Origin: Limosilactobacillus reuteri
GTDB lineage: Bacteria; Bacillota; Bacilli; Lactobacillales; Lactobacillaceae
Direction: 5' to 3'
Length of the DNA stretch: 64,000 bases
Assembly (NCBI RefSeq): GCF_020784725.1
Contig: NZ_JAJGTZ010000023.1
Coordinates: forward strand, 62,001-126,000
The position numbers and the translations under genes were made by a program. Numbering within the stretch: position 1 is the stretch's first letter; every line of letters begins with the position of its first letter. The notes beneath the pieces were generated by a model that had not been told where the DNA came from, did not search any database, and saw only the letters and a program-made list of their open reading frames with translations. Positions 1-64,000 of the stretch are shown piece after piece.

Positions 1-1
1 A

Positions 2-79
2 AAAGCTTTAATGGCTGAGTTAGTAATGAACGGACTCGAACTTTCTAAGTTAACGTTCCAAATCGATAAAAACTTGTAA
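2..79 (+). CDS. C-terminal end of an unidentified gene (cut by window edge)
   Basis: An open frame enters from the left edge and runs to a TAA at 77-79, encoding about 25 residues that end LTFQIDKNL. It is followed within ten bases by a terminator hairpin, which supports it as a real gene end on the plus strand. Too little is present to name the product, and I do not recognise it. It converges with the ABC exporter gene that ends at 137. Confidence 0.4.
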   Translation, partial: KALMAELVMNGLELSKLTFQIDKNL

Positions 80-87
80 CAACAGAT

Positions 88-135
88 AAAAAATGGACTA
101 GTTCATGGTTAAAACCACAAGCTAGCCCATTTTTC
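88..135. terminator. Bidirectional terminator between convergent genes
   Basis: Inverted repeat with outer arms AAAAATGG and CCATTTTT, inner arms CTAG/CTAG, and a small TGGTT-AAA-ACCA top. It is flanked by A/T runs on both sides, so it can stop transcription from the partial plus gene and from the minus-strand ABC genes. Confidence 0.7.
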
Positions 136-136
136 T

Positions 137-1969
137 TTAATTATTTCCGGCAAATTGACTATTATAAAGATTAGCGTAAAAGCCGTGTTTATTCATTAAT
201 GATTCATGATTACCTGTTTCGATAATCTTTCCATGATTAACCACCACAATCTGGTCAGCCTTCCGAATCGTTGATAGACGGTGAGCAACAACAAAACTAG
301 TTCGTTCTTGCTGTAGAGCATTCATCGCTTCTTGAATCAAGACTTCTGTTCGGGTATCAACAGAACTAGTTGCTTCATCCAGAATTAAAATTTCTGGATC
401 CGCTAAAAATGCTCGCGCAATCGTTAATAATTGTCGCTGTCCCTGTGAAATATTAGAAGCGGACTCGTCTAAGACGGTTTGGTAACCATCAGGCAGTTCA
501 CGAATGAAGGCATCCGCACGTGCCATCTTAGCAGCATGGTAGACTTCTTCATCTGATGCATCCTCGTTCCCATACTTAATATTTTCAAAAATCGTCCCGG
601 TAAAGAGCCAAGTATCTTGAAGAACAATCGCAATATGCTTACGTAAGGCATCACGAGTCATTGAACGAGTATCTTTTCCATCAAGATAGATATGGCCACC
701 TTGCGGATCATAAAATCGCTCTAAAAGATTAATAATGGTCGTTTTTCCTGCTCCGGTCGGGCCAACAATTGCAACCATCTTATCTCGCGGTGCTTTAAGA
801 TTAAAGTCTTGAATAAGCGGTTCATCAGTATAGCTAAATTTAATATCCTTAAATTCAACTTTCGGAATATCTTTTCCAGTAAGGGGCGGAATATCTTCAA
901 CCTTATCATTCATCTCTGGTTCATCCAAAACAGCAAAAATACGTTCTGCCGAAGCAATTGTTTGTTGGATGGTGTTACTTAAATTAGCAATTTGGGCAAT
1001 TGGTTGAGAAAACTGATTGGTATATTGCAGAAATGCTTGCACATTACCAAGTGTAATCTGACCATGAATAACTTGAATCGCTCCAACAACCACGACAACA
1101 AGGTACCCCAGATTCCGAATAAAGACCATCATTGGCATCATTAAGCTAGAAAAAAATTGTGCTTTCCATGCTGCTTGGTAGTACTGATGGTTCTCTTTAT
1201 TAAACTTTTCTTCTTCATCTTGTTCTTTGTTGAATGTCCGCACGATCGTATGAGCGGCATATGTTTCTTCTACTTGATCATTAATTTTTCCTAACGCGGC
1301 TTGCTGACGACCAAATAGCCGTTGTGAAGTAGGCGCTACAAATGCAACTACTAGAACACTAAGCGGAATTGTAACAAGGGCAATGATTGTTAATTTCCAA
1401 CTAATCGTCAGCATTAAAACGAAAACACCAACAAGTGTTAGCAAACTCGTGATGATTTGAATCAAACTTTGCTGGAGGGTTCCCGCAATATTATCCATAT
1501 CATTAACCGTTCGGCTCATAATATCTCCATTATTATGAGTATCATAATATTTAATTGGCACTCGTTTCATCTTCTCTTCAAAGTCTTGACGCAAATTGTA
1601 AACAACACGTTGCGATACCCGTGTCATAATTTGTAATTGTAAGAAACTAAATAGTCCAGAGAATAAATAAAGCAAAATGACTGTAATTCCAATTTGCCAA
1701 ATCCGGGTAAAATTAATTGGAAGGGTACTTAAATGGGCGCCAGCTTTCATTTCTGCATACCCTTTAAGCATTCCGTCATAAATGATCGTAGTAGCTTCCC
1801 CAAGAATTTTTGGTGCTAAGATTGATAAAATAACGGAAATAACGGCTAAGAAAATTGAAACAATGACCCCAACTCGCCATGGCCGTAAATAGGTAATTAA
1901 TCGCTTTGTGGTTGGCCAAAAGTGTTGAGCCTGTTCAGGTACTTGTGGTCCTCTACGCACGATCAACAT
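137..1969 (-). CDS. ABC exporter half-transporter (permease plus ATPase), canonical subunit
   Basis: Fused ABC exporter half-molecule: about six membrane segments in residues 30-320, then a nucleotide-binding domain. Walker A GPTGAGKTT lies near residue 404, signature ISQGQ near 505 and Walker B LILDEATSSVD near 525, all canonical. It follows the gene at 1953-3728 with a 17-base overlap, so the two are co-translated and probably form a heterodimer of the LmrCD/BmrCD/TM287-288 type exporting drugs or lipophilic compounds. The ATG at 1969 sits directly on a GGGG Shine-Dalgarno stretch; a GTG three codons later (1960) is better spaced and may be the true start. The substrate cannot be read from sequence. 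Confidence 0.9.
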   Translation of the reverse strand: MLIVRRGPQVPEQAQHFWPTTKRLITYLRPWRVGVIVSIFLAVISVILSILAPKILGEATTIIYDGMLKGYAEMKAGAHLSTLPINFTRIWQIGITVILLYLFSGLFSFLQLQIMTRVSQRVVYNLRQDFEEKMKRVPIKYYDTHNNGDIMSRTVNDMDNIAGTLQQSLIQIITSLLTLVGVFVLMLTISWKLTIIALVTIPLSVLVVAFVAPTSQRLFGRQQAALGKINDQVEETYAAHTIVRTFNKEQDEEEKFNKENHQYYQAAWKAQFFSSLMMPMMVFIRNLGYLVVVVVGAIQVIHGQITLGNVQAFLQYTNQFSQPIAQIANLSNTIQQTIASAERIFAVLDEPEMNDKVEDIPPLTGKDIPKVEFKDIKFSYTDEPLIQDFNLKAPRDKMVAIVGPTGAGKTTIINLLERFYDPQGGHIYLDGKDTRSMTRDALRKHIAIVLQDTWLFTGTIFENIKYGNEDASDEEVYHAAKMARADAFIRELPDGYQTVLDESASNISQGQRQLLTIARAFLADPEILILDEATSSVDTRTEVLIQEAMNALQQERTSFVVAHRLSTIRKADQIVVVNHGKIIETGNHESLMNKHGFYANLYNSQFAGNN

Positions 1970-3695
1970 CCCCTTTCTCGACTTGTGACTTGATTATTTG
2001 TTGATAAGTTTCATTGTGTGCTTTTAATTCTTGGTGAGTTCCCTGCCCAACTACCTGTCCTTCATCAAGCACAATAATTTGGTCAGCATCAACAACCGTC
2101 GAGATTCGCTGGGCTACGATAACCGTTACAGCACGTTGAATTTGTGGATCTTTTGCCAAAGTTGCCCGTAGTTTTGCATCAGTTGCAAAATCTAAGGCTG
2201 AGAATGAGTCATCAAAAATATAAATCGACGCTGGCTTAATAATCGTTCGAGCAATTGCTAATCGTTGGCGTTGACCACCAGAAAAGTTACTTCCATTTTG
2301 TTCAACAACCGCGTCTAATCCGCCTTCTTCACGGACGAAATCTGCCGCTTGTGCAATTTCAAGTGCGTGCCACATTTCTTTATCCGTTGCTTCTTCATAA
2401 CCAAATTGAAGATTAGAACGAATGGTCCCGCTAAAAAGAACTGCTTGCTGTTGGGTTATAGAAATAACCTCATGTAAGTTATGCTGACTTAGCTTTTTAA
2501 TTGGAACACCATCAACTTTAATCTCTCCGCTTTCAATATCAAACAGTCGCGGAATTAAGTTAACCAAAGCTGATTTACCTGAACCAGTCCCTCCGATAAT
2601 CGCTAACGTTTGGCCTGCAGTAACTTTAAAGTTCAAGTCATGCAAGGCCAATCTTTCTGCCCCGTGGAAACGAAAATCAACATTTTTAAATTCAAGGGAG
2701 GCTGGTTGATTAATAGAAACCCTTTCTCGCTCTTTTTCCGGTACATTATGAATACTGATCGGTTGCTCTAAAACGGCATTAACACGAGCAGCAGATGCCG
2801 ATGCTCGTGGAACAAAGACAAAGATCATTGAAAGCATCATAAAGCTAATCATAATCTGAGTGGCATATGTCATAAAGGCAATTAAATCCCCTACTTGCAT
2901 GCTCATATTAGCGACAAGATGGCCACCCAGTAAAATAATGGCAACATTTGTCATCCCTAAAATAAGCGTTACTACTGGGAACAACGTCGAAACAATTGTA
3001 AAGGCCTTGATTCCGGTTTGCGTGTAGTCCTCGTTTGCTTTTTTGAAACGGTTTTGTTCCCGCTCTTCCTGCCGAAAAGCACGGATAACTCGAACCCCTG
3101 TCAGGCCTTCTCGGAAGATTAAGTTAATGCGATCAGTTTTTTTCTGAATGCTCTTGAATAACGGAACCGCAAAGTACATAACCGCCATGACAATAATTGC
3201 TAAAATCGGCAAACTAATAAAAAACACTTTAGTTAGTTGTGGTTCTCGAACATAAGCGAGAACACAGGCTGCAACAAGCATTACAGGTGATTGGAGCATC
3301 ATCCGTAGCATTTGCACCATGACATTTTGAATCTGCACAATATCATTGGTTGACCGCGTAATTAAAGATGAATCGCCAAACTCATCCATTTCACGATTCG
3401 AGAAACGTAAAACCTTATGATAGATCTGGCTTCGTAGCTTTTCACCCACTTTCATTGATTGGGTCGCCGCAAAATAAACATTTAATCCAGCTGCCACTAG
3501 TCCAATCGCAGCCACAATCAGCATCTTAATTCCCTCATTCCAAATCACGCCCATATCCTTTTGCACAATTCCCCGATTAACAAGGTCGGCGGTAACTGTC
3601 GGTAAGTATAGGTCACACGAAACTTGGATTAATAAAAAGAAAACTGCACCAATTGTTGCCCATAAGGCTAAATTTTTTCGTGCTATACGTATCAA
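1953..3695 (-). CDS. ABC exporter half-transporter, subunit with a non-canonical ATP site
   Basis: Partner of the downstream half-transporter: membrane domain followed by an ATPase with Walker A GGTGSGKSA and signature FSGGQ. Walker B reads IYIFDDSFSALD, with Asp where the catalytic Glu normally stands. One degenerate site per dimer is the known hallmark of heterodimeric exporters such as LmrCD and TM287/288. An in-frame ATG exists at 3728, but it lies only about ten bases from a TATAAT (3736-3741) and has no ribosome site. A TTG at 3695 has GAGGGAAGG at good spacing, so I start there (about 580 residues). Confidence 0.88.
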   Translation of the reverse strand: MIRIARKNLALWATIGAVFFLLIQVSCDLYLPTVTADLVNRGIVQKDMGVIWNEGIKMLIVAAIGLVAAGLNVYFAATQSMKVGEKLRSQIYHKVLRFSNREMDEFGDSSLITRSTNDIVQIQNVMVQMLRMMLQSPVMLVAACVLAYVREPQLTKVFFISLPILAIIVMAVMYFAVPLFKSIQKKTDRINLIFREGLTGVRVIRAFRQEEREQNRFKKANEDYTQTGIKAFTIVSTLFPVVTLILGMTNVAIILLGGHLVANMSMQVGDLIAFMTYATQIMISFMMLSMIFVFVPRASASAARVNAVLEQPISIHNVPEKERERVSINQPASLEFKNVDFRFHGAERLALHDLNFKVTAGQTLAIIGGTGSGKSALVNLIPRLFDIESGEIKVDGVPIKKLSQHNLHEVISITQQQAVLFSGTIRSNLQFGYEEATDKEMWHALEIAQAADFVREEGGLDAVVEQNGSNFSGGQRQRLAIARTIIKPASIYIFDDSFSALDFATDAKLRATLAKDPQIQRAVTVIVAQRISTVVDADQIIVLDEGQVVGQGTHQELKAHNETYQQIIKSQVEKGDVDRA

Positions 3696-3735
3696 AACAA
3701 TCCTTCCCTCATCTATTTTTTTAGTCATCTTGAAC

Positions 3736-3741
3736 TATTAT
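3736..3741 (-). promoter_or_regulatory. -10 element for the ABC exporter pair
   Basis: Perfect TATAAT on the minus strand upstream of the TTG start at 3695; no convincing -35 box. It implies a transcript start close to the unused ATG at 3728, which supports the TTG start. Confidence 0.45.
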
Positions 3742-3781
3742 ACAGATTTTTTGAAAATTAGCTTTTATTCTGATAATTCCT

Positions 3782-3810
3782 TTGATTAACACTTTTGTAT
3801 AAGATAGAAT
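3782..3810 (+). promoter_or_regulatory. Sigma-A promoter of the D-lactate dehydrogenase gene
   Basis: TTGATT (3782-3787), a 17-base spacer and TAGAAT (3805-3810), about 55 bases upstream of the ATG at 3866. Both boxes are close to consensus at ideal spacing. Confidence 0.65.
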
Positions 3811-3859
3811 ATTATTTGAAAGCAATTACACAATTTTGGCACATACAGAAAGAAGATAG

Positions 3860-4870
<1,011 letters not shown>

Positions 4871-4886
4871 TATAATCACTACAAAT

Positions 4887-4926
4887 GAAAAAAGAGATTG
4901 GATGAATTTCCAGTCTCTTTTTTATT
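4887..4926. terminator. Bidirectional terminator
   Basis: Stem AAAAAAGAGA...TCTCTTTTTT around a short loop, with T-runs in both directions. It lies between the plus-strand ldhD and the minus-strand ECF S-component gene. Confidence 0.75.
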
Positions 4927-4931
4927 TAGTA

Positions 4932-5465
4932 TTATTGCAAGTAGCGTTTAAACGCAACCGTTAAGGGTTTATACAAGATAAAATAACAACCAAAATTACC
5001 AACCGCATGATAGAAATCAAATAGCAAGCCACTTAGCCAGTACGCCATAAAAGCAGCCCAGCCCCCATATATCGACATTCCTAAACTAACTATGAACCCG
5101 TATTCAAAACCTAAAAACGTCGCTAAAATTAACTGAAGAGTGAAATGCTTCTTTAAGGGTGTTACTTTAGCTAATCCTGCTACTGTAACAACACAAACTA
5201 TATATGCTAAAATTTGTGGGATTGTCCATATGCCAAATCCTAGTAAGAGATTTGATAGAACCATTATCATTACTGCTAACGATATTCCAAAACCAATTCC
5301 CAACATTAAAGTTGCAAGCATAATTAGATCAGTAACTGGCTGTACATTAGGAATTGGAATAATCTTGAATACACGTAAAACAGTTCCTAAAGCAGCAAGC
5401 ATGGCAATCAATGTCATCCTTTTAACTTGATCATGCTTACTAACAACCTGCGATCGCGCTTTCAT
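4932..5465 (-). CDS. ECF transporter S component, candidate corrinoid or lower-ligand transporter
   Basis: Small (177 residues), very hydrophobic protein with about six membrane helices and the AMLAA (AxxxA) motif in the first helix, typical of S components that dock on the shared EcfA/A'/T module. It starts one base after the stop of the DUF4430-like gene upstream, so the pair is one unit. The pair lies just downstream of cobT, at the end of the cobalamin operon. Known cobalamin-related S components (CbrT of L. delbrueckii; predicted CblT/CblS) and this context suggest uptake of cobalamin, cobinamide or a lower-ligand base. The substrate is inference; no EcfA/T genes lie in the window. Confidence 0.75.
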   Translation of the reverse strand: MKARSQVVSKHDQVKRMTLIAMLAALGTVLRVFKIIPIPNVQPVTDLIMLATLMLGIGFGISLAVMIMVLSNLLLGFGIWTIPQILAYIVCVVTVAGLAKVTPLKKHFTLQLILATFLGFEYGFIVSLGMSIYGGWAAFMAYWLSGLLFDFYHAVGNFGCYFILYKPLTVAFKRYLQ

Positions 5466-5466
5466 A

Positions 5467-5847
5467 TTATTCCGCCTTATCTAGGGTAAATTGTACCTTA
5501 TCATTATTCTTAAGAGTTTGCTGATTAGCTAACTTATTTACTTTTTTACCATTTACTGTGTATGTCCAATAAATACTCTTCTTTTGGTTTTCTTTTCTAC
5601 CATCAATTGAAGTAATAAAACCCTTTGCTTCTTCAACTTTCCAATTCTTTTTTAGTCCAGTAATTACTTTATCGTTCTTCTTTAAAGTAGTCTTCCTTGT
5701 GGCAACAGTCTTCTTACCTTGTTTAAGAGTATAGGTAACTTTTATTGTATTATTACTACCCTTTTGATCTTTATTTGTATATCCAGTTAGCATAAAAAAT
5801 GCCAAAAATATAACTAAGATACTGCTAAAAATTTTAACCTTCTTCAT
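5467..5847 (-). CDS. Exported DUF4430-like (transcobalamin-type) protein, altered lipobox
   Basis: A 126-residue protein with a Lys-rich start and hydrophobic signal segment (about residues 6-22), then an extracellular domain. The domain has the pattern of DUF4430, the fold related to the C-terminal domain of transcobalamin/intrinsic factor: ITSIDG, then WTYTVNG near residue 95, then LKNNDKVQFTL. The expected lipobox Cys is absent: LTGY (TAT codon) replaces the usual LTGC, so it is probably released or held by an uncleaved signal anchor. It is coupled to the ECF S component and probably presents its ligand, by inference a corrinoid. Shine-Dalgarno AGGAGG is well placed. Confidence 0.7.
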   Translation of the reverse strand: MKKVKIFSSILVIFLAFFMLTGYTNKDQKGSNNTIKVTYTLKQGKKTVATRKTTLKKNDKVITGLKKNWKVEEAKGFITSIDGRKENQKKSIYWTYTVNGKKVNKLANQQTLKNNDKVQFTLDKAE

Positions 5848-5873
5848 AAATTATTGCCTCCTACGTCCTGTTT

Positions 5874-5887
5874 TGAAAGCGTTATAA
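5874..5887 (+). promoter_or_regulatory. Candidate cre (CcpA) site before the DUF4430/ECF unit
   Basis: TGAAAGCGTTATAA matches 13 of 14 positions of TGNAARCGNWWWCA. It lies 27-40 bases upstream of the DUF4430 start, where it would overlap the promoter. Confidence 0.45.
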
Positions 5888-5953
5888 TTCCTACAACTTA
5901 AAAGTACAATTACTTAGGAAACAGTTCAATAGTTTATTAAAAAGCAGACAAAT

Positions 5954-5995
5954 AAATTCTACTTTTTTTCATGATTAATTAAAAAAGTAGAATTT
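5954..5995. repeat. Perfect 15-bp inverted repeat downstream of cobT
   Basis: AAATTCTACTTTTTT and its exact reverse complement are separated by 12 bases, in the 288-base gap between cobT and the DUF4430 gene. Its stem ends in A/T runs, so it could terminate the cobalamin operon; an operator role is also possible. The rest of this gap is very AT-rich with no other feature I can support. Confidence 0.6.
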
Positions 5996-6135
5996 GATTC
6001 TAAGTTTATTTAGCTTTTTACTAATATTAGCAATTCTATGTTTAGTAAATGACAAAATTTAGTTTTTTGACTAATTATCCTTTGCCGAAGCAACCGTAAT
6101 AATATTATTTTGTCTTGTTAGCATTTTTTGGAAGT

Positions 6136-7188
6136 CTATGGAATAAAATTGAAGTCCATTTCCTGCAATGTATTCATATTTGTGAGCATCACCTTGACTC
6201 CATCAAGCCATGGCAAAAGCATCATGGCCCCGCTCCCTTCACCAACACACATATTAATATCAATATAAGGGTCTAGACCGAGAGCATCAAGAACGATTTG
6301 GGACCCTTGTTCTTTTGATTTATGGGTAGGGATCATATAATTTACTGCTCCTGGCTTGATTGAATTTGCTAATAATGCTGCTGAATAGGATAAGAATCCA
6401 TCAAGAAGAACAGGTTTATTCATTGCACCAGCTGAAAGCATTGCACCAGCCATTGCACCCAGTTCAAGTGCACCGACCTCACTTAATACTATAAGCGGAT
6501 CTGGTGATTTATTTTCTTTTAGTTTTGCTCGTTCAAGGCTTCTATTAACAACATCAATCTTATGTTTTAAACGTTCATCAGAAATATTAGATCCACGTCC
6601 AACAACTTCTGCTGCTGACTTATTCAAAAGTGCGGCAACTATTGCGGAGGCGGCTGTAGTATTCCCCATTCCTAGTTCACCTGTTGCAATTACTTGGTTT
6701 CCCTCTTCAAACGCTTTTATTCCCATGTCGAAACCATATTGTAAAGATTCTCTTGCTTCTGCTATCGACATTGCTGGTTTATGGAGCATATCTTCGGTTT
6801 CATGACGAATTTTATGAACTTTAACCAACGGAAAATTTAAATCTGTTTTAATTCCGATGTCATAAACCTGTAAGTCACACTTAAAAGCTTTCGCTAGCGC
6901 TGCAACCGTAGTATGTCCCTTCATCATATTAACTGCCTGAATTGCTGTAATTTTTTGCGGACTGGCTGAAACACCTTCATGGACAACGCCATTATCTGCC
7001 GCAAAAACTAAGCATTTTCGTGGTGTAAGATCAAAATCAGTTGTTCGATAAATTCCTGCTACATGATCAGCAAGCTCTTCTAAGCGTCCAAGTCCTTTTA
7101 CGGGTTTAGCAAGATTATCTATTTTCTGCTGCATTGCGCTCATTTTCTTTTCATCAAGCGGTCGCAGTTTTATTTCATCAAATTTCAT
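6136..7188 (-). CDS. cobT: CobT, nicotinate-nucleotide:base phosphoribosyltransferase
   Basis: Transfers phosphoribose from nicotinate mononucleotide to the lower-ligand base, giving the alpha-riboside phosphate used in nucleotide-loop assembly. About 350 residues, the usual length; contains LGRLEELA, the glycine-rich GELGMGNTTAASA segment and a C-terminal catalytic-type Glu in CVGEGSGAM. The start is the ATG at 7188, with GAGAGGG about nine bases upstream, rather than the ATG at 7206 inside hemD. It is the last gene of the cobalamin operon. No bluB is present, so the natural base is probably adenine (pseudocobalamin), as known for L. reuteri. Confidence 0.93.
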   Translation of the reverse strand: MKFDEIKLRPLDEKKMSAMQQKIDNLAKPVKGLGRLEELADHVAGIYRTTDFDLTPRKCLVFAADNGVVHEGVSASPQKITAIQAVNMMKGHTTVAALAKAFKCDLQVYDIGIKTDLNFPLVKVHKIRHETEDMLHKPAMSIAEARESLQYGFDMGIKAFEEGNQVIATGELGMGNTTAASAIVAALLNKSAAEVVGRGSNISDERLKHKIDVVNRSLERAKLKENKSPDPLIVLSEVGALELGAMAGAMLSAGAMNKPVLLDGFLSYSAALLANSIKPGAVNYMIPTHKSKEQGSQIVLDALGLDPYIDINMCVGEGSGAMMLLPWLDGVKVMLTNMNTLQEMDFNFIP

Positions 7189-7189
7189 T

Positions 7190-7900
7190 TTAATTTTCCC
7201 TCTCATAATGCCATAAGTTATCTAAAACATTTTCCAGTACGCACTTTCCCCTATCTGGATATATAACTTTTAAGCCTTTTTCTTGGATATAATTACCGGT
7301 ATTTTTTCCTAAAACATAGTAATTAATATTGCGATACTCATTACTATCCACTCTAGTCATAATTTCAAACATACGATTAAAGTTCGAAATACTAGTAACT
7401 AATGCACTTGTAATATGTTGTTTCATAAAAATTTTAAGTGCTTTTCCTTCATGCTGTTTATCCCATGTATTTTTATAAACTACAATTTTTCGTCCATAAA
7501 AATCGGAATAGTATTTCTCTGCTTTATCTCCAATAAGCCAACAAACATCCGTAACATGTTTATTCTTTAATTCCTCTAATAATGATTTCCGGTTCTCACT
7601 TGGAGCAATTTGGATAGGATTAGTAACTTTCTTCTCCAAACTTTGCTTAATTTTTTTACTAAGAACAAAAATAGTTGCTGTTGAATTTAGTGTTTTTAAC
7701 TGATCGCAAAATACCCGCGCGCCAAAAAGACTGGTAATTGCCAGTACCTTACTATTTTGTAAAATTTTTTTACTTTTTGGCGTTAAATCAACCGCTTTCA
7801 AAATTCGGAATGGAAAATAAATCACGTCATCCTTTTGTTCTAACTTTATTCGCCAATATACCGGAACTTTATTTTTAGGATAAGTAATCAAAATTGCCAT
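7190..7900 (-). CDS. hemD: Uroporphyrinogen-III synthase (stand-alone)
   Basis: Cyclises hydroxymethylbilane with ring-D inversion to uroporphyrinogen III, the last common tetrapyrrole precursor. A divergent 236-residue protein, recognised from ITSLFGARVF near residue 55 and the C-terminal YVLGKNTGNYI...YPDRG pattern of the HemD fold. It lies between cobC and cobT, away from hemACBL. A second HemD-like domain is fused to CobA at 20504-21898, so the operon encodes two candidates for this step. Shine-Dalgarno AGGAG is well spaced; the coding sequence looks more AT-rich than its neighbours. Confidence 0.82.
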   Translation of the reverse strand: MAILITYPKNKVPVYWRIKLEQKDDVIYFPFRILKAVDLTPKSKKILQNSKVLAITSLFGARVFCDQLKTLNSTATIFVLSKKIKQSLEKKVTNPIQIAPSENRKSLLEELKNKHVTDVCWLIGDKAEKYYSDFYGRKIVVYKNTWDKQHEGKALKIFMKQHITSALVTSISNFNRMFEIMTRVDSNEYRNINYYVLGKNTGNYIQEKGLKVIYPDRGKCVLENVLDNLWHYEREN

Positions 7901-7935
7901 TTTATTATCTCCTTATATTGCTGTAAACATATTTT

Positions 7936-8526
7936 TTATTGGTTAAGATACCAATTCTGAACAATACCATTTTTTAGATTAATAACGCTGTAACAAGATG
8001 CCGGAAAGTTAAGCGAATAAAAGTCCGCTGTTGGATCAACTAATTCTTGATAAATAATTCTAATAGAGCCTAGATGAGCGACAACAAAAATAACATCATT
8101 TTCCATTGTATGATCTAATAACCATCGCAAACCGTAATTTACTCGCTCTTTAAAATCACTAAATGCTTCTATTGTGGGAGGATTATAAGTTAATGGCGCT
8201 GCTAACCACTTTTTCCATTCATCTGGATAGCGTTCTTCTATCTCGTCTGCATTTAACCCTTCCCAATCGCCAAATCCTTTTTCGGCAAAATTTGGTAATA
8301 CGATTGTGGGAACTGTAGGATGCTGTTCCTTTAATGGTGCTAATGTTTGTGCTGTTCGTTTTAAATTAGTCACGACAAATAGTGTTGGATATAACTTATT
8401 TACTTTTGTTGCCAATAATTTTGCTTGTTCTTTTCCTTTTTCATCAATTTCCACATTGGCAGTGCCATAAAATTTTCGTAAACGATTAAATTCTGTTTCA
8501 CCATGACGAGCTAAAATTAATTTCAT
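7936..8526 (-). CDS. cobC: CobC, alpha-ribazole phosphatase
   Basis: Histidine-phosphatase (phosphoglycerate mutase-like) enzyme that removes the 5-prime phosphate from alpha-ribazole phosphate or adenosylcobalamin phosphate. The RHG motif ARHGETEFNR is at residues 6-15, the second catalytic His in VVAHLGS near residue 149. At 196 residues it is typical. The start overlaps the cobS stop by ATGA, so it is translationally coupled within cobU-cobS-cobC. Confidence 0.88.
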   Translation of the reverse strand: MKLILARHGETEFNRLRKFYGTANVEIDEKGKEQAKLLATKVNKLYPTLFVVTNLKRTAQTLAPLKEQHPTVPTIVLPNFAEKGFGDWEGLNADEIEERYPDEWKKWLAAPLTYNPPTIEAFSDFKERVNYGLRWLLDHTMENDVIFVVAHLGSIRIIYQELVDPTADFYSLNFPASCYSVINLKNGIVQNWYLNQ

Positions 8527-9284
8527 AAGTCAAACCTCGTCAATATCGTAAGAATAAGCAAAAAGATTAATGGCGACAAACTTGCAAATGCGCCTAAAGT
8601 ATCTCCCGGCGTTCCTCCTAATACTTTCGTGACCTTTCGTCGATAAAAAATTGCTATTATTGGAATTGCCAGATAGCTTATTAATCCCTGCCAAGAGAAA
8701 CATAAACCTATTATTATAATAGAAAAAATTTGTGCAACAACAATTCGCCATGTGCTTATTCCTAGCCAAATATTCGAAAGCCCATGTTTATTTTCGGGAT
8801 AAACCATTTTATAAAATAATAAAGACAAACCTGTTTTAGTTAACATTGTTAAACAAACGGTCAATAAAATCATGTGAAATAAATCAAAATACGAACTAAT
8901 AATGATTCCTAATCCTATTACTAATCCATAATAATATAGTAATGCAAGGCTCCCCATTGTCCCAAGTCTACTATCTTTCATGATTGCATAAATTTTATCT
9001 GATGTTCGTGATGAAAAGAAACCATCTGCGGTATCCGCCAGTGCATCTAAATGAAATCCGCCAGTTAATAAGCCATCAGTAACCCAGTAAAGAATCCATG
9101 CAAACCATATAGGAAATAAGTATGTAAATCCCCAAAAAACTATTCCTTCGATACACCCTAATAAAAAGCTAAATAATGTAATATATTGAATACTAGTTTT
9201 AAATTTATTAGTAGCATCGTCAACTGGAATTGGAATATCTAACTTTGTAAAAAATTGGCCAAATAAAATCAATGAATCTAACAT
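8523..9284 (-). CDS. cobS: CobS, adenosylcobinamide-GDP ribazoletransferase (cobalamin synthase)
   Basis: Polytopic membrane enzyme joining GDP-cobinamide to the alpha-riboside to form adenosylcobalamin (phosphate). It has 253 residues with many hydrophobic helices and the family acidic motif GGFHLDALADTADGFFSS near residues 76-93, plus KDSRLGTMG. It is downstream of cobU (8-base gap) and overlaps cobC, the usual nucleotide-loop block. Confidence 0.93.
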   Translation of the reverse strand: MLDSLILFGQFFTKLDIPIPVDDATNKFKTSIQYITLFSFLLGCIEGIVFWGFTYLFPIWFAWILYWVTDGLLTGGFHLDALADTADGFFSSRTSDKIYAIMKDSRLGTMGSLALLYYYGLVIGLGIIISSYFDLFHMILLTVCLTMLTKTGLSLLFYKMVYPENKHGLSNIWLGISTWRIVVAQIFSIIIIGLCFSWQGLISYLAIPIIAIFYRRKVTKVLGGTPGDTLGAFASLSPLIFLLILTILTRFDL

Positions 9285-9292
9285 AACTTCAC

Positions 9293-9883
9293 CTACTTTA
9301 ACTTCTGCGCAATTCCACTAATAACAAAATAAACATTATCGGCTTCTTTAGCGATTAATTGATTAACTTCTCCATAAAGATCCCGTAATATGCGTGTCTG
9401 CTTTGTAGCCGGTACTACTCCTAACCCAACTTCATCACTAACAATCACCATTGATTGATTGTTTACTCGAACAGCAGCTAAGATCTTTTTCCAATTACTA
9501 AGTATTTTTTCCCGTATTGTCGCTATCTCTTGTGAAGAAGCACTTTCTAAATAATCATCGATTTTTTCCGGCGATGTTTTTGCTAAAACTAAGTCATAAA
9601 AAAGATTAGTAACTAACATAATGGCATCATCAAGTAAGTAACCATCTTGTTGACTATTATTAATAAGTTCATCGACGTGCTGATACTGCTCGCGAGTTAT
9701 CCATTTATTTGAACGTCGAGCTTGGTGACGCTGAATTCGAAGTTGCATTTCGCCATCGGGATTTTTTACTACTCCGGTCGCAATATAACAGATCCGTTCT
9801 TTCCGTGAATACAAGTGCTCTGCAAATTCGGATTTACCACTTTTTGCCCCTCCTAAAACAAAGGTTAAACTGCTGTTATTCAT
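9293..9883 (-). CDS. cobU: CobU, adenosylcobinamide kinase / guanylyltransferase
   Basis: Phosphorylates adenosylcobinamide and converts it to GDP-cobinamide. A P-loop GGAKSGKSEFAE lies at the N-terminus, followed by the family segments RIQRHQARR and VSDEVGLGVVP. The start is the ATG at 9883 (about 196 residues) with GAAAGGA ten bases upstream; the longer frame from 9916 would begin inside the terminator hairpin that precedes the gene. It heads the cobU-S-C-hemD-cobT block. Confidence 0.92.
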   Translation of the reverse strand: MNNSSLTFVLGGAKSGKSEFAEHLYSRKERICYIATGVVKNPDGEMQLRIQRHQARRSNKWITREQYQHVDELINNSQQDGYLLDDAIMLVTNLFYDLVLAKTSPEKIDDYLESASSQEIATIREKILSNWKKILAAVRVNNQSMVIVSDEVGLGVVPATKQTRILRDLYGEVNQLIAKEADNVYFVISGIAQKLK

Positions 9884-9899
9884 TTTTAATAATCCTTTC

Positions 9900-9934
9900 A
9901 AAAAGGGCTGTGACAACCATTGCCACAGCCCTTT
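9900..9934 (-). terminator. Strong hairpin between hemL and cobU (terminator or attenuator)
   Basis: An 11-bp perfect stem (AAAGGGCTGTG/CACAGCCCTTT) around an 11-base loop, followed on the minus strand by TTTTT. The cobU Shine-Dalgarno begins immediately after it. It interrupts an otherwise packed operon, so cobUSC-hemD-cobT may receive only read-through transcription. Confidence 0.75.
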
Positions 9935-9945
9935 AAATATTCTAT

Positions 9946-11241
9946 TTACTTGGTTGCCGCATTAAATGCTGCATCAAATGCTGCAATTGTCTTTTCAATG
10001 TCCTCATCGGTGTGTTTAGTTGAGATAAAGTTAGTTTCAAATTGCGATGGCGCTACATATACACCATGAGCTAATAATTCCCAGAAACACTTTTCAAATA
10101 ACTTCTGATCACAAGCTTTAACATCATCAAAATTATTAATTGGATCACTGTTATAAAAGTAACTCCACATTGTACCAACATGGTGCACTGTCATTGGTAC
10201 ACCATATTGGTCAGCTGCCTGTTTAATGCCTTCTGTTAAAGCAGTAACTTTTTTATCCATTTCAACATAATCATCTGGTGTTAATTGTTCTAAGGTGCTA
10301 ATTCCACCAGTCATTGCTAACGGATTACCTGACAACGTTCCGGCATGATAAACATCTCCAGCAGGCGTAATATTTTCCATAATCTCACGACGTCCACCAA
10401 AAGCACCAACTGGGAGTCCACCACCGATTACTTTGCCTAAAGTGGTTAAGTCCGGCGTGATATCAACTAGACTTTGAACACCATGATAAGCTGCCCTGAA
10501 CCCTGACATAACCTCATCAAAGATCAATAATGCACCATGTTCATTGGTAACGTTACGTAAAGTTTGTAAGAACTCTTGGGTTCCCGGAATAACTCCCATA
10601 TTGCCGGCAACTGGTTCAACAATCGCACAGGCAATTTCATTACCATGTTCAGCGAAAAGTTTCTTAACACCAGCAACATCATTATAGGCAACGGTAAGTG
10701 TATCATAAGCTAGATCATCTGGAACACCAGGCGAAGTATTAATTCCAAACGTTGCTAATCCTGAGCCAGCATCAACTAGCAATGAATCGCTATGACCATG
10801 ATAGTTACCCACAAATTTAACGATTTTTTTTCGATGAGTATATCCACGTGCTAATCTGATCGCACTCATTGTTGCTTCAGTTCCAGATGAAACCATTCGA
10901 ATCATTTCAATTGACGGCATAATCTTATTAACAATTTTTGCCAATTCAGTTTCTTGAAGGGTTGGCGCACCGTAGCTTGTTCCCTTAGCAACTGCTTTAT
11001 CTAACTCTGCAACTACATGATCATCTGCATGTCCTAAAATTAGTGGCCCCCATGAAAGAACATAATCAATGTACTTATTGCCATCAATGTCATAAATATA
11101 TTCGTCCTTACCATGGTCAATGAATAAAGGATCACCACCAACATTTTTAAATGCTCTGACAGGGCTATTGACCCCACCTGGCATATACTTTTGTGCTTCC
11201 TTAAAAGCTATCTTTGACTTTGTTGTATCTAATTTACTCAA
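9946..11241 (-). CDS. hemL: Glutamate-1-semialdehyde 2,1-aminomutase
   Basis: PLP enzyme converting glutamate-1-semialdehyde to 5-aminolevulinate, second step of the C5 pathway. It shows [11 protein letters not shown] near the start, the [13 protein letters not shown] cofactor region, FDEVMSGFR, and the PLP-lysine segment [18 protein letters not shown]. The start is a TTG at 11241 with AGGTGG seven bases upstream, giving 431 residues; the ATG at 11289 would overlap hemB and lacks a ribosome site. Downstream of hemB, it ends before the terminator that precedes cobU. Confidence 0.95.
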
Positions 11242-11260
11242 AACAAACCCACCTAACAAA

Positions 11261-12232
11261 TTAAAGTTTCTTAGCAACGTCCTTGGCAAAGTAAGTAATA
11301 ATTAAGTCTGCTCCAGCTCGTTTCATTCCAACCAAACTTTCGTAAACAATTTGGTCTTCATTAATCCAACCATTAGCCGCAGCTGCTTTAATCATTGCAT
11401 ATTCACCAGAAACATTATATGCAACTAACGGCAGCAAAGTATGATTACGAACTTCACGCATAATATCCAAGAAGGCCATTGCTGGTTTAACCATCACAAA
11501 ATCAGCACCTTCCTTTTCATCACTAGCTACTTCGCGCAATGCTTCTAAGCGATTAGCTGGATCCATTTGATATGTTTTACGATCTTTAGGCCCTTCTTTA
11601 GGCGAACCATCAGCAGCATCACGGAATGGGCCGTAAAATGATGAGGCAAATTTCACAGCATAGGACATAATCGGTGTATTTTTATACCCTGCTTTATCAA
11701 GTCCTTGGCGAATTGCTGCAACATACCCATCCATCGCATTAGACGGTGCAATTATGTCAGCTCCAGCTTTTACTTGACTTACAGCTGTCTCTGTTAAGTA
11801 TTTTAATGATTCATCATTCAAAACGACCCCATCTTTAAGAATTCCACAGTGACCAGTACTTGTATATTCACATAAACAAGTATCAGCGATAACAATTAAA
11901 TCTGGATAATTTTTCTTAATCAAACGAATTGCCTGTTGAACAATTCCATTCTCTTCCCATGCGCCAGTTCCAACTTCATCTTTTCTTTCTGGAACACCGA
12001 AAATAATAATTGATTTAATTCCTAACTTCACAATTTCTGTAATTTCATCAAGAATTGAATCTAAACTGTAACGGTAAATGCCTGGCATTGATGGAATTTC
12101 TTCTCGTCCATTAATAGTGGCATCCACAAAGACCGGCATAATTAGATCATCCTTATTGAGATGAGTCTCTCTTACTAAATCACGCATGGCAGTGCTAGTA
12201 CGTAAACGACGATGACGATCAAATTGCAACAT
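11261..12232 (-). CDS. hemB: Delta-aminolevulinic acid dehydratase (porphobilinogen synthase)
   Basis: Condenses two 5-aminolevulinate molecules to porphobilinogen. At 323 residues it has standard length, with catalytic lysines in [17 protein letters not shown] and [11 protein letters not shown], and the Cys-rich [14 protein letters not shown] segment of zinc-dependent forms. It lies between hemC (5-base gap) and hemL with a GGAGAATAGGG ribosome site. Confidence 0.96.
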
Positions 12233-12237
12233 TATCC

Positions 12238-13155
12238 CTATTCTCCTTCAATAATTCCAAATTTATCCTTAGCCAATAACTGATCAGCAACTTTTTTACC
12301 AACTCCAGAATTATTGGCAGGTATTTTTGTTTCTTTTATAACGTGTTCACCATTAGGGGAAGCGATCAACCCATCAAATAGGATTTGACCATTTTTCGCG
12401 TAGGCATGGCCCCCAATCGGGAAATTACAACTTCCACCCAATTCACTCATAAATTCACGCTCAATTTGCACACAATAAGCTGATTCTTCATCATTAATTT
12501 GATCAAGCATTTTGCGAATTCTAGTGTCATTTTTTCGGCATTCAATCGCTAAGCAGCCTTGACCAACTGCCGGCATAATATAATTTTGCAAATCCAAAAC
12601 ATGATAACTACTTAAGTCAATATTTAATCTTGTTAATCCAGCCTCAGCTAAAATAATACCGTCAAGCGCTTCTGTGTATATTTTTCTTAACCTAGTATCT
12701 ATATTACCCCTAATAGGTATAATTTTTAAGTCTGGTCGAATACTTAATAGTTGTCCCTGGCGACGTAAACTATTTGTCCCGATTCGTGCACCTTTAGGAA
12801 GATCATTCAACGATGAAAGATTTTTCCGGCTGACTAAACAATCATATGGAGATACTCGTTTAGGAAATGCTCCTAAAACTAATTCTTCTGGAAGAATCGG
12901 CATCACATCTTTTAGACTATGAACAGCAAAATCAATCGTGCCATCTTTTAGTTCGTCTTCAATCTCTTTAACGAAAACGCCTTTCCCACCGATTTTAGCA
13001 AGGCTGTCATGTCGGTTTCGATCCCCTTCAGTAATAACGTTTTTTATTTCAAATTTTATGTCGGGGAAAATCTTTTCCAAACTAGCGATTACCAATTCTG
13101 TTTGCGCCATTGCTAGTTTACTTTTCCGACTGCCAACAATTACTTTATTTGTCAT
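12238..13155 (-). CDS. hemC: Hydroxymethylbilane synthase (porphobilinogen deaminase)
   Basis: Polymerises four porphobilinogens to hydroxymethylbilane on a dipyrromethane cofactor. It begins with [13 protein letters not shown], has the [10 protein letters not shown]-like stretch VHSLKDVMP and the cofactor-attachment Cys in [13 protein letters not shown] near residue 242. It overlaps the end of hemA by 11 bases, so it is translationally coupled. The 305-residue length is normal. Confidence 0.96.
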
Positions 13156-14410
13156 TATTTTGATTCTCTACTTTCAAATTATCCATGCCAAAAATTTTAC
13201 AGAAAAAGTCAATATCAGCCGTAGCCCCTGGTGTTACTGACAATTCTTTAATTTCTTTAATTGGTCCTTTAATCATTTGATTAACAATACTTTTCATATG
13301 CTTACTAATTACTTTTCGTTCATGCGAATCTAATTCAGGAAGCTTGCGAAGTAAACTATCGTAAGCTTCTCCTTCAATCCTCAACGAATGCTCACGTAAT
13401 CCTCTAATTACCGGAACAATATGCAGTTGCTTTTCCCAAATATAAAAGTCATTAACTTCTTGGGGAATTTCATTAGCAATTTTTTGAATCATTAATCGTC
13501 GTTTTTCATCATTGGAGTTTAAAATCATATGAACATGATCAATATCATAATATTTTAATTTTGTACTGTTAATTGCTACATTTCGTGGCACACCAAGATC
13601 AACAATCATTGTGCTTATCTGTTCATCGGCCTTAAATAAGGGTTGCTTAACTGTAGCTGCAAAAATAGCTGCATCAACATTATGTACGACTGTTGCAAGC
13701 TGGTTAAATGGACGGGCCTCAACTACTCCTTGAAGTTCTGTCGCAATCTGCTCAGCCTTGCTATCTGTTCTATTAAGCAACAGCACCTTGCTAAAGCCCA
13801 TATTGCTTGCATTATAAGCAGTATGTTTTCCAATCTGTCCCAACCCAACGACTGCTAAGGTTTTACCTTCAAGTGAACCAAACTGCATCTTAATTTGGTG
13901 TAGACCAGCTTGACCTGATGATTGTGCTAATTCACTAACACGGTATTTTGTATGCATTCTTTTAGAAAATGTAATTGCTTGGCGAAATAAGTGATTTAAG
14001 ATTGCGCCAGTTGTTCCCTCTTTTGTTGCAATTTGAAAAGCATCCTTCATTTGACCTAATATTTGCGGCTCTCCCTTAATTAACGAGTCCAGGCCAGTGA
14101 TCACCTTAAACAAATGCTCAGCAACAGCGTCCTTTGTCGTAACAGTAACAAATTTTGTAAAATCATCAATTGTATAATGGAACCATTCCGCTAAAAATCG
14201 TCGAATATAGTAACGACCTGTATGTATTTGGTCTACAACCGCATATACTTCTGTTCGATTACACGTTGAGATCAACAAATTTTCCAGAATACTCTTCTCA
14301 TCATTTAATAGCTTATCTGCCTTGGGGACTTCTTCTTTTGTAAAAGAAAACTTTTCTCGTAAATCTAATGGTAATTGATGATAATTTAAGCTTACACACA
14401 TCAAATACAT
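13145..14410 (-). CDS. hemA: Glutamyl-tRNA reductase
   Basis: NADPH-dependent reduction of glutamyl-tRNA to glutamate-1-semialdehyde, the committed C5-pathway step. It has the catalytic Cys in STCNRTEVYAV near residue 49, GLDSLIKGEPQILGQ near 108 and the Rossmann motif GLGQIGKHTA near 188. It lies two bases after sirC and overlaps hemC. Because hemE and later heme genes are absent here, this hem set evidently serves corrinoid (and possibly siroheme) synthesis. Confidence 0.95.
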   Translation of the reverse strand: MYLMCVSLNYHQLPLDLREKFSFTKEEVPKADKLLNDEKSILENLLISTCNRTEVYAVVDQIHTGRYYIRRFLAEWFHYTIDDFTKFVTVTTKDAVAEHLFKVITGLDSLIKGEPQILGQMKDAFQIATKEGTTGAILNHLFRQAITFSKRMHTKYRVSELAQSSGQAGLHQIKMQFGSLEGKTLAVVGLGQIGKHTAYNASNMGFSKVLLLNRTDSKAEQIATELQGVVEARPFNQLATVVHNVDAAIFAATVKQPLFKADEQISTMIVDLGVPRNVAINSTKLKYYDIDHVHMILNSNDEKRRLMIQKIANEIPQEVNDFYIWEKQLHIVPVIRGLREHSLRIEGEAYDSLLRKLPELDSHERKVISKHMKSIVNQMIKGPIKEIKELSVTPGATADIDFFCKIFGMDNLKVENQNNDK

Positions 14411-14412
14411 TT

Positions 14413-14871
14413 TTATTCAAACTCCTTATGAAATTTTTGCTTTATCCATTCTTTAATCTCATTTTTCATTTTTTTAGCTGCACTTGGAGACTTTCCCATC
14501 GTTGAGACACTAATAAACATGTCATTGGCCTTAATCGTTGCTAGATTATAAAAGTCTGAATTAGTCTTATCACTAGTATTGTTCACTAGCTGAAAATGAG
14601 TCGCCTCTTTTTTTACCTGATCATTAACTGCTCTATCATCAGTACAAGTAATAATAATATCCATGTTTTCGACATACTTTCGCTGGTATTTATCCGGTAT
14701 CCAATTAATTTGGGTAGGTTGTATGTTAGGTGATAGGAGAGGACTAATTACAGTTGGGCGAATCCCAGCTGCTAATAACTTATTTATTTTACGACATGCA
14801 ACTTTTCCTCCGCCGACGACAGCTACATTTTTATCAGCTAAGTTTAAGATAATCGGATATGGCGATTGCAT
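14413..14871 (-). CDS. sirC: Precorrin-2 dehydrogenase (SirC / CysG N-terminal type)
   Basis: NAD-dependent oxidation of precorrin-2 to sirohydrochlorin (factor II), the substrate for cobalt insertion by CbiK. A short 152-residue form with N-terminal Rossmann motif AVVGGGKVACRKI near residue 17 and the ITCTDDRAVN segment; the C-terminal methyltransferase part of CysG is missing, its role taken by CobA. Ferrochelatase activity as in Met8p is possible but unneeded beside CbiK. It lies between cbiP and hemA. Confidence 0.85.
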   Translation of the reverse strand: MQSPYPIILNLADKNVAVVGGGKVACRKINKLLAAGIRPTVISPLLSPNIQPTQINWIPDKYQRKYVENMDIIITCTDDRAVNDQVKKEATHFQLVNNTSDKTNSDFYNLATIKANDMFISVSTMGKSPSAAKKMKNEIKEWIKQKFHKEFE

Positions 14872-14885
14872 AATTTATTCATCCT

Positions 14886-16391
14886 TTATTCTTTCGTTGA
14901 GTCTTGCAAGATTTGATTAAACTTATCCATGTCAACATTCTGAGCAAATAGTTGGGCTAATTTCTCATATTGTTGGTCTTTATAACCACTAATCGAAACA
15001 GTAGTATCTACCAATGGTGCCATTCCCTTTGCTACGCGAAGCTGGTTTAACAAGTGTCGTGTCCAATAAGGGTTATCAAAGATTCCGTGAAGATAGGTAC
15101 CAATCACTGTTCCATCAGTACTAACTGCTCCATCCTCACGATTTTCTGGTTGACCGTTTGTTTCCTGAATTGTTGAGAATGGTGTTGAGTTTAGACCACG
15201 TTTTGTTGTTCCCATATGGATTTCATAACCTTTTAAAATATAATTATTTCGCTTGGCAACTGCCTGAGTTGTTGTCTTTTTTTCATTAAAGGTTGTTTCT
15301 GTATCAAGTAACCCGAGACCTTTTTGTTCTTTAATTGGTGACTCAATCCCTGTTGGATCATACAGCATCTGTCCTAAAATCTGATATCCCCCACAAATAC
15401 CAACGATCATACTTCCGTCCTTATGAGCACGTAAGATTCCCTCTGCAAGCCCATTTTTACGCAAAGCTACTAAATCTGCGTTCGTGTTTTTACTTCCTGG
15501 AATAATTAATAAGTCTGGAGTTCCAAGTTCCTCTGCCGTTAAAACATATCTTACCGAAACATCTGGTTGAATTTCCAAACTATGAATATCTGTAAAGTTA
15601 GAAATCTTATCAAGATCAATTACCGCTACATCCAGGTCTTTTTGCGTATCTTTTTGTCGTGGTTTCCGAATTAGCGATACGCTATCTTCTTCATCAATAT
15701 CAATACTGCTCATTGGCAAAACACCAATCACAGGAATTCCTGTTAGTTTCTCAATCATCTTGTTCCCAGATTCTAGTAGGGACTTATCTCCTCGAAACTT
15801 ATTAATAATTATTCCTTTAATGCGTTGCTGGTCTTCGCGAGGCATTAATTTAATCGTGCCATAAATTGAAGCAAAGACACCGCCCTTATCAATGTCTGCA
15901 ACTAGGATTACTGGTGCATCAGCCATTCGCGCCATCCCCATATTAACAATGTCATTTTCATTTAAATTGATTTCTGCGGGACTTCCAGCTCCCTCTAAGA
16001 CTATTACATCATTTTCATCTGCTAATGTATTATAGGCCATCATAATTTGTGGAATTAGTTCTCGCTTGAATTGATAATAACTAACAGCATCCATATTCTT
16101 CAGCACTTTTCCCATTACAATAACCTGAGAATCTTTGTCTGTGGATGGCTTTAATAAAATTGGATTCATTCGGACATCTGGTTTAATCTTAGCTGCTTCA
16201 GCTTGAAAAACCTGCGCCCGACCCATTTCATCCCCTTTCTCAGTAATAAATGAGTTCAAGGCCATGTTTTGCGACTTAAATGGCGCAACCTTTTGACCAC
16301 GATTAGCCAAAATTCGACAAGCTGCTGCGGCCAACCAGCTTTTTCCAGCGTCAGATGCCGTTCCTTGAAACATTATTGACTGCACTGTCAT
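14886..16391 (-). CDS. cbiP: CbiP, adenosylcobyric acid synthase (glutamine-hydrolysing)
   Basis: Amidates the b, d, e and g side chains of adenosylcobyrinate diamide. The N-terminal ATP-binding domain starts MFQGTASDAGKSWLAAA; DKGGVFASIYGT follows near residue 168. The C-terminal class-I-like glutaminase domain has GICGGYQILGQ with the nucleophilic Cys near residue 333 and a His in YLHGIFDN. The 501-residue length is standard. It sits after the cobalt transporter genes, 74 bases from cbiO. Confidence 0.95.
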   Translation of the reverse strand: MTVQSIMFQGTASDAGKSWLAAAACRILANRGQKVAPFKSQNMALNSFITEKGDEMGRAQVFQAEAAKIKPDVRMNPILLKPSTDKDSQVIVMGKVLKNMDAVSYYQFKRELIPQIMMAYNTLADENDVIVLEGAGSPAEINLNENDIVNMGMARMADAPVILVADIDKGGVFASIYGTIKLMPREDQQRIKGIIINKFRGDKSLLESGNKMIEKLTGIPVIGVLPMSSIDIDEEDSVSLIRKPRQKDTQKDLDVAVIDLDKISNFTDIHSLEIQPDVSVRYVLTAEELGTPDLLIIPGSKNTNADLVALRKNGLAEGILRAHKDGSMIVGICGGYQILGQMLYDPTGIESPIKEQKGLGLLDTETTFNEKKTTTQAVAKRNNYILKGYEIHMGTTKRGLNSTPFSTIQETNGQPENREDGAVSTDGTVIGTYLHGIFDNPYWTRHLLNQLRVAKGMAPLVDTTVSISGYKDQQYEKLAQLFAQNVDMDKFNQILQDSTKE

Positions 16392-16422
16392 GACATTTCA
16401 TCCCCTAAGCTTAATCTATGTA

Positions 16423-16452
16423 CCAAAAGCTGTTTTAAAAGTTCAGCCTTTG
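16423..16452 (-). other. Weak hairpin between cbiO and cbiP
   Basis: On the minus strand CAAAGGCTG...CAGCTTTTGG can form a stem of about nine pairs including one G-U. It lies in one of the larger gaps of the operon, downstream of cbiP and upstream of the cbiP-distal genes relative to the plus strand; it may only be a spacer structure. Confidence 0.25.
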
Positions 16453-16465
16453 AGTTTTTATATGT

Positions 16466-17269
16466 TTACTTACCTTGTTCGGCAAATAATTCCTGTTCCG
16501 TTGTATATAAAGGCAATCCTAATTTTTGGTGAATCTTAACTAGCCACGGTTGTTCCAGGTTATTTTCCTTTAATAACTGTTCATCATTAAAAACGTTTTC
16601 TCTATTTCCCTCTTTAAGAATCCGATTATTTCCCAAAAGGTAAAAATAGTCACATACTTCATACATAAAGTCCATATCATGACTAGAGAGAATAATTTTT
16701 TGACCATTGGCAATTAACTTCTTTATCAATTTTTTCATTCTTAACCTACCATCTGGGTCCAAACCAGAAGTTGGTTCATCAAGTAAGATCCATTCAGAGC
16801 CAATCACCATAATACCCGCAATGGCAACCCGTTTTTTCTGACCACCACTAAGGTATTGAATAGGTTGATCCTTTAAGTTTGAAATATCTAATTCACGTAA
16901 AACCCTTTCGACACGTTGCTTAATGTCATCATTAGAAACTTTTAAATTTCTCAAAGCAAACGCAACGTCATCTTTCACTATTGAGTAGAAGATTTGCTGA
17001 TCAGAATTTTGAAAAACAATTCCTATTTTTCGCCGTAAATTTCGAAGTCCTTTTTTAGAATATTCAACTTTGTGACCATCAACAAAAATCTCACCTGCTG
17101 TTGGTTTTAATTCACCAACCAAATTCAAGAAAAGCGTTGATTTCCCTGCACCATTATGACCGATAATGCCAATAACTGATTGATTATCTTGACCGAGCTT
17201 CATTGAAACATCGTCCAATATTTTATGCTTATCGTCATAGCTAAAGCTTACATGCCTCAATTCAATCAT
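16466..17269 (-). CDS. cbiO: CbiO, cobalt ECF transporter ATPase
   Basis: ATPase of the CbiMNQO cobalt importer. Walker A GHNGAGKSTLF lies near residue 36, Q-loop VFQNSDQQ near 87, signature LSGGQKKRV near 142, Walker B WILLDEPTSGLDP near 162 and switch His in LSSHDMDF near 194. The protein has 267 residues. It is 11 bases downstream of cbiQ with an AGGAGG ribosome site. Confidence 0.94.
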   Translation of the reverse strand: MIELRHVSFSYDDKHKILDDVSMKLGQDNQSVIGIIGHNGAGKSTLFLNLVGELKPTAGEIFVDGHKVEYSKKGLRNLRRKIGIVFQNSDQQIFYSIVKDDVAFALRNLKVSNDDIKQRVERVLRELDISNLKDQPIQYLSGGQKKRVAIAGIMVIGSEWILLDEPTSGLDPDGRLRMKKLIKKLIANGQKIILSSHDMDFMYEVCDYFYLLGNNRILKEGNRENVFNDEQLLKENNLEQPWLVKIHQKLGLPLYTTEQELFAEQGK

Positions 17270-17280
17270 TATTGCTCCTC

Positions 17281-17958
17281 CTAAAGATAAAAATCACCAT
17301 TATATAGCTTAGCATCGAGTGCTTTAGTCATCATTTGATAATTTATAATGACTTGTTCAAATAACATTTTTGCTAAAATTCCAGATGAATGAATCATTAA
17401 ACTAAAAGAGTCATAGCCGAACCGTAATCGTTGAGCACGGTGAATCTGCTCAAAAGCATCAATAAAGATAAAGATGAAACGATACATTAGCATCGTTACT
17501 TCAATCATTACTCGTGGCAGATGCATAGCTTTTAGTACCTGTAAAATTTGAATAAATGGGGTTGTTAACGCAAACCAGTACGTACAGACAATTGCTGTCA
17601 TACATTGCAATGCTACCTGCCCAGCTTTAGGCATCATTACTTTTGCCAATCCAAGATAAACATTTCCAAGTTTTATCGGTCCAATAAGGGTAGAGCGTTG
17701 AGAAGAAATAGTTACAACAATTCCAATGATACTTAAAACTACAAAAGGAATAATTGCATAAAACCAACTAATATAACGCTTAAATGAAACATTAGTTACG
17801 TAAATGGTGATACCTGCTACTGTAAATAGGACAATTACTTTAATCCATTGAATTGGCTGGAAAGCTAAAACCATTCCTACTAACCATAAAAAAGCTTTTA
17901 ACTTTGGCGACCAATTAACAATTCGATTTTCATAAGCATATTTATCGATACTCAACAT
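17281..17958 (-). CDS. cbiQ: CbiQ, cobalt transporter transmembrane (T) component
   Basis: Membrane coupling protein of the CbiMNQO cobalt importer, 225 residues, with hydrophobic helices in the first 120 residues and the conserved cytoplasmic coupling segment around residues 170-190 containing RAQRLRFGYDSF. It lies between cbiN and cbiO as in typical cbiMNQO operons. Confidence 0.92.
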   Translation of the reverse strand: MLSIDKYAYENRIVNWSPKLKAFLWLVGMVLAFQPIQWIKVIVLFTVAGITIYVTNVSFKRYISWFYAIIPFVVLSIIGIVVTISSQRSTLIGPIKLGNVYLGLAKVMMPKAGQVALQCMTAIVCTYWFALTTPFIQILQVLKAMHLPRVMIEVTMLMYRFIFIFIDAFEQIHRAQRLRFGYDSFSLMIHSSGILAKMLFEQVIINYQMMTKALDAKLYNGDFYL

Positions 17959-17978
17959 TAATAAGTCACCAGCCTTTA

Positions 17979-18290
17979 CTATTGTTTTACAGTCTGTTTG
18001 GTTTTATTTTGTTGAGCTTTCTTTTTACCATGAGCAACCCCAATAAAATAACAAATAATTCCTGTCCCCAGTGAACCTTGCACAGTAAACAATAAACTTT
18101 CGATTTCTCCCGATGGTGGAGTCCAGACAGGATGCGCCCATGCTTTATAACTTGGATCAAATTTCTTTATTTGCTCTGTTCCTTGGTCATCACTCCCGCT
18201 ATATTCTCCTTTAACAAAAATAAAAGGAATCAATACCAAAAGAATTACACAAATTGCTAGGATAATATTAGTTTTTGTTCGTTTTTTCAT
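17979..18290 (-). CDS. cbiN: CbiN, cobalt transporter accessory membrane protein
   Basis: Small bitopic protein with two membrane segments (about residues 8-28 and 73-92) flanking an extracellular loop containing [12 protein letters not shown] and the conserved [13 protein letters not shown]-like motif; it helps load Co2+ into CbiM. The start is the ATG at 18290, overlapping the cbiM stop as ATGA, with GGAAGGAG upstream; the ATG at 18311 lies inside that ribosome site. Confidence 0.9.
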
Positions 18291-19033
18291 TGTAGGGCTG
18301 ACTCCTTCCATAAATCGTTACTGATTACCAAGTTATAAACAATAACCGTAAGCAATCCTTCTGCTATTGCCAATGGAATTTGAGTAATAGCGTAAATACT
18401 TAGGAATTTGATTAGCGCTGCTGCAACTCCACCATTCGGATCAGGGAAAACAATTGCTAATTGAAAAGCGGTAGTTACATACGTAGACCAGTCAGCAAAC
18501 ATCGCACACAAAAATAGTGAAACTGAACGACTAACTTTCATTGCTCGACATAATTTCCAAACTGCATAACCAACAATTGGGCCAACAATTGTCATTGAAA
18601 ATTCATTAGCACCAAGCGTTGTTATACCTCCATGTGCTAATAACAATGCTTGGAACAGCAACACAATAACGCCAAGAACTGACATTACTCCAGGGCCAAA
18701 CAATACTGTTCCTAGACCAACTCCAGTAGGGTGCGAACAAGAACCAGTTACTGAAGGCAATTTCAATGAAGATAAAACAAAGACAAACGCACCACAAAGG
18801 GCCAACATTACCTTGGCATTAGGAACACCAGAATTTACAATCTTATACATTCGATAAAGACCATAAATGAAGAACGGAAGTGACACTGCATACCAGAAAA
18901 TACACCAGCGTGGCGGAAGCATTCCTTCCATAATATGCATTGCATGAGCTGTGGCAGGATAAGCAAGGGTATAAACTAGTCCAATCATAAGGAAAGTAAT
19001 AAACTTACGATATTTTTTAATTACTTTTAACAT
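18287..19033 (-). CDS. cbiM: CbiM, cobalt-binding S component of the cobalt importer
   Basis: Integral membrane substrate-binding component. It has a signal-like N-terminus ending AHA, after which the mature protein begins [10 protein letters not shown]; this free N-terminal Met with His2 and a further His coordinates Co2+ in the family. HPTGVGLG near residue 101 is another conserved metal-site segment. It overlaps the end of cbiL by 17 bases and is coupled to cbiN. Confidence 0.94.
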
Positions 19034-19730
19034 TTTTGTTTTCCTTCTTTAATAAAGCCGTAGAAAAATAAGGCAGTTTGTCATTAATTGAATAATCAAT
19101 TAATCGTTGCTTCTTTTGTTTTTCCATTGAAGCATTTTCAACAACAATCGTTTTACTCAATAAGTCTCGCTGTTCCAATATCTTATAAACCTGAGCAAAC
19201 CTAGTAGCAATTTTCATAATTACCACATTATCGTTAAGGTCGATTGCTTTTTCCAATTGTGTAATATCAGCAGTCGCTGGAATAATTTCAAGACTTTCTT
19301 CATCTAACATTAGGGGAACAGAGAGGCTGGCTGCAATTTGACTGAATGATGAGATCCCCGCAATCGTCTGGATATCAATCCGTTCTGCTAACATTTCCGC
19401 AATATAACTAAAAGTGCTATAAACAGATGGATCACCAAGGGTCAAAAAACCAACATTATTATCATTTTTAACATCTTTAGCAATCTCTTCAGCAATTTCT
19501 TGCCAGCTTTTTATCTTCTTTTCCCAATCATTAATCATTGGAAAATGTCGTCGCTTTATTTTTAAATTCGCTGGTAAATACGGTGCAGCGATATTTTCAG
19601 CTACACTTCTACCACCTTTATGAGCTTGGGGAGCATATAAAATATCAAGCTTTTTTATTGTATTAACTGCTTTTATCGTTAAAAGTTCACTATCTCCAGG
19701 GCCAACTCCAATCCCATAAAAACTAGCCAT
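19017..19730 (-). CDS. cbiL: CbiL, cobalt-factor-II C20-methyltransferase
   Basis: SAM-dependent tetrapyrrole methylase acting on cobalt-sirohydrochlorin. It has the N-terminal [18 protein letters not shown] loop and the GDPSVYSTF segment typical of the family. The start is the ATG at 19730 with AGAAGGTG upstream; the ATG at 19751 lies within cbiK. It is unusually placed beside the transporter genes cbiMNQO, with overlaps on both sides. Confidence 0.93.
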
Positions 19731-19731
19731 T

Positions 19732-20511
19732 TTAATCACCTTCTTCGACAACCGGCTTTAGCTTTGCAATAAACATATTTTGAATTTCTGGAAATTCGCC
19801 TAATCCCTTCAATACAGGATGGGCAGTTATTCCATTCTCTTTTAAGATGCTCTTCCAAGATTTCGAATCATCCGAAGCCATATCATTATGAGCATGGTTT
19901 CCTGCAACCATCATTAATGGCTGTAAATAAACCTTATTAATATGAGCATGGCGAAGACGCTTAATTTCGTTATTAATATCTGGATAACTTTCTACTGCAC
20001 CTACATAACTTTTTGAACCATATAACATATGATCCAAGCAAGCATAAGTTGTAAAAGCACTATGCGCTGTTCCGTGGCCCATCCATAAAACGGCTTTCCC
20101 AGATGGTAAATATTCACTTTGCTTCTGTAGGAATACAACTAAGTGTTGAAAATCTTCAAACGTCTCTAATAAAGGCGCTGTTACTTTAATTTTCAAAAAT
20201 TTTTCTTTATAACGATTAACCGCATCACATACTAAGTTATATTCAATCCCTGGAATAACATGTAAAGATTGGACATATACTTCTGTGTATCCCTGATCAC
20301 GTAATTTTGACAGTGCTGTATCGACATCATCAATTCGAATTCCTTCATTTTTTTCAATTCGTTGCCGAACGATTCTAGATGTAAATGCCCTAAAGACGTC
20401 ATAATCTGGAAACGCAGCCCCAATCGCTTTTTCTGTAGCTCCGATTGTTTTTTGTCGTGTTTCTGGAAATGTTGTTCCAAAACTTACTGCCAAAATTGCC
20501 TTTTTAGTCAT
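19732..20511 (-). CDS. cbiK: CbiK, sirohydrochlorin cobaltochelatase
   Basis: Inserts Co2+ into sirohydrochlorin, opening the early-cobalt (anaerobic) route. At 259 residues it is the long CbiK form, not CbiX. It has SFGTTFPETR near residue 10, the metal-site segments WMGHGTAHS (His near 145) and GAVESYP (Glu near 175), and MVAGNHAHNDM (His near 205), matching the Salmonella CbiK His-Glu-His set. It is coupled to cobA/hemD by an 8-base overlap with AGGAGG. Confidence 0.93.
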   Translation of the reverse strand: MTKKAILAVSFGTTFPETRQKTIGATEKAIGAAFPDYDVFRAFTSRIVRQRIEKNEGIRIDDVDTALSKLRDQGYTEVYVQSLHVIPGIEYNLVCDAVNRYKEKFLKIKVTAPLLETFEDFQHLVVFLQKQSEYLPSGKAVLWMGHGTAHSAFTTYACLDHMLYGSKSYVGAVESYPDINNEIKRLRHAHINKVYLQPLMMVAGNHAHNDMASDDSKSWKSILKENGITAHPVLKGLGEFPEIQNMFIAKLKPVVEEGD

Positions 20512-21898
20512 GCATAAATTCCTCCTTGACCTGAATAACTGTCTTCTTTACGTCTGGTGGACATATAACCACATGACCAAAGCCAGCTTGAATTGCAGCT
20601 TGTTGAACTTTTTTCCCCATTGTAAATGCTTTTAACATTGATACTTGTGATAGCTGTTCTTTGCTTAATGAAGCTAAAAAGTCATTTATACTAGCAGTAC
20701 TTGGAAAAATGACAGCACTGAATTCTTTAAGGTCAAACGGTAACACAAGCGACCGTTTCTTCTTTTCATATAAGCTAAGAAAAGTTCCAATACTATATGT
20801 TGGTTTACTGCCACCAATTTCAATGGTTCTTTTCACTGGTATATCTTGCGGCATATCTGTTATTGCTAAGATCCCTGTTTTCTGTAATACCTGAGCCACT
20901 CGATGATTACCAGTAATAATTTTTTTACCTATAAGTTGTCGAACATCAATACCATTCTTTATTAAGAGGGTAATAAATTGATGATAAGCAAGGACATCAT
21001 CCACAATAATCGCATCGTATTCATCGACGGAAGGAAGAGTCACTTCTAATGGCTCGATTAAAGCACGCTGGTAAAAGTCAGCAGTTGCACCTAAATCTTC
21101 TAATGAATTAAAAAGGCGTTGATGTTCACTAAAAGGAATTAATAAATGCACACCGGTCAATGGTTTATTGATATTTAATTGCTTACTCAATTTAACAACT
21201 TGACCTACAACAATTAATGCTGGCGATGAAAGTTGATGTCGAGCAACCAATTCATTGATATTTTCCAAATTGCCAATAACCATCTTTTGTCGCCATTGAG
21301 TAGCCCACTGTATTATTGCTACAGGTGTTTGCGATGACCTACCATGTTCGACTAACTGTTGACAAATATTGGGGAGTTGTGCCATTCCCATCAAAAAGAC
21401 GATTGTTCCTTCTTGGTGAGCAATATTTTCCCAGTCCAGTTGCTGACCATTCTTTTTATGATGACCAGTGATAATATGAAAGCTTGAAGCATAGTCACGG
21501 TGAGTTATGGGAATCCCTGCTGCAGCTAGCCCAGCAATTGCACTAGTAATCCCTGGAATAACTTCAAAGTTAACATCACACTGTTGTAATACCTGTGCCT
21601 CTTCACCACCTCGGCCAAAGACATAAGGATCCCCAGCTTTTAGTCGAACGACCTTTTTGCCTTGCTTAGCATAATCAACTAACATTTCATTGATTTTTGA
21701 CTGCTTAACCTTATGATGTAGGGGTAATTTTCCAACATCGATCAATTCCGCCTCATTATTTGTAAATGCTAATAATGAAGGATCAATTAACCGGTCATAC
21801 AAGACAACATCCGCTTCATTTAATCGCCGCTTGCCAATTAACGTTAATAATTCTGGATTACCCGGTCCAGCACCTAGAAGTGTTACTCTACCATTCAT
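20504..21898 (-). CDS. cobA: CobA-HemD fusion: uroporphyrinogen-III C-methyltransferase plus HemD-like domain
   Basis: Residues 1 to about 235 form a complete SAM uroporphyrinogen-III methyltransferase (GAGPGNPELLTLIGKR near residue 9, GDPYVFGRGGEE near 84, GITSAIAGLAAAGIP near 114), making precorrin-2. Residues from about 245 to 464 resemble uroporphyrinogen-III synthase, with segments such as SAVIFPSTASINDF and FTMGKKVQQAAIQAGF. Such fusions are known in Firmicutes. A separate hemD lies at 7190-7900, so one of the two may be redundant or specialised. It overlaps cbiJ by 11 bases. Confidence 0.9.
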   Translation of the reverse strand: MNGRVTLLGAGPGNPELLTLIGKRRLNEADVVLYDRLIDPSLLAFTNNEAELIDVGKLPLHHKVKQSKINEMLVDYAKQGKKVVRLKAGDPYVFGRGGEEAQVLQQCDVNFEVIPGITSAIAGLAAAGIPITHRDYASSFHIITGHHKKNGQQLDWENIAHQEGTIVFLMGMAQLPNICQQLVEHGRSSQTPVAIIQWATQWRQKMVIGNLENINELVARHQLSSPALIVVGQVVKLSKQLNINKPLTGVHLLIPFSEHQRLFNSLEDLGATADFYQRALIEPLEVTLPSVDEYDAIIVDDVLAYHQFITLLIKNGIDVRQLIGKKIITGNHRVAQVLQKTGILAITDMPQDIPVKRTIEIGGSKPTYSIGTFLSLYEKKKRSLVLPFDLKEFSAVIFPSTASINDFLASLSKEQLSQVSMLKAFTMGKKVQQAAIQAGFGHVVICPPDVKKTVIQVKEEFMHD

Positions 21899-22646
21899 TG
21901 TTTTCCTCCAAGTACTTCTCCAATTCCTGTAAACTTGAAACCATGTGTGGATAGTTTATTTTTGGTCGACGAATAATTATGCAAGGAATTCCTAATTGTT
22001 GACAAGCACCTATCTTTTCTTGAACTCCACCTTGGCGACCACTCTCTTTTGTCACCACAATTTTTGCATTAGCATGTTTAAATAATTCTATATTTAAGGC
22101 TCTTGAAAACGGACCTTGGATGGCATCAATTTGCGAAGCGATGAAACCAGCATTAGTTAGTTTTTCCATTACTTTAGTTGTTGGCAAAACGCGGACATGC
22201 AAGCGATCAACTCCTAATTGCTCAGCATAGGCAGAGGCAGTTTTACTCCCAGTTGACAAATATATTTTTCCTTTTACCTTCTTTAATATCTGACACGCTT
22301 CTTCTAGTGAATTAACCAGTTTAAGATTTGCATCTTTACTGTAACTATTTGGGCGTTCAAATCTTAAATATGGAATCTTAAGGCTTTGCGCTTCATTAAT
22401 TGCTAATTCTGAAATTACCCGGGCAAAGGGATGGGTTGCGTCTAAAATAAGTTTAATATGGTGGTCACGACAGAATGAGGAGAAATTCTCAGTAGTGAAG
22501 GTAATTTTAATAACATTTTCCCCATGTTTCGCCGCTAACTCAGCTCCATAATCACTAATAACCGAGATAATGAATGGAACTTTTGCATCACTTAATTTAT
22601 CCGCTACCTCTAAGCTTTCAGTTGTGCCACCTAATAGTAAAATCAT
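21888..22646 (-). CDS. cbiJ: CbiJ, cobalt-precorrin-6A reductase
   Basis: Reduces cobalt-precorrin-6A to 6B. It starts with the Rossmann-like MILLLGGTTESLEVAD, contains DATHPFARVIS near residue 68 and the C-terminal VVTKESGRQGGVQEK segment diagnostic of CbiJ/CobK. The 252-residue length is standard. Its ATG overlaps the cbiH stop (ATGA). Confidence 0.93.
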   Translation of the reverse strand: MILLLGGTTESLEVADKLSDAKVPFIISVISDYGAELAAKHGENVIKITFTTENFSSFCRDHHIKLILDATHPFARVISELAINEAQSLKIPYLRFERPNSYSKDANLKLVNSLEEACQILKKVKGKIYLSTGSKTASAYAEQLGVDRLHVRVLPTTKVMEKLTNAGFIASQIDAIQGPFSRALNIELFKHANAKIVVTKESGRQGGVQEKIGACQQLGIPCIIIRRPKINYPHMVSSLQELEKYLEENNEW

Positions 22647-23368
22647 AGTGTATATCCTCGTGGGGTAATCATCCGTCCATCTTCAACATAAGTATTCTTA
22701 TTACCGACAATAACAATTGAGGTCATATTAATTTCTGTTTCATCAAGATCAGCAATCGTCGTTATCTTGTCGATTTCTTTTGGTCGTGCAACATCTTTCC
22801 CAATTCCAACAATTGTATCTGGAGATTTATATTTCAAGATAATATCGAGGGCTTTTCGTAAATGATGCGGACGACCTTTACTTCGTGGATTATAGAGACA
22901 AATTACAAAATCTGCTTTAGCTGCAGCATCGACACGTTCAGTAATAACTTCCCACGGCGTCATCAAGTCGCTCAAACTGATATGACAAAAATCATTCATT
23001 AATGGCGCACCTAAATGAGCAGCAGCTGCAATACTTGCTGTCACACCAGGAATCACTTTAATATCAATATGTTGATCCATTTTACCGGCAAGTTCCAAAA
23101 TCAAACCAGCCATCCCATAGATTCCAGCGTCCCCGCTAGAAATAATTGCAACATCTTTTCCGGTTGCGGCGATCTCAAGAGCTTTTTTACACCGTTCAAT
23201 TTCGCCTCGCATCCCGGTAACAACAAGTTCTTTCCCATCAATCATATCTTCAATTAACCGCACATAAGTTGCATACCCGACAATTGTATGTGTCTTTTCG
23301 ATTACTTCTCGTGCTTCTTCGGTCATCAATTCTTTTGATCCAGGTCCTAATCCAACTACATATAACAT
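22643..23368 (-). CDS. cbiH: CbiH, cobalt-precorrin-3B C17-methyltransferase
   Basis: SAM methylase for C17 methylation and ring contraction. It has YVVGLGPGSKELMTEEA at the start, SSGDAGIYGMAG near residue 78 and CLYNPRSKGRPHHL near 156, the last typical of CbiH/CobJ. The ATG at 23368 has AGGAGG eight bases upstream; an in-frame TTG two codons earlier is less likely. It ends in an overlap with cbiJ. Confidence 0.94.
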   Translation of the reverse strand: MLYVVGLGPGSKELMTEEAREVIEKTHTIVGYATYVRLIEDMIDGKELVVTGMRGEIERCKKALEIAATGKDVAIISSGDAGIYGMAGLILELAGKMDQHIDIKVIPGVTASIAAAAHLGAPLMNDFCHISLSDLMTPWEVITERVDAAAKADFVICLYNPRSKGRPHHLRKALDIILKYKSPDTIVGIGKDVARPKEIDKITTIADLDETEINMTSIVIVGNKNTYVEDGRMITPRGYTL

Positions 23369-23380
23369 TTTCAATTCCTC

Positions 23381-24436
23381 CTAAACTTCATGTAAGCGGC
23401 TAAGCGCCAGTGTAATTTCATGATTTGCATACCGTTGTGTTACATTCCGTTCTCCACTAGCATAATCAGCAGCAGCACACGCAACATTACCAACTCCCAC
23501 TGTCTTTTTTACAAAAGCAGATTCTGGATAATTTTGACTAGCTTCTTGTAACTCTGCAGCTGGATAAAATTCAGCTTCAATTCCTAAGGTTGTTGCTAAA
23601 TATTGAATTGCTCCCTCATGCCTTTTAATATCAATTGATGCTACCTTAATGAATGATTTCCACAACAATTGATGTTGTTGGCAAAATTCTGTAAATGCTT
23701 GTTGCATCATTGCAGTTGTGATATCTTTTCTGCACCCAATTCCTAAGATATTTACCCGAGGGACTACATGAATCACATCAGAACTTTTAGAAAAACCAGT
23801 GTGATCTGAAACAATAATCAATGGTATTCCCGGTTCATGGTCTTTAATCCTAGTTAATACCTTAAATCCACTGAACTGGTTAATATATCGGGTTAAGTAC
23901 GGCTCAATAAAGAGCTCCACAACTTTTCCTTCTGCTAAGCGACGATTGATTGCTTTTGTATTTTCTTTAAAGTTGGGGTACCATCCATTGACCTTTTTAG
24001 CCAAAATATCCAACGACTGAACTTTTTCTGTGTCAGTTGCGGTTGTAATTACTGGTTCTGATCCCATTAATCTAGCAATCAACCTTGTCCATTCATTAGC
24101 TCCACCGACATGTCCAGAAAGTAAACTAATAACATGCTGTGCCTTTTCGTCCATTACAATAACTGCTGGATCAATTGTTTTATCAATAATCACATCAGCC
24201 AATGCGCGAACTACAATTCCCGTTGCCATAATGCAAACGATACAATCATATTTTTTAAAAAGATGGTGGATTGTTGCAGTAAAAGCACCTCGTGAATAAT
24301 AGTTTTCATCATCTTGAGCTAAGCGTTGAGGTAAAACAAGGTCTACTTTATATCCCTGCTTTTTTACCCGGCTTTGCAAACTTCTTGCCATCGAAGCACC
24401 ACCCTGGGTTAAAGCAATCACAGCAAGATTTTTCAT
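23381..24436 (-). CDS. cbiG: CbiG, cobalt-precorrin-5A hydrolase
   Basis: Opens the delta-lactone of cobalt-precorrin-5A with loss of acetaldehyde. The central domain has CIVCIMATGIVVRALAD and LLSGHVGGANEWTR near residue 105, and the C-terminal domain has GIGCRKDITT near 230, both diagnostic. 351 residues. It lies two bases after cbiF. Confidence 0.94.
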   Translation of the reverse strand: MKNLAVIALTQGGASMARSLQSRVKKQGYKVDLVLPQRLAQDDENYYSRGAFTATIHHLFKKYDCIVCIMATGIVVRALADVIIDKTIDPAVIVMDEKAQHVISLLSGHVGGANEWTRLIARLMGSEPVITTATDTEKVQSLDILAKKVNGWYPNFKENTKAINRRLAEGKVVELFIEPYLTRYINQFSGFKVLTRIKDHEPGIPLIIVSDHTGFSKSSDVIHVVPRVNILGIGCRKDITTAMMQQAFTEFCQQHQLLWKSFIKVASIDIKRHEGAIQYLATTLGIEAEFYPAAELQEASQNYPESAFVKKTVGVGNVACAAADYASGERNVTQRYANHEITLALSRLHEV

Positions 24437-24438
24437 AA

Positions 24439-25200
24439 TTACTTACTCTTTTTCCGGAACATTGTACTGAAACCTGCGTCATATAAATGAGAATAATTAT
24501 ATTCATCACCTAAGAACTTACCAACCATAATCAATGCTGTCCGTCGAATGTCAGTATCATGAACTTTTTCAGCGATATCACTTAATGTTCCTCTAACGAT
24601 CTTTTCATCTGGCCAAGTTGCTTTATAGATAACGGCTGCTGGTGTGTCTTCCGGGTATCCTCCCTCTTCTAATTGCGAAACAACTTTCTTAATGCCTTGA
24701 ACAGACAAGAAAATCACCATTGAAGTTTGATGTTGTGCTAAAGACTTTAAGGATTCTTTCTCTGGCACAGGTGTCCGTCCTGCCATACGCGTAATAATTA
24801 CACTTTGCGCTACTTCGGGAACCGTATATTCTACGCCCATGCTTGACGCGGCACCGAGGAATGAACTAACACCAGGAACGCATTGGTACTTAATACCACG
24901 TTTTTTCATTTCTTCAATTTGCTCGCGAATCGAACCATAAATTGAGAAATCACCTGTTTGTAACCGGACAACTGATTTTCCATCTTTTACTGCTTCTTCC
25001 ATCCGGTCCACAATATCGTCTAGCGTCATTTTGGCGCTATCATATTTTTCAGCATCTACTTTACAGTAATTCAATAGATCTTTATTAATTAGCGATCCAG
25101 CATAGATTACAACATCAGCTGCCGCCAATAACTTGTATCCCTTTAACGTAATAAGGTCTGTTTCACCCGGACCAGCTCCTACAAAACTAACAATTGCCAT
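24439..25200 (-). CDS. cbiF: CbiF, cobalt-precorrin-4 C11-methyltransferase
   Basis: SAM methylase for C11. It starts [18 protein letters not shown], with [13 protein letters not shown] near residue 82, [14 protein letters not shown] near 108 and [10 protein letters not shown] near 188, the CbiF/CobM signature. 253 residues. It lies between cbiT and cbiG with its own AAAGGA ribosome site. Confidence 0.94.
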
Positions 25201-25216
25201 AATTAATCAATCCTTT

Positions 25217-25771
25217 CTATTTTTTAGCATTAACGATAATTGTTGGATTATTTGGTTTAAAGAAATGCCCTTTCCCTAATTGGTGCCAACGCAATATACC
25301 AACCTCAACCATTTCAATTTTCTTGAAGCCTGCTGCTGTTAACAACTTTTCGACTTGCATTGCGTTTTCAAACAAAATAAAGTTCAGGACTATTGTTCCG
25401 TTAACTGTTAAATGTGTGCTAGCAAACTTAATAATTCCATCTAATTGTGCTCCGCTACCACCAACAAAAATTGCATCATATTTCTGATTAGGAATATCTT
25501 GAGGAGCGATTCCCTTGATTAAGTTGATATTATGTAAGTTAAACTTATTAATATTTTGTTCGATAATGTCAATTCCCGCAGTGTTCATTTCAATTGCTGT
25601 TACATTTAAATTTGGAAATTCGCGAGCCGCTTGAATACTGACACTTCCTGTTCCAGCCCCAACATCAAGAAAAGTATTTTTATCACTAAGTTCCAATTTA
25701 TCAATACTGATTGCTCGAACTTCTGATTTTGTCATTGGAACCTTATTTCTTAAAAATTCATCATCACGCAT
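25217..25771 (-). CDS. cbiT: CbiT, cobalt-precorrin-6B C15-methyltransferase (decarboxylating)
   Basis: Class-I SAM methyltransferase adding C15 methyl and removing the C12 acetate carboxyl. It begins MRDDEFLRNKVPMTK, then DVGAGTGSVSIQAA (SAM loop, near residue 37) and DAIFVGGSGAQLD near 100. The ATG at 25771 overlaps the end of cbiE by eight bases; the upstream in-frame ATG is within cbiE. CbiE and CbiT are separate genes here, where CobL has them fused. Confidence 0.93.
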   Translation of the reverse strand: MRDDEFLRNKVPMTKSEVRAISIDKLELSDKNTFLDVGAGTGSVSIQAAREFPNLNVTAIEMNTAGIDIIEQNINKFNLHNINLIKGIAPQDIPNQKYDAIFVGGSGAQLDGIIKFASTHLTVNGTIVLNFILFENAMQVEKLLTAAGFKKIEMVEVGILRWHQLGKGHFFKPNNPTIIVNAKK

Positions 25772-26366
25772 TTGTAATAACCACCACATTCATCTCATAT
25801 TTTCGTTGCTCAACCGTTGTTTCATCATATTGCGTTATTTTTTCATCTGGATAGCTTAGTCGTTCCCCAACATAAATTTTGCGGTGCAATCCCCGTTTCC
25901 TAATCTCTTGCCCAATTTCAAATGGTCCCAGTTGCTGATCAGTAACCATGCCGACTTTAGAATGTTGTAATAAAAAGTCGAAATCAGGGTTTCGCCCGTG
26001 ACTACTTGTTAAATAGCAATCATTCATTGACAATTTCAACTGGTGAAACATGTACTGAATAGAACTAATTCCGGGAACAATTTTTAGTTTTTGATTATGG
26101 ATGTTAGACGTTATCCAGGTCCCAATCCCATATAACAGTGGGTCTCCTGATGCTAATAACACATTATTTTGGCCTGGATGTTCTTCAAAATAAGTCTTCA
26201 AGGCTGCTAACCTTGGTAAAGCCATTTTCTTACTAGCAGGAACTGCAGGAATTGTCATTAGTTGCCGTTTTGAACCAATCACAACATCGGCTTTAGACAA
26301 ATATTTTGTCATCCCCTGCAAACGATAATTTTCATTACCAGGGCCAATTCCTAATACCACTATCAT
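25764..26366 (-). CDS. cbiE: CbiE, cobalt-precorrin-7 C5-methyltransferase
   Basis: SAM tetrapyrrole methylase for C5. It begins MIVVLGIGPGNENY and has LLASGDPLLYGIGTW near residue 72 and TSSHGRNPDF near 118. The ATG at 26366 overlaps the cbiD stop as ATGA; an upstream GTG (26372) sits too close to the ribosome site. About 200 residues. Confidence 0.93.
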   Translation of the reverse strand: MIVVLGIGPGNENYRLQGMTKYLSKADVVIGSKRQLMTIPAVPASKKMALPRLAALKTYFEEHPGQNNVLLASGDPLLYGIGTWITSNIHNQKLKIVPGISSIQYMFHQLKLSMNDCYLTSSHGRNPDFDFLLQHSKVGMVTDQQLGPFEIGQEIRKRGLHRKIYVGERLSYPDEKITQYDETTVEQRKYEMNVVVITNA

Positions 26367-27514
26367 TGCCACTCATCCTTAATCTCTTGTACGGGTTTAC
26401 TTGCCGCTAAAAAGCCAGTTTCTCGTGAAAAAATCACTGCATCAATTTCAATGTGTGGTTCCCGATGGGCTAAAAGTTTTTCTGTCCGTTTTTTAATTTT
26501 GTCAACAATAATTTGATAAACATCCTGATAGCCAGCTTGATTAATAAGTTTAATCATAGAAATAGTAGTTAAGCAGTTATTAATTTTTCGCAGAAATTCA
26601 GTCGGTACGCCACCCATTAATGCCAGATTTGCAACCATAACCTCTGCTCGTGCATCAGCATCTTTGCTATGCGTTGAAAAGATTCCTGCAGCAACTTTGA
26701 TCATTTTGCCAAGATCACCAACGATTAAGACTTTATTGAACTTTAAGCGTTGTGTTTCATGAAGAACATAACCAACAAAGTTACTCATTTGGACAATCTT
26801 ACCATCAACAATTCCTAGCTCATCTGTAGCAAAGTCTTCACCATAATTTCCTGGTACTAAAACAATTGCTTTATCACCTCGTTTACGGTGAATGTTCATT
26901 TCAATTGAAATTGAGTGCTTCCAACTTGATTCAGACATTGGAGTAACAACTCCACTGGTTCCTAGAATAGAAATTCCACCAACAATTCCAAGTCGCGGAT
27001 TGTAGGTTAATTTGGCTATTTTTTCGCCCTCTGGTACAGAAATAACAATGTTTACACCAAGATCAGGCCCTAACTCTTTTCGGGCCGCTTCTTTAATCAC
27101 GCGCCGTGGTGTAGGGTTAATCGCTGGCGTCCCCGGTTTATTTGCTAGTCCTTCTTTAGTTACGCGCCCGACTCCTTTTCCACCGTCTAAATGAATTTCA
27201 TTATCGGAACGTAAACTGACTGTGGCAAAGATAAGCGCTCCATCTGTTGCATCTTGATCATCACCACCATCTTTTTTTATGGCGCAACTGGCTGTTTTTT
27301 TATCAAAGTCAGTTTGCTCGACATCAAAGATCGCAATCTTTCCATTAGCAGCATGAACAGTAACTGTTTCTTGTGGTTCTTGATTCAACAAAGTCCTGAT
27401 AGCAGCTACAGTTGCCGCAGTAGCAGTGGTGCCGGTTGTAAAACCCTTTCGTAATTTTCGCCCATTGTAATAAACAAAATTATCCTCAGCGTTATTATTT
27501 GGTGTGGCGGCCAT
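26363..27514 (-). CDS. cbiD: CbiD, cobalt-precorrin-5B C1-methyltransferase
   Basis: Methylates C1 in the anaerobic pathway. The diagnostic LRKGFTTGTTATAATVAA lies near residue 22, with DGGDDQDATDGALI and GVGRVTKEGL following. The ATG at 27514 has AGGTGA at correct spacing; GTG/ATG starts slightly upstream are less well placed. It overlaps cbiC by about 20 bases. Confidence 0.94.
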   Translation of the reverse strand: MAATPNNNAEDNFVYYNGRKLRKGFTTGTTATAATVAAIRTLLNQEPQETVTVHAANGKIAIFDVEQTDFDKKTASCAIKKDGGDDQDATDGALIFATVSLRSDNEIHLDGGKGVGRVTKEGLANKPGTPAINPTPRRVIKEAARKELGPDLGVNIVISVPEGEKIAKLTYNPRLGIVGGISILGTSGVVTPMSESSWKHSISIEMNIHRKRGDKAIVLVPGNYGEDFATDELGIVDGKIVQMSNFVGYVLHETQRLKFNKVLIVGDLGKMIKVAAGIFSTHSKDADARAEVMVANLALMGGVPTEFLRKINNCLTTISMIKLINQAGYQDVYQIIVDKIKKRTEKLLAHREPHIEIDAVIFSRETGFLAASKPVQEIKDEWQ

Positions 27515-28178
27515 ACTCATCACCTAAATTCTTAATATCCATGTTATACATCACCGCATTAATAAGGGCTGCAGCAAGATTACTCCCCCCTTTTCGCCCT
27601 AGAGCAGCAATTGCGGGTATATCTGATTCATACAAAGCTTGCTTACTCTCAGCAGCTTCAACAAAGCCAACTGGAACACCAATTACAGCAGCCACTTTAA
27701 GTTGTCCATCATTAACGAGTTCAATGATTTTACAAAGAGCAGTTGGTGCATTTCCAACAATAAATATCTTTTCTCGTGGATCGTTAGCAGCAATTTCAAC
27801 AGCCGCCATTGAACGGGTAATTCCCTTTTCTTGGGCTAATTGAATTACCCGTGGATCCCGGATTAAGCAATGATAATCAACACCTAATTTATCAAGGCGC
27901 CGTTTGTTAATTCCTGATAAGGCCATTGTGGTATCGGTATAGATAACCCCGTGATTTAATAGGACATGTTTTAATTTATTTAATACATCATGCGTAAATT
28001 TCAAATTTTTCAAATAATCAAAATCTGCCGTCGTATGAATTGCCCTTTTGATTACTGCTTCTTGTAATGGACTATCAAATTTATAATGCGGATCAATTTT
28101 TTCGATCTCTTCTTGAATGATTTGAAAACTTCTGTCCGTTATTTTATGAGGTACTGTAATATAGCTTTCTTTTTCCAT
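27495..28178 (-). CDS. cbiC: CbiC, cobalt-precorrin-8 methylmutase
   Basis: Moves the C11 methyl to C12, giving cobyrinate. It has VIKRAIHTTADFDY near residue 42 (catalytic His in the family), DTTMALSGINKRRL, GNAPTALCKIIEL and GVPVGFVEAAESK near 170. The ATG at 28178 has GGAAGTG upstream; the in-frame TTG at 28193 overlaps cbiB. Confidence 0.95.
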   Translation of the reverse strand: MEKESYITVPHKITDRSFQIIQEEIEKIDPHYKFDSPLQEAVIKRAIHTTADFDYLKNLKFTHDVLNKLKHVLLNHGVIYTDTTMALSGINKRRLDKLGVDYHCLIRDPRVIQLAQEKGITRSMAAVEIAANDPREKIFIVGNAPTALCKIIELVNDGQLKVAAVIGVPVGFVEAAESKQALYESDIPAIAALGRKGGSNLAAALINAVMYNMDIKNLGDEYGRHTK

Positions 28179-28183
28179 TTTCT

Positions 28184-29143
28184 TCACTTCCAAACTATTA
28201 AGAATCGTATAAGTTCAAATCCACATAATCCCAAGAATGATGTAAGGTACAACATTGTAATCGTTCTTTTTAAATGCCAATTGGCAGCAATTACAAGATG
28301 ATCATTACCGATGTACGGTTTTTTTACTAATTCGCCAAAATAATAATGGGGACCACCTAATTGCAAATGTAAGGCGCCTGCAACAACCGCTTCACTAAAA
28401 GCACTATTAGGACTTAAATGTTTCTCGCAATCACGTTCACCTACAGCAATTGCCTCCCGAGTATCATCACGTAATAACCAGCTACTAATAATCAGTAATA
28501 ACCATGTGATTCGTGCTGGAATATAATTTGCAATATCATCAATTTGGGCAGACACTTTCCCAAAAGCGCGGTATTTTTCATTCTGATAACCAATCATTGA
28601 ATCTAAAGTATTTACGGCTTTATACATTATTCCTAAAACCGGACCACCAATTGCCAGAAAGAACAGTGGCGCGATTACACCATCACTAGTATTTTCAGCA
28701 ACCGTTTCAATCGTTGCTTTTGTTACCTCTTCAGCACTTAATTGATTAGTATCACGTCCAACAATCATTCCCACTTGGTGACGAGCTTTCTTTAAGTTAT
28801 TTTGCTTAAGGCTCTTCATAATTTTTTCTGCTTCAATCGCTAGTTGACGAGCGGAAATACAGGTATAACTCAGGTAAGTTCCAACGACCATGTACAAATA
28901 GTAATTAATTGATGCAATTTTCATGCCAACATACGTAATTAGTCCTGAGCCACCTACCGTTATTAACCAGGTTAATGCCCCAAGCCACTTTTTCTTTCTT
29001 GATGAGTAGTTGGGATGATTGAAACATTTTGTTAGCCATGCAATTAAGCACCCAATCGATTTAACTGGATGGGGCCATGAGTGGGGGTCTCCAAGTAAGA
29101 GGTCCAGGAAAAATGCAAGCAAAATCATAATGAAAATGTTCAT
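28184..29143 (-). CDS. cbiB: CbiB, adenosylcobinamide-phosphate synthase
   Basis: Membrane enzyme attaching the aminopropanol arm (from CobD) to adenosylcobyrate. 319 residues with several hydrophobic helices; it shows LLLGDPHSWPHPVKSIG at the start, ETVAENTSDGVIAPLFF near residue 136, and YKAVNTLDSMIGY near 167. Its ATG overlaps the cbiA stop (ATGA). Confidence 0.95.
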   Translation of the reverse strand: MNIFIMILLAFFLDLLLGDPHSWPHPVKSIGCLIAWLTKCFNHPNYSSRKKKWLGALTWLITVGGSGLITYVGMKIASINYYLYMVVGTYLSYTCISARQLAIEAEKIMKSLKQNNLKKARHQVGMIVGRDTNQLSAEEVTKATIETVAENTSDGVIAPLFFLAIGGPVLGIMYKAVNTLDSMIGYQNEKYRAFGKVSAQIDDIANYIPARITWLLLIISSWLLRDDTREAIAVGERDCEKHLSPNSAFSEAVVAGALHLQLGGPHYYFGELVKKPYIGNDHLVIAANWHLKRTITMLYLTSFLGLCGFELIRFLIVWK

Positions 29144-30504
29144 TGGGAATCAGCTCCTAAATTACTTAGAAATTGAGTAAACAACTTGGCGTCTTGATAA
29201 AAATGAACATGTAAATAACTTGCAAATGTCCTTCTAACCTGATATCCGCCTAACCAGGTGTCAACGACTTGATCATCACGAACTTTCTTCATTATTAGAA
29301 CTGGTTTTAATTGTTGATCTAATTGTTTAAACGTAGAATGATGGAATTCATGACCAACTATTTTTTGATCTTTATTTCCTAATAAACAATTTATCTGCGG
29401 ATAGGCCTCACAATAGCCAAATTTTTTAAGCCGTGGTGTCATCTCACTTACACCATTAAAGATCCCGACCATAGGAAATTCATCTTCTCCTTGCTTTAAT
29501 ACCTTGCCGAGATACATTAACCCGCCACATTCTGCATAAATTGGCTTATCTGCTAATGAAAATTCACGAATTTCTCGTTTTAAAGGTTGGTTTGCTGCCA
29601 ATTCCGAAGCAAATTCTTCGGGATAACCGCCACCGAAATATAAAGCATCCACCTTCGGTAAATGCTGGTCATTAATGGGACTGAATGGAACTAGCTTCAC
29701 ACCTGCTTTTTTCAGCAATCGTAAATTGTCAGCATAGTAAAAATTGAATGCTTCATCCTTAGCAATTCCTAGACGAAGGTTTACCCGCTGAATATCAAAT
29801 GGATCTGCAAATATTTTAGGGGTTGGTGCGGCCAGTGATAACAGCTTATCTAGGTCAACATGTTTCTTTACGCTTTCAGCAATTTTTGCTATTTTTCTGT
29901 CAACGTCTGGTAACTCATCATCAGGAACAAGTCCTAGTTGCCGGGAAGGTAAACTTATTGTTGCGTCATGGGGCAAATATCCTAAAACAGGAAGATTGAG
30001 ATAACGGTGAATTGCCCCAGCAACTAGCTTGTAATGATTTTCACTCATCACGTTGTTAACGATTACTCCCTTTATCGGTACTTTTTCATCAAAACCTATT
30101 AAACCCTTTAAAATTGCAGCCGCTGATGTTGATGTTGCTCTAGCATTAATAACTAAAATAACTGGGATATTTAATTGTTTAGCAATACTAGCTGTTGAAT
30201 AAGCATCTTTATTCGTTCCTAAGCCATCATACAGTCCCATCACACCTTCAACGATTCCTAAATCAATATTTTCCGTATCAGCGGTAAAAAGATAGTTCAA
30301 AACTTGAGGATCAGGTACGAGATAGTTATCAAGGTTCCGTGTTGGACGGTTAGTTATTCTTGTATGAAATTTTGTATCGACATAATCCGGTCCAACCTTA
30401 TACGACTGAATGTTATATTTTTCATTTAAAGCTTTTAAAATACCTAAAACAACAGTAGTTTTTCCAGATCCACTTGTTACACCAGCAATTAGAAATTTTT
30501 TCAT
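29140..30504 (-). CDS. cbiA: CbiA, cobyrinate a,c-diamide synthase
   Basis: ATP- and glutamine-dependent amidation of the a and c side chains. It has a P-loop AGVTSGSGKTTVVLG near residue 8, KVGPDYVDTKFH near 41, and a glutaminase-like domain with ALYFGGGYPEEFA and YAECGGLMYLG (nucleophilic Cys near 326). The ATG at 30504 overlaps the cobD stop. 454 residues. Confidence 0.95.
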   Translation of the reverse strand: MKKFLIAGVTSGSGKTTVVLGILKALNEKYNIQSYKVGPDYVDTKFHTRITNRPTRNLDNYLVPDPQVLNYLFTADTENIDLGIVEGVMGLYDGLGTNKDAYSTASIAKQLNIPVILVINARATSTSAAAILKGLIGFDEKVPIKGVIVNNVMSENHYKLVAGAIHRYLNLPVLGYLPHDATISLPSRQLGLVPDDELPDVDRKIAKIAESVKKHVDLDKLLSLAAPTPKIFADPFDIQRVNLRLGIAKDEAFNFYYADNLRLLKKAGVKLVPFSPINDQHLPKVDALYFGGGYPEEFASELAANQPLKREIREFSLADKPIYAECGGLMYLGKVLKQGEDEFPMVGIFNGVSEMTPRLKKFGYCEAYPQINCLLGNKDQKIVGHEFHHSTFKQLDQQLKPVLIMKKVRDDQVVDTWLGGYQVRRTFASYLHVHFYQDAKLFTQFLSNLGADSQ

Positions 30505-31592
30505 CACGACTCACGCCCTAACACTTGCTTTAATGTCTTGACTAATAAAACGTTATCCTGTGGTCCCTTAACAGCCACTCGGTAATACTGTGGTCCCAGC
30601 CCAACGTAATCATCACATTGGCGAATCAGAATATGGTGCCTAATCATTTTTTCTCTTAATGCCAAATCATTACTTTTAAATAAAAAGAAGTTAGTAGTAC
30701 TTGGAAAAACTTTTATTTCAGATATTTCTTGTAATGCCTGATATAACGCTGGTTGCTGAATGTTTAACCAGTCATGCGTTAATTTAATATATTTCTTCGC
30801 TCTAAACATATTCTGACCGAAAACGTCTGCAATACCGTTTACTGACCAAGTATTTTCTTGAACTTTAAGTAACTTTTTTAATTTTTCATTTTTGGTAATG
30901 CAATACCCTAGCCTTAAACCTGGAATTGCAAAAAATTTAGTAGCTGCTCGAATAATATAAACATTGTCCTTAGGTTCAAGCTTATTAATAAAGCTTTCTT
31001 GTTCATTAACGGTCAAGTCGATAAAAGCTTCATCTAAGATCAAAAGACGGTGATGTTGATTACAAAAGTTAACTAATTTACGAAGATCCTTTAGCGCTAT
31101 TATTTGACCTGTCGGATTATTAGGGCTTGTTATGCAAACAATTGTAATTTCATGATGCGTTTTTAGTTGTTCAATCATAGTTGGAATATCACATAAAAAA
31201 TTATTTTCTTCGTGTAATTGATAATGATGAACATTTATTCCGATACGATTAAATAGCCGTTCATATTCACCAAATGTAGGCGCTAAAACTAATGCATCCG
31301 TCGCTTTTTCAGCTCGAATCGTCTCATCTAATACTTCCGATGCCCCATTACCGACAAATACATCATCATTATTAACATTAAAATGATTAGCAATTGCTGC
31401 TTTCAATCCCGGATACTCTGGGTTGGGATAAACTTCAATATTAGCAAAAGATTGGACCAACACATTCCATAAATCTGATGGAAAACCCAGAGGATTAATA
31501 TTTGCACTAAAATCTTTAACCTCTTCAACAGGAATATTTAGTTGCGTAGCAGCTTGCTCAATATTCCCACCATGATGGATACTATTTTCCAA
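30504..31592 (-). CDS. cobD: CobD, L-threonine-O-3-phosphate decarboxylase
   Basis: PLP enzyme making (R)-1-amino-2-propanol O-2-phosphate, the linker used by CbiB. It starts NSIHHGGNI, has KDFSANINPLGFP near residue 32, TSPNNPTGQI near 152, DEAFIDL and the PLP-lysine region RAATKFFAIPGLRLGY near 212. The start is a TTG at 31592 with TAGGTGAT upstream. It is the first gene of the run that continues to cobT. Confidence 0.93.
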   Translation of the reverse strand: MENSIHHGGNIEQAATQLNIPVEEVKDFSANINPLGFPSDLWNVLVQSFANIEVYPNPEYPGLKAAIANHFNVNNDDVFVGNGASEVLDETIRAEKATDALVLAPTFGEYERLFNRIGINVHHYQLHEENNFLCDIPTMIEQLKTHHEITIVCITSPNNPTGQIIALKDLRKLVNFCNQHHRLLILDEAFIDLTVNEQESFINKLEPKDNVYIIRAATKFFAIPGLRLGYCITKNEKLKKLLKVQENTWSVNGIADVFGQNMFRAKKYIKLTHDWLNIQQPALYQALQEISEIKVFPSTTNFFLFKSNDLALREKMIRHHILIRQCDDYVGLGPQYYRVAVKGPQDNVLLVKTLKQVLGRES

Positions 31593-31612
31593 AAAATCAC
31601 CTACCAATTTAA

Positions 31613-31626
31613 AGAAACCGTTTTCT
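31613..31626 (-). promoter_or_regulatory. Candidate cre site just upstream of cobD
   Basis: On the minus strand AGAAAACGGTTTCT, a near-perfect palindrome matching 12 of 14 positions of the cre consensus, 21-34 bases before the cobD start. In this position CcpA binding would block the operon. Confidence 0.4.
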
Positions 31627-31885
31627 AACTTTTTTCACCTATAAAATTACGATTTTCAACTTAATAGTTCAATACTTAACAACATATAAGATGAATAAGC
31701 ATCATTAGTGTTTGAATAAGTTAAAAAAACATTACCAATCTTTTCTTGCAGTCCATGTTTTGGCATTTTTTTGTTATATTATTTGTATTTTTTTATAATT
31801 TTCCTTTTAAATTAGTATTCAGCTCTTGTAATAGTTATTTTTTTGTTTAATTTTAAAAAAATTAGTATTATTTAATAGATTATTA

Positions 31886-31899
31886 TGAAAGCGTTATTA
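31886..31899 (+). promoter_or_regulatory. Candidate cre site before the adenosyltransferase gene
   Basis: TGAAAGCGTTATTA matches 13 of 14 cre positions. It overlaps the expected -35 region for the TAGAAT box at 31918-31923. Confidence 0.5.
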
Positions 31900-31954
31900 C
31901 AATTGCTCATTTTAGGATAGAATAAAACAAAATAATCGAGAGGACAGATAAACA

Positions 31955-32521
31955 GTGAAGATTTATACAAAAAATGGCGACAAGGGGCAAACTAGAATTA
32001 TTGGCAAGCAGATTCTCTATAAAAGTGATCCACAGGTCGAAGCATATGGCGAAGTTGATGAATTAAATTCTTGGGTAGGCTATACAAAGTCGTTAATTAA
32101 TTCACATACTCAAGCTTTAGCTGATGAATTAGAAGAAATCCAACAGTTATTATTTGATTGCGGGCATGATTTAGCAACGCCAGCAGAGGATGAACGCCAT
32201 TCTTTTAAATTTAAACAAGAACAACCAACAGCTTGGCTAGAAGAAAAAATTGATAATTATACTCAAGCTGTTCCGGCAGTAAAGAAATTTATTCTTCCTG
32301 GTGGAACGCAGCTAGCATCTGCCTTTCATGTGGCACGAACCATTACGCGACGTGCTGAACGTCAAATTGTTCAATTAATGCAGGAGACCCAAATCAATCA
32401 AGACGTGCTAATCTTTATTAATCGTCTTTCAGATTACTTTTTTGCAGCAGCTCGGTATGCTAACTACTTAGAACAACAACCAGATATGCTATATCGAAAC
32501 AGTAAAGATGTTTTCCATTAA
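31955..32521 (+). CDS. pduO: ATP:corrinoid adenosyltransferase, PduO type (stand-alone)
   Basis: Transfers the adenosyl group of ATP to cob(I)alamin, making coenzyme B12. 188 residues. It has the N-terminal ATP-binding YTKNGDKGQTRIIG, D35, F112 and R128 in the HVARTITRRAERQ motif, exactly the positions studied in the L. reuteri PduO structures (D35-R128 salt bridge; F112 displaces the lower ligand). It starts with GTG behind AGAGGAC. It is monocistronic, with a terminator right after. A second, different PduO homologue lies inside the pdu operon (41179-41766). Confidence 0.94.
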   Translation: MKIYTKNGDKGQTRIIGKQILYKSDPQVEAYGEVDELNSWVGYTKSLINSHTQALADELEEIQQLLFDCGHDLATPAEDERHSFKFKQEQPTAWLEEKIDNYTQAVPAVKKFILPGGTQLASAFHVARTITRRAERQIVQLMQETQINQDVLIFINRLSDYFFAAARYANYLEQQPDMLYRNSKDVFH

Positions 32522-32556
32522 AAAGAACCGAGATAAAAAAATCTCGGTTCTTTTTA
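32521..32556. terminator. Bidirectional terminator
   Basis: Perfect 14-bp stem AAAAGAACCGAGAT/ATCTCGGTTCTTTT with a six-base A loop and T-runs on both strands, between convergent genes ending at 32521 and 32554. Confidence 0.9.
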
Positions 32557-33396
32557 TTCCTCAACAATATTATTAAATTGTGGACGAGTTTCAAGATAAC
32601 TTTTGGCAAATGGACAGTTAGCTTTCACCTTACTGTCAGCTCCTTCTACTAGCCACATTAGCAAGGTCATAATCTCATTGGCTAATCCTTGACCACGATA
32701 ATTTTCATTAACTTGAACTTCTTCAATTGCAATAACCTTATTTTTTAAATTTCTTAACTCAATTGTAGCAATTTTCTCGCCTTTATCATTTAGTAAAGCT
32801 AATTCTCCAGGTTGATAGCTAAACTTATAAGTCATATCAACACATGATTGATGCGATAAGCTACTTTCATTGATAAATCGTTCAAAATCTTCAATATCCT
32901 CACGTAATCTTTTAGCTAATTTGGGATCATGATTATCACCGTTTTTAAAAACAGATTGAACATTACCAATTGCAATCGTACAATTCATTACTTTCATTCC
33001 CAGATAACGGAGTACTTGATGAAGATGGGCATTAGCTATTATTCCGCCTTTTTCTCCAGCTGAATCAGTAATTGCTAAAACAGGTTTTCCTATTAAATGC
33101 TGATTCGGTGAAGGAACCGAGAGAACATCTAATGCATTCTTTAATCCCCCGGGTAACGAATAATTATATTCCTGTGTCACTATTAGTAATGCATCCATAC
33201 TATCAACTGCTTTACGAAAAGCTTGCCATTCAATCGGCGTATCTTGATGCTCAAAGTCAGGATTATAAAATGGCAACATAGAATACTTTAGTTCCACAAA
33301 TTGTAAGGTACTTGGCAATGAAGTAAAATACTCTGCAACCTTTCTACTATAGGAATTAGTACTTAAACTACCGACCAATACACCAACCTTTGCCAT
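32554..33396 (-). CDS. NADPH-dependent FMN reductase fused to a GNAT-like acetyltransferase domain
   Basis: Residues 1 to about 180 are a flavodoxin-fold NAD(P)H:FMN reductase: GSLSTNSYSRKVAEY at the phosphate loop, LIVTQEYNYSLPGGLKNALD near residue 72. Residues from about 190 to 280 match the small YjdJ-type GNAT domain: VNENYRGQGLANEIM (acetyl-CoA loop, near 232) and KANCPFAKSYL. The fusion is unusual to me. It stands between the adenosyltransferase and a flavodoxin gene on the same strand (21 bases), suggesting a flavin electron chain that could reduce cob(II)alamin. That role is inference. Confidence 0.85.
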   Translation of the reverse strand: MAKVGVLVGSLSTNSYSRKVAEYFTSLPSTLQFVELKYSMLPFYNPDFEHQDTPIEWQAFRKAVDSMDALLIVTQEYNYSLPGGLKNALDVLSVPSPNQHLIGKPVLAITDSAGEKGGIIANAHLHQVLRYLGMKVMNCTIAIGNVQSVFKNGDNHDPKLAKRLREDIEDFERFINESSLSHQSCVDMTYKFSYQPGELALLNDKGEKIATIELRNLKNKVIAIEEVQVNENYRGQGLANEIMTLLMWLVEGADSKVKANCPFAKSYLETRPQFNNIVEE

Positions 33397-33417
33397 TTTA
33401 TCATCCCTTCTCTGCAG

Positions 33418-33867
33418 TTACTTCGAGGCGGTTTTTACTAGTTCTTCCGCAAACTTGTTCAAACGTTCTATATCTTCTTCATACGGTTCAAGATCAATCT
33501 TTACTTTCGCAGCACCTGGCGTAGCACCAGCTTTTTTAAAGGCATCATCAAAATGATCAACAGTAGTATTAAAATACTCACCATAAAATTTATCGCCAGA
33601 ACCTGCAACACCATAGACTTTGTCAGTTAAATCTGTTGATTGTAAATCATCATAAAAATCAAGCCCCTCTTCTGGCATTGCTCCTTCATCATACGTATAA
33701 GCACAAACAACTAAAATGTCGGCCTTCATAAAATCCGCTACATCGGTTTGCGATATTTCAGACTCCGTAACTTTAACATTTAAATTGGTTAGACTATCAC
33801 ATACAATATTTGCTACTTCTTCATTATTACCAGTCATTGTGGCATAAACTACGTGTGCTGTTAGCAT
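33418..33867 (-). CDS. Flavodoxin
   Basis: 149-residue FMN electron carrier: phosphate loop YATMTGNNEEVANIV near residue 8, VCAYTYDEGAMPEE near 54 and GVAGSGDKFYGEYF near 86, the normal flavodoxin pattern. It is followed by the FMN reductase-GNAT fusion and shares a divergent control region with a PduV-like GTPase. Flavodoxin is a known donor for cob(II)alamin reduction in Salmonella; here it may serve the adenosyltransferases, since no PduS gene is present. Confidence 0.88.
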   Translation of the reverse strand: MLTAHVVYATMTGNNEEVANIVCDSLTNLNVKVTESEISQTDVADFMKADILVVCAYTYDEGAMPEEGLDFYDDLQSTDLTDKVYGVAGSGDKFYGEYFNTTVDHFDDAFKKAGATPGAAKVKIDLEPYEEDIERLNKFAEELVKTASK

Positions 33868-33907
33868 TTATAATTCCTCACTAATCTTTTTAATATCTAT
33901 GGCTATG

Positions 33908-33921
33908 TGTAACCGCTTTTA
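33908..33921 (-). promoter_or_regulatory. Candidate cre site in the flavodoxin / pduV divergent region
   Basis: On the minus strand TAAAAGCGGTTACA matches 13 of 14 cre positions. It is 41 bases upstream of the flavodoxin start and directly abuts a plus-strand TATAAT (33923-33928) for the GTPase gene, so one site could control both. Confidence 0.5.
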
Positions 33922-33974
33922 TTATAATACAGATGAATAGTACATTTTTGTAGAGTTGGTGGAGGTATTTAATT

Positions 33975-34403
33975 ATGAAACGAACTATGTTTATTGGAGC
34001 AATCGCATGTGGCAAAACAACCCTTACGCAACGGTTAGAAAATCAACAAATCAAATATAATAAAACACAAGCAATTGAATTCTCGTCCAATATTATTGAT
34101 ACACCAGGTGAATACATGGAGCACCACAATATGATGAGTACGTTGCGTGTAACCTCAATGGATGCTGATATTGTTGTCTTATTACAAAGCGCTGTTGACA
34201 AACGACTTGTTTTCCCAGCCGGCTTCTGTTCAATGTTTTCTAAACCTACTTTAGGGGTAATTACAAAGATTGACCTTGTAAAAGATCCCGCCGATATTGA
34301 ATATTCCAAGAACCTTCTGTTAAGCGCTGGTGTAAAAAAGGTAATTTCTGTTTCGGCAGTTGAAAATATTAACATTGATAAACTAGTTGCTGAACTTAAT
34401 TAA
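33975..34403 (+). CDS. pduV: PduV/EutP-family small GTPase
   Basis: 142-residue GTPase-like protein. P-loop GAIACGKTTLTQRL is at residues 7-20, the G3 motif IDTPGEYMEHH near residue 38, and G4 TKIDLV near 97. In Salmonella PduV associates with the outside of the microcompartment. Here it is not in the pdu operon but in the accessory block, with a good GGAGG site and its own promoter. Its 3-prime end overlaps the convergent CadD-like gene by eight bases. EutP is the alternative name for the same family. Confidence 0.88.
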   Translation: MKRTMFIGAIACGKTTLTQRLENQQIKYNKTQAIEFSSNIIDTPGEYMEHHNMMSTLRVTSMDADIVVLLQSAVDKRLVFPAGFCSMFSKPTLGVITKIDLVKDPADIEYSKNLLLSAGVKKVISVSAVENINIDKLVAELN

Positions 34404-34953
34404 AGATTCTAATAAGGTGACTAATTAAATGACTATTCCAAATAATATATAAACCCGCTAAAACATAAACAATTTTACTTCCATAATTGCCATATTTTTC
34501 CAGTAAGTGTGCCACAGGTTTTACGGAAACAAATAGTTTTCCTAATAGAATTAATAAGACAGAACAAATTTCAAAAATTACTCCTACGTATACAATCTGA
34601 CTCCAGCTAAGGTTAACCACCCAAGGAATATAAACAGCAAGATTATCTCCACCAAGACTTAGGCAAAATAGAAATAATGAGAAAAAACCTGGATTAGTTG
34701 TCTTTTTTTCATCATCTTGTTCAAAGAGCGCTATAAAAATCAGAACAATACCCATAAATCCCGTAATCCAATCAGGAAAAAGAAAAGCTAGTCCTTTCCC
34801 TAAAACTACTCCCAGGATCCATAAAATAAGCGTTGCTGTTCCAAAGCCAAGAATTGGTAACCGATAATTGTAGTTTCTTAAAAGAAATAATAATGCAATA
34901 AATGTATCAATATTAAGTCCCGTAAATATTAACAGAATTGCAATAAGACTCAT
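34396..34953 (-). CDS. CadD-family membrane transporter (cadmium-resistance type)
   Basis: 185-residue protein with about six membrane helices and the LysE-superfamily CadD pattern: GLNIDTFIALLFLLRNY near residue 11 and CLSLGGDNLAVYIPW near 97. CadD proteins export Cd2+ or other cations; a role in divalent metal (for example cobalt) homeostasis would fit the location but is not shown. Its ATG overlaps the stop of the histidine phosphatase gene (ATGA). Confidence 0.8.
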   Translation of the reverse strand: MSLIAILLIFTGLNIDTFIALLFLLRNYNYRLPILGFGTATLILWILGVVLGKGLAFLFPDWITGFMGIVLIFIALFEQDDEKKTTNPGFFSLFLFCLSLGGDNLAVYIPWVVNLSWSQIVYVGVIFEICSVLLILLGKLFVSVKPVAHLLEKYGNYGSKIVYVLAGLYIIWNSHLISHLIRIFN

Positions 34954-35594
34954 AACACCATCGTCCCTACAAATGGTCGATTATAATAACATATTCGTTG
35001 TTGCTTTAAGGCTGGGTTCAATTGAATCTTGCTAATGCTTAAATTATTGGGATTTTTGAATGCCGTCCCATCAATATTTTCCAAACATAATGAAATGATG
35101 TTCTTTATTATCCAACCATGGGTAATTATTAAAATATTTTTTTGTGGATATTTGTGAGATACATCCAATAAAAACGACCATATTCGCGTACGAGCATGTT
35201 CAAATGCCTCGCCTTGATTTATCAAAATTGAATGTGGGCGTACGTCATTCGTTTCAACATCAAAATATCTCGAATACTGTTGTTTTAATTTACTAATATC
35301 TGCTCCATTCCATTTACCATAAGATATTTCTGCTAAACGTTCATCTACTCGGAGCTTAATATTAGTCGTCGCACAAATGATCTCACCAGTTTTCACAGCT
35401 CGTCTTAATGGACTTGTGTAGACATAATCAATTTGATTATTATCAAATAATTTTTGATAATTTGTTGCCTCCAGCATTCCCCGTTTGGTTAAACTTGTTA
35501 ACCCATCATTTAGTGTACCCTGAATATAGTTCAATCGATTAGCATAGGTTTCCCCGTGACGAATTAAAAAAAAGTTGTCATTAGTACCATCCAC
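34950..35594 (-). CDS. Histidine phosphatase family protein (phosphoglycerate mutase-like)
   Basis: 214 residues. The RHG motif IRHGETYANRL is near residue 11, the substrate Arg in YTSPLRRAVKTGE near 60, and the second His in IITHGWIIKN near 155. The substrate is unknown; it is distinct from cobC at 7936-8526, though a related activity is possible in this context. It starts with a GTG that has only a poor ribosome site. It is coupled to the CadD-like gene. Confidence 0.8.
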   Translation of the reverse strand: MDGTNDNFFLIRHGETYANRLNYIQGTLNDGLTSLTKRGMLEATNYQKLFDNNQIDYVYTSPLRRAVKTGEIICATTNIKLRVDERLAEISYGKWNGADISKLKQQYSRYFDVETNDVRPHSILINQGEAFEHARTRIWSFLLDVSHKYPQKNILIITHGWIIKNIISLCLENIDGTAFKNPNNLSISKIQLNPALKQQRICYYNRPFVGTMVL

Positions 35595-35613
35595 CCATAA
35601 TAATTATGTATAT

Positions 35614-35645
35614 AAAGAGGCTATTCAATTTTAGCCTCTTTTTTA
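35614..35645. terminator. Terminator hairpin after the tyrosine phosphatase gene
   Basis: Perfect 10-bp stem AAAGAGGCTA/TAGCCTCTTT with an eight-base loop and T-rich tails on both sides. A sister hairpin with nearly the same stem occurs at 52762-52794. Confidence 0.75.
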
Positions 35646-35689
35646 GCCATTATTATATCAATGACTTTTAAATTTTACTAAGCCTAAAT

Positions 35690-36484
35690 TCACTTTGTTA
35701 AATATAAGTATCTTAGTTGTTCAACCATTGAATTGCTAATTTGTAATACATCTTTCAAGTAGGAAGTTATTCCACCATATTTATTATTAATAAGAGAGAT
35801 TGCCTGATTATAATAACACCTATTTGCTGTTGAAAGATCGTAAATTGAGTGAAGATAGTTATCACCCAAGTCATTCTTCACAGCATAGCGCAATCGTTCC
35901 TTTATCCTTTGTGTTGATGCTTTATTAGTTAAAATATAATCTTGATAAATTATATTCGCTGGAACTTGTAGAAGATTTAATAAATAAATTGCTCCCAAAC
36001 CAGTACGGTCTTTCCCAGCAGAACAATGAAATAAAACGCCACCCTGTGCTGAATGTAGACATAATTTTTTAATAAAATTGTGAAATGCTTCTTGTGCTTT
36101 CTCGTCAGTAACAAATTGACAATATACTTCCATCATGCGATTAAAACCCGCTTGTGGATCCTTTGAAAAGTTTTTTCGTGCTTCGGTAATACTGATATTA
36201 CTTTCAGTAAGATCATTCTCAAAGACTGGAATCCGGATATAATTCATTAATGATGTTAATCGGTCGGGATACAAAGCCACTTCGGAAGTTGAACGAAAAT
36301 CAATAATTGTTCTAATACCATATCCATAAAGCTTTCTTTGCTCAGCATGCGTAAAATAGGAGAGATGCGCAGAACGAACAAGATTATTCCATTTCAAACT
36401 CTTGCCATCAATAGTTCTATAACCACCAAGATCTCGAAAATTAAAACCATTTTCAAATGTTAGGATTCGTTGATGATTCGCCAA
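35690..36484 (-). CDS. Tyrosine-protein phosphatase (Y_phosphatase3 family)
   Basis: 264 residues. The N-terminal NFRDLGGYRT motif lies near residue 14 and the P-loop FHCSAGKDRTGLGA (catalytic Cys and Arg) near 153, as in Mycobacterium PtpB and lipid or tyrosine phosphatases of Firmicutes. It starts with a TTG behind GGAGGGAG. It follows pduU after a hairpin terminator, so any link with the pdu operon depends on read-through. Confidence 0.88.
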   Translation of the reverse strand: MANHQRILTFENGFNFRDLGGYRTIDGKSLKWNNLVRSAHLSYFTHAEQRKLYGYGIRTIIDFRSTSEVALYPDRLTSLMNYIRIPVFENDLTESNISITEARKNFSKDPQAGFNRMMEVYCQFVTDEKAQEAFHNFIKKLCLHSAQGGVLFHCSAGKDRTGLGAIYLLNLLQVPANIIYQDYILTNKASTQRIKERLRYAVKNDLGDNYLHSIYDLSTANRCYYNQAISLINNKYGGITSYLKDVLQISNSMVEQLRYLYLTK

Positions 36485-36504
36485 ATTGCATCTCCCTCCT
36501 TTCT

Positions 36505-36550
36505 AAAAAGTGTATTCACCTACTACACGTTAAAGTAAATGAATACACTT
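36505..36550 (-). terminator. Terminator of the pdu operon
   Basis: 11-bp stem AAGTGTATTCA/TGAATACACTT around a loop of about 20 bases, ending in TTTTT on the minus strand, seven bases after the end of pduU and just before the ribosome site of the tyrosine phosphatase gene. Confidence 0.7.
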
Positions 36551-36556
36551 CTAATA

Positions 36557-36904
36557 CTATGTTCGTGTAATTTCAGGAACATCGAATCCTAGTAACATTT
36601 GCAGTTTCTCAACAACGTGGCGTAAGGCAGACTCAACTTCGGAAACTTCTCCCACAATTACAACCGAACCACTAAAACGATCGATAAACCCTAACGTTAC
36701 GTTGCTAGATTTTGTTGCAATATCACCAGCAATAATCGAGGCTTCACTAGGCGTTATTGTTAATATTCCTAGTGCATTTTTAGGGGTTTGAATCCCTAAC
36801 TTTTCATAGATATCAGGTGTGGGATTGGCTACAATATGAGCCAATGTCACTTGTTTTCCAGGAACATATTCCTGAATTGTCCGTTTGATATCTTGCCTAG
36901 TCAT
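36557..36904 (-). CDS. pduU: PduU, permuted BMC-domain shell protein
   Basis: 115-residue bacterial microcompartment shell protein of the circularly permuted PduU/EutS type: [10 protein letters not shown] near residue 19, [21 protein letters not shown] near 45, and [14 protein letters not shown] near 80. In Salmonella PduU a beta-barrel caps the hexamer pore; the N-terminal segment EYVPGKQVT fits this. It is the last gene of the pdu operon, 15 bases after pduW. Confidence 0.92.
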
Positions 36905-36919
36905 AACACCATCCCCATC

Positions 36920-38104
36920 TTATTGTTGAGTTACCTTCATTACATCACGAGCAATGATAATTTCTTCATTAGTTGGAATAACTGCTACTTTAACCTTACT
37001 ATCCGCAGTTTCAATACTTAATTCATTATTCTTGTTCTTCTCTTCATCAATTTTGACTCCAAGAAAGTCAAGATTCTTACAAATTTGACTTCGAATATAT
37101 GGCGCATGTTCACCAATTCCGGCTGTAAATACCAATGTATCTAATCCATCAAGATCAGTTGTGTAGGCACCGATATATTGTTGAATTGAATGTACGAATA
37201 CATCTAAGGCTAATTGTGCACGTTCGTTACCATTTTTTGCTGCACTTTCAATTTCTCGTTCATCATTTGAGATACCCGAAAGTCCCTTTAATCCAGAATT
37301 TTCATTCATTATTCGGCGCATTTCATGTGAATCAATATTGAGTTCTTCTTCAAGAAAGGGAATAATTTCTGGATCAATGTCTCCACATCGCGTTCCCATT
37401 ACAACACCAGCTAATGGCGTAAATCCCATTGAAGAATTAACAGATTTACCATCCAAAATTGCTGAGATGCTTGAACCATTTCCTAGATGACATGTAATCA
37501 TCCGGCGAGTTTTTTCTTTTCCAAAAAGTTCTCGGGCTTTTTCAGAAACATATTGATGAGAAGGGGCGTGAAAACCATAACGCCTGATTTGGTATTTCTC
37601 ATAAAATTTATATGGCAAAGCATACATATAAGCTTTTTTCGGAATAGTATGATGAAATGAGTTATCAAAAGTCACAACTTCTTTTGCATTAGGAAGGAAT
37701 TTTTCAAATGCTTTAATTCCTGCTAGACCATTAGGATTATGCAATGGAGATAGTACTTTTAATTCATCAATTCGTTTTTCTACTTCTGGAGTGACTGCTA
37801 CTGCATGAGTATAGTAGCTCCCACCATGTGAAATTCGGTGTCCTACACCGTAAATTTCAGATTTATCCTTAACGACGCCACTGGACATTAAAATATCAAT
37901 AATCTGATCAATTGCCTCTGAGTGATTTTTCAGCGGAATTTGTCTAGTTTCACTCGTTGTGTCAGTTTTATATGAAAGCTGACTTGTCGAAGAACCAAGA
38001 TTTTCAGCAGAACCACTAATTAATAGTTTCTCTTCCGGCATCAAGTAAAGCTTAAACTTAATTGATGAACTACCAGAATTAATTGCAAGTATTTTTTTTG
38101 ACAT
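36920..38104 (-). CDS. pduW: PduW, propionate/acetate kinase
   Basis: Makes ATP from propionyl-phosphate (or 3-hydroxypropionyl-phosphate), the last step of the oxidising branch. ASKHA fold with NSGSSSIKFKL at the start, GHRISHGGS near residue 94, HLGNGSSISAI near 181 and FTAGIGEHAPYIR near 300. About 394 residues. The ATG at 38104 has GGAG upstream. It lies between pduQ and pduU, probably with its product in the cytosol. Confidence 0.93.
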   Translation of the reverse strand: MSKKILAINSGSSSIKFKLYLMPEEKLLISGSAENLGSSTSQLSYKTDTTSETRQIPLKNHSEAIDQIIDILMSSGVVKDKSEIYGVGHRISHGGSYYTHAVAVTPEVEKRIDELKVLSPLHNPNGLAGIKAFEKFLPNAKEVVTFDNSFHHTIPKKAYMYALPYKFYEKYQIRRYGFHAPSHQYVSEKARELFGKEKTRRMITCHLGNGSSISAILDGKSVNSSMGFTPLAGVVMGTRCGDIDPEIIPFLEEELNIDSHEMRRIMNENSGLKGLSGISNDEREIESAAKNGNERAQLALDVFVHSIQQYIGAYTTDLDGLDTLVFTAGIGEHAPYIRSQICKNLDFLGVKIDEEKNKNNELSIETADSKVKVAVIPTNEEIIIARDVMKVTQQ

Positions 38105-38127
38105 CAAATCACTCCAAATAAACTAAA

Positions 38128-39249
38128 TTAACGAATTATTGCTTCGTAAACCATCTTTAAATCATCATCTGAAGGAACTACTGGATTACCAGGGAACGTT
38201 GCATCTTTCTTTGCATTTGCAACAATAGTATCAGCTAATTCTTCAGCTTTAGCAGGATCAACGCCAAACGCTTGAAGAGTCATTGGACAATTCATTTGAC
38301 GTGCCATTTCCCGAATTTTGGCAATTAGTCGCTTTACCGCAAGACGATCACCTACTCCAGGAGCAGCAATCCCGGCTTTCTTAGCAGCAATTGCAAACTT
38401 ATGCAATGCTTCTTCACTGTGTTCAGCATTATATGCAACAACATATGGTAATAGCATTGTATTAGCTAAACCATGTGGAACATGGAAATTAGCTCCTAAT
38501 TGGTGTGCAATCGAGTGGCAAATTCCTAATCCAGCAATATTAAATGCTGTTCCGGCAATATTTGATGCTTCGTGAACAATCTTACGAGCATCTACATTAT
38601 CGCCGTGACGATAACATTCAACTAAATGTTTAGTAATTGCATCAATTGCTTCTTCTGATAATGCAACTGTGAATAAGTTTGAATCCTTAGCAACCAAGGA
38701 TTCAAGTGCATGGGTTAAAACATCCATTCCCGAATATGCAGTTACACTCTTAGGAGCAGTCATAACTAGTTTAGGATCTAGCAAAGCACAATCAGGTGTT
38801 AAATAATCTTCCAAAATAGGAATTTTACGATGTTCTTTTGTATCAGAAATAACCGCAGTATTTGTAACTTCAGAACCAGTACCACTTGTTGTTGGGATAG
38901 CAATGTATTCGTTGATCTTGCACTTACCCAACTTCTCACCAAAGAAACGAATTCCTTTACCAGTATCCATGGCTGACCCACCACCAATACCAATCACAAT
39001 TGTTGGCTTAAGCTTAAGGAACTGTTGAACCCCTTCCATAATCTTATCTAGTGGTGGATCAGGGACAACATCAGAAAAAATTTCACACTTATTACTATTA
39101 TTAATGTGACTCTCGATTTCTTTTAAGGTATCACTACCAGGTAAGAAAGAATCACAAACTAGTAAAATCCGTTCATTATTAAGTGTCTCTAGTTCTTTCA
39201 AACTATCTGTTCCCGAATAAATCCGGGTTGGCATACTATATTTTTCCAT
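38128..39249 (-). CDS. pduQ: PduQ, iron-containing alcohol dehydrogenase
   Basis: Reduces propionaldehyde to 1-propanol, or 3-hydroxypropionaldehyde (reuterin) to 1,3-propanediol, regenerating NAD inside the shell. It has GIGGGSAMDTGKGI near residue 88, TTSGTGSEVTN near 130 and iron-binding His in HALESL and GICHSIAHQLG...HVPHG. The ATG at 39249 has GGGAGG ten bases upstream; the upstream ATG overlaps that site. 373 residues. Confidence 0.93.
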   Translation of the reverse strand: MEKYSMPTRIYSGTDSLKELETLNNERILLVCDSFLPGSDTLKEIESHINNSNKCEIFSDVVPDPPLDKIMEGVQQFLKLKPTIVIGIGGGSAMDTGKGIRFFGEKLGKCKINEYIAIPTTSGTGSEVTNTAVISDTKEHRKIPILEDYLTPDCALLDPKLVMTAPKSVTAYSGMDVLTHALESLVAKDSNLFTVALSEEAIDAITKHLVECYRHGDNVDARKIVHEASNIAGTAFNIAGLGICHSIAHQLGANFHVPHGLANTMLLPYVVAYNAEHSEEALHKFAIAAKKAGIAAPGVGDRLAVKRLIAKIREMARQMNCPMTLQAFGVDPAKAEELADTIVANAKKDATFPGNPVVPSDDDLKMVYEAIIR

Positions 39250-39266
39250 TGGAATTATGCCTCCCA

Positions 39267-40700
39267 TTAATACCAGTTACGTACTGAAAATCCTTGTGGT
39301 GAATTCAAACGAACTCGACGAGTAAATGTTCGTGCAGTACATGTTCCTTCACCAGTTGGTGTAGCAATTGTTAATGCTGAAGCACCTGAGTGAGCACCAT
39401 TATCAGCAACACCAGTACCAACATAGGATGGACCATTGACAACGAAAATTGAACACTGCATTCTGTGCGCAGCATTGTTAATGTGCTTAAGGTTGTTAGA
39501 GTGAATAGTAGCTGTGTGATGGTTACCCTTTTCAACTTCAACAGCAGTCTTCAAAACATCATCAAATGTTGGGCAAGAAACAACTGGTAAGATTGGCATT
39601 AGCATTTCGGTCATTACCAATGGGTGTTCCTTAGGAAGTTCACAAATAATTTCAACAGGATGACCGGTGTAAGGAATATTAGCTTGGTCTAAGATGTAAG
39701 TTGCGTCCTTACCAACAAATTTACGATCAGGAGTACCATTTTCTTGGATACACATATCAGCTAATTTATCGGCTTGTTCACGATTAACTACAAAGGCACC
39801 TTCATCTTGCATCTTACGGATTAATTCATCTTTAATGTTGCTTTCTGCAACTACTTCCTTTTCAGCAGTACATAAAATATCATTATCAAATGAAGCAGAC
39901 TTAATGATATTATGAGCAGCTAAATCAATATCAGCAGTAGCATCAACCATTGCAGGAGGATTACCAGGGCCAGCACCAACCGCTTTCTTACCACTGGTCA
40001 TTGCTTGATGAACAACCGCTGGACCACCAGTTACTGCTAACATTGCAATGTCAGGATGCTTCATCATTTGCTGAACTGATTCAATTGTTGGTGTTTCAAT
40101 GCTTACAACCAAATTATGAAGACCTGTTGCATCGGCAATAAAGTCATTCATCTTTTCAATTGTCCAACGAGTAATATTCTTTGCCCCAGGGTGAGCACCA
40201 AAGTAAAGAGTATTACCACCAGCAAGCATCATAATTGCATTAGCGATTACAGTCTCTGAAGGATTTGTACTTGGACCAACCGCACCAATAACACCATATG
40301 GTAGTCGTTCATACATAACCATTCCACCGTCACCGTTTTCTACAACCGGCTCAAGGATCTCAGGCCCAGGAGTGTTGTATAAGGCATTATTTAACTTAGC
40401 AATTTTGGCCTCTACAGTTCCCATTCCTGTTTCTTCTTTAATATCCTTAGCCATCTTTTCAATATATGGACGGAACCCTTCCTTAATGGCATCAATTACT
40501 TGTTGACGAACAGCAATTGGCTTATCACGATATACTTCTTGAGCAGCCTTGGCAGCAGCAATTGCGTCATTGACATTAGTGAAAATCCCGCGATGACCAT
40601 CATCAGTAGTAACTGCAGCATTTGCACTCGAAGAGCTGGCATTATCTAGTTCTTCAGCAAGGATTTTGCGTACAGCACTTTCAATATCATTAATCTGCAT
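39267..40700 (-). CDS. pduP: PduP, CoA-acylating propionaldehyde dehydrogenase
   Basis: Oxidises propionaldehyde or 3-hydroxypropionaldehyde to the acyl-CoA with NAD. Aldehyde-dehydrogenase fold: GAVGPSTNPSETVI near residue 135, MLAVTGGPAVV near 213 and the catalytic Cys in DNDILCTAEKEVV near 277. The first 18 residues (MQINDIESAVRKILAEEL) form the amphipathic helix that targets PduP into microcompartments. 477 residues. Confidence 0.95.
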   Translation of the reverse strand: MQINDIESAVRKILAEELDNASSSSANAAVTTDDGHRGIFTNVNDAIAAAKAAQEVYRDKPIAVRQQVIDAIKEGFRPYIEKMAKDIKEETGMGTVEAKIAKLNNALYNTPGPEILEPVVENGDGGMVMYERLPYGVIGAVGPSTNPSETVIANAIMMLAGGNTLYFGAHPGAKNITRWTIEKMNDFIADATGLHNLVVSIETPTIESVQQMMKHPDIAMLAVTGGPAVVHQAMTSGKKAVGAGPGNPPAMVDATADIDLAAHNIIKSASFDNDILCTAEKEVVAESNIKDELIRKMQDEGAFVVNREQADKLADMCIQENGTPDRKFVGKDATYILDQANIPYTGHPVEIICELPKEHPLVMTEMLMPILPVVSCPTFDDVLKTAVEVEKGNHHTATIHSNNLKHINNAAHRMQCSIFVVNGPSYVGTGVADNGAHSGASALTIATPTGEGTCTARTFTRRVRLNSPQGFSVRNWY

Positions 40701-40702
40701 AT

Positions 40703-41176
40703 CTACTTACTCTCCTTCAAAAATTCTGCAACAGCAGCTTCACAAATTGATTGATCTTCTTCAACCAATCCACCACTAACACCGATTGAACCGATAATTT
40801 CATCGTTAATCTTCAATGGAATACCACCTGCAAAAGATGCTAACTTACCATCAAGCATTGTTTCCATCTGGTACAATCCAGCACCTGGTTGAATATCCTT
40901 GCTAATATCCTTAGTAGGCTCCTTCATTGCCAATGCTGACCATGCCTTCTTAGGAGCTAAAGTACAGCTTACTAAGTTAGCATTTGGCATATGATAGCTC
41001 ATCTGTAATACCTGATCAGCCTTCATAATAGCAATTGTTACACCAACACCCAATTCATTGGCACGAGCTACAGCCGCATCGATTACCTTTTCCATTTTGT
41101 GCCGATCAAATAGATTTTTAGAAGCATTATTATTGATCACGCTTTCAACAATCTTACTAATTTGTTCCTCATTCAT
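40703..41176 (-). CDS. HbpS/GlcG-like protein equal to the PduO C-terminal domain, with targeting-like helix
   Basis: 157-residue DUF336 (GlcG/HbpS) protein: GVGVTIAIMKADQVLQMSYHMPNA near residue 38-60 region, then ASFAGGIPLK and GSIGVSGG. In Salmonella this domain is the C-terminal half of PduO, able to bind heme; here it is a separate gene directly after the adenosyltransferase. Its first 16 residues (NEEQISKIVESVIN) form an amphipathic helix like those of PduP, PduD and PduL, suggesting it goes inside the shell by itself. Function unproven. Confidence 0.85.
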   Translation of the reverse strand: MNEEQISKIVESVINNNASKNLFDRHKMEKVIDAAVARANELGVGVTIAIMKADQVLQMSYHMPNANLVSCTLAPKKAWSALAMKEPTKDISKDIQPGAGLYQMETMLDGKLASFAGGIPLKINDEIIGSIGVSGGLVEEDQSICEAAVAEFLKESK

Positions 41177-41178
41177 TC

Positions 41179-41766
41179 TTAACGCACATCCTTTTCTTTT
41201 TGATAACGTTTATAAATTTTTAATACGTCATCAGTTACACTATTTAATAAATCTTCATAGTCTTCATCACGCGCTACAATATATAAGAAGTCCGATAAAC
41301 GGTTAATATATCTTTCGAGCTCTGGACGAAATTTTATATCTTTTGATAGTCGTACAAATAGTCGCTCTGCTCGACGACAGATTGTTCGACAAACATGAAG
41401 TTGTGCACCCGCAGTACTTGAACCAGGTAAAATAAAACTATGAACAGGTGGCAGTTCCGATGTATATTTATCAATAACCTCTTCAAGTTTTCGAGTATCT
41501 TCATCGGTAATAATCTTACTTTTATCAGTAAAATACTGCCGTTTCTCTGTCGCTATCTCACCTTGAAGGAAAAACATTTTATATTCGATCTCTTGTAAAA
41601 GTTTCTTATTACGTTTACTTTCACAAAACTTATCTGCCAAACTAATATTAGCGTTTAATTCATCAAAGGTTCCATAAGTTTCAACTCGTAATGAATCCTT
41701 AGGTACCCTTGTTCCATCGAATAAACTTGTTTCTCCCTTGTCACCACCTTTTGTGTAAATAGCCAT
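41179..41766 (-). CDS. pduO: ATP:corrinoid adenosyltransferase, PduO type (pdu operon copy)
   Basis: Second adenosyltransferase of the window, about 195 residues: IYTKGGDKGETSLFDG at the ATP site, ETYGTFDELNA, and VCRTICRRAERLFV with the conserved Arg. It differs clearly from the stand-alone copy at 31955-32521 (for example FDG where that has IIG). The ATG at 41766 has TTGGAGG upstream; the GTG at 41787 overlaps pduN. No microcompartment targeting helix is visible. It supplies adenosylcobalamin to PduCDE. Confidence 0.93.
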   Translation of the reverse strand: MAIYTKGGDKGETSLFDGTRVPKDSLRVETYGTFDELNANISLADKFCESKRNKKLLQEIEYKMFFLQGEIATEKRQYFTDKSKIITDEDTRKLEEVIDKYTSELPPVHSFILPGSSTAGAQLHVCRTICRRAERLFVRLSKDIKFRPELERYINRLSDFLYIVARDEDYEDLLNSVTDDVLKIYKRYQKEKDVR

Positions 41767-41786
41767 TTCGATGCCTCCAATGCACA

Positions 41787-42059
41787 CTACTTATCAAAAC
41801 GGTCAATTATTCCAACAATCGTACAGTCATTAACGTCTCTTACTTGGTCTTCATCACGCTCTTTATCAGCACGCCTTGCACCAGCACCACGAACTATTAA
41901 TACATTATCGCCAATTCCAGCATTTACTGTATCAGCGGCAACTTGTTCAAATCGAACTGGTTGTTGGTCTGAATTAATCTGTTGAACTATCATCAGCTTT
42001 TTTCCAACCAAGGATGGATCCTTTTGGGTTGCGACAACACTACCTACTACTCTCGCCAT
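41787..42059 (-). CDS. pduN: PduN, microcompartment vertex protein (EutN/CcmL family)
   Basis: Pentameric vertex protein closing the shell corners. It begins MARVVGSVVATQKDPSLVGK and has VNAGIGDNVLIVRGAGARRA near residue 50 and CTIVGIIDRFD at the end, the EutN pattern. About 90 residues. The ATG at 42059 is preferred over an upstream in-frame TTG; it overlaps pduM by about 13 bases. Confidence 0.93.
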   Translation of the reverse strand: MARVVGSVVATQKDPSLVGKKLMIVQQINSDQQPVRFEQVAADTVNAGIGDNVLIVRGAGARRADKERDEDQVRDVNDCTIVGIIDRFDK

Positions 42060-42550
42060 ATACAATTTTCTTCAGTCCTAATCTTTATTTTAATTTTTTT
42101 ATAGTTACAGATATCAACTGCCTCATCTGTAATACGTTGCTTTTGATATCTAACAAGAATCGATTTATCTGGTTTAGCAGCGATCTCTTCTCTGGTAATA
42201 ACCCGATTATAACTGGCAATCACTGGCGATTCGTTATTCACAACAAACAAGATCGGCCAGTCCAAAATCATCATCCGTGGAATAAAATTAACCATCTGTT
42301 CATTAACTAAAAAGTAAAACTTAACATCATAGCTAATTCCTTCTAATACCCATTTAATCCAAGCATTAGTCTTTTCCATTGAATATAAGTCCGTTATTAA
42401 CTCAATCGAAACATTTTTTAGGATAACTTTCCCGTTTTTCAAAAAAATCTGTTCACTAGGCGGGGCAACTTGATGATTAAAAGTAACTTCTACACTTGTA
42501 TGCTTCCGTTCTTCTAACCGTTGCATAACCTGCTGTACTAGGTTATCCAT
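42047..42550 (-). CDS. pduM: PduM, microcompartment structural/assembly protein
   Basis: 167-residue protein of the PduM family, needed in Salmonella for proper microcompartment assembly with unknown detail. I place it by position (between pduL and pduN), by length, and by the family-like ILDWPILFVVNNESPV stretch. Its N-terminus MDNLVQQVMQRLEERK is an amphipathic helix resembling targeting peptides. Strong GGGGGTG ribosome site. Confidence 0.82.
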   Translation of the reverse strand: MDNLVQQVMQRLEERKHTSVEVTFNHQVAPPSEQIFLKNGKVILKNVSIELITDLYSMEKTNAWIKWVLEGISYDVKFYFLVNEQMVNFIPRMMILDWPILFVVNNESPVIASYNRVITREEIAAKPDKSILVRYQKQRITDEAVDICNYKKIKIKIRTEENCIWRE

Positions 42551-42581
42551 CTATTCACCCCCTTGGTAGTTTCTTAAAAAG

Positions 42582-43226
42582 TTAGTTTTTCTTCTTGATA
42601 ATAACTTTTCCGAAAGAATTATTGCCTAGTCCGACATTAGCAGCATTGGCTTCATCAGTATCAATGTGCATTTCCAGAACAAAGTCTTTACGAGGACGGG
42701 CAACTACATCATCAAAAATAGTTTTACGTCCACCATCGCCATCTACTTCAACCTGCATTGAATCACCGAGCTTTACGCCAAAACGCTTAGCGTCCTCTAA
42801 GCTCATGTGGATGTGTCGTTTTGCAACAATTACACCTTGGATTTCAATTTCTGCATATGGTGAGCGAACCTTAATTGAAGGAGTACCATCAAGATCACCC
42901 GACATTCTAATCGGTGCATCGATTCCTAGTGTAAAGTTTTCTGAACGGGCAATTTCCACTTGTGAGTGTGAACGGAAAGGTCCCATTAGCCGGACATGTT
43001 CAATGGTGCCCTTAGGTCCGATCAGGTCAACTGTTTGCTTTGCAGCGAAATCCGCATGTTGACGAAGTTTCTTTAGCATTTCAATTTTCTGACCAGGGAA
43101 TAACTTTTGAAAATCTTCTTCCGTCAAATGTACATGGTGGTTTGAAACGCCAATTGGAACTAGGTTAGGATTAAGTGTTTCTCTAACAATTGTCCGAATA
43201 AGTGTTCTTAATTGTTCTTCATCCAT
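42582..43226 (-). CDS. pduL: PduL, phosphate propanoyltransferase
   Basis: Converts propionyl-CoA and phosphate to propionyl-phosphate and CoA, recycling CoA inside the shell. Zinc-binding His clusters: SNHHVHLTEEDF near residue 28 and AKRHIHMSLEDA near 134; RLMGPFRSHSQVEI lies between. The first 18 residues (MDEEQLRTLIRTIVRETL) form the targeting helix. 214 residues. Confidence 0.95.
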   Translation of the reverse strand: MDEEQLRTLIRTIVRETLNPNLVPIGVSNHHVHLTEEDFQKLFPGQKIEMLKKLRQHADFAAKQTVDLIGPKGTIEHVRLMGPFRSHSQVEIARSENFTLGIDAPIRMSGDLDGTPSIKVRSPYAEIEIQGVIVAKRHIHMSLEDAKRFGVKLGDSMQVEVDGDGGRKTIFDDVVARPRKDFVLEMHIDTDEANAANVGLGNNSFGKVIIKKKN

Positions 43227-43254
43227 ACGTAATCTTCCTTTTTATTAAAATTTT

Positions 43255-43545
43255 CTATTCAGCGTCTGAGTCTGATCCACCTGGTAAAATCTTTTCAACT
43301 TCTTCATGTGGACGAGGAATTACGTAAGACGATACAACTTCGCCGACACCTTCAGCAGCTTGTACACCAGCATCAACAGCAGCCTTTACAGCACCAACAT
43401 CACCACGAATCATAACAGTTACCAATCCACTACCAATCTTTTCTTGACCAGTTAATGTTACATTTGCAGCCTTTACCATTTGATCAGCAGCTTCAATAGA
43501 TGCAACTAATCCTCGTGTTTCAATCATTCCTAAAGCGTTATTCAT
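43255..43545 (-). CDS. pduJ: PduJ, hexameric BMC shell protein
   Basis: 96-residue BMC-domain protein: [20 protein letters not shown] at the start, [18 protein letters not shown] near residue 45, [16 protein letters not shown] near 73. It is very similar to PduA (50136-50417), which it can functionally parallel in other bacteria. It follows pduK with an AGGAGG site. Product is a major facet protein. Confidence 0.94.
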
Positions 43546-43557
43546 AGTTATTTCCTC

Positions 43558-44133
43558 CTACTTTTTCTTTAATTCGTTGTAATGGATACACTTCTTATGC
43601 GGCTCTCCTAATTTCCGTGGACACTTCGGATCTCCGCACATATTGCATGTGACTTCATTTTCATCAGAGTTGATATCTTGTTTATCATTAGATGATCCTG
43701 GATCTTCAACTTCATCTTTCTCATCTAATGATTGCTCAGCTTGAACACTAGATTTATCAGGATTTTCATTCTTTTCTACTTCCTCTTTTTTAGATGAGGA
43801 TAGTTCAGCAACCGTTTTCTTCTCAGTAAGCTCATTATTTTGCTTCTTTTCTGGATTTGATTGCAATAAATCTGTTTTACCCAAGGAGTTCAACCCTGTT
43901 GATGGACGACCAATTACCGTTGATGTTACATATACATCAGGTAAATAGTCTTTTACAGCTTGAACTGCAACTGTTATTGCTGAAAGTTCACCAGAAACTT
44001 GTAAGGTGACCCATCCATTACCTTTTGTATTTTGAATACTACTAAGTTCAACATCTGCAGTCTTTAGCATCCGGTCAGCAGCAACAATAGCGCCAGATAA
44101 TCCATTACATTCTACATAGCCCAAAGACTTCAT
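43558..44133 (-). CDS. pduK: PduK, BMC shell protein with acidic linker and C-terminal Cys cluster
   Basis: N-terminal BMC domain (residues 1 to about 90: GYVECNGLSGAIVAADRM, STVIGRPSTGLN), then a charged, low-complexity linker rich in Glu, Lys, Ser and Asp (about 95-160), then CNMCGDPKCPRKLGEPHKKC with Cys at 163, 166, 171 and 182, suited to bind an Fe-S cluster or zinc. PduK of Salmonella has a similar extended C-terminus. The linker probably keeps the Cys domain off the shell facet. Confidence 0.9.
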   Translation of the reverse strand: MKSLGYVECNGLSGAIVAADRMLKTADVELSSIQNTKGNGWVTLQVSGELSAITVAVQAVKDYLPDVYVTSTVIGRPSTGLNSLGKTDLLQSNPEKKQNNELTEKKTVAELSSSKKEEVEKNENPDKSSVQAEQSLDEKDEVEDPGSSNDKQDINSDENEVTCNMCGDPKCPRKLGEPHKKCIHYNELKKK

Positions 44134-44140
44134 AGTTAAA

Positions 44141-44500
44141 TCACCTGTTTGCTATTTCCTTAAAAGGAATTCCTTTTACTAATCTCGCTGCATTTGCTCC
44201 TAAAATCCGTAATTGCTTTCTATCATCAACTGTCATATCGAATAAAGGATGCTCTTCTTTTAAGTTCTTATAGTGAACAATAAAATGATCTCCTTCAAAA
44301 GCAATTCCGACAGATAGTCGTGACGCAAGAGCTGATTGATACGCTCTTTCAACAGTACCATCTACATTAATTTTGCGAACCGAGACTGGAATCTGTTCTT
44401 CTTCAATTCCATAGAAAAGTGGCTTAGCACTATCTGGAATAGTTGTTCCATTTTCTAGTCCAACGACAATCGAGGGACGTTGTGAATCATCGTTGTTCAT
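44141..44500 (-). CDS. pduH: PduH, diol/glycerol dehydratase reactivase small subunit
   Basis: 119-residue partner of PduG; together they swap damaged cobalamin in PduCDE for fresh adenosylcobalamin using ATP. It has RPSIVVGLENG near residue 8 and LFYGIEEEQIPVSVRKI near 28, as in the family (DdrB/DhaG). It overlaps the end of pduG by 14 bases. Confidence 0.92.
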   Translation of the reverse strand: MNNDDSQRPSIVVGLENGTTIPDSAKPLFYGIEEEQIPVSVRKINVDGTVERAYQSALASRLSVGIAFEGDHFIVHYKNLKEEHPLFDMTVDDRKQLRILGANAARLVKGIPFKEIANR

Positions 44501-46337
44501 AACGCTTCCTTCTTTCTTCGCTATATCTTAAAATCAATCCAGTTGCAACGGCATTTCGTGGTCCTTCAATTCCACGAACGTTTCCACGACCAGCAACTAA
44601 ATTGAAGTATGCTAATTCATCGGTAACAAGTTGTGGAATTTCAAAATCTAAGGCTGACCCACCGACAATTACAACAAACGGAATATCACGAATATTTCCT
44701 GTTGGACTAACATACTTAAGTGCTCGTAATGCATTAGTAACGAAGACTCGTTTCTTTGCACTCTGACGAACCAGCTTAATTTTTTCAATACTTGGATTTC
44801 CTGTTACTGGCTCATACCCATCTGGTTTAATTACTACAACTTTAGCAAATAATGAAGACGGTAATGGATCTTCAAAGAATTGAACAGAACCATCTTCATG
44901 CCGGATCTGGAAAAGATTTTCTACTTTGGCTAATGGATAACGTTTAATATCTTCTGCTAGGTGAACATCATTCAACCCCAGTTCAGAATTAATAATCATT
45001 GTTACCATATCACCAGCACCGGCTAAATGGATTGCAACAGTCTCATCTTCTTTATTAATTATGGAAGCATCTGTTGAACCTGCTCCTAGATCAAGAATTG
45101 CAATAGGTTTATCCGTTCCCGGCGTCGTAAGTGCTCCGCGAATAGCAGATTCAACTTCAGCACCACCAATTTCAACCTTAGTATTAAATTCTTTTTCAAT
45201 AAGCTTGGCAATAACTTCCATTTGAAGATGATCTGATTTAACCATCGCCGCAATTCCAACTGCTGACTCATTTGAAAATTCACCAGCTAGACCACCTTGG
45301 ACCTCAACCGGTACTTGAGTATCAACAGCAAGTAAATCTTGAATCGCAATCTCGTTATTTTTCTTTCCCGTAAGGTCTGCCATTGTTTGACGAACATTTT
45401 CCAACATTCCTCCAACATTGGTTCCAGATTCACCAGTTATATTGTTAATATGGCGGAAACTAGAAACTTTTTTCATAATGGCGTTAGCACCTTCAGAAAC
45501 TCCAACTTCTTCTTTTCCAGTATCGCCATTAATTATGATCTTACCTGCCGGAATTACACGTGCTTTAACATCCCCAGCTGGAGTTTTAATAACAACAGCT
45601 GATCGATTCCCAATAAGGGCCCGTGAAACCGGAACAATATTCTTAGTTTCTTCTGGAGTTAGTCCAAATAATGTAGCGATTCCATATGGGTTTGAAAGTT
45701 GTGAAATTACTTGCCCGGGACCAGCCACTTCTACAGCCGCCAGCATGTTTAGCGGCACTTTATCAATCATGGCAACTTCATCAACAATCGGAATTTTATG
45801 ATTTAACCGATTATCAACTAAAACACCATCATCGTTCCTTAGAATTGCTGCTGTAATTTTATAACCAGAGGCAACATACGCATTGATAAGCTTAGCAACA
45901 TCTTCAAAATCAATATCTTTAGGAACTACAACAATATAGTTTTTGCTCTTATCAGTTTTCTTTAAGAGGTCAAGTAAACGAACTGTTATCCCGGCCCCTG
46001 TTCCTATACCACCTGGTGTATCAGGATTATGTCCAATCATTGTTGATTCTGTTACAACTGTTTCTGTAATAGTTTCCATTGCAACATCACCAATAACTGG
46101 CGTAGCTTCATTGATTCGGATTAAATCAATATCATCGATTGTTAGATTAGACTTATTCAGAACTTGAGTAATCGAATCCCTAATTCCGACTAGATTTTGT
46201 TTAGTACCTTTAATCCCAGTAGTAGGAGCAATACCGGAGTTAATAAAGTGAACTTGCCCACTGTCGCTTACATCTGCCAATGCAACTTCAGTGGAAGAAT
46301 TCCCAATATCAACACCAATTACTTTTTCAGTTGACAT
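44487..46337 (-). CDS. pduG: PduG, diol/glycerol dehydratase reactivase large subunit
   Basis: 616-residue Hsp70/actin-like ATPase (DdrA/DhaF type). IGVDIGNSSTEVALADV is at the N-terminus, DTPGGIGTGAGITV near residue 109, ILDLGAGSTDASII near 413, and the C-terminal GGSALDFEIPQLV near 561. It acts with PduH on inactivated PduCDE. It follows pduE by 30 bases. Confidence 0.95.
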   Translation of the reverse strand: MSTEKVIGVDIGNSSTEVALADVSDSGQVHFINSGIAPTTGIKGTKQNLVGIRDSITQVLNKSNLTIDDIDLIRINEATPVIGDVAMETITETVVTESTMIGHNPDTPGGIGTGAGITVRLLDLLKKTDKSKNYIVVVPKDIDFEDVAKLINAYVASGYKITAAILRNDDGVLVDNRLNHKIPIVDEVAMIDKVPLNMLAAVEVAGPGQVISQLSNPYGIATLFGLTPEETKNIVPVSRALIGNRSAVVIKTPAGDVKARVIPAGKIIINGDTGKEEVGVSEGANAIMKKVSSFRHINNITGESGTNVGGMLENVRQTMADLTGKKNNEIAIQDLLAVDTQVPVEVQGGLAGEFSNESAVGIAAMVKSDHLQMEVIAKLIEKEFNTKVEIGGAEVESAIRGALTTPGTDKPIAILDLGAGSTDASIINKEDETVAIHLAGAGDMVTMIINSELGLNDVHLAEDIKRYPLAKVENLFQIRHEDGSVQFFEDPLPSSLFAKVVVIKPDGYEPVTGNPSIEKIKLVRQSAKKRVFVTNALRALKYVSPTGNIRDIPFVVIVGGSALDFEIPQLVTDELAYFNLVAGRGNVRGIEGPRNAVATGLILRYSEERRKRYEQR

Positions 46338-46367
46338 ATATAAAACTCCCTACTCTGACTAAAAAGC

Positions 46368-46883
46368 TTAATTATCGCCCTTTAGCTTCTTTCGACTTTC
46401 GTAATAATCAGCAGCTTCTTCAAACCATGCGGCACAAACGTTAGCATTATATTTATCCCGTAATTCTTTAGCAATCTCCAAAAGTTCTTGCTTAGTTGAA
46501 CGGAACGGACGTAATGCATCATACATTTCAAGAACTCGTTCGTCTGGTACGCGTGTCAATTCTGCGGCCCGTTGAAGGTTCTTTTGAATAGCTGGCCGTC
46601 CAGCACTTGCAGCAATTTCACCTTGGAGCTTCAAAGCTTCTGGTGTAATCCGTAGTTCTTTAGGATCAACTTGATTATTTACCACTTTTTGTAAATTAAT
46701 ATCATCAAGATTATGTCCTTTTGGTGTTTTTACTAAATTACGATGCTTTTGATAAAGTGGATAATCATCGGCTGTCATTTCTTTATTAGTACTTGTGGTA
46801 GAAGTACTTGTAGAGCTATCAGAAGATGAACTATTTCCCATTTGAGCCATGATCTTTGCTACTAAATCATCAACTTCACTCAT
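46368..46883 (-). CDS. pduE: PduE, diol/glycerol dehydratase small subunit
   Basis: Small subunit of B12-dependent diol dehydratase, about 171 residues. It has DYPLYQKHRNLVKTPKG near residue 40 and DERVLEMYDALRPFRST near 123. The N-terminus MSEVDDLVAKIMAQMG is a targeting-like helix, followed by a Ser/Thr-rich spacer (SSSSDSSTSTSTTST). The ATG at 46883 is better spaced from AAGGAGG than the one at 46886. Confidence 0.94.
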   Translation of the reverse strand: MSEVDDLVAKIMAQMGNSSSSDSSTSTSTTSTNKEMTADDYPLYQKHRNLVKTPKGHNLDDINLQKVVNNQVDPKELRITPEALKLQGEIAASAGRPAIQKNLQRAAELTRVPDERVLEMYDALRPFRSTKQELLEIAKELRDKYNANVCAAWFEEAADYYESRKKLKGDN

Positions 46884-46895
46884 CATTATGCCTCC

Positions 46896-47603
46896 TTAAT
46901 CAAACGTAACTTTAATTTCTTCTTCAGGCTTACCAACAACAACTTGGTGAGTTTCACGAATATGCATAATTGCTGAAATAGCTTGATAGTGAATACGAGC
47001 AAGTTGATCGTTCTTAGCTGGAACAGGTTCTGGTGATTCACCTTTAGCATACATAGCTGCGTTCTTACCAATTGCACGATAAGTTTCAGGAGTAAGCACT
47101 GGAGCCTGTGGGAATAGTTCAAGGTTTCCAAGAGGGTCTTGATCCTTTTGGTGAATAACCGTAGTACCCTTGGATTGAATACCGATAGCGATTCCTGATC
47201 CTGAAAGATGATCACCTTGAACTGCACAAAAAGCAACATCTGAAGTCCGGTATACCTTAATTACTCTTGCCTTAAGTCCCTCTTCTTCAATCCCAGCAAT
47301 AACTTGACGAAGGACTTCTTTGTGAGGAATACCAGTTTCCGTTTTATCAAGAACAGTTGCAAAGGCCGGACCAACAGCAATTACAACTTCATCTTTTGAA
47401 TATCCTGGTTTAGCTTCACCAACTGGTTGGAACCAATCAAGTTTCTTTTCTGGAACAGCTTTACTATTTGGTTGTTGTACTTCCTCAGTAGCGGTTGCAG
47501 TATTATCGTCTTTATTAAAATCAATCTTTGTGTCAATTTGATTAGTCTCATTCAAGACTTCTTTAACGATTTTTCGTAATAAATTTTCATCAATATCAGC
47601 CAT
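46896..47603 (-). CDS. pduD: PduD, diol/glycerol dehydratase medium subunit
   Basis: 235-residue medium subunit. The N-terminal 18-residue helix ([15 protein letters not shown]) is the known encapsulation signal of this complex. [21 protein letters not shown] near residue 70 and [13 protein letters not shown] at the end are family segments. It lies between pduC and pduE. Confidence 0.95.
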
Positions 47604-47620
47604 AACAGACTACCTCCTCT

Positions 47621-49297
47621 CTAAAGTTCCAAGTGTTCTGGATCAAGAGCGAATGGTAAGTCTTTAATCCGATCCCATTCTTCCTTGTCTTCATATAGAC
47701 GATATCCAGTACCTGGACCTTGATAATCATTCCCGTCATTTACAGCAGAAGTGATATTCCAATCTTTATCAAAGATAGAGGAAGTTTGAAGGTAATCTCC
47801 AACAACCTTTTGCTTTTGAAGGTTCAAAATTGCTTCAGCGACATCCTTAAATCCGTGGTTGTACAATGCCTTAATAATGTCAATAGCAGTAATTCCACGA
47901 TCCATCATATCCTGAGCAGCCTTCATATCTGCAACCATGTCACGCTTTGGCATGTCATCATGAGTGTTAGCATAAGTTGCTGCTTCAACTTCTTCATCAG
48001 TAATCTTTGGTAATCCCAGGTCTTCAAATACAGCTTGAAGGGCTTTAGCAGCTTTGTTACGAGCTTTAATAATGGTTTCTTCTTTAACAGGATGAATACC
48101 ATAATATTGACCTAAGTCACGTTCCATAACATACATATCATCGTAGTCCATAGCATCAGTGTTTGAACCAGCGAAGGTATTATCGTAGTTAGGAGTTGAG
48201 GAGTAACCAGAATTGATGTAGTCAGTACCGGCAATAAATTGACCAATAAACCGTTCAGTCCGACGCATATCGGAGTGTGAATATGCTTGGTCACAACCAG
48301 AAGCACATTCGATATCGCACATCATACATAATAAGTTTTCACCGAGAACTTCACGAATACCATTAGGAACAGCACCAGGAATTTCAATACAACTTACTGC
48401 ACCATTTTGAAGTCCTTGGACACCTGAAGCCTTAGTAAGTAAAATACAACGAGCTTCAAGGTAAAGCATTGACTTACCTTCTGGGTAACCCATCAGAACT
48501 TCTGAACCGGCACCTGAAGTAAAACGCATCTTCAAGCCACGTGATGCATAACATGATGCTAAGAATCCTTTAGACCATGGAGTATCGTCACCATCGGTAA
48601 ATACACGGTCAGTACCGTAAACTGAAATAGTTTCAGCATATGCAGTAAAACCACGCATACCTAATTGCAATTCAGTAGCTTCTTCAACAGAACATTGTGT
48701 CAATACACCAGGACGACCTGTTTGTGCACCAATTAAAATTGAAATAGCATTGAACGGTGCATAACGTGCCACTGCTGTTGTGGTTTCTTGTTCTGGAAAT
48801 CCCCGAAGAGCAGCATCTGCAGCATCTGCAGCAATTTGAACTGGGTTATCAACAGTGTTAGTAACGTGACATTGGTTATCAGGTTTACGACGTGGACGCA
48901 TCTTCTTGATAGCCATAATCATTTCACCAAAATCAAGCTTACTGATGATCTCTTCAGCTTTAGCAGGAGTCAAAGCTGATGTAATTTCAATAATTTCATC
49001 ACGAGATACATTGGGATCAACGAGCATCCGTGCAATCTTAGTAGAATCCATATTCATAACTTTTTCAACGTTGTCAATATTGATTCCATACTTAGCAATG
49101 TATAAGTCAATCAAGTCAAAATCTTCAAGCTTTTTACCATCCATCTCTACGATCTTGCCATTTTCAACTTTTACACTAGGCTTAGGGTCATTAGGCCCCA
49201 TCATTGCAACGAAACCTTCTTCTGGCCATTCTTTAACAAATGTATCTTGATGAATTGGGCGTTTTTCTAGTTCTTCAAATCGTTTTTGACGTTTCAT
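47621..49297 (-). CDS. pduC: PduC, adenosylcobalamin-dependent diol/glycerol dehydratase large subunit
   Basis: Catalytic TIM-barrel subunit that converts 1,2-propanediol to propionaldehyde and glycerol to 3-hydroxypropionaldehyde (reuterin). 558 residues, standard. KRFEELEKRPIHQDTF lies near the start, NAISILIGAQTGRPGVLTQCSVEEATEL near residues 192-219, and CDIECASGCDQAYSHSDMRR near 328. It begins behind AGGAGG. Confidence 0.97.
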   Translation of the reverse strand: MKRQKRFEELEKRPIHQDTFVKEWPEEGFVAMMGPNDPKPSVKVENGKIVEMDGKKLEDFDLIDLYIAKYGINIDNVEKVMNMDSTKIARMLVDPNVSRDEIIEITSALTPAKAEEIISKLDFGEMIMAIKKMRPRRKPDNQCHVTNTVDNPVQIAADAADAALRGFPEQETTTAVARYAPFNAISILIGAQTGRPGVLTQCSVEEATELQLGMRGFTAYAETISVYGTDRVFTDGDDTPWSKGFLASCYASRGLKMRFTSGAGSEVLMGYPEGKSMLYLEARCILLTKASGVQGLQNGAVSCIEIPGAVPNGIREVLGENLLCMMCDIECASGCDQAYSHSDMRRTERFIGQFIAGTDYINSGYSSTPNYDNTFAGSNTDAMDYDDMYVMERDLGQYYGIHPVKEETIIKARNKAAKALQAVFEDLGLPKITDEEVEAATYANTHDDMPKRDMVADMKAAQDMMDRGITAIDIIKALYNHGFKDVAEAILNLQKQKVVGDYLQTSSIFDKDWNITSAVNDGNDYQGPGTGYRLYEDKEEWDRIKDLPFALDPEHLEL

Positions 49298-49321
49298 AAT
49301 AAAGTAGTCCTCCTTTTAGAT

Positions 49322-50038
49322 CTACTTAATGTATGATGGGAAATCATTAACTGGTTCTTCACCAAACTGTGACAATAATTTTAATCCTACTTCACGTCCA
49401 GCCATAACAGCTTGACGAACTGCCCCTGAGTCACCGGTAATAGTTAGGCAACCTTCGTTAGAGAAGCTTGTACCATGGCTTGGTGAAGTAAAGTTAAGCG
49501 GTTCAACACCAGCAGTCTTTAAAGCCTTATCTCCCATTACAACACCGATTCCAGAAGGACAACCACAAATCAACCCAAATGCTTTTCCTTCAACTGCACC
49601 TAATCCAAGATGTGCAGCCCCTGCAGCACGAGCCGTAAATTGCAACTCAAGGTGACCTGCTTTGGCGTTATAAACATCACCAAATGTACGATGAAGATTA
49701 TCAAGTGCAACCCGAATAGCTTGGCGTGCATCTGCCGGATCATCACCACCAATGATAATTAAACATCCATGGCCTCCTCCACCTTTAGTATCACGTGGCC
49801 ATTCAACATCAATACATTCCATGTTAGTAGCCTTAATTCCTTCATCCATTGCCATAATTTGTGGACCAGCACCAGTACGATCACTTAAAATACCTAAAGT
49901 CTTGTACTGTTTTGTAACATGTAATTTATCTAATAGTTGTTGATCGACTCTCGGAATTACCATTCCAATTGTATCTCCAATTTCACTAGCACCAACAAAC
50001 TCTGGAACAGTACTAGTAGAATTCAGAAAATCATTCAT
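49322..50038 (-). CDS. pduB: PduB, tandem-BMC trimeric shell protein
   Basis: 238 residues with two BMC domains. GPQIMAMDEGIKATNMECIDVE near residue 57 and GKAFGLICGCPSGIG near 150 mark the two halves. The structure of L. reuteri PduB is known as a trimer with glycerol-binding channels. The N-terminal extension MNDFLNSTSTVPEFVG resembles the segment that links shell and cargo in Salmonella PduB. It follows pduA after a 97-base gap that holds a hairpin. Confidence 0.95.
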   Translation of the reverse strand: MNDFLNSTSTVPEFVGASEIGDTIGMVIPRVDQQLLDKLHVTKQYKTLGILSDRTGAGPQIMAMDEGIKATNMECIDVEWPRDTKGGGGHGCLIIIGGDDPADARQAIRVALDNLHRTFGDVYNAKAGHLELQFTARAAGAAHLGLGAVEGKAFGLICGCPSGIGVVMGDKALKTAGVEPLNFTSPSHGTSFSNEGCLTITGDSGAVRQAVMAGREVGLKLLSQFGEEPVNDFPSYIK

Positions 50039-50055
50039 TATTTTTCCTCCTGACT

Positions 50056-50084
50056 ATAAAAGCTCTTAACAATAAAGCTCTTAA
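50056..50084. repeat. Tandem direct repeat in the pduA-pduB gap
   Basis: ATAAAAGCTCTTAA (50056-50069) and ATAAAGCTCTTAA (50072-50084), spaced by two bases, both able to pair with the AAAGC arm of the adjoining hairpin. Confidence 0.6.
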
Positions 50085-50122
50085 TACAGATTCCTGTACC
50101 TAGCCGTCTGTATAAGGGCTTT
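50074..50122 (-). other. Intercistronic hairpin between pduA and pduB
   Basis: On the minus strand AAAGC-C-CTT-ATACAGA pairs with TCTGTAT-T-AAG-A-GCTTT around a 16-base loop: about 15 pairs with one mismatch and one bulge. No T-run follows, so it is not a simple terminator. The 3-prime arm is repeated just downstream (50056-50069), offering an alternative pairing. It may stabilise or process the pduA end of the transcript. Confidence 0.6.
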
Positions 50123-50135
50123 AATTTTTTATAAA

Positions 50136-50417
50136 TTATTCTCCATGATGTGGTAAGAGCTTATCAACTTCAGACTGAGGACGAGGAATTACGTAACTTG
50201 AAACAACTTCTCCAATGTTTTCGGCAGCTTGTACTCCGGCGTCAACAGAAGCCTTAACAGCTCCAACATCTCCACGAACCATTACTGTTACTAATCCATG
50301 ACCGATCTTTTCTTGACCAATTAATTTAACATTAGCAGCTTTTACCATTGCGTCAGCAGCTTCAATTGAAGCTACGAGTCCTTCGGTTTCAATTAAACCA
50401 AGTGCTTCTTGTCCCAT
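50136..50417 (-). CDS. pduA: PduA, hexameric BMC shell protein
   Basis: First gene of the pdu operon, about 93 residues: [20 protein letters not shown] at the start, [19 protein letters not shown] near residue 44, [16 protein letters not shown] near 73. It forms the main facets and the substrate pores. The ATG at 50417 has AGGAGG seven bases upstream; the in-frame TTG at 50444 lies before that site. Close paralogue of PduJ. Confidence 0.95.
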
Positions 50418-50446
50418 AAGAATGCCTCCTAAGTATAAAAACAAAT

Positions 50447-50466
50447 AGCGATAATAAGAAATCGCT
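50447..50466 (-). other. Small hairpin in the pduA leader
   Basis: AGCGAT and ATCGCT separated by eight bases, 30-50 bases upstream of the pduA ATG. It may be a leader structure or part of an operator. Confidence 0.3.
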
Positions 50467-50478
50467 TACAATTCGGTA

Positions 50479-50498
50479 CATGTTAATTTTATAACATG
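50479..50498. promoter_or_regulatory. Palindromic operator candidate upstream of pduA
   Basis: CATGTTA-ATTTTA-TAACATG, a perfect 7+7 inverted repeat in the pduA-pocR control region. On the minus strand its centre contains TATAAA, which could be the pduA -10 box. A PocR or other regulator site is likely. Confidence 0.45.
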
Positions 50499-50529
50499 GG
50501 ATTTATGATATATTATCTTAAAAAATGTA

Positions 50530-50568
50530 TGATACTTAAAAAGAACAATAATTTATTATTATGTATCA
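50530..50568. promoter_or_regulatory. Second inverted repeat in the pduA-pocR region
   Basis: TGATAC (50530-50535) and GTATCA (50563-50568) within the repeated motif TGTATGATAC / ATGTATCACA. They are spaced about three helical turns apart, centre to centre, as for a two-site AraC-type activator. Inference only. Confidence 0.35.
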
Positions 50569-50579
50569 CAAAATTTACA

Positions 50580-50593
50580 GGAAAGCGTTTTTA
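50580..50593 (+). promoter_or_regulatory. Candidate cre site before pocR / pduA
   Basis: GGAAAGCGTTTTTA matches 12 of 14 cre positions. It overlaps the -35 region of a plausible pocR promoter with extended -10 (TG at 50606, TAATAT at 50609-50614), and lies upstream of pduA in the other direction. Confidence 0.4.
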
Positions 50594-50669
50594 TGTGTAA
50601 ATGTATGCTAATATATAGAGGTAAATAGCAACAATCCTTCAAAAATGGTAAAAAGCAGGCGAAATTAAA

Positions 50670-51749
50670 ATGTACGAATATTCTTCAAAATTCTTAAATG
50701 ACATTCAAAAAGTAACAAAAACATTTCAAGAAATAACTAATAATAATATAATTTTCACAAGCATTACCGGAGCAATTGTTGATTGTAATACCCTTCTTTT
50801 TGATCCAAATATTTCACTTGAACATTTACGAAAACTTGATTTTAAAAATTACTTTGTTTTCCCATTAGTTATAAGCTCATCTTTAAGTGGTTTTTTCGTT
50901 CTTGATGAATCACACATAGAATCAGACGTTATTGATTTATGTAGCAAATATATTGAAATTTCTTGCAAAAAGTTTATTGACAGTTCTAATGACCGTATAA
51001 CTGTTCTTGCTCCATTTGAGGCTCCTAAGCTAAGTTCACTAATCAAAGTTCTTAATGGGATACTGAATATTTCTGAAGACGGTTCAATAGCTAACGTCGC
51101 TAATTCTCCTATTCTCAACAACAGAAATGATGGTGCTCTAAGTGATATTGAGAAAAATATAACCATGGCGCTTAAATATATTAATTCTAATTTAGAAAAA
51201 TCACTTACTTTAGAAAATGTTTCTCAGAGGATTTATCTTTCACCATCATACTTAAGTCGAATCTTTAAAAATTACTTTAATGACAATTTCATTAACTATA
51301 TAAATCTACAAAAGATTGCACTTGCTCAAGAAAAATTAATTTTTTCAAATACACCGATTAATAAATTGGCTCATCAAGTTGGTTTCTCACAGACAAGTTA
51401 CTTTACTAAAATTTTCAAGCAAAAAGTAGGAATGACACCATCAAAGTATCGAAAATATAATTCTGCAATAAAGAAAATCTATACTATTCCAAGAGATTTA
51501 CAATGGCGCTCAAATAAATCCGTTTACGAAATTTCAAAAGATTTTTTCAGTAAAAATGATATTTCCTTTAAGGCCCGTGATTTAAATGGATATCCATATA
51601 TTTATTCAATAAATGATCTGAATGATATTAGTAATAAAGCAGGCTGGGTTTACACAGTAGATTGTTCTCAACCTATTATTCCAGCTAGTGAAATTAATGT
51701 ATTTGATCGTTCAGTAATTCAATGGATTTATACTGAAAAAATTATTTAA
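50670..51749 (+). CDS. pocR: PocR, AraC-family activator with a C-terminal DUF4430-like domain
   Basis: Likely activator of pdu and cob genes, divergent from pduA. Residues 1 to about 120 form a sensory region. Residues about 165-268 are the double helix-turn-helix AraC domain (LTLENVSQRIYLSPSYLSRIF; VGFSQTSYFTKIFKQKVGMTPSKYRK). Residues about 280-357 form an extension not usual for AraC proteins, whose pattern YPYIYSINDL, GWVYTV and DRSVIQWIYT matches DUF4430/transcobalamin-type domains. By inference this may sense corrinoid. The gene looks more AT-rich than the pdu operon. Confidence 0.88.
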   Translation: MYEYSSKFLNDIQKVTKTFQEITNNNIIFTSITGAIVDCNTLLFDPNISLEHLRKLDFKNYFVFPLVISSSLSGFFVLDESHIESDVIDLCSKYIEISCKKFIDSSNDRITVLAPFEAPKLSSLIKVLNGILNISEDGSIANVANSPILNNRNDGALSDIEKNITMALKYINSNLEKSLTLENVSQRIYLSPSYLSRIFKNYFNDNFINYINLQKIALAQEKLIFSNTPINKLAHQVGFSQTSYFTKIFKQKVGMTPSKYRKYNSAIKKIYTIPRDLQWRSNKSVYEISKDFFSKNDISFKARDLNGYPYIYSINDLNDISNKAGWVYTVDCSQPIIPASEINVFDRSVIQWIYTEKII

Positions 51750-51757
51750 AATTAAAA

Positions 51758-51797
51758 GAGTAGGCCTAAACTCGTTTGCGAGTTTTTAGGCCTACTC
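51758..51797 (+). other. Long hairpin downstream of pocR
   Basis: GAGTAGGCCTAAA pairs perfectly with TTTAGGCCTACTC, with an inner CTCG/CGAG stem closed by TTTG. No T-run follows, so it is not a typical terminator. It is the first of several hairpins in 51758-51886 and may be part of a structured RNA or a dispersed repeat. Confidence 0.6.
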
Positions 51798-51850
51798 CTG
51801 CGAGGATATAAACATCTACTGCGATTTGGCAGTTTACACTTAAAACTGTA

Positions 51851-51884
51851 AAGAGGTTGAGGTATGCCCAGCCTCTTATTTATT
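51851..51884. terminator. Bidirectional terminator between pocR and eutJ
   Basis: AAGAGGTTG...CAGCCTCTT stem (one G-U) followed by TTATTTATTTT on the plus strand, between convergent genes. Confidence 0.65.
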
Positions 51885-52718
51885 TTAATTATCAAACATT
51901 GCAATTCCTAATGGCGTTACAAATTGAGGATAAAGTGGTTTATAAACTTTACGTTTTAAATCTTTACTAAAAGTTTTTGTGAATTCAGTAAAATTAGTTG
52001 CACCTCCTACAACTATAACTGGATCAATAATTTCGGCTCCCATATTCTGAACAATTGCTGCCATCTTTTCAACCACAGGTTTAACAACAGCATATACTTC
52101 GGATTCTTTCTCCTTATTACGCTTTAATTTTTCTGCTTCATCATTTTTTATTTTATATCTTCCTCCAAGAACAAGCGTCATATGAAATCCGCCCGTTGCC
52201 TCATCAATAACGTGAATAAGTTTATTGTCTTTAAAAATGCTGATCCCAGTTGTTCCTCCTCCAATATCTACGACTGTACCATTAGACAATCTTAAGAATT
52301 TTGCAGCGGCTGTCGGTTCATCTTCAACACCTGTACAAAGCAGACCTGTCTCTTCGATAACATTGGCAACCACTTTGGCACTCCTCTCTCCTGTCTTCGG
52401 TGGGATAGCACCACATGCCGTTTTAAGTTCACGTCCTAATACTTTTTCAGCCTTTTCTTTTAAGCGTCTTAAAATATTAACTGATTCTATGAAATTAACT
52501 ACAATACCATCCTGAACTGCATGATCATATTCATATGCTCCGTATACAATCTTATCTTTAGAATCTAGCACTGTTAAGACAATTGAAGAAGTCCCTAAAT
52601 CCACGCCGACCTTTAGCTTTTCATCACTCGTAACTTCACGTAAGGGTTTATCTCCATTAACAATCTCGGCAAACTTTGTTAATTGTTCATTACTACTTTT
52701 AAAAAATTCTTTTCTCAT
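51885..52718 (-). CDS. EutJ-like Hsp70/actin-family chaperone
   Basis: 277-residue ASKHA-fold protein of the ethanolamine-utilisation EutJ type: VGVDLGTSSIVLTVLD (phosphate-1 loop, near residue 38), EDEPTAAAKFL near 133, VVDIGGGTTGISIF (phosphate-2) near 150, and VVGGATNF (adenosine loop) near 238. No eut genes are present, so it probably serves the pdu microcompartment or dehydratase. It lies between pocR and the glycerol facilitator; a terminator separates it from the latter. Confidence 0.85.
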   Translation of the reverse strand: MRKEFFKSSNEQLTKFAEIVNGDKPLREVTSDEKLKVGVDLGTSSIVLTVLDSKDKIVYGAYEYDHAVQDGIVVNFIESVNILRRLKEKAEKVLGRELKTACGAIPPKTGERSAKVVANVIEETGLLCTGVEDEPTAAAKFLRLSNGTVVDIGGGTTGISIFKDNKLIHVIDEATGGFHMTLVLGGRYKIKNDEAEKLKRNKEKESEVYAVVKPVVEKMAAIVQNMGAEIIDPVIVVGGATNFTEFTKTFSKDLKRKVYKPLYPQFVTPLGIAMFDN

Positions 52719-52761
52719 CAATTTTCTCCTACAAGGTATTTCATATTTTATTTAAACTAAA

Positions 52762-52794
52762 TAAAGAGGCTATATTAATTAGCCTCCCTTTTTC
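52762..52794 (-). terminator. Terminator after the glycerol facilitator gene
   Basis: GAGGCTA/TAGCCTC stem around a seven-base loop, followed on the minus strand by TTTATTTAG. Nearly the same stem is seen at 35614-35645. Confidence 0.65.
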
Positions 52795-52802
52795 TGGATT
52801 TA

Positions 52803-53510
52803 CTAAACTAGCGCCGTTTGTAAAGCACACGCAAGAAGGCCTCCAACAATTGGGCCACACATTGGAACCCATGCGTACCACCATTCTGAAGCTCCCTTAT
52901 TAGGAATTGGCAAAATGGTATACGCTAACCGTGGTGACCAATCACGGGCTGGATTCAAGGCAAAGCCAGTTGTTGTTCCAAGACATGTACCAACAACTGC
53001 AATAACCATTCCTACAATAAATGGCTTTAATCCTTGAGTAAAGTTACCAAGATTTAAGAGCACGAAAATAAATGCAAAGGTCGCAATCACTTCTGAGAGA
53101 AAGCTAAAAATTGGGCTATTTATTGCTGGACGAGTGGCAAAAATACCAACATTATTTCCTTCTTCTTCATTTGGAGTCGCTTTAAATTGTGGATAAAATT
53201 GAATAATTACTAATACTGCACCAACAAATGCACCTAAAAATTGGCCTAATAGGTAAGGGATAACATTACTCCATGGGAATAATCCAAATACTGCAAAGGG
53301 AATTGTCACAGCAGGATTCAAGTGTCCTAGTGAACCAAGAAATCCAGCTACATAAACTCCCATTGTAACTGCTAGCCCCCATGAAATACAGATAAACCAC
53401 CAGCCGCTCTGTTTCCCATAAGTTTTATTTAAACTATTACCAGCACAACATCCTGCTCCTAATAGGATCAAAACCATGGTGCCAAAAAATTCGCCAATAA
53501 ATCCATGCAT
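52803..53510 (-). CDS. pduF: Glycerol/propanediol facilitator (aquaglyceroporin, PduF/GlpF)
   Basis: 235-residue MIP-family channel with six membrane segments and both pore motifs, HLNPAVTIPF near residue 63 and ALNPARDWSPRL near 186. The Asp after the second NPAR is typical of glycerol-permeable members. It delivers glycerol or 1,2-propanediol for PduCDE and is transcribed from its own cre-bearing promoter region. GlpF is the alternative symbol. Confidence 0.9.
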   Translation of the reverse strand: MHGFIGEFFGTMVLILLGAGCCAGNSLNKTYGKQSGWWFICISWGLAVTMGVYVAGFLGSLGHLNPAVTIPFAVFGLFPWSNVIPYLLGQFLGAFVGAVLVIIQFYPQFKATPNEEEGNNVGIFATRPAINSPIFSFLSEVIATFAFIFVLLNLGNFTQGLKPFIVGMVIAVVGTCLGTTTGFALNPARDWSPRLAYTILPIPNKGASEWWYAWVPMCGPIVGGLLACALQTALV

Positions 53511-53545
53511 GTTTAAACACCAACCTTTTTATATCATTCCCGAAT

Positions 53546-53559
53546 TGTATGCGCTTTCT
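53546..53559 (-). promoter_or_regulatory. Candidate cre site before the glycerol facilitator
   Basis: On the minus strand AGAAAGCGCATACA matches 13 of 14 cre positions, 36-49 bases upstream of the start codon. Confidence 0.55.
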
Positions 53560-53680
53560 ACATATAATAATGCTAACACACTAATTATGTATTTTATTGT
53601 CTTTATTGTGTTAACTGTTCAACAACGGCAATATTTTACAAGTTAATACGCAAAAAAATCATGTTCCTGACTAGAAATTA

Positions 53681-54592
53681 TTAGTTTTTCTTCAAAATGA
53701 AACCTAATATCAAGAAAACAATCACCAGAAAAATCCCGCAGTAAATATATCTTTGTGGATGTCCTTTTACATGCCCGTATCGATAGTCATTATTGTAACG
53801 TTGCATCGCTCCTATTATTAATCCACTAATTCCATTTATCACTGGACTAAGAGCAAAGTAAGCTGCCACTATGCTTATTTCAGTATTACTAAAGTTAAAA
53901 ATAATAAAAAGTACTCCACTCACCACTGTTGAAATTATTGTTGCAAGGTTAATTCCAACTAACAGTTCATAGATAATACTGTTATTAGCATGAACCTTAA
54001 TAAGTATCCTAGGGATCTCTTGCCAACTTCTCGCAATAAAGAAAAGAAGTAAAATGCAATCACCAATAATGAACGGTAAAGTCCAACCATTATGTACTTC
54101 CAAACTTGGTGAAATTACAATCCCGGCAGTGTACAAAACTACTATCGGCCAATACATCGAAGCAAGTCTTCGGCGTGATCGAGAACGTTCTAGGAGCGCA
54201 AAAAATTGTCCCAAAAGAGCTTGTAAGAAATTTAAAACGATAAATATCATGACCCAAATATTTAAGTAGCTAGGAATTAGAACTACTTTGGGCTGTCCCC
54301 AGGCTAAGACAATCGAAATAATTAAAATAATAGCTAATAACAAAGCCCTTGGTGCATAAGTGGAAAGATTTCGATATTTTTCTGTTCGTTGATAAACTAA
54401 TATTAAATTATAAATGTTTATCACTAAAATGACAGCTGAAATTAGTAAAACAGAGTCTTGCAACTGATTGGGGGATGGTGGTTGCCCACCTAATATAATA
54501 TACGCTGACATTGTACAAAGCCATCCCACTGTCCACATCAATGGAATAGTTGGTGTCAAGATTAATGGCTGACGCAACAACCATTGTTCCAT
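53681..54592 (-). CDS. Polytopic membrane protein of unknown function
   Basis: About 303 residues with roughly nine hydrophobic segments and a Lys-rich C-terminal end. I do not recognise a family; there are no charged catalytic motifs, and the cytoplasmic loop ERSRSRRRLASMYW near residue 145 is strongly basic. The ATG at 54592 has GAGGAGG six bases upstream. It is divergent from the TIM-barrel gene at 54686, with a 93-base shared control region. Confidence 0.6.
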   Translation of the reverse strand: MEQWLLRQPLILTPTIPLMWTVGWLCTMSAYIILGGQPPSPNQLQDSVLLISAVILVINIYNLILVYQRTEKYRNLSTYAPRALLLAIILIISIVLAWGQPKVVLIPSYLNIWVMIFIVLNFLQALLGQFFALLERSRSRRRLASMYWPIVVLYTAGIVISPSLEVHNGWTLPFIIGDCILLLFFIARSWQEIPRILIKVHANNSIIYELLVGINLATIISTVVSGVLFIIFNFSNTEISIVAAYFALSPVINGISGLIIGAMQRYNNDYRYGHVKGHPQRYIYCGIFLVIVFLILGFILKKN

Positions 54593-54685
54593 GTGAAACA
54601 CCTCCTCAATATGGTATCTTACCATAAGAAATTGTTCAAAATCTGGTAAGATAAAATAGTAGTTAGTTTTTAGGAGGTAAGGTAT

Positions 54686-55531
54686 ATGTTTTTACCACAA
54701 TTAGGATTAAAGGGAAGCAGTCAGCTAAAACAAATCAATGATCGCTTACAGTACAATCCTACTACTTATGAATTTTATACTGATACTCATGACTTTACTG
54801 ATGAAGGTTATCGTCGCCTCTATGATACAATTCAATACGTTAAAGCTGCTGGTATTAAAAATGTGATTCTGCATCATCCAATGCAATTTCAGAATCATCA
54901 TTCAGAAGTAGTTGCCCCCGAAAAGCAATATCCCGACTTATATCGTTTCATCGAGTTTACAACTGAAAAGCTACTTTATTTAGCCGATGACCTTAATGTT
55001 CAAGTTTTGATTCATGGTGGTTATGCCGGTCCTGAATCACGTTACTTTGTTTCTCTTTATCCTAGTGTAGAAGATGCCCGAGATGCTGTCTATCAGCGAT
55101 TGGATCGTTTTGCAGACGCTGGTGGAGATCAGATCATGTTTGAAAACTCAATTGCGCCAGTTTTTGCTTATGGCGATCCCTTTCAAGAAGAAGAAATTCT
55201 TGCACATAATTATCGACTTGCCTTTGATACCTCCCATTGTTTTATTGAGCTTCATGGGAATAACCAGAAATTAGCAGCATCCCTAGAACACTTAAAAGAT
55301 CGTACCGTTCACTATCACCTAGTTGATTCAATGGGCAAAACTCATGATAGCCTTACTCTCGGCACCGGTAAAATTGACTGGGCTAATGTTTTGCCTCACT
55401 TAAACCCAGTTGCTACTAGTATTTATGAAATTAACTTACATGATCAAAATAATTGTCGTGAACAAATCGACAGTCATAACTATTTACTTAAACTTTATCA
55501 AAAGCTTAATAATAGAGGAGAGTTATCGTGA
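54686..55531 (+). CDS. Sugar phosphate isomerase/epimerase-like TIM-barrel protein
   Basis: 281-residue xylose-isomerase-like TIM barrel (AP-endonuclease 2 superfamily). Typical metal-site segments are LHHPMQFQNHH near residue 63, LIHGGYAG near 108, FENSIAP near 152, AFDTSHCFIELHG near 178, YHLVDSMGKTHDS near 214 and IYEINLHD near 253. The substrate is unknown. It overlaps the AI-2E transporter gene by four bases, so the two are co-translated. Confidence 0.75.
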   Translation: MFLPQLGLKGSSQLKQINDRLQYNPTTYEFYTDTHDFTDEGYRRLYDTIQYVKAAGIKNVILHHPMQFQNHHSEVVAPEKQYPDLYRFIEFTTEKLLYLADDLNVQVLIHGGYAGPESRYFVSLYPSVEDARDAVYQRLDRFADAGGDQIMFENSIAPVFAYGDPFQEEEILAHNYRLAFDTSHCFIELHGNNQKLAASLEHLKDRTVHYHLVDSMGKTHDSLTLGTGKIDWANVLPHLNPVATSIYEINLHDQNNCREQIDSHNYLLKLYQKLNNRGELS

Positions 55532-56640
55532 AGCAATATATCAATCGCCGTCATCTTTCTTTAGTATTAGCCCTATTTGTCCTCTACTTAGCAATCACCT
55601 ATTGGAAAATTGTCGCTAAATTTATCCAAACAATTTTTTCTGCAACCGTGCCGCTTTTAATAGGAGCAATCCTTGCCTATATTGTTAACTTACTATTAAA
55701 ACAATATGAACACCTCTACCTATCTTTGTTCAAGAAACCAAGTGCGCAAAAATTCAAGCGGCCAGTTGGGATAGTGATGTCTTACTTAACAATCATCCTA
55801 ATAATCGCCGTCGTTTTTGCCCTGGTAATTCCTGAACTTATTACGTGTGTAAAACTGCTTATTGCAAATCACAGTCACATTATTAACCATTTTATCGATT
55901 ACTTTGAACATAGCAGTGATTTTAAAGGCTTCATCAATAGCTTTGATGCTAGTAAAATTCAATGGGATAAAATTGGTAAATATCTTACGTCTGGCGTTGG
56001 TGGGACTTTCCGTACGGTTATTTCAACAGCCTCATCTGTATTTTCGGCTGCCACAACTGCAATTATTGCGTTTTTCTTTTCAATCTACCTCTTGATTTAT
56101 AAAGAAATGTTGCAACGCCAGTTTACTAAATTACTTTCAACATACTTTAGCCGATACCAGTCACAAATAATTAGAGTTCTGAAAGTTTTTGATGAAAGTT
56201 ACAGCAACTATATTATTGGGCAATGTAAAGATGCTGCTATTCTTGGAATCTCGTGTTTTATCGGAATGACGATCTTACGAATGCCTTATGCCTCCATGAT
56301 CGGAGTTGTAACTGCATTTGGTGCTTTAATTCCAATCATTGGGGCAATCCTTGGAGCGAGTGTCGGAGTAGTTATCATTTTCGCCGTTTCTCCACTTCAA
56401 GCCGGTATTTTCTTGATCTTTATTATTCTCCTTCAACAGTTAGATAACCGTATTACCTATCCACTAGTTGTTGGAAGATCAATTGGTCTCCCAAGTGTAT
56501 GGGTATTTGCTGCAGTTATTATTGGTGGAGGAATTTCCGGAATTCTTGGAATGATGTTCACTGTTCCCTTATTTGCAGCCCTTTATAAATTATTAAGTGC
56601 TGATGCAAGAAACAGAATAACAATTCAAAAAAATGAGTGA
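55528..56640 (+). CDS. AI-2E family transporter
   Basis: 370-residue membrane protein with about eight helices and the family's C-terminal pattern: IVGQCKDAAILGI-like segment near 230, GALIPIIGAILGA near 272, and LDNRITYPLVVGRSIGLP near 310. Members include TqsA (autoinducer-2 export) and Na+/H+ or solute exporters, so the substrate is open. It is coupled to the TIM-barrel gene and followed by a strong terminator. Confidence 0.85.
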   Translation: MKQYINRRHLSLVLALFVLYLAITYWKIVAKFIQTIFSATVPLLIGAILAYIVNLLLKQYEHLYLSLFKKPSAQKFKRPVGIVMSYLTIILIIAVVFALVIPELITCVKLLIANHSHIINHFIDYFEHSSDFKGFINSFDASKIQWDKIGKYLTSGVGGTFRTVISTASSVFSAATTAIIAFFFSIYLLIYKEMLQRQFTKLLSTYFSRYQSQIIRVLKVFDESYSNYIIGQCKDAAILGISCFIGMTILRMPYASMIGVVTAFGALIPIIGAILGASVGVVIIFAVSPLQAGIFLIFIILLQQLDNRITYPLVVGRSIGLPSVWVFAAVIIGGGISGILGMMFTVPLFAALYKLLSADARNRITIQKNE

Positions 56641-56669
56641 AAAGCCGTAGCATTTTTCACTCATTTTTT
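56627..56669. terminator. Bidirectional terminator
   Basis: AAAAAATGAGTGAAA pairs with TTTCACTCATTTTTT around a short loop, with T-runs on both strands, between convergent genes. Confidence 0.85.
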
Positions 56670-56675
56670 CATTTT

Positions 56676-57401
56676 TTATAAATTATCTGGAACCTCTGCA
56701 ACAGGCTGATCCTTAGTTAGTCGATAAACTTGCGAAGCATTTACACCAAAGTACTGGTTAATTAACTTGCTCAATTCTTCCATCGCTTCATTAGCGCGTT
56801 CAATTTGTTCTGGATTAATTGCTTCCATAACTGCAACTACATTTTGAGAATCTTCTGTCAACATTGTTCGTTGAGCTTCACGCCAGTTTAGACAACGACA
56901 AACAGCACCTTCATCATCATAATAAATAACTTCGCCCTCTAAAGCAGGTTCATCTTCTTCAGCACCGACTGGCCGAAATGCTTCGCCACCTTTTGCAACA
57001 CCCAAATGAAGGTCGCCAGCAATCTTATTTCGGTCTTCGATACCTACTGGAACACCGTAGCTCAAGGAAATACTATTGTAGACATCAACAAGAGGTTCAA
57101 TTGGTTCAAATTTCCGTCCTTGATTGGCACGCTTCAATAAGGCCTCAATTGATGAGCGCGCACCTTTCTTTTTCTTAAATTGTTGAAATGCTTGGCGCCA
57201 TTGATCAACAACTGGATTCAAACGAAAAGTCTCATTGGTTAGAAACTTATCAGCCTCATGAGTAGCATTTGCTAATAGCTTCTTTCGTTCATCATAGTTG
57301 TCATCAGCATTATGGTTATCAATGCCATTTGCAAACAAGATGTTTACCTGTGCGTCTGGAAAAAGTTCCCAAAAACTTGAATCAATCGTCACTTGCTTCA
57401 T
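56676..57401 (-). CDS. B3/B4-domain (phenylalanyl-tRNA synthetase beta-like) protein
   Basis: About 241-residue stand-alone B3/B4 domain, related to the editing module of PheT: WRQAFQQFKKKKGARSSIEALLKR near residues 65-88, SLSYGVPVGIEDR near 111, and CRCLNWREAQRTML near 168. Stand-alone members are suspected to act on mischarged tRNA or free amino acids. The ATG at 57401 has GAGGAG nine bases upstream. It follows the MarR gene by 23 bases and is probably co-transcribed with it. Confidence 0.8.
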   Translation of the reverse strand: MKQVTIDSSFWELFPDAQVNILFANGIDNHNADDNYDERKKLLANATHEADKFLTNETFRLNPVVDQWRQAFQQFKKKKGARSSIEALLKRANQGRKFEPIEPLVDVYNSISLSYGVPVGIEDRNKIAGDLHLGVAKGGEAFRPVGAEEDEPALEGEVIYYDDEGAVCRCLNWREAQRTMLTEDSQNVVAVMEAINPEQIERANEAMEELSKLINQYFGVNASQVYRLTKDQPVAEVPDNL

Positions 57402-57424
57402 AAAAATAATCTCCTCTTTATAAA

Positions 57425-57877
57425 TTAATATTGACGTTTGCCTCCGTGCTTGACGGTATCCCAATCACCATCAATATTTTGACGGATACGAACTAGATAA
57501 TCATGAACCTGCTGAGCCTCTTTTTTCGAGAAACCTTTCAATGCCTCACTATTTGAAAATTGGTTTTCACGAATAATAAAAGGATAAATCTCTTTTCCTT
57601 TTTGAGTAACATAAAGTCGTTTAATTTTCTTATTCGTTGGATCACTTTTTCTTTCAATAAAGCCATTTTTTTCAAGCTTTTTTACAGCACGGGCAATCGT
57701 TGTTCGGTCTACTTTTATCAAGTTTGATAATTGTTCTGAAATAATTCCTGGATGCTCATAAATACGAACAACATACAGGTATTGGCCACGTGCTAAATCG
57801 ATTTTCTTGAACTCAATATTGGCAATCGAATCGAGCGCTCGATCAATCATCCCTATTTCACGTAAAATATCAATCAT
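57425..57877 (-). CDS. MarR-family transcriptional regulator
   Basis: 150-residue winged-helix regulator: IISEQLSNLIKVDRTTIARAVKKLEKNGF (recognition helices, near residues 48-76, described here in part) and RKSDPTNKKIKRLYVT wing. Its ligand is unknown. A near-perfect 24-bp palindrome lies 36-59 bases upstream of its start, suggesting autoregulation together with the downstream B3/B4 gene. Confidence 0.88.
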   Translation of the reverse strand: MIDILREIGMIDRALDSIANIEFKKIDLARGQYLYVVRIYEHPGIISEQLSNLIKVDRTTIARAVKKLEKNGFIERKSDPTNKKIKRLYVTQKGKEIYPFIIRENQFSNSEALKGFSKKEAQQVHDYLVRIRQNIDGDWDTVKHGGKRQY

Positions 57878-57912
57878 TGATAAAAATTCTCCTTAACTAC
57901 AATATTAAATTC

Positions 57913-57936
57913 ATTTTGTTGTAATTGCAACAAAAT
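57913..57936. promoter_or_regulatory. Palindromic MarR operator candidate
   Basis: ATTTTGTTG-TAATTG-CAACAAAAT: a 9+9 perfect inverted repeat with a central AATT, in the short gap upstream of the MarR gene. Size and symmetry are typical for a MarR dimer site. Confidence 0.7.
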
Positions 57937-57944
57937 AATTGAAA

Positions 57945-58472
57945 CTAATTATTTTCCAATGGAGCCGGCTGAGCAACTTTTTGCATTGCCATTAATAATT
58001 GAGCAGCATCCATTCGTGATAAGACTGACTTCAATGCCAATGTCATTAAGCGATCATTCTGTGGATTAATAACGTTATTACTCGGAATTTCTTCTCCGGC
58101 TAAAAGTGCATTTAAAATTTCAACAAAGCGATCATAGGCAGCTTGCGGGTAAGAATTCATAGTAACCTGAGCAATTCCTGCACGAATATCATCTAGTGAA
58201 AAATTCGATTTTAATAATCCAATAAGCAAAAGATCTACTAACTGGTTAACGGCATATTTTTTCTTGATTGGCGCTTGAATAACTTTCTTTTTCACATAAT
58301 TATTTACCATTGATTTTGTAAGTGGCTCGATTCCTAAATGATTTAATTGTTCATTTACAATTGCCACCACTTGGTCAACATACAAGCCTAGTGTAGGTAA
58401 TTCTTTCCACCGTGGAAACCGCACCCGTGCTAAATTATTTTGCCATCGTTGATATTCTTCTAATTTATCCAT
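57945..58472 (-). CDS. DUF1836-domain protein (putative HTH regulator)
   Basis: About 175 residues. It has the DUF1836 pattern with a MerR-like helix region: LYVDQVVAIVNEQL near residue 29, TKSMVNNYVKKKVI near 52, AVNQLVDLLLIGLLK near 73. Family members are thought to be DNA-binding. The ATG at 58472 has AGCAGG upstream and overlaps the upstream NAD(P)-binding-like gene slightly. It is the last gene of a three-gene unit with two degenerate enzyme homologues. Confidence 0.75.
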   Translation of the reverse strand: MDKLEEYQRWQNNLARVRFPRWKELPTLGLYVDQVVAIVNEQLNHLGIEPLTKSMVNNYVKKKVIQAPIKKKYAVNQLVDLLLIGLLKSNFSLDDIRAGIAQVTMNSYPQAAYDRFVEILNALLAGEEIPSNNVINPQNDRLMTLALKSVLSRMDAAQLLMAMQKVAQPAPLENN

Positions 58473-58488
58473 ATCACAACCTGCTTTC

Positions 58489-59013
58489 TTATGGTGCAAT
58501 TCCAATCGATTGATTCTGAAAATCATCGGTAGTAACTGCTTGTTCAATTATCTGTGCTACTTGTCCTAATCCAATCTCTTTACCTTCTAAAGTATTACCT
58601 TCACTAACAACCTTAAGGGAGGTTTCTTCATTAGTAATTGGCAAAGCTCTAATAATAGTATAGGGCAACTCAAATTCATCAATCATTTTAATCGCATATT
58701 GATGAGCAAGGACGGCCTGAGTTGCCTGTTGTCCATACCATTCCTGTAGTTGCTGATTTGTCGCATCATCGGCTGTTCCTGCAATTGAAAGCATTACTAT
58801 TTTTGATGGTAAAAACAGTGAATGATCAATCAATTTAGCTAACTCCTGCACTTCATCATCTACATACTCATTAACGGTCGGGAGCCAACACAATGTATCC
58901 CCACGTTGCATTTCAAATTTAAAACTAGTAAGAGCAACTGCTTCTGGAACCCTTTTGATAATAGTCGGTACTAAATCGTCATGCCGGTGACTTATAAAAA
59001 CTATCCGCCCCAT
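58489..59013 (-). CDS. Atypical NAD(P)-binding-like protein lacking the glycine motif
   Basis: About 174 residues, related to atypical short-chain dehydrogenases (NAD(P)H-binding, YwnB-like) by IVMLSIAGTAD near residue 72 and the HQYAIKMIDEFELPYTIIRA segment near 104. The N-terminus reads GRIVFISHRHDDLVP, with no GxxGxxG dinucleotide loop, and the protein is shorter than usual. It may therefore not bind NAD(P). The ATG at 59013 has TTGGAGG upstream, five bases from the preceding ABC-like gene. Confidence 0.65.
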   Translation of the reverse strand: MGRIVFISHRHDDLVPTIIKRVPEAVALTSFKFEMQRGDTLCWLPTVNEYVDDEVQELAKLIDHSLFLPSKIVMLSIAGTADDATNQQLQEWYGQQATQAVLAHQYAIKMIDEFELPYTIIRALPITNEETSLKVVSEGNTLEGKEIGLGQVAQIIEQAVTTDDFQNQSIGIAP

Positions 59014-59030
59014 CGCAACCTCCAAATTTA

Positions 59031-59894
59031 TTAGTAAGCCATCAATTCATCTTCAATCGTTGCATCTTCAATTCTAATATCAGTAATGGTACTTTGTTCT
59101 AGTAATGGCAATAATGTTTGGATATTTCCAGTGAAAAGGAAACGGGTCTCATTACTTGCTTCTTCCAACATATGTGCCCCTAGTTTTACTGCATTGTCGA
59201 TTGGTAAACCAGTTCCCATTACTGTCACAGTACAATCTACCCCATCATTCATCGATAAATCGCGGGCAGATGTCAAATGACTCCCATTGAAGTAGTAAAG
59301 AATATGAGCAAATCGCATTAATGTCGAAATATTTTCACTTGTGAAAAGAACTAAGGCATCGACCTTTTGAGCATAGTCTTTAACTAGCTGACCAATCATT
59401 TGCCGTTTATCCTCTTCTAAGTTATCAAAGGCATCACTCAAAATTACGATTGGACATTGCCAAGTAAGAAGAAGTGCTATCCGTAGTTCTAGTTGTTGAG
59501 CCTCGTTTAATGCGGCAATCATTTGATTAGGTTCAAATTTTAATGATTTAAGCATTTGGAGTGCTTGTTCTGGTTTCAAAGCATTTTTACGATGACGTAA
59601 GGCGTGGTTAACAGCTTTCTCCACTGTTTTTCCTTTTAAAACCACATCATCAATACGGCCAATTTCATTTTTGCTTTGGCGCTTATACTTTTTGAATGGA
59701 ACCCCATTAATTGTTACATCCCCATTTAAAATTTTGCCGCGGACAGATAATAAATCTTCTAATGCAGTTGCTGCGCCCGTATCGTTACTGCAAATTCCGA
59801 CTACTTGTGGTGACTTTAGTTCTAATGAAACGTTGTCTAATTGATCTCCTGATTTAGCATCATAGACTAAATCAGTAATTGTAATTCTACTCAC
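59031..59894 (-). CDS. Degenerate ABC-type ATPase homologue
   Basis: 287 residues with an ABC ATPase layout but without its catalytic residues. The Walker A position reads SNDTGAAT (36-43, Lys replaced by Ala42), the signature position reads LNEAQQ (129-134), Walker B is IVILSDAF (Glu replaced by Ala155) and the switch position is TSEN (His replaced by Glu187). A C-terminal extension of about 80 residues follows. It probably cannot hydrolyse ATP. First gene of the unit with the NAD(P)-binding-like and DUF1836 genes; no membrane partner is nearby. Confidence 0.75.
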   Translation of the reverse strand: MSRITITDLVYDAKSGDQLDNVSLELKSPQVVGICSNDTGAATALEDLLSVRGKILNGDVTINGVPFKKYKRQSKNEIGRIDDVVLKGKTVEKAVNHALRHRKNALKPEQALQMLKSLKFEPNQMIAALNEAQQLELRIALLLTWQCPIVILSDAFDNLEEDKRQMIGQLVKDYAQKVDALVLFTSENISTLMRFAHILYYFNGSHLTSARDLSMNDGVDCTVTVMGTGLPIDNAVKLGAHMLEEASNETRFLFTGNIQTLLPLLEQSTITDIRIEDATIEDELMAY

Positions 59895-60069
59895 TATATA
59901 ACCTCTTTTCTTAAGCTATCTACCTTTACTAATCTTATCATTTTTTAGGTAGTGAACGAAATAAACATGTTTTTCTTTTTAATATGCTTATAATTTATAA
60001 CAGCTTATTTGAATGGTAAAATAATATATACATAAATTGTACTTATCAATCGAAATGAGGAATGTTATT

Positions 60070-61398
60070 TTGAACGAGGGCCAGCTATTCACTAATTTTA
60101 TAATCATAATCATTACCTTTATCTTTGCGGCATTCTTTGTAGCAGCTGAGTTCGCCTTAGTGCAGGCACGGGTAACGGCCTTAGAAGAAATGCAAGCAAA
60201 GCGGGATAAGCCATCTGCGAAAATAAACCGTGCAATCAAAATGGTCACCAATTTAACGGAATATCTTTCTACCACTCAAGTAGGGGTTTCAATTTGCGGA
60301 ATTATTCTCGGCTGGGTCGGCGAAGGAACAATTGAAGCGCTCTTAACCGATGCTCTTTCGCTACCAAGTTGGTCACTAAACAATAGTGTGATCCACGTTA
60401 TAAGTGCCATTGTGGGAGTTCTTCTTCTAACATATTTTGAAGTGGTCTTAACCGAGATTGTACCAAAAAATATTAGTATTGATATCCCAATTAAGACCTT
60501 GATGTTTGTTACTACCCCATTGCACTATTTTCACATTACTTTCTATCCTTTTGTCTGGTTGCTTAATAGTTCTGCCAATGGAATTGTTAAAATGTTGGGT
60601 ATGGAACCAGCTGATGAGAGTCAAGACGTCCTTTCCCAAAGTGAGATCATTAGCCTATCTCGAAACGCTGTTAAAGGCGGTGAACTTGAACACAACGACT
60701 TATTGTACATGGAACGAGCCTTTGACTTTAACGATAAGGTTGCTAAAGATATTATGATTGATCGTACTCAATTAACAGTTATTGATATAAATAAAACTGT
60801 AAATGACGCGATTAAACTATATCTTAAGACGAAATACAGCCGCTTGCCGGTAGTTGCTGATAATGATAAGGATAAGATTTTAGGTTATGTTTTTAACTAT
60901 GACTTAATTCGGCAAAAACAAATTAACGGAGATGTATCTTTAGCCAAAGTTCTCCGCCATATGCCTACTACTCCTGAGACCACCCCAATTACCGAAGTCC
61001 TTAAGTTAATGATTAGTACTCGGGTGCCAATGGTAGTCGTTGTTGATGAGTATGGGGGCACTAGCGGAATCATTACTGATAAAGATATTTATGAAGAACT
61101 ATTTGGAACGGTGAGAGACGAAATCGACAATGTTTCAGATAACATGATTTCTAAGATTGGGGAAAATCAATACCGGGTTGATGGAAAAACAACTATTTAT
61201 GATTTTGAACGCTTCTTCCATGTTGAACTTAAAGATTCTGAAGCTAGCGATGTGGTTACTTTATCGGGATATGTGTTAGATAATTATCATAATATTCATG
61301 AAGGAGAAACGATCAAACTAGCCAATCTGGATTTAAAAATTCAGGATTATCACCATTCATATATTGATAGTTTTATTGTTACCACTTTATCAAAGTAA
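60070..61398 (+). CDS. CNNM/CorC-type membrane protein with CBS domains (hemolysin-related)
   Basis: About 442 residues: a DUF21 (CNNM) membrane domain with about four helices (FIFAAFFVAAEFALVQARV near residue 10-28, then AAEFALV; TQVGVSICGIILGWVGEG near 80), two CBS domains (about 205-330; MIDRTQLTVID, YSRLPVV, VPMVVVVDEYGG) and a C-terminal CorC_HlyC domain (about 345-430). The family is linked to Mg2+/Co2+ or Na+ transport. The start is uncertain: TTG at 60070 has GAGGAATG upstream; a TTG at 60037 would add 11 residues. Confidence 0.85.
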   Translation: MNEGQLFTNFIIIIITFIFAAFFVAAEFALVQARVTALEEMQAKRDKPSAKINRAIKMVTNLTEYLSTTQVGVSICGIILGWVGEGTIEALLTDALSLPSWSLNNSVIHVISAIVGVLLLTYFEVVLTEIVPKNISIDIPIKTLMFVTTPLHYFHITFYPFVWLLNSSANGIVKMLGMEPADESQDVLSQSEIISLSRNAVKGGELEHNDLLYMERAFDFNDKVAKDIMIDRTQLTVIDINKTVNDAIKLYLKTKYSRLPVVADNDKDKILGYVFNYDLIRQKQINGDVSLAKVLRHMPTTPETTPITEVLKLMISTRVPMVVVVDEYGGTSGIITDKDIYEELFGTVRDEIDNVSDNMISKIGENQYRVDGKTTIYDFERFFHVELKDSEASDVVTLSGYVLDNYHNIHEGETIKLANLDLKIQDYHHSYIDSFIVTTLSK

Positions 61399-61509
61399 AA
61401 CTTTACATTTTGGCAACAATAAGAAAATTATTCTTTTATTTAGCACTTAATTCTACTAAAATAATTTTGTAATATTAAAATAAATTTAAACTAGAAGGAA
61501 GAAATTCAC

Positions 61510-61977
61510 ATGGCACCAATGAATATTATTTATATCTCGCTTGAGGGAAATACCCGTTCCTTCTTAACGCGGATGCAGGGATATGCTAAACAACAGCACA
61601 GCATTAGCGAAGATCGCCCACTTATTGAACTAAAAGAAGTCAGCGATCAAACTCTTCCTGCCGATGAAACTGACGCTTTTTTTGCTTTCGTACCCACATA
61701 TTTAAATGGTGGTAACGGGATTGATTCTGGTTTCACTGAAATTATGACAAATGCATTAGGTGAATATATTGCCTACAACGATAACGCCAAACAATGCATC
61801 GGCGTCGTAGGTAGTGGTAATAAAAATTTTAACGAACAATATTGTTTAACTGCTCGTAAATACGCGCGCGACTTTGATGCACCATTTCTAGCAGATTATG
61901 AATTACGCGGCACTTCACAAGATATTGAACGAATTTATACTATCTTAACTAAACGTTGGAGCGAAATTAACGCCTAA
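61510..61977 (+). CDS. nrdI: NrdI-like flavodoxin
   Basis: 155-residue NrdI family protein: IIYISLEGNTRSFLTRM near residue 5 (FMN phosphate loop), FVPTYLNGG near 60, and GVVGSGNKNFNEQYCLTARKYA near 98. NrdI activates the dimanganese class Ib ribonucleotide reductase subunit NrdF. No nrdEF genes are in the window, so it is a solitary copy here. AGAAGGAAG ribosome site. Confidence 0.88.
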   Translation: MAPMNIIYISLEGNTRSFLTRMQGYAKQQHSISEDRPLIELKEVSDQTLPADETDAFFAFVPTYLNGGNGIDSGFTEIMTNALGEYIAYNDNAKQCIGVVGSGNKNFNEQYCLTARKYARDFDAPFLADYELRGTSQDIERIYTILTKRWSEINA

Positions 61978-61982
61978 CCTCT

Positions 61983-62023
61983 AAAACAAAAGCGACTTGG
62001 AAAATCCAAGTCGCTTTTGTTTT
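61983..62023. terminator. Strong bidirectional terminator
   Basis: Perfect 18-bp stem (AAAACAAAAGCGACTTGG and its complement) with a five-base loop between convergent genes; T-runs in both directions. Confidence 0.95.
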
Positions 62024-62025
62024 AT

Positions 62026-62451
62026 TTAGCTTTGTTTATTAGCACTTATCAGCCATGTGATCCCATACTTATCTACAATCTGCCCCATTACATTATTTAG
62101 GACCCAATCTCCAAACGGTACCGTTACACGTTGATTTTCGGATTTTGCTAAACGATTAAACAAATCACGTGCTTTATCTTCATCTTCTTCAAAATCAAGT
62201 AAAATTGAAATTAGTGTAGAAGTTTGGGGATTACCCATCGTTGCATCTGCACAAATAATTTTTTGTCCAGCGATCATAAATTCACCTCGCATTGTTGTCT
62301 GGTTCAATTGATCAACTGGTAATCCAAGACTTTCCGCCTGCTCTTTTGTCAAAGCCTCGTGATATGTAATTTGAGCGCCAAAGTCTTGTTCATAATAAGC
62401 CATTGCTTCCTTCGCATTCTCAAATGTTAGGTATGGGTATATAGCCGTCAT
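62026..62451 (-). CDS. VOC/glyoxalase-superfamily protein (PhnB-like)
   Basis: About 141 residues of the PhnB-like VOC type: YPYLTFENAKEAMAYYEQDFGA at the start (given in part), GEFMIAGQKIICAD near residue 56, and FGDWVLNNVMGQIVDKYGI near 113. Function unknown; related proteins include antibiotic-resistance and dioxygenase-like folds. The ATG at 62451 has GGAGG six bases upstream; the longer frame to 62520 lacks a ribosome site. Confidence 0.78.
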   Translation of the reverse strand: MTAIYPYLTFENAKEAMAYYEQDFGAQITYHEALTKEQAESLGLPVDQLNQTTMRGEFMIAGQKIICADATMGNPQTSTLISILLDFEEDEDKARDLFNRLAKSENQRVTVPFGDWVLNNVMGQIVDKYGITWLISANKQS

Positions 62452-62626
62452 AGTGTTCCTCCAAAAATATTCATTGTTGATTATATATTTTGAATCTCTT
62501 TCCGTCAAACTAACCTCCAATTGGATTAGCCACTTCTAACCGGATATTAATCATAACGAAGGACCTATTATGATATAATTGTCTAGTCTATTATCAAGCT
62601 AATTTTAAAATGAAAGGATGAATTTT

Positions 62627-63796
62627 TTGGAAAAAATCAAAAAGCATAGTCCACTTCTAATTCTCGGATTATTCTTCCTTGGGGTTTGTATGCGGATGCC
62701 GATTACAGCAATACCATCTGTCATTAAAGATATTGCACAAACTTTTAATGTTGAAACTACCAGCTTAGGAATTTTAACAACTATTCCGCTGCTTTGTTTT
62801 GGATTACTATCATCAATAGTTTCAGCACTCGCTCAACGAATTGGTAATGAATTAACGATTGAGTTAGCAATGATTTTAATGTTTATTGGTTCCTATTTAC
62901 GGATTTTAAATTTCTCATCGTTAATGATCGGAACAATATTAGTTGGGGCTGCAATTACTTGTATTAACGTCTTATTACCTGCAATTATTGCTGACAAACT
63001 TCCTAATCAAATTGGGAGTGTAACCGGGATGTATAATGTCGCAATGACTTTATTTGCTGCAATTGGCGCTTACGCAATCACTCCAATTACCCATGCTACT
63101 AGTTGGCAAACTGCTGTTATCATTATTAGTATTGTTGCTTTAATCGCTGCAATTATCTGGGTGCCAAACTTACGCTACAATCAACGTGCAACTAAAGAAA
63201 GCAATTCTACTGATCGAGGAACTAACATGTGGAAAAATGCAAATGCATGGTGGTTACTCTTATTCTTTGGGGGACAATGTTTCGTATTCTATAGTATTGT
63301 TGCCTGGTTACCTACAATTGCTATGGATGCCGGATTAAGCAGTGATAACGCAAGTTTAGTTGCTGGATTATTACAGCTATTGTCAATGCCATTTGCCTTT
63401 GCAATCCCTGTAATTGCCACTAAGATGAAGAATCGGCAACCAATAATGCTATTTGCGGGAACCATTTCTTTAATCGGAACCGGAATGATGTTCTTCCCAG
63501 TAAATTCGCTTGTTTACTATATATTCGTTGCCCTATTTCTTGGTGCCGGCACAACTACTACTTTCGTTCTGGCAATGACTTTGTTCGGCCTAAAGACCAA
63601 GAGTTCCACTGATACCCGAAACCTTTCTGGAATGGTCCAATCAGTAGGATACTTAATTTCTGCATTAGGTCCTATTGTTGTCGGAAACCTTTATTCACAG
63701 ACACATAACTGGTTTGCAAGTTTAATCGTGATTGCGATTGCAGCTATCTTCTTTACAGTCTGTGGCGTAATAGCAGAACGAAAACAATTTGTTTAA
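62627..63796 (+). CDS. MFS transporter, CynX/NimT (cyanate/nitroimidazole transporter-like) type
   Basis: About 389 residues with 12 predicted membrane segments and the family pattern: FLGVCMRMPITAIPSVI near residue 17, TTIPLLCFGLLSS near 50, and INVLLPAIIADKLP near 110 followed by GSVTGMYN. The substrate is unknown. The start is a TTG at 62627 with AAAGGATG eight bases upstream; the ATG at 62618 overlaps that site. It is monocistronic with a terminator after it. Confidence 0.82.
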   Translation: MEKIKKHSPLLILGLFFLGVCMRMPITAIPSVIKDIAQTFNVETTSLGILTTIPLLCFGLLSSIVSALAQRIGNELTIELAMILMFIGSYLRILNFSSLMIGTILVGAAITCINVLLPAIIADKLPNQIGSVTGMYNVAMTLFAAIGAYAITPITHATSWQTAVIIISIVALIAAIIWVPNLRYNQRATKESNSTDRGTNMWKNANAWWLLLFFGGQCFVFYSIVAWLPTIAMDAGLSSDNASLVAGLLQLLSMPFAFAIPVIATKMKNRQPIMLFAGTISLIGTGMMFFPVNSLVYYIFVALFLGAGTTTTFVLAMTLFGLKTKSSTDTRNLSGMVQSVGYLISALGPIVVGNLYSQTHNWFASLIVIAIAAIFFTVCGVIAERKQFV

Positions 63797-63806
63797 GATA
63801 CGTTTC

Positions 63807-63837
63807 AAAGCTGAGGAATTTCCCCAGCTTTTTTATT
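63807..63837 (+). terminator. Terminator of the MFS transporter gene
   Basis: AAAGCTG...CAGCTTT stem with inner GG/CC pairs, followed by a run of T residues, 11 bases after the stop codon. From here to 64000 I see no gene; the DNA is AT-rich. Confidence 0.8.
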
Positions 63838-64000
63838 TAGTTTAACTTTTGTAAGTTCTAATTTTTATCAATTACAAATTTCTTTTAAAAGTTTTTTGAT
63901 CTAGACCATTAATTGACAAGCGCTTGCCAATGACTAATCAACAAGCCATTTATCGTTAATGGTCCATTTCCGTTTTCTAAGACATCTTCTCAGAAAACGT

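Follow-up and report, generated by a model that had tools for sequence, protein, structure and literature searches.

Tyrosine in place of the lipobox cysteine in a DUF4430 protein encoded beside a CbrT-like S component in the Limosilactobacillus reuteri group

Introduction

Bacterial lipoproteins are recognised by a cysteine that follows the hydrophobic stretch of the signal peptide. In a 64,000-nucleotide stretch of Limosilactobacillus reuteri DNA (hereafter the window), the signal sequence of a small DUF4430 protein ends in LTGY, and relatives carry at this point a lipobox such as LTGC. The site raises the question of whether the tyrosine belongs to one strain or one assembly, or is an established feature of a group of species, and of how a protein encoded beside a membrane S component is retained there, if it is retained, when no lipid can be attached.

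Results

The DUF4430 gene, its LTGY site and the surrounding features are as follows.

4888 to 4923, plus strand: terminator-like hairpin between the S component gene and the neighbouring gene
4932 to 5465, minus strand: CbrT-like ECF S component (PF12822, E 8.8e-21; 6fnp_A, E 1.7e-61)
5467 to 5847, minus strand: open reading frame of the DUF4430 protein (PF14478), 126 residues, with an ATG start and AGGAGG upstream
5779 to 5790, minus strand: LTGY, residues 20 to 23, with the tyrosine codon at 5779 to 5781
6136 to 7206, minus strand: open reading frame upstream of the DUF4430 gene, which we take to be a CobT-like gene at the end of a cob/hem cluster

The protein begins with MKKVKIFSSILVIFLAFFMLTGYTNKDQKG and consists of a signal sequence lacking the lipobox cysteine, a short linker and the DUF4430 domain, which matched PF14478 over residues 59–123 (E 1.9e-20; 73.5 bits vs. 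a curated cut-off of 23.8). The original prediction had placed a tyrosine where a lipobox cysteine is expected, within 5770–5790, and this was confirmed: Tyr23 is encoded by TAT, one base away from TGT. The whole protein contains no cysteine, and lipidation at residue 23 is therefore impossible.

The DUF4430 gene was detected in 10 of 50 Limosilactobacillus genomes (one genome per species). At the aligned cysteine position, seven of the ten proteins carry tyrosine (LTGY, the window included) and three carry isoleucine (LNGI); one LNGI member, L010, has a cysteine six residues before this position in a lipobox-like LLAC. The six other LTGY proteins, in which the residue after the hydrophobic stretch is likewise tyrosine instead of cysteine, are 74–94% identical to the window protein. 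LTGY in the named records of L. balticus, L. rudii and L. caccae represents three of the same genomes, as judged by coordinates, and the motif also occurs in a metagenome-assembled genome labelled Candidatus Lactobacillus pullistercoris. LTGY is also carried by genome G034; over 28,486 aligned bases in two stretches, this genome shows 94 and 97% identity with the window. Among the seven genomes the tyrosine codon is TAT in six and TAC in one. The earlier suggestion that anchoring was lost in this strain does not hold, since LTGY is present in all seven nearest gene-bearing Limosilactobacillus genomes, and its occurrence there with differing tyrosine codons rules out a strain mutation. From these comparisons, the change from cysteine to tyrosine looks like an old inherited one that is common to the L. 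reuteri group. No description of the tyrosine variant was found in the accessible text of the literature searched, which mostly addressed topics other than lipobox loss.

Pairwise comparison of the four LTGY codons among the seven genomes gave 50 synonymous and no nonsynonymous differences (pN 0, pS 0.70), with pN values of 0.17 for the signal sequence and 0.22 for the linker. The corresponding pN/pS ratios were 0.26 for the signal sequence, 0.56 for the linker and 0.10 for the DUF4430 domain; all these figures are descriptive only, because the genome pairs are not independent. Moreover, all four LTGY columns, which were specified beforehand, were invariant (column test, P = 0.005). Judged by codon variation, LTGY is under constraint in the seven genomes, and the motif is unlikely to stem from the neutral decay of a lipobox that had lost its function.

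The genome of the window encodes both LspA (PF01252, E 3.1e-41) and Lgt (PF01790, E 9.9e-81). As a control, a lipoprotein with a PPIC domain, presumably PrsA-like, was followed across the genus; it matched in 49 of 50 Limosilactobacillus genomes, and its cysteine was kept in all 30 copies read at the best 30 loci, all seven LTGY genomes included. A general loss of lipoprotein processing was thereby ruled out, and the loss is specific to the DUF4430 protein.

The state of the site was then compared across the family in a main set of 81 rows, obtained from 95 extracted proteins (86 different) after removal of 14, comprising duplicate and near-duplicate entries, a partial one and a tandem copy. 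Fragments L041 and L096 were kept outside this set, as were 32 DUF4430 matches with E above 1e-8, most of them located in longer open reading frames. Signal classes were assigned by pattern and by eye, with "SPI" as the remainder class (L025, L067 and L073 are doubtful), L071 and L074 placed in the lipobox class by hand and L010 placed by hand among those with none. The set comprised 31 lipobox members (32 of 81 if L010 is a lipoprotein), 37 other Cys-less members, most with an Ala-X-Ala-like end, 7 LTGY, 3 LNGI and 3 with a plain hydrophobic helix. Unusually, members of the reuteri group lack both the cysteine and an Ala-X-Ala site. The same kind of loss is seen in L069 (Lactobacillus), where LTGN is followed by an Ala-containing end.

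A wider search matched 219 of 395 genomes, and the 15 best-scoring new loci from outside the family, from three other families, were read; all 15 homologues have a lipobox. The prediction's view of DUF4430 proteins as lipoproteins thus most likely holds for the ancestor, cysteine being, by this distribution, most likely the ancestral state at the position. A complete lack of the cysteine among homologues, which the prediction had considered as a sign that the family is not one of lipoproteins, is found at the aligned position in all ten gene-bearing Limosilactobacillus and not in the family. For the tree of the S component (46 rows), the minimum is 6 switches between presence and absence of a lipobox, 2 of them forced by starred branches, and the tree of the short DUF4430 domain (81 rows) requires 8, again with 2 forced; such counts by themselves do not separate gain from loss. 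The ten Limosilactobacillus rows are united in the S component tree but not in the domain tree, which bears on whether LTGY and LNGI go back to a single loss.

Several atypical copies were observed. In L030, from a genome of genus g37, two DUF4430 genes stand in tandem and the second has an in-frame stop, and an 8.9-kb plasmid of Companilactobacillus futsaii holds two DUF4430 copies in one frame (L044:3001-3669). On the plasmid of L. reuteri YLR001 (L041), nrdJ and a short S component frame flank an N-terminally truncated DUF4430 gene, and an IS30 transposase gene is close by; the open frame of 99 residues begins within the linker and has 62% identity with the window protein. Rows of genus g4 (e.g., L020, L027 and L036) form a large Cys-less subgroup with Ala-X-Ala-like ends; their flanks of 1.5–2 kb contained no CbrT-like or nrdJ match, and a different role is therefore possible.

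The DUF4430 protein was predicted to lie beside a membrane S component, and the PF12822 gene indeed adjoins it, beginning 1 base past the DUF4430 stop codon. By sequence, its sole solved relative up to E 1 is 6fnp_A, aligned over residues 11–175. An S component match lies directly downstream on the same strand in all ten Limosilactobacillus loci (L001–L010), and a CbrT-like S component follows the DUF4430 gene in 18 of 28 lipobox genome rows. In relatives, within surveyed flanks of about 1.5 to 2 kb, the pair often occurs with nrdJ and a gene for cob(I)yrinic acid a,c-diamide adenosyltransferase. The gene that we take to be CobT-like immediately precedes the DUF4430 gene in the window and in L002, L003/L011, L005 and L006/L013, and was not found in the examined stretches of L004, L012, L007 and L014. 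In addition, the genome of the window has four matches to the CbiQ/EcfT-type family PF02361. On the other side, the hairpin separates the S component gene from a gene that we assume to be D-LDH-like; the evidence for it is weak, because 1 terminator-like hairpin was found vs. 0.6 expected in shuffles. A search of the window (1–64000) for Rfam families gave none at or above its gathering score, and the B12 cluster thus has no recognised cobalamin riboswitch.

The function of the DUF4430 protein was approached by structure comparison and by annotation. The AlphaFold2 model has a mean pLDDT of 53.9, and with this low-confidence query Foldseek placed 3u7z, haptocorrin, intrinsic factor and transcobalamin at ranks 1–11, the first ten at E 2e-4 to 2e-3. 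For the animal B12 carriers, the query TM-score was 0.42 to 0.51 and the rmsd about 7 to 13 Å. Against PDB sequences, a profile search returned only 3u7z below E 0.01, and haptocorrin, intrinsic factor and transcobalamin gave no sequence-profile match up to E 1. A homologue from Enterococcus durans bears the annotation "cobalamin ECF transporter" in its record. In a proteomics study of L. rhamnosus, the available text gives K8Q211 the name "Additional lipoprotein component of putative cobalamin ECF transporter" and describes LGG_02295, a DUF4430 protein whose gene neighbours rtpR (PMC9963975). A DUF4430 domain is also reported, in the text available, in the C-terminal region of TCN proteins (PMC4350170). 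We infer, partly in line with annotations by others, that the DUF4430 protein is a corrinoid-capturing partner of CbrT.

How this partner is held in the LTGY group was assessed from its N-terminus. The hydrophobic stretch extends straight into LTGY, and the linker contains no alanine and hence no Ala-X-Ala, whereas most other Cys-less members differ in this; a signal peptidase I site would thus lie at best after LTG, with hardly any c-region. On these features, an uncleaved helix with Tyr23 at the membrane interface is the probable arrangement, while cleavage and release is doubtful. If signal peptidase I cuts after LTG or nearby, the protein would be freed or loosely held at the anionic wall by its strongly basic charge. 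Glycine at –1 and leucine at –3 are tolerable for signal peptidase I, and LTG, which by this general rule would be a weak but tolerable site, is invariant; such conservation would also be expected of a cleavage site and speaks against the helix, as does the overlap in N-terminal hydrophobicity between LTGY proteins and lipobox members. Many other Cys-less members, moreover, have the Ala-X-Ala-like ends typical of secretion. Release is weakened by the hydrophobic stretch that reaches the putative site, leaving nearly no c-region and no alanine nearby. As for the wall, the net charge of the DUF4430 domain (+14 to +16) is compatible with loose retention, but it is not special to the LTGY group: the median is +15 there and +17 among lipobox members, and wall retention by charge was rejected as a replacement specific to LTGY. 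Across the whole set, the charge of Cys-less members is slightly more positive (Mann–Whitney P = 0.008, kinship ignored).

Relaxation of the uptake role in a group that makes its own corrinoid, with the cysteine lost by drift, was also considered. CbiD was found in 10 of 50 Limosilactobacillus genomes and 27 of 397 family genomes and, by signal class, in 7 of 7 LTGY and 0 of 28 lipobox rows, which favours this explanation; of the remaining classes, LNGI has it in 1 of 3 rows, the other Cys-less rows in 3 of 37 and the helix rows in none of 3. Row by row, lipobox vs. the rest was associated with CbiD among the 44 S-adjacent rows (P = 0.0027). The number of independent changes behind this association is nevertheless small, with 2 or 3 supported pairs and no significance in the sign test, so a tie between lipobox loss and de novo corrinoid synthesis is unsupported by independent pairs and is a lead only. 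Most other Cys-less rows come from genomes without CbiD, the CbrT-like protein is conserved as well as or better than its DUF4430 partner, and both LTGY, at pN 0, and the DUF4430 domain are constrained; loss by drift is accordingly unlikely. An error in the sequencing or assembly of the window's genome, although one base would suffice to give tyrosine for cysteine, is refuted in practice by the tyrosine of six other genomes, once through TAC.

DUF4430 domains were also observed elsewhere. A PocR-like AraC regulator in the pdu/cbi/cob cluster of the window (50670–51749, plus strand) has a C-terminal DUF4430 domain at residues 283–355 (51516–51734), scoring 25.8 bits against the cut-off of 23.8. 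Homologues were matched in 36 of 397 genomes; at the 30 loci read, the last 115 residues matched DUF4430 at E up to 0.01 in 29. A direct profile comparison of the regulator tail with exported DUF4430 proteins gave a probability of 65, so the evidence for kinship comes more from the Pfam model than from this comparison. The structure model of the regulator has a mean pLDDT of 31.5, too low to be of use. The domain suggests a sensor of a cobamide or a related compound. The available main text of a 2011 paper on the regulator mentions a helix-turn-helix domain and does not contain the terms "C-terminal" or "DUF" (PMC3162504).

Other Lactobacillaceae encode a stalked, N-terminally membrane-anchored DUF4430 protein together with an exported protein of 348–349 residues and an S component, at the following loci.

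L195:2265-7324: stalked DUF4430 locus; S component by Pfam; ATPase and T-like genes as well; pocR adjacent
L198:20-2279: stalked DUF4430 locus; pocR one gene away
L200:3644-6961: stalked DUF4430 locus; S component by Pfam; ATPase gene (by eye); no pocR in the stretch

The exported protein may resemble the transcobalamin alpha domain. Pfam and PDB sequence searches with the 349-residue protein returned nothing convincing and no solved relative; its relatives in seven plasmid records are annotated as hypothetical or as fucose-binding lectin II.

Discussion

Overall, we lean slightly towards the view that, in the L. reuteri group, an uncleaved N-terminal helix and not a lipid keeps the corrinoid-capturing partner of CbrT, a former lipoprotein, in place. 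The protein would, most likely, have been a lipoprotein ancestrally; the replacement of its lipobox cysteine by tyrosine would date to the ancestor of the L. reuteri group and have been kept since. The protein would be exported without a lipid and, most likely, held in the membrane by the uncleaved helix, some 17 residues long. This helix would have Tyr23 at the outer interface and would place the DUF4430 domain beside CbrT, and the domain may bind a corrinoid and then hand it to CbrT.

The window S component is a clear homologue of CbrT from L. delbrueckii, whose vitamin B12 transporter, ECF-CbrT (6FNP), is reported to transport cobalamin and cobinamide (PMC5997447). Transport was described there with the S component and the ECF module; a DUF4430 partner is not named in the text available, and the words "lipoprotein" and "operon" are absent from its main text (PMC5997447). 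The name given to K8Q211 matches the role proposed for the window protein, although its DUF4430 content is not stated in the available text (PMC9963975); as it lacks the lipobox cysteine, the window protein is not the lipoprotein that this name implies. The best Foldseek match, 3u7z (RUMGNA_00854 of Ruminococcus gnavus, a putative metal binding protein), also shows a weak sequence match to the window protein over the C-terminal half. The likeness to transcobalamin, intrinsic factor and haptocorrin would concern their beta domain; the DUF4430 domain of the window protein stands alone, without an alpha domain.

A broader scenario seems improbable to us: cobamide-making lactobacilli would have swapped the ancestral lipid tether for a selected Tyr-ended helix or for release, giving a looser or mobile bacterial counterpart of transcobalamin that recaptures cobamides leaked by the cells themselves, and DUF4430 would have become a cytoplasmic sensor of cobamides within the PocR-like regulator.

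For ECF importers of this class, binding is known to be the task of the S component itself. The present findings link a bacterial ECF importer to a fold that may resemble that of animal B12 carriers and outline a capture step that can be tested. They suggest that lipoprotein is the wrong name for the DUF4430 protein in L. reuteri, and that the partner of a B12 importer can switch its membrane tether in one species group while remaining under constraint.

Follow-up and report, generated by a model that had tools for sequence, protein, structure and literature searches.

Santos et al. (2011; PMC3162504) described Lreu_1750 as an AraC-type regulator of 359 amino acids that is encoded beside the pdu genes and needed for the pdu and B12 genes, and whose disruption abolishes the production of reuterin and of vitamin B12; regulon data from a second strain were reported in 2014 (PMC4122935). 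The C-terminus of Lreu_1750 is about 60 residues longer than that of Salmonella PocR, and the longer form is shared by a homologue from L. brevis, although L. brevis cannot make B12 (PMC3162504). The available text of that report assigns no domain to the C-terminus and describes no test of a B12 effect on Lreu_1750; the words riboswitch, effector, and C-terminal are absent from it. A fusion of a transcobalamin-like SLBB domain to an AraC-like helix-turn-helix (HTH) in Lactobacillus had been described by Burroughs et al. (2007; PMC1796856), who proposed a one-component factor sensing B12, its precursors, or another ligand. That fusion has the same architecture and comes from the same genus group as the protein studied here, L. 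reuteri stands in their alignment, and it is probably the same family; it is given by gi number only, and in the available text it is neither called PocR nor tied to pdu, and no conservation, linkage, or riboswitch comparison is made. In Listeria, pdu is gated positively by B12, by means of an antisense RNA that carries a riboswitch (review PMC8079631). Among open-licence papers, none was found on PocR together with transcobalamin or on a transcobalamin-like domain together with an ECF transporter, no DUF4430 paper concerned PocR by its title or the start of its abstract, and SLBB, cobalamin, transcriptional regulator, and Lactobacillus together led only to the 2007 paper. The idea of corrinoid sensing has been known since 2007, and what is new here is the joining of PMC1796856 with PMC3162504, together with the comparative evidence given below.

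The window (the whole stretch of DNA analysed, 64,000 nucleotides) carries on its forward strand the gene pocR (50670..51749), which codes for a 359 aa AraC-family regulator with a C-terminal DUF4430 domain and lies inside the pdu-cob cluster, divergent from a pduA-type gene. By length, context, and species group, its product is the ortholog of Lreu_1750 (PMC3162504); the best named match was L. balticus, with 97% identity at pocR. The protein comprises a fast-evolving alpha/beta N-terminal domain seen in the predicted model (residues 1-105; 50670..50984, +), an AraC double HTH (residues 159-262; 51144..51455, +), and the C-terminal domain (residues 266-357; 51465..51740, +). PF12833 (68.5 bits) and PF00165 (65.3 bits) both exceeded their cut-offs, identifying an AraC/XylS double HTH with its Pfam match at residues 185-262, and a Foldseek search with the full-length model matched an AraC-type domain at E 4.8e-7, with Rob and STM3175, AraC-type proteins bearing further domains, also among the matches. 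The NCBIfam PocR equivalog NF047788 matched the HTH region only, at 98.4 bits against a cut-off of 500 bits; this model has 296 positions, and the match ended at position 291, which corresponds to residue 264 of the window PocR. The length of this model and the report of Santos et al. (PMC3162504) support the earlier statement that Salmonella PocR has no such tail. The sensory domain PF10114 was detected neither in the window PocR (Pfam, E up to 1) nor in its own genome (E 0.001), and profile comparisons of the N-terminal domain matched nothing convincing. Against the N-termini of classical PocR proteins, hhalign gave a collinear alignment of 75 columns (E 0.0081, probability only 4.9%), and PF10114 matched one of ten family members tested at E 0.025; these matches are suggestive only, and the N-terminal domain is possibly a shortened relative of PF10114. 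PF02310, which we take to be the B12-binding Rossmann-like domain of CarH-type photoreceptor regulators, and any alpha/alpha toroid family were absent from the Pfam matches of PocR at E up to 1.

Downstream of the HTH, PF14478 (DUF4430) matched residues 283-355 over profile positions 2-71 of 72, scoring 25.8 bits when the whole protein was searched and 30.3 bits when the query was limited to residues 263-359. The Pfam gathering cut-off is 23.8 bits, and the proposal of a DUF4430 domain at this place, as well as the sequence motifs quoted for it (YIYSIN and GWVYTV among them), was upheld; a PocR paralogue scored up to 56.5 bits. A search of the 2.0 Mb own genome at E up to 1 gave only two DUF4430 matches, namely PocR and a secreted protein at 5467-5847. 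An AlphaFold2 model of full-length PocR, built from an alignment of 16 of the 52 sequences of the family, had a mean pLDDT of 80.2 with tail blocks at 83-94, and a model of the isolated tail (residues 264-359) reached a pLDDT of 91.8 and a pTM of 0.83. In both models strands 300-305 and 308-314, following helix 285-295, form a beta hairpin (residues 300-314; 51567..51611, +). Since strand 1 begins near residue 265-269, the domain extends over about residues 266-357, that is, 51465-51740; the preliminary description had placed it at 51507-51740, with a start that is too late.

The likeness of the tail to transcobalamin, claimed on the basis of its sequence, was borne out by the predicted structure, a beta-grasp with the beta domains of transcobalamin, intrinsic factor, and haptocorrin as its nearest neighbours. 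Of the top 20 Foldseek rows against the PDB, 17 were one or other of these carriers (probability 0.97-1.00, query TM 0.55-0.66, E 0.04-0.38, identity 7-17%) and the remaining three were 3u7z (twice) and 2egi; no row reached E 0.001. A mixed DUF4430 profile of 10 sequences, 4 of them PocR tails, had 3u7z as its best row (E 0.0069) and aligned from end to end with intrinsic factor (E 0.068 and 0.098) and haptocorrin (E 0.48) in weak, collinear matches. Reading the weak profile alignment by eye, Y310 of PocR would fall on Tyr362 of haptocorrin, which has been named as a bulky residue contacting the corrinoid (PMC4350170). Two sequence searches of the PocR tail alone against PDB chains found no B12 carrier. 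The matches, SusB-type glucosidases in both searches and AcrIIA2 in one (E 0.28-0.49), were taken as chance. A chance match was rejected for DUF4430 itself because the Pfam score, the predicted fold, and the occurrence throughout the family all point the same way, and the relationship between the PocR tail and the transcobalamin fold is well supported, both by the predicted fold and by sequence.

In the transcobalamin-like SLBB clade, a beta hairpin insert is the distinguishing mark and provides cobalamin contacts in transcobalamin (PMC1796856); the predicted PocR tail shares with the beta domains of the three carriers both the beta-grasp fold and this hairpin. In crystals, the isolated beta domain of human transcobalamin takes up cyanocobalamin or cobinamide and hardly alters its shape, while the alpha and beta domains join only when cobalamin is present (PMC5599065), and in rat transcobalamin the contact of cobalamin with the beta domain ranks above that with the alpha domain (PMC11107200). 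PocR differs from the carriers in being intracellular, in its identity of 7-17%, and in having no alpha/alpha toroid, which the vertebrate carriers need for very tight binding. The best explanation of the tail, and the one already put forward in the preliminary description, is that PocR senses a corrinoid directly through it; we give this reading a probability of roughly 0.6. Against it count the Foldseek E values of 0.04-0.38, the intrinsic factor profile at E 0.068-0.098, and the lack of any carrier in the search with the tail sequence.

The genomic context (diol dehydratase, ECF operons, and riboswitch-linked DUF4430 genes) favours a corrinoid as the ligand. The window contains pduC, for the large subunit of the B12-dependent diol/glycerol dehydratase (47621..49297, -; PF02286 at G000:C16:109636-111294, equivalent to 47636-49294 of the window). 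It also contains the gene of the stand-alone secreted-type DUF4430 protein mentioned above (5467..5847, -), a 126 aa product whose N-terminal stretch looks signal-like by eye and whose score of 73.5 bits agrees with the earlier remark that it has the same fold type. Beside this gene lies that of an ECF transporter S component (4932..5465, -; PF12822, 75.1 bits), and next to the pair a cobT-like phosphoribosyltransferase gene (6136..7206, -; PF02277, 370.8 bits). A PocR-like protein was found at E 1e-30 at 49 places in 36 of 397 Lactobacillaceae genomes, belonging to 6 of 40 genera. PduC occurred in 47 of the 397 genomes and in 35 of the 36 with PocR-DUF4430, and pocR lay within 5 kb of pduC at 28 of the 49 places and within 20 kb of pduC or CbiD at 39, counts that are lower bounds given the draft contigs. 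CbiD was present in 22 of the 36 genomes (the copy in G388 being broken) and absent from 14, so that the domain is retained in genomes that probably depend on imported B12. At two loci (L101 in G279 and L102 in G337), PocR stands beside a double ABC ATPase, an ECF S component, a protein of 349-350 aa, and a DUF4430 protein, and CbiQ was identified in L101 and in L108 (G153); in G337 one PocR paralogue is located at the ECF uptake operon and the other at pdu.

The DUF4430 genes outside PocR keep the same company. In 56 genomes, selected because they had PocR, PduC, or a riboswitch match, there were 78 such genes. At a distance of up to 5 kb, 13 of them neighboured PocR, 8 pduC, and 18 a riboswitch, 35 having at least one of these three as a neighbour, and none neighboured CbiD; by our own arithmetic fewer than one would be expected under random placement. 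A homologue of the window's stand-alone DUF4430 protein was also observed in or beside the pdu region of five pdu genomes without PocR-DUF4430 (L138-L142), two of which (L139 and L141) have an ECF S homologue there as well. When 398 genomes of the phylum were searched with the tail profile, 22 had a match at E 0.001, own genome included, and the three best outside matches (G419, G418, and G676) were secreted-type DUF4430 proteins. At the loci of these three, a cyclase/prenyltransferase-type alpha toroid is encoded upstream of the DUF4430 gene (over the cut-off in L145, below it in L144) or a CbiQ protein downstream of it (L146, over the cut-off). The proteins encoded downstream of DUF4430 in L144 and L145 had no Pfam match, the L144 protein had no match in a sequence search against PDB chains, and none of the DUF4430 proteins of the three loci was fused to AraC when open frames were read and proteins scanned. 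Judged by these sequence matches, L144-L146 look like the two halves of a split transcobalamin beside a transporter part.

Cobalamin riboswitches above the cut-off were found at 22 places in 18 of the 397 genomes, after the exclusion of 9 weaker matches. Those excluded include one in G142 that scored 30.9 bits and lay some 18 kb from pduC, and one in G236 that scored 20.8 bits and preceded a DUF4430 gene. At 12 of the 22 places, the first long gene to follow on that strand was a frame of 705-866 aa ending in DUF4430; in two more a DUF4430 gene followed 4.7-5.2 kb downstream, and 8 had no such link. All 12 direct cases belong to one genus (g13) and the two further ones to another (g25); Pfam was run on L125 and L123, the gene map was read for L123 and L125-L127, and the other 8 adjacencies come from coordinates and open-frame lengths. 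The genes concerned, large and of secreted type with the riboswitch directly upstream, were observed at L125:6922-9681, L123, L126, L127, G109, G133 (two), G082, G233, G180, and G291 (two). Their products are likely riboswitch-controlled corrinoid-capture surface proteins of one genus.

This linkage also bears on the possibility that the tail is a beta-grasp sensor for a soluble ligand other than a corrinoid, such as glycerol, propanediol, 3-hydroxypropionaldehyde, or another metabolite of the pathway. Members of the SLBB superfamily are believed to differ in their ligands, and a reviewer of the 2007 paper warned that those fused to an HTH may bind other ligands (PMC1796856); DUF4430 itself is a broad family. 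Moreover, PocR paralogues accompany glycerol-type genes, lying beside an FGGY kinase in L086 and near an MIP channel in L087, and the identity of the tail to the carriers is low. The riboswitch-DUF4430 linkage, the ECF and CbiQ operons, and the alpha toroid and CbiQ neighbours in L144-L146 all point instead to corrinoids, and the hairpin of the transcobalamin clade is kept in the PocR models. We therefore consider a non-corrinoid ligand unlikely.

No Rfam family reached its gathering score in the window, and in the own genome the best RF00174 score was 12.4 bits against a cut-off of 31.5, in agreement with the earlier observation that a cobalamin riboswitch is missing. The preliminary description had further held that the tail explains this absence, which stood in part. 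A riboswitch within 20 kb of pduC is indeed commoner in pdu genomes without PocR-DUF4430 (4 of 12) than in those with it (1 of 35), with a Fisher p of 0.012 in a comparison that ignores relatedness and in which the four riboswitch genomes come from two genera. In these four (G123, G170, G143, and G166) the riboswitch lies within 12 kb of pduC. The other 8 of the 12 had no riboswitch over the cut-off within 40 kb of pduC, while 7 of the 36 PocR-DUF4430 genomes had one somewhere, including G336, where it lies about 10 kb from pduC, and G364, where the distance is about 33 kb. The statement that the DUF4430 domain replaces the riboswitch was rejected as too strong, given G336 and G364, the 7 of 36 genomes with both, and the 8 of 12 with neither.

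Cobalamin riboswitches usually serve feedback on synthesis and uptake. Their absence from the own genome, and the presence of CbiD in 22 of the 36 PocR-DUF4430 genomes, would fit a PocR that is inactive when loaded with corrinoid, so that B12 shuts down cob (and pdu). Such negative feedback seems improbable to us: it would have no object in the 14 genomes that keep the domain without CbiD, it would be strange to close a pathway that needs B12 at times of ample B12, and the gating by B12 known from Listeria pdu is positive (PMC8079631). Retention of the tail in those 14 genomes is more in line with gating of a B12-dependent pathway than with feedback on synthesis.

Comparison with classical PocR proteins gave a second view of how the B12 signal may reach this regulator. 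Classical and enteric PocR share with the window PocR the logic of a pdu and cob regulon and a homologous HTH, which aligned by hhalign at E 2.3e-33 with a set of six regulators from lactobacillar pdu clusters that included three classical PocR proteins; classical and enteric PocR have PF10114 and no DUF4430 tail, whereas the window PocR shows the reverse. In 48 genomes searched, strong PF10114 matches near pduC were found in G033, G123, and G170 (Pfam was run on G123), and five weak ones (19.9-32.7 bits) in PocR-DUF4430 genomes on contigs other than that of pduC. In G123 a riboswitch on the plus strand (850527-850683) is followed by a classical pocR on the minus strand (850883-851854; L132:8527-9854, G123:C1:850527-851854), and in G170 the riboswitch (37668-37778, +) and the classical pocR (37887-38915, -) are placed likewise (L134:7669-8916, G170:C95:37668-38915). 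In both, the riboswitch is 3' of pocR on the opposite strand and points into it, which is the arrangement of AspocR in Listeria; a 2023 survey reports an antisense riboswitch at pocR from other Listeria and a Vagococcus (PMC9943018), and the word Lactobacillus is absent from its main text. By analogy, the riboswitch of G123 and G170 may work as an antisense switch on pocR. With the tail found elsewhere, this would make two routes for the B12 signal to PocR: it would seem to arrive by RNA at the classical PocR of some lactobacilli and, in others, through a domain of PocR that resembles a B12 carrier, neither being evident in 8 of the 12. In Listeria, as proposed here, PocR output depends on both propanediol and B12 (PMC8079631, PMC9943018); the difference is that the riboswitch sits there on an antisense RNA, and in the window system the reading of B12 would take place in the protein.

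The conservation of the tail was analysed in 52 PocR-like proteins, taken from open frames of at least 200 aa in L001-L015, L045-L094, and the window with phmmer at E 1e-40; proteins with identical last 250 residues were counted once, L016-L041 (HTH-only relatives), L042-L044 (own genome), and the broken G388 copy were left out, and L006 lacks its N-terminus since its contig begins there. The DUF4430 domain is kept in 51 of the 52. By Pfam (E 0.001) it was recognized at 45 of the 49 PocR places, at one of these below the cut-off; of the other four, two (G155 and G327) still show the domain when aligned, G084:C4:440348 is without it through loss, and the G388 copy is broken. Identity to the window PocR in L002-L005 was 0.95/0.96, 0.91/0.94, 0.90/0.97, and 0.84/0.91 for DUF4430/HTH, against 0.58-0.74 for the N-terminal domain and 0.32-0.42 for the linker. 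W326 occurs in all 52 proteins and G325 in 51, this pair marking the start of strand 3 (51642..51647, +); G325, I314, Q334, P335, Q351, and W352 are found in 50-51, and Y310 is Tyr in 46 and Cys in 5. The dN of the DUF4430 domain was 0.03-0.09, with a dS of about 2 or saturated between Limosilactobacillus species. The tail is thus a trait of the PocR family that is under selection, nearly as conserved as the HTH.

This degree of conservation, with conserved residues spread over the fold, might be expected if the tail were structural, a surface for dimer formation or for contacts to RNA polymerase or some other protein that has no small-molecule ligand; Rob and STM3175 in the full-length fold search also show AraC-type proteins with further domains. 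The conserved set includes residues of the hairpin and of strand 3, the elements that make up the ligand-binding side of transcobalamin (PMC1796856), and the genes in the neighbourhood are related to corrinoids; a purely structural role thus appears quite improbable. That the tail is a leftover of the fusion with no present function is barely credible, for although the paralogue at G084:C4:440348 lost it and keeps a frame of 316 aa, it is kept in 51 of 52 proteins, with the low dN against saturated dS given above.

That paralogue (L093:6292-7239, G084:C4:440348-441163) lacks the DUF4430 tail in an intact frame, and a separate DUF4430 gene (G084:C4:441337-441546) was observed on the opposite strand just past its end. 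In G388 (G388:C3:324000-350000) the broken pocR-like gene accompanies a fragmented pduC match, which suggests decay of the pathway. A search of 72,556 plasmid records at E 1e-20 gave no match, which leaves a spread of PocR on plasmids unsupported.

Under direct corrinoid sensing, PocR would be a one-component AraC-type activator of the pdu and cob genes with a C-terminal corrinoid sensor, its ligand being cobalamin, a precursor such as cobinamide, or pseudo-B12. The corrinoid would be held on the face formed by hairpin 300-314, strand 3 (W326), and the connector of strands 4-5, and its other face might be covered by the N-terminal domain or by a second protomer, by analogy with the alpha domain of transcobalamin closing on the beta domain, so that the corrinoid would bridge the tail and another PocR surface. 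We infer that this closure would switch the activator, and as to the direction of the effect, likeliest would be that corrinoid-loaded PocR is fully competent for pdu activation, in which case the dehydratase and its shell would be made only with substrate and cofactor both at hand. If loaded PocR were required for the cob genes as well, B12 producers would face a start-up problem; pdu and cob expression was already increased when PocR was overexpressed in the absence of glycerol (PMC3162504). A fuller scheme, which we offer tentatively and regard as doubtful as a whole, is a two-sensor AND gate: a diverged PocR-type N-terminus would read the diol and a captured transcobalamin beta domain the corrinoid, which would act as the glue closing the chain. 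The tail would then do in protein what the antisense B12 riboswitch on pocR does in Listeria and apparently in two classical-PocR lactobacilli, with the same domain seemingly used extracellularly to catch B12.

Whether this probiotic produces reuterin and vitamin B12 depends on the signal that PocR reads. Should its tail bind a corrinoid, PocR would be a transcription factor sensing B12 with the fold of the human B12 carriers, the yields of B12 and reuterin could be influenced directly through it, and one domain would both catch B12 outside the cell and read it inside.

Some minor features accompany pocR. The gene divergent from it, which we take from synteny to be pduA, is separated from it by an intergenic region (50445..50669) in which a block at about 50457-50496 is conserved in an alignment of six Limosilactobacillus sequences; for the conserved blocks upstream of pduA, no second site was found before the cob operon within the window. 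A conserved element upstream of the pduA-type gene, at 50457-50473 and cre-like by what we take to be the cre consensus, has a copy with two mismatches at 53543-53559, upstream of the gene at 52803-53510. These were the two matches in the 64 kb, against 0.54 expected, and 9 of 100 shuffles reached two. Finally, an inverted repeat at 51758-51797 (GAGTAGGCCTAAA ... TTTAGGCCTACTC) lies between pocR and the convergent gene, and is perhaps a terminator shared by both.
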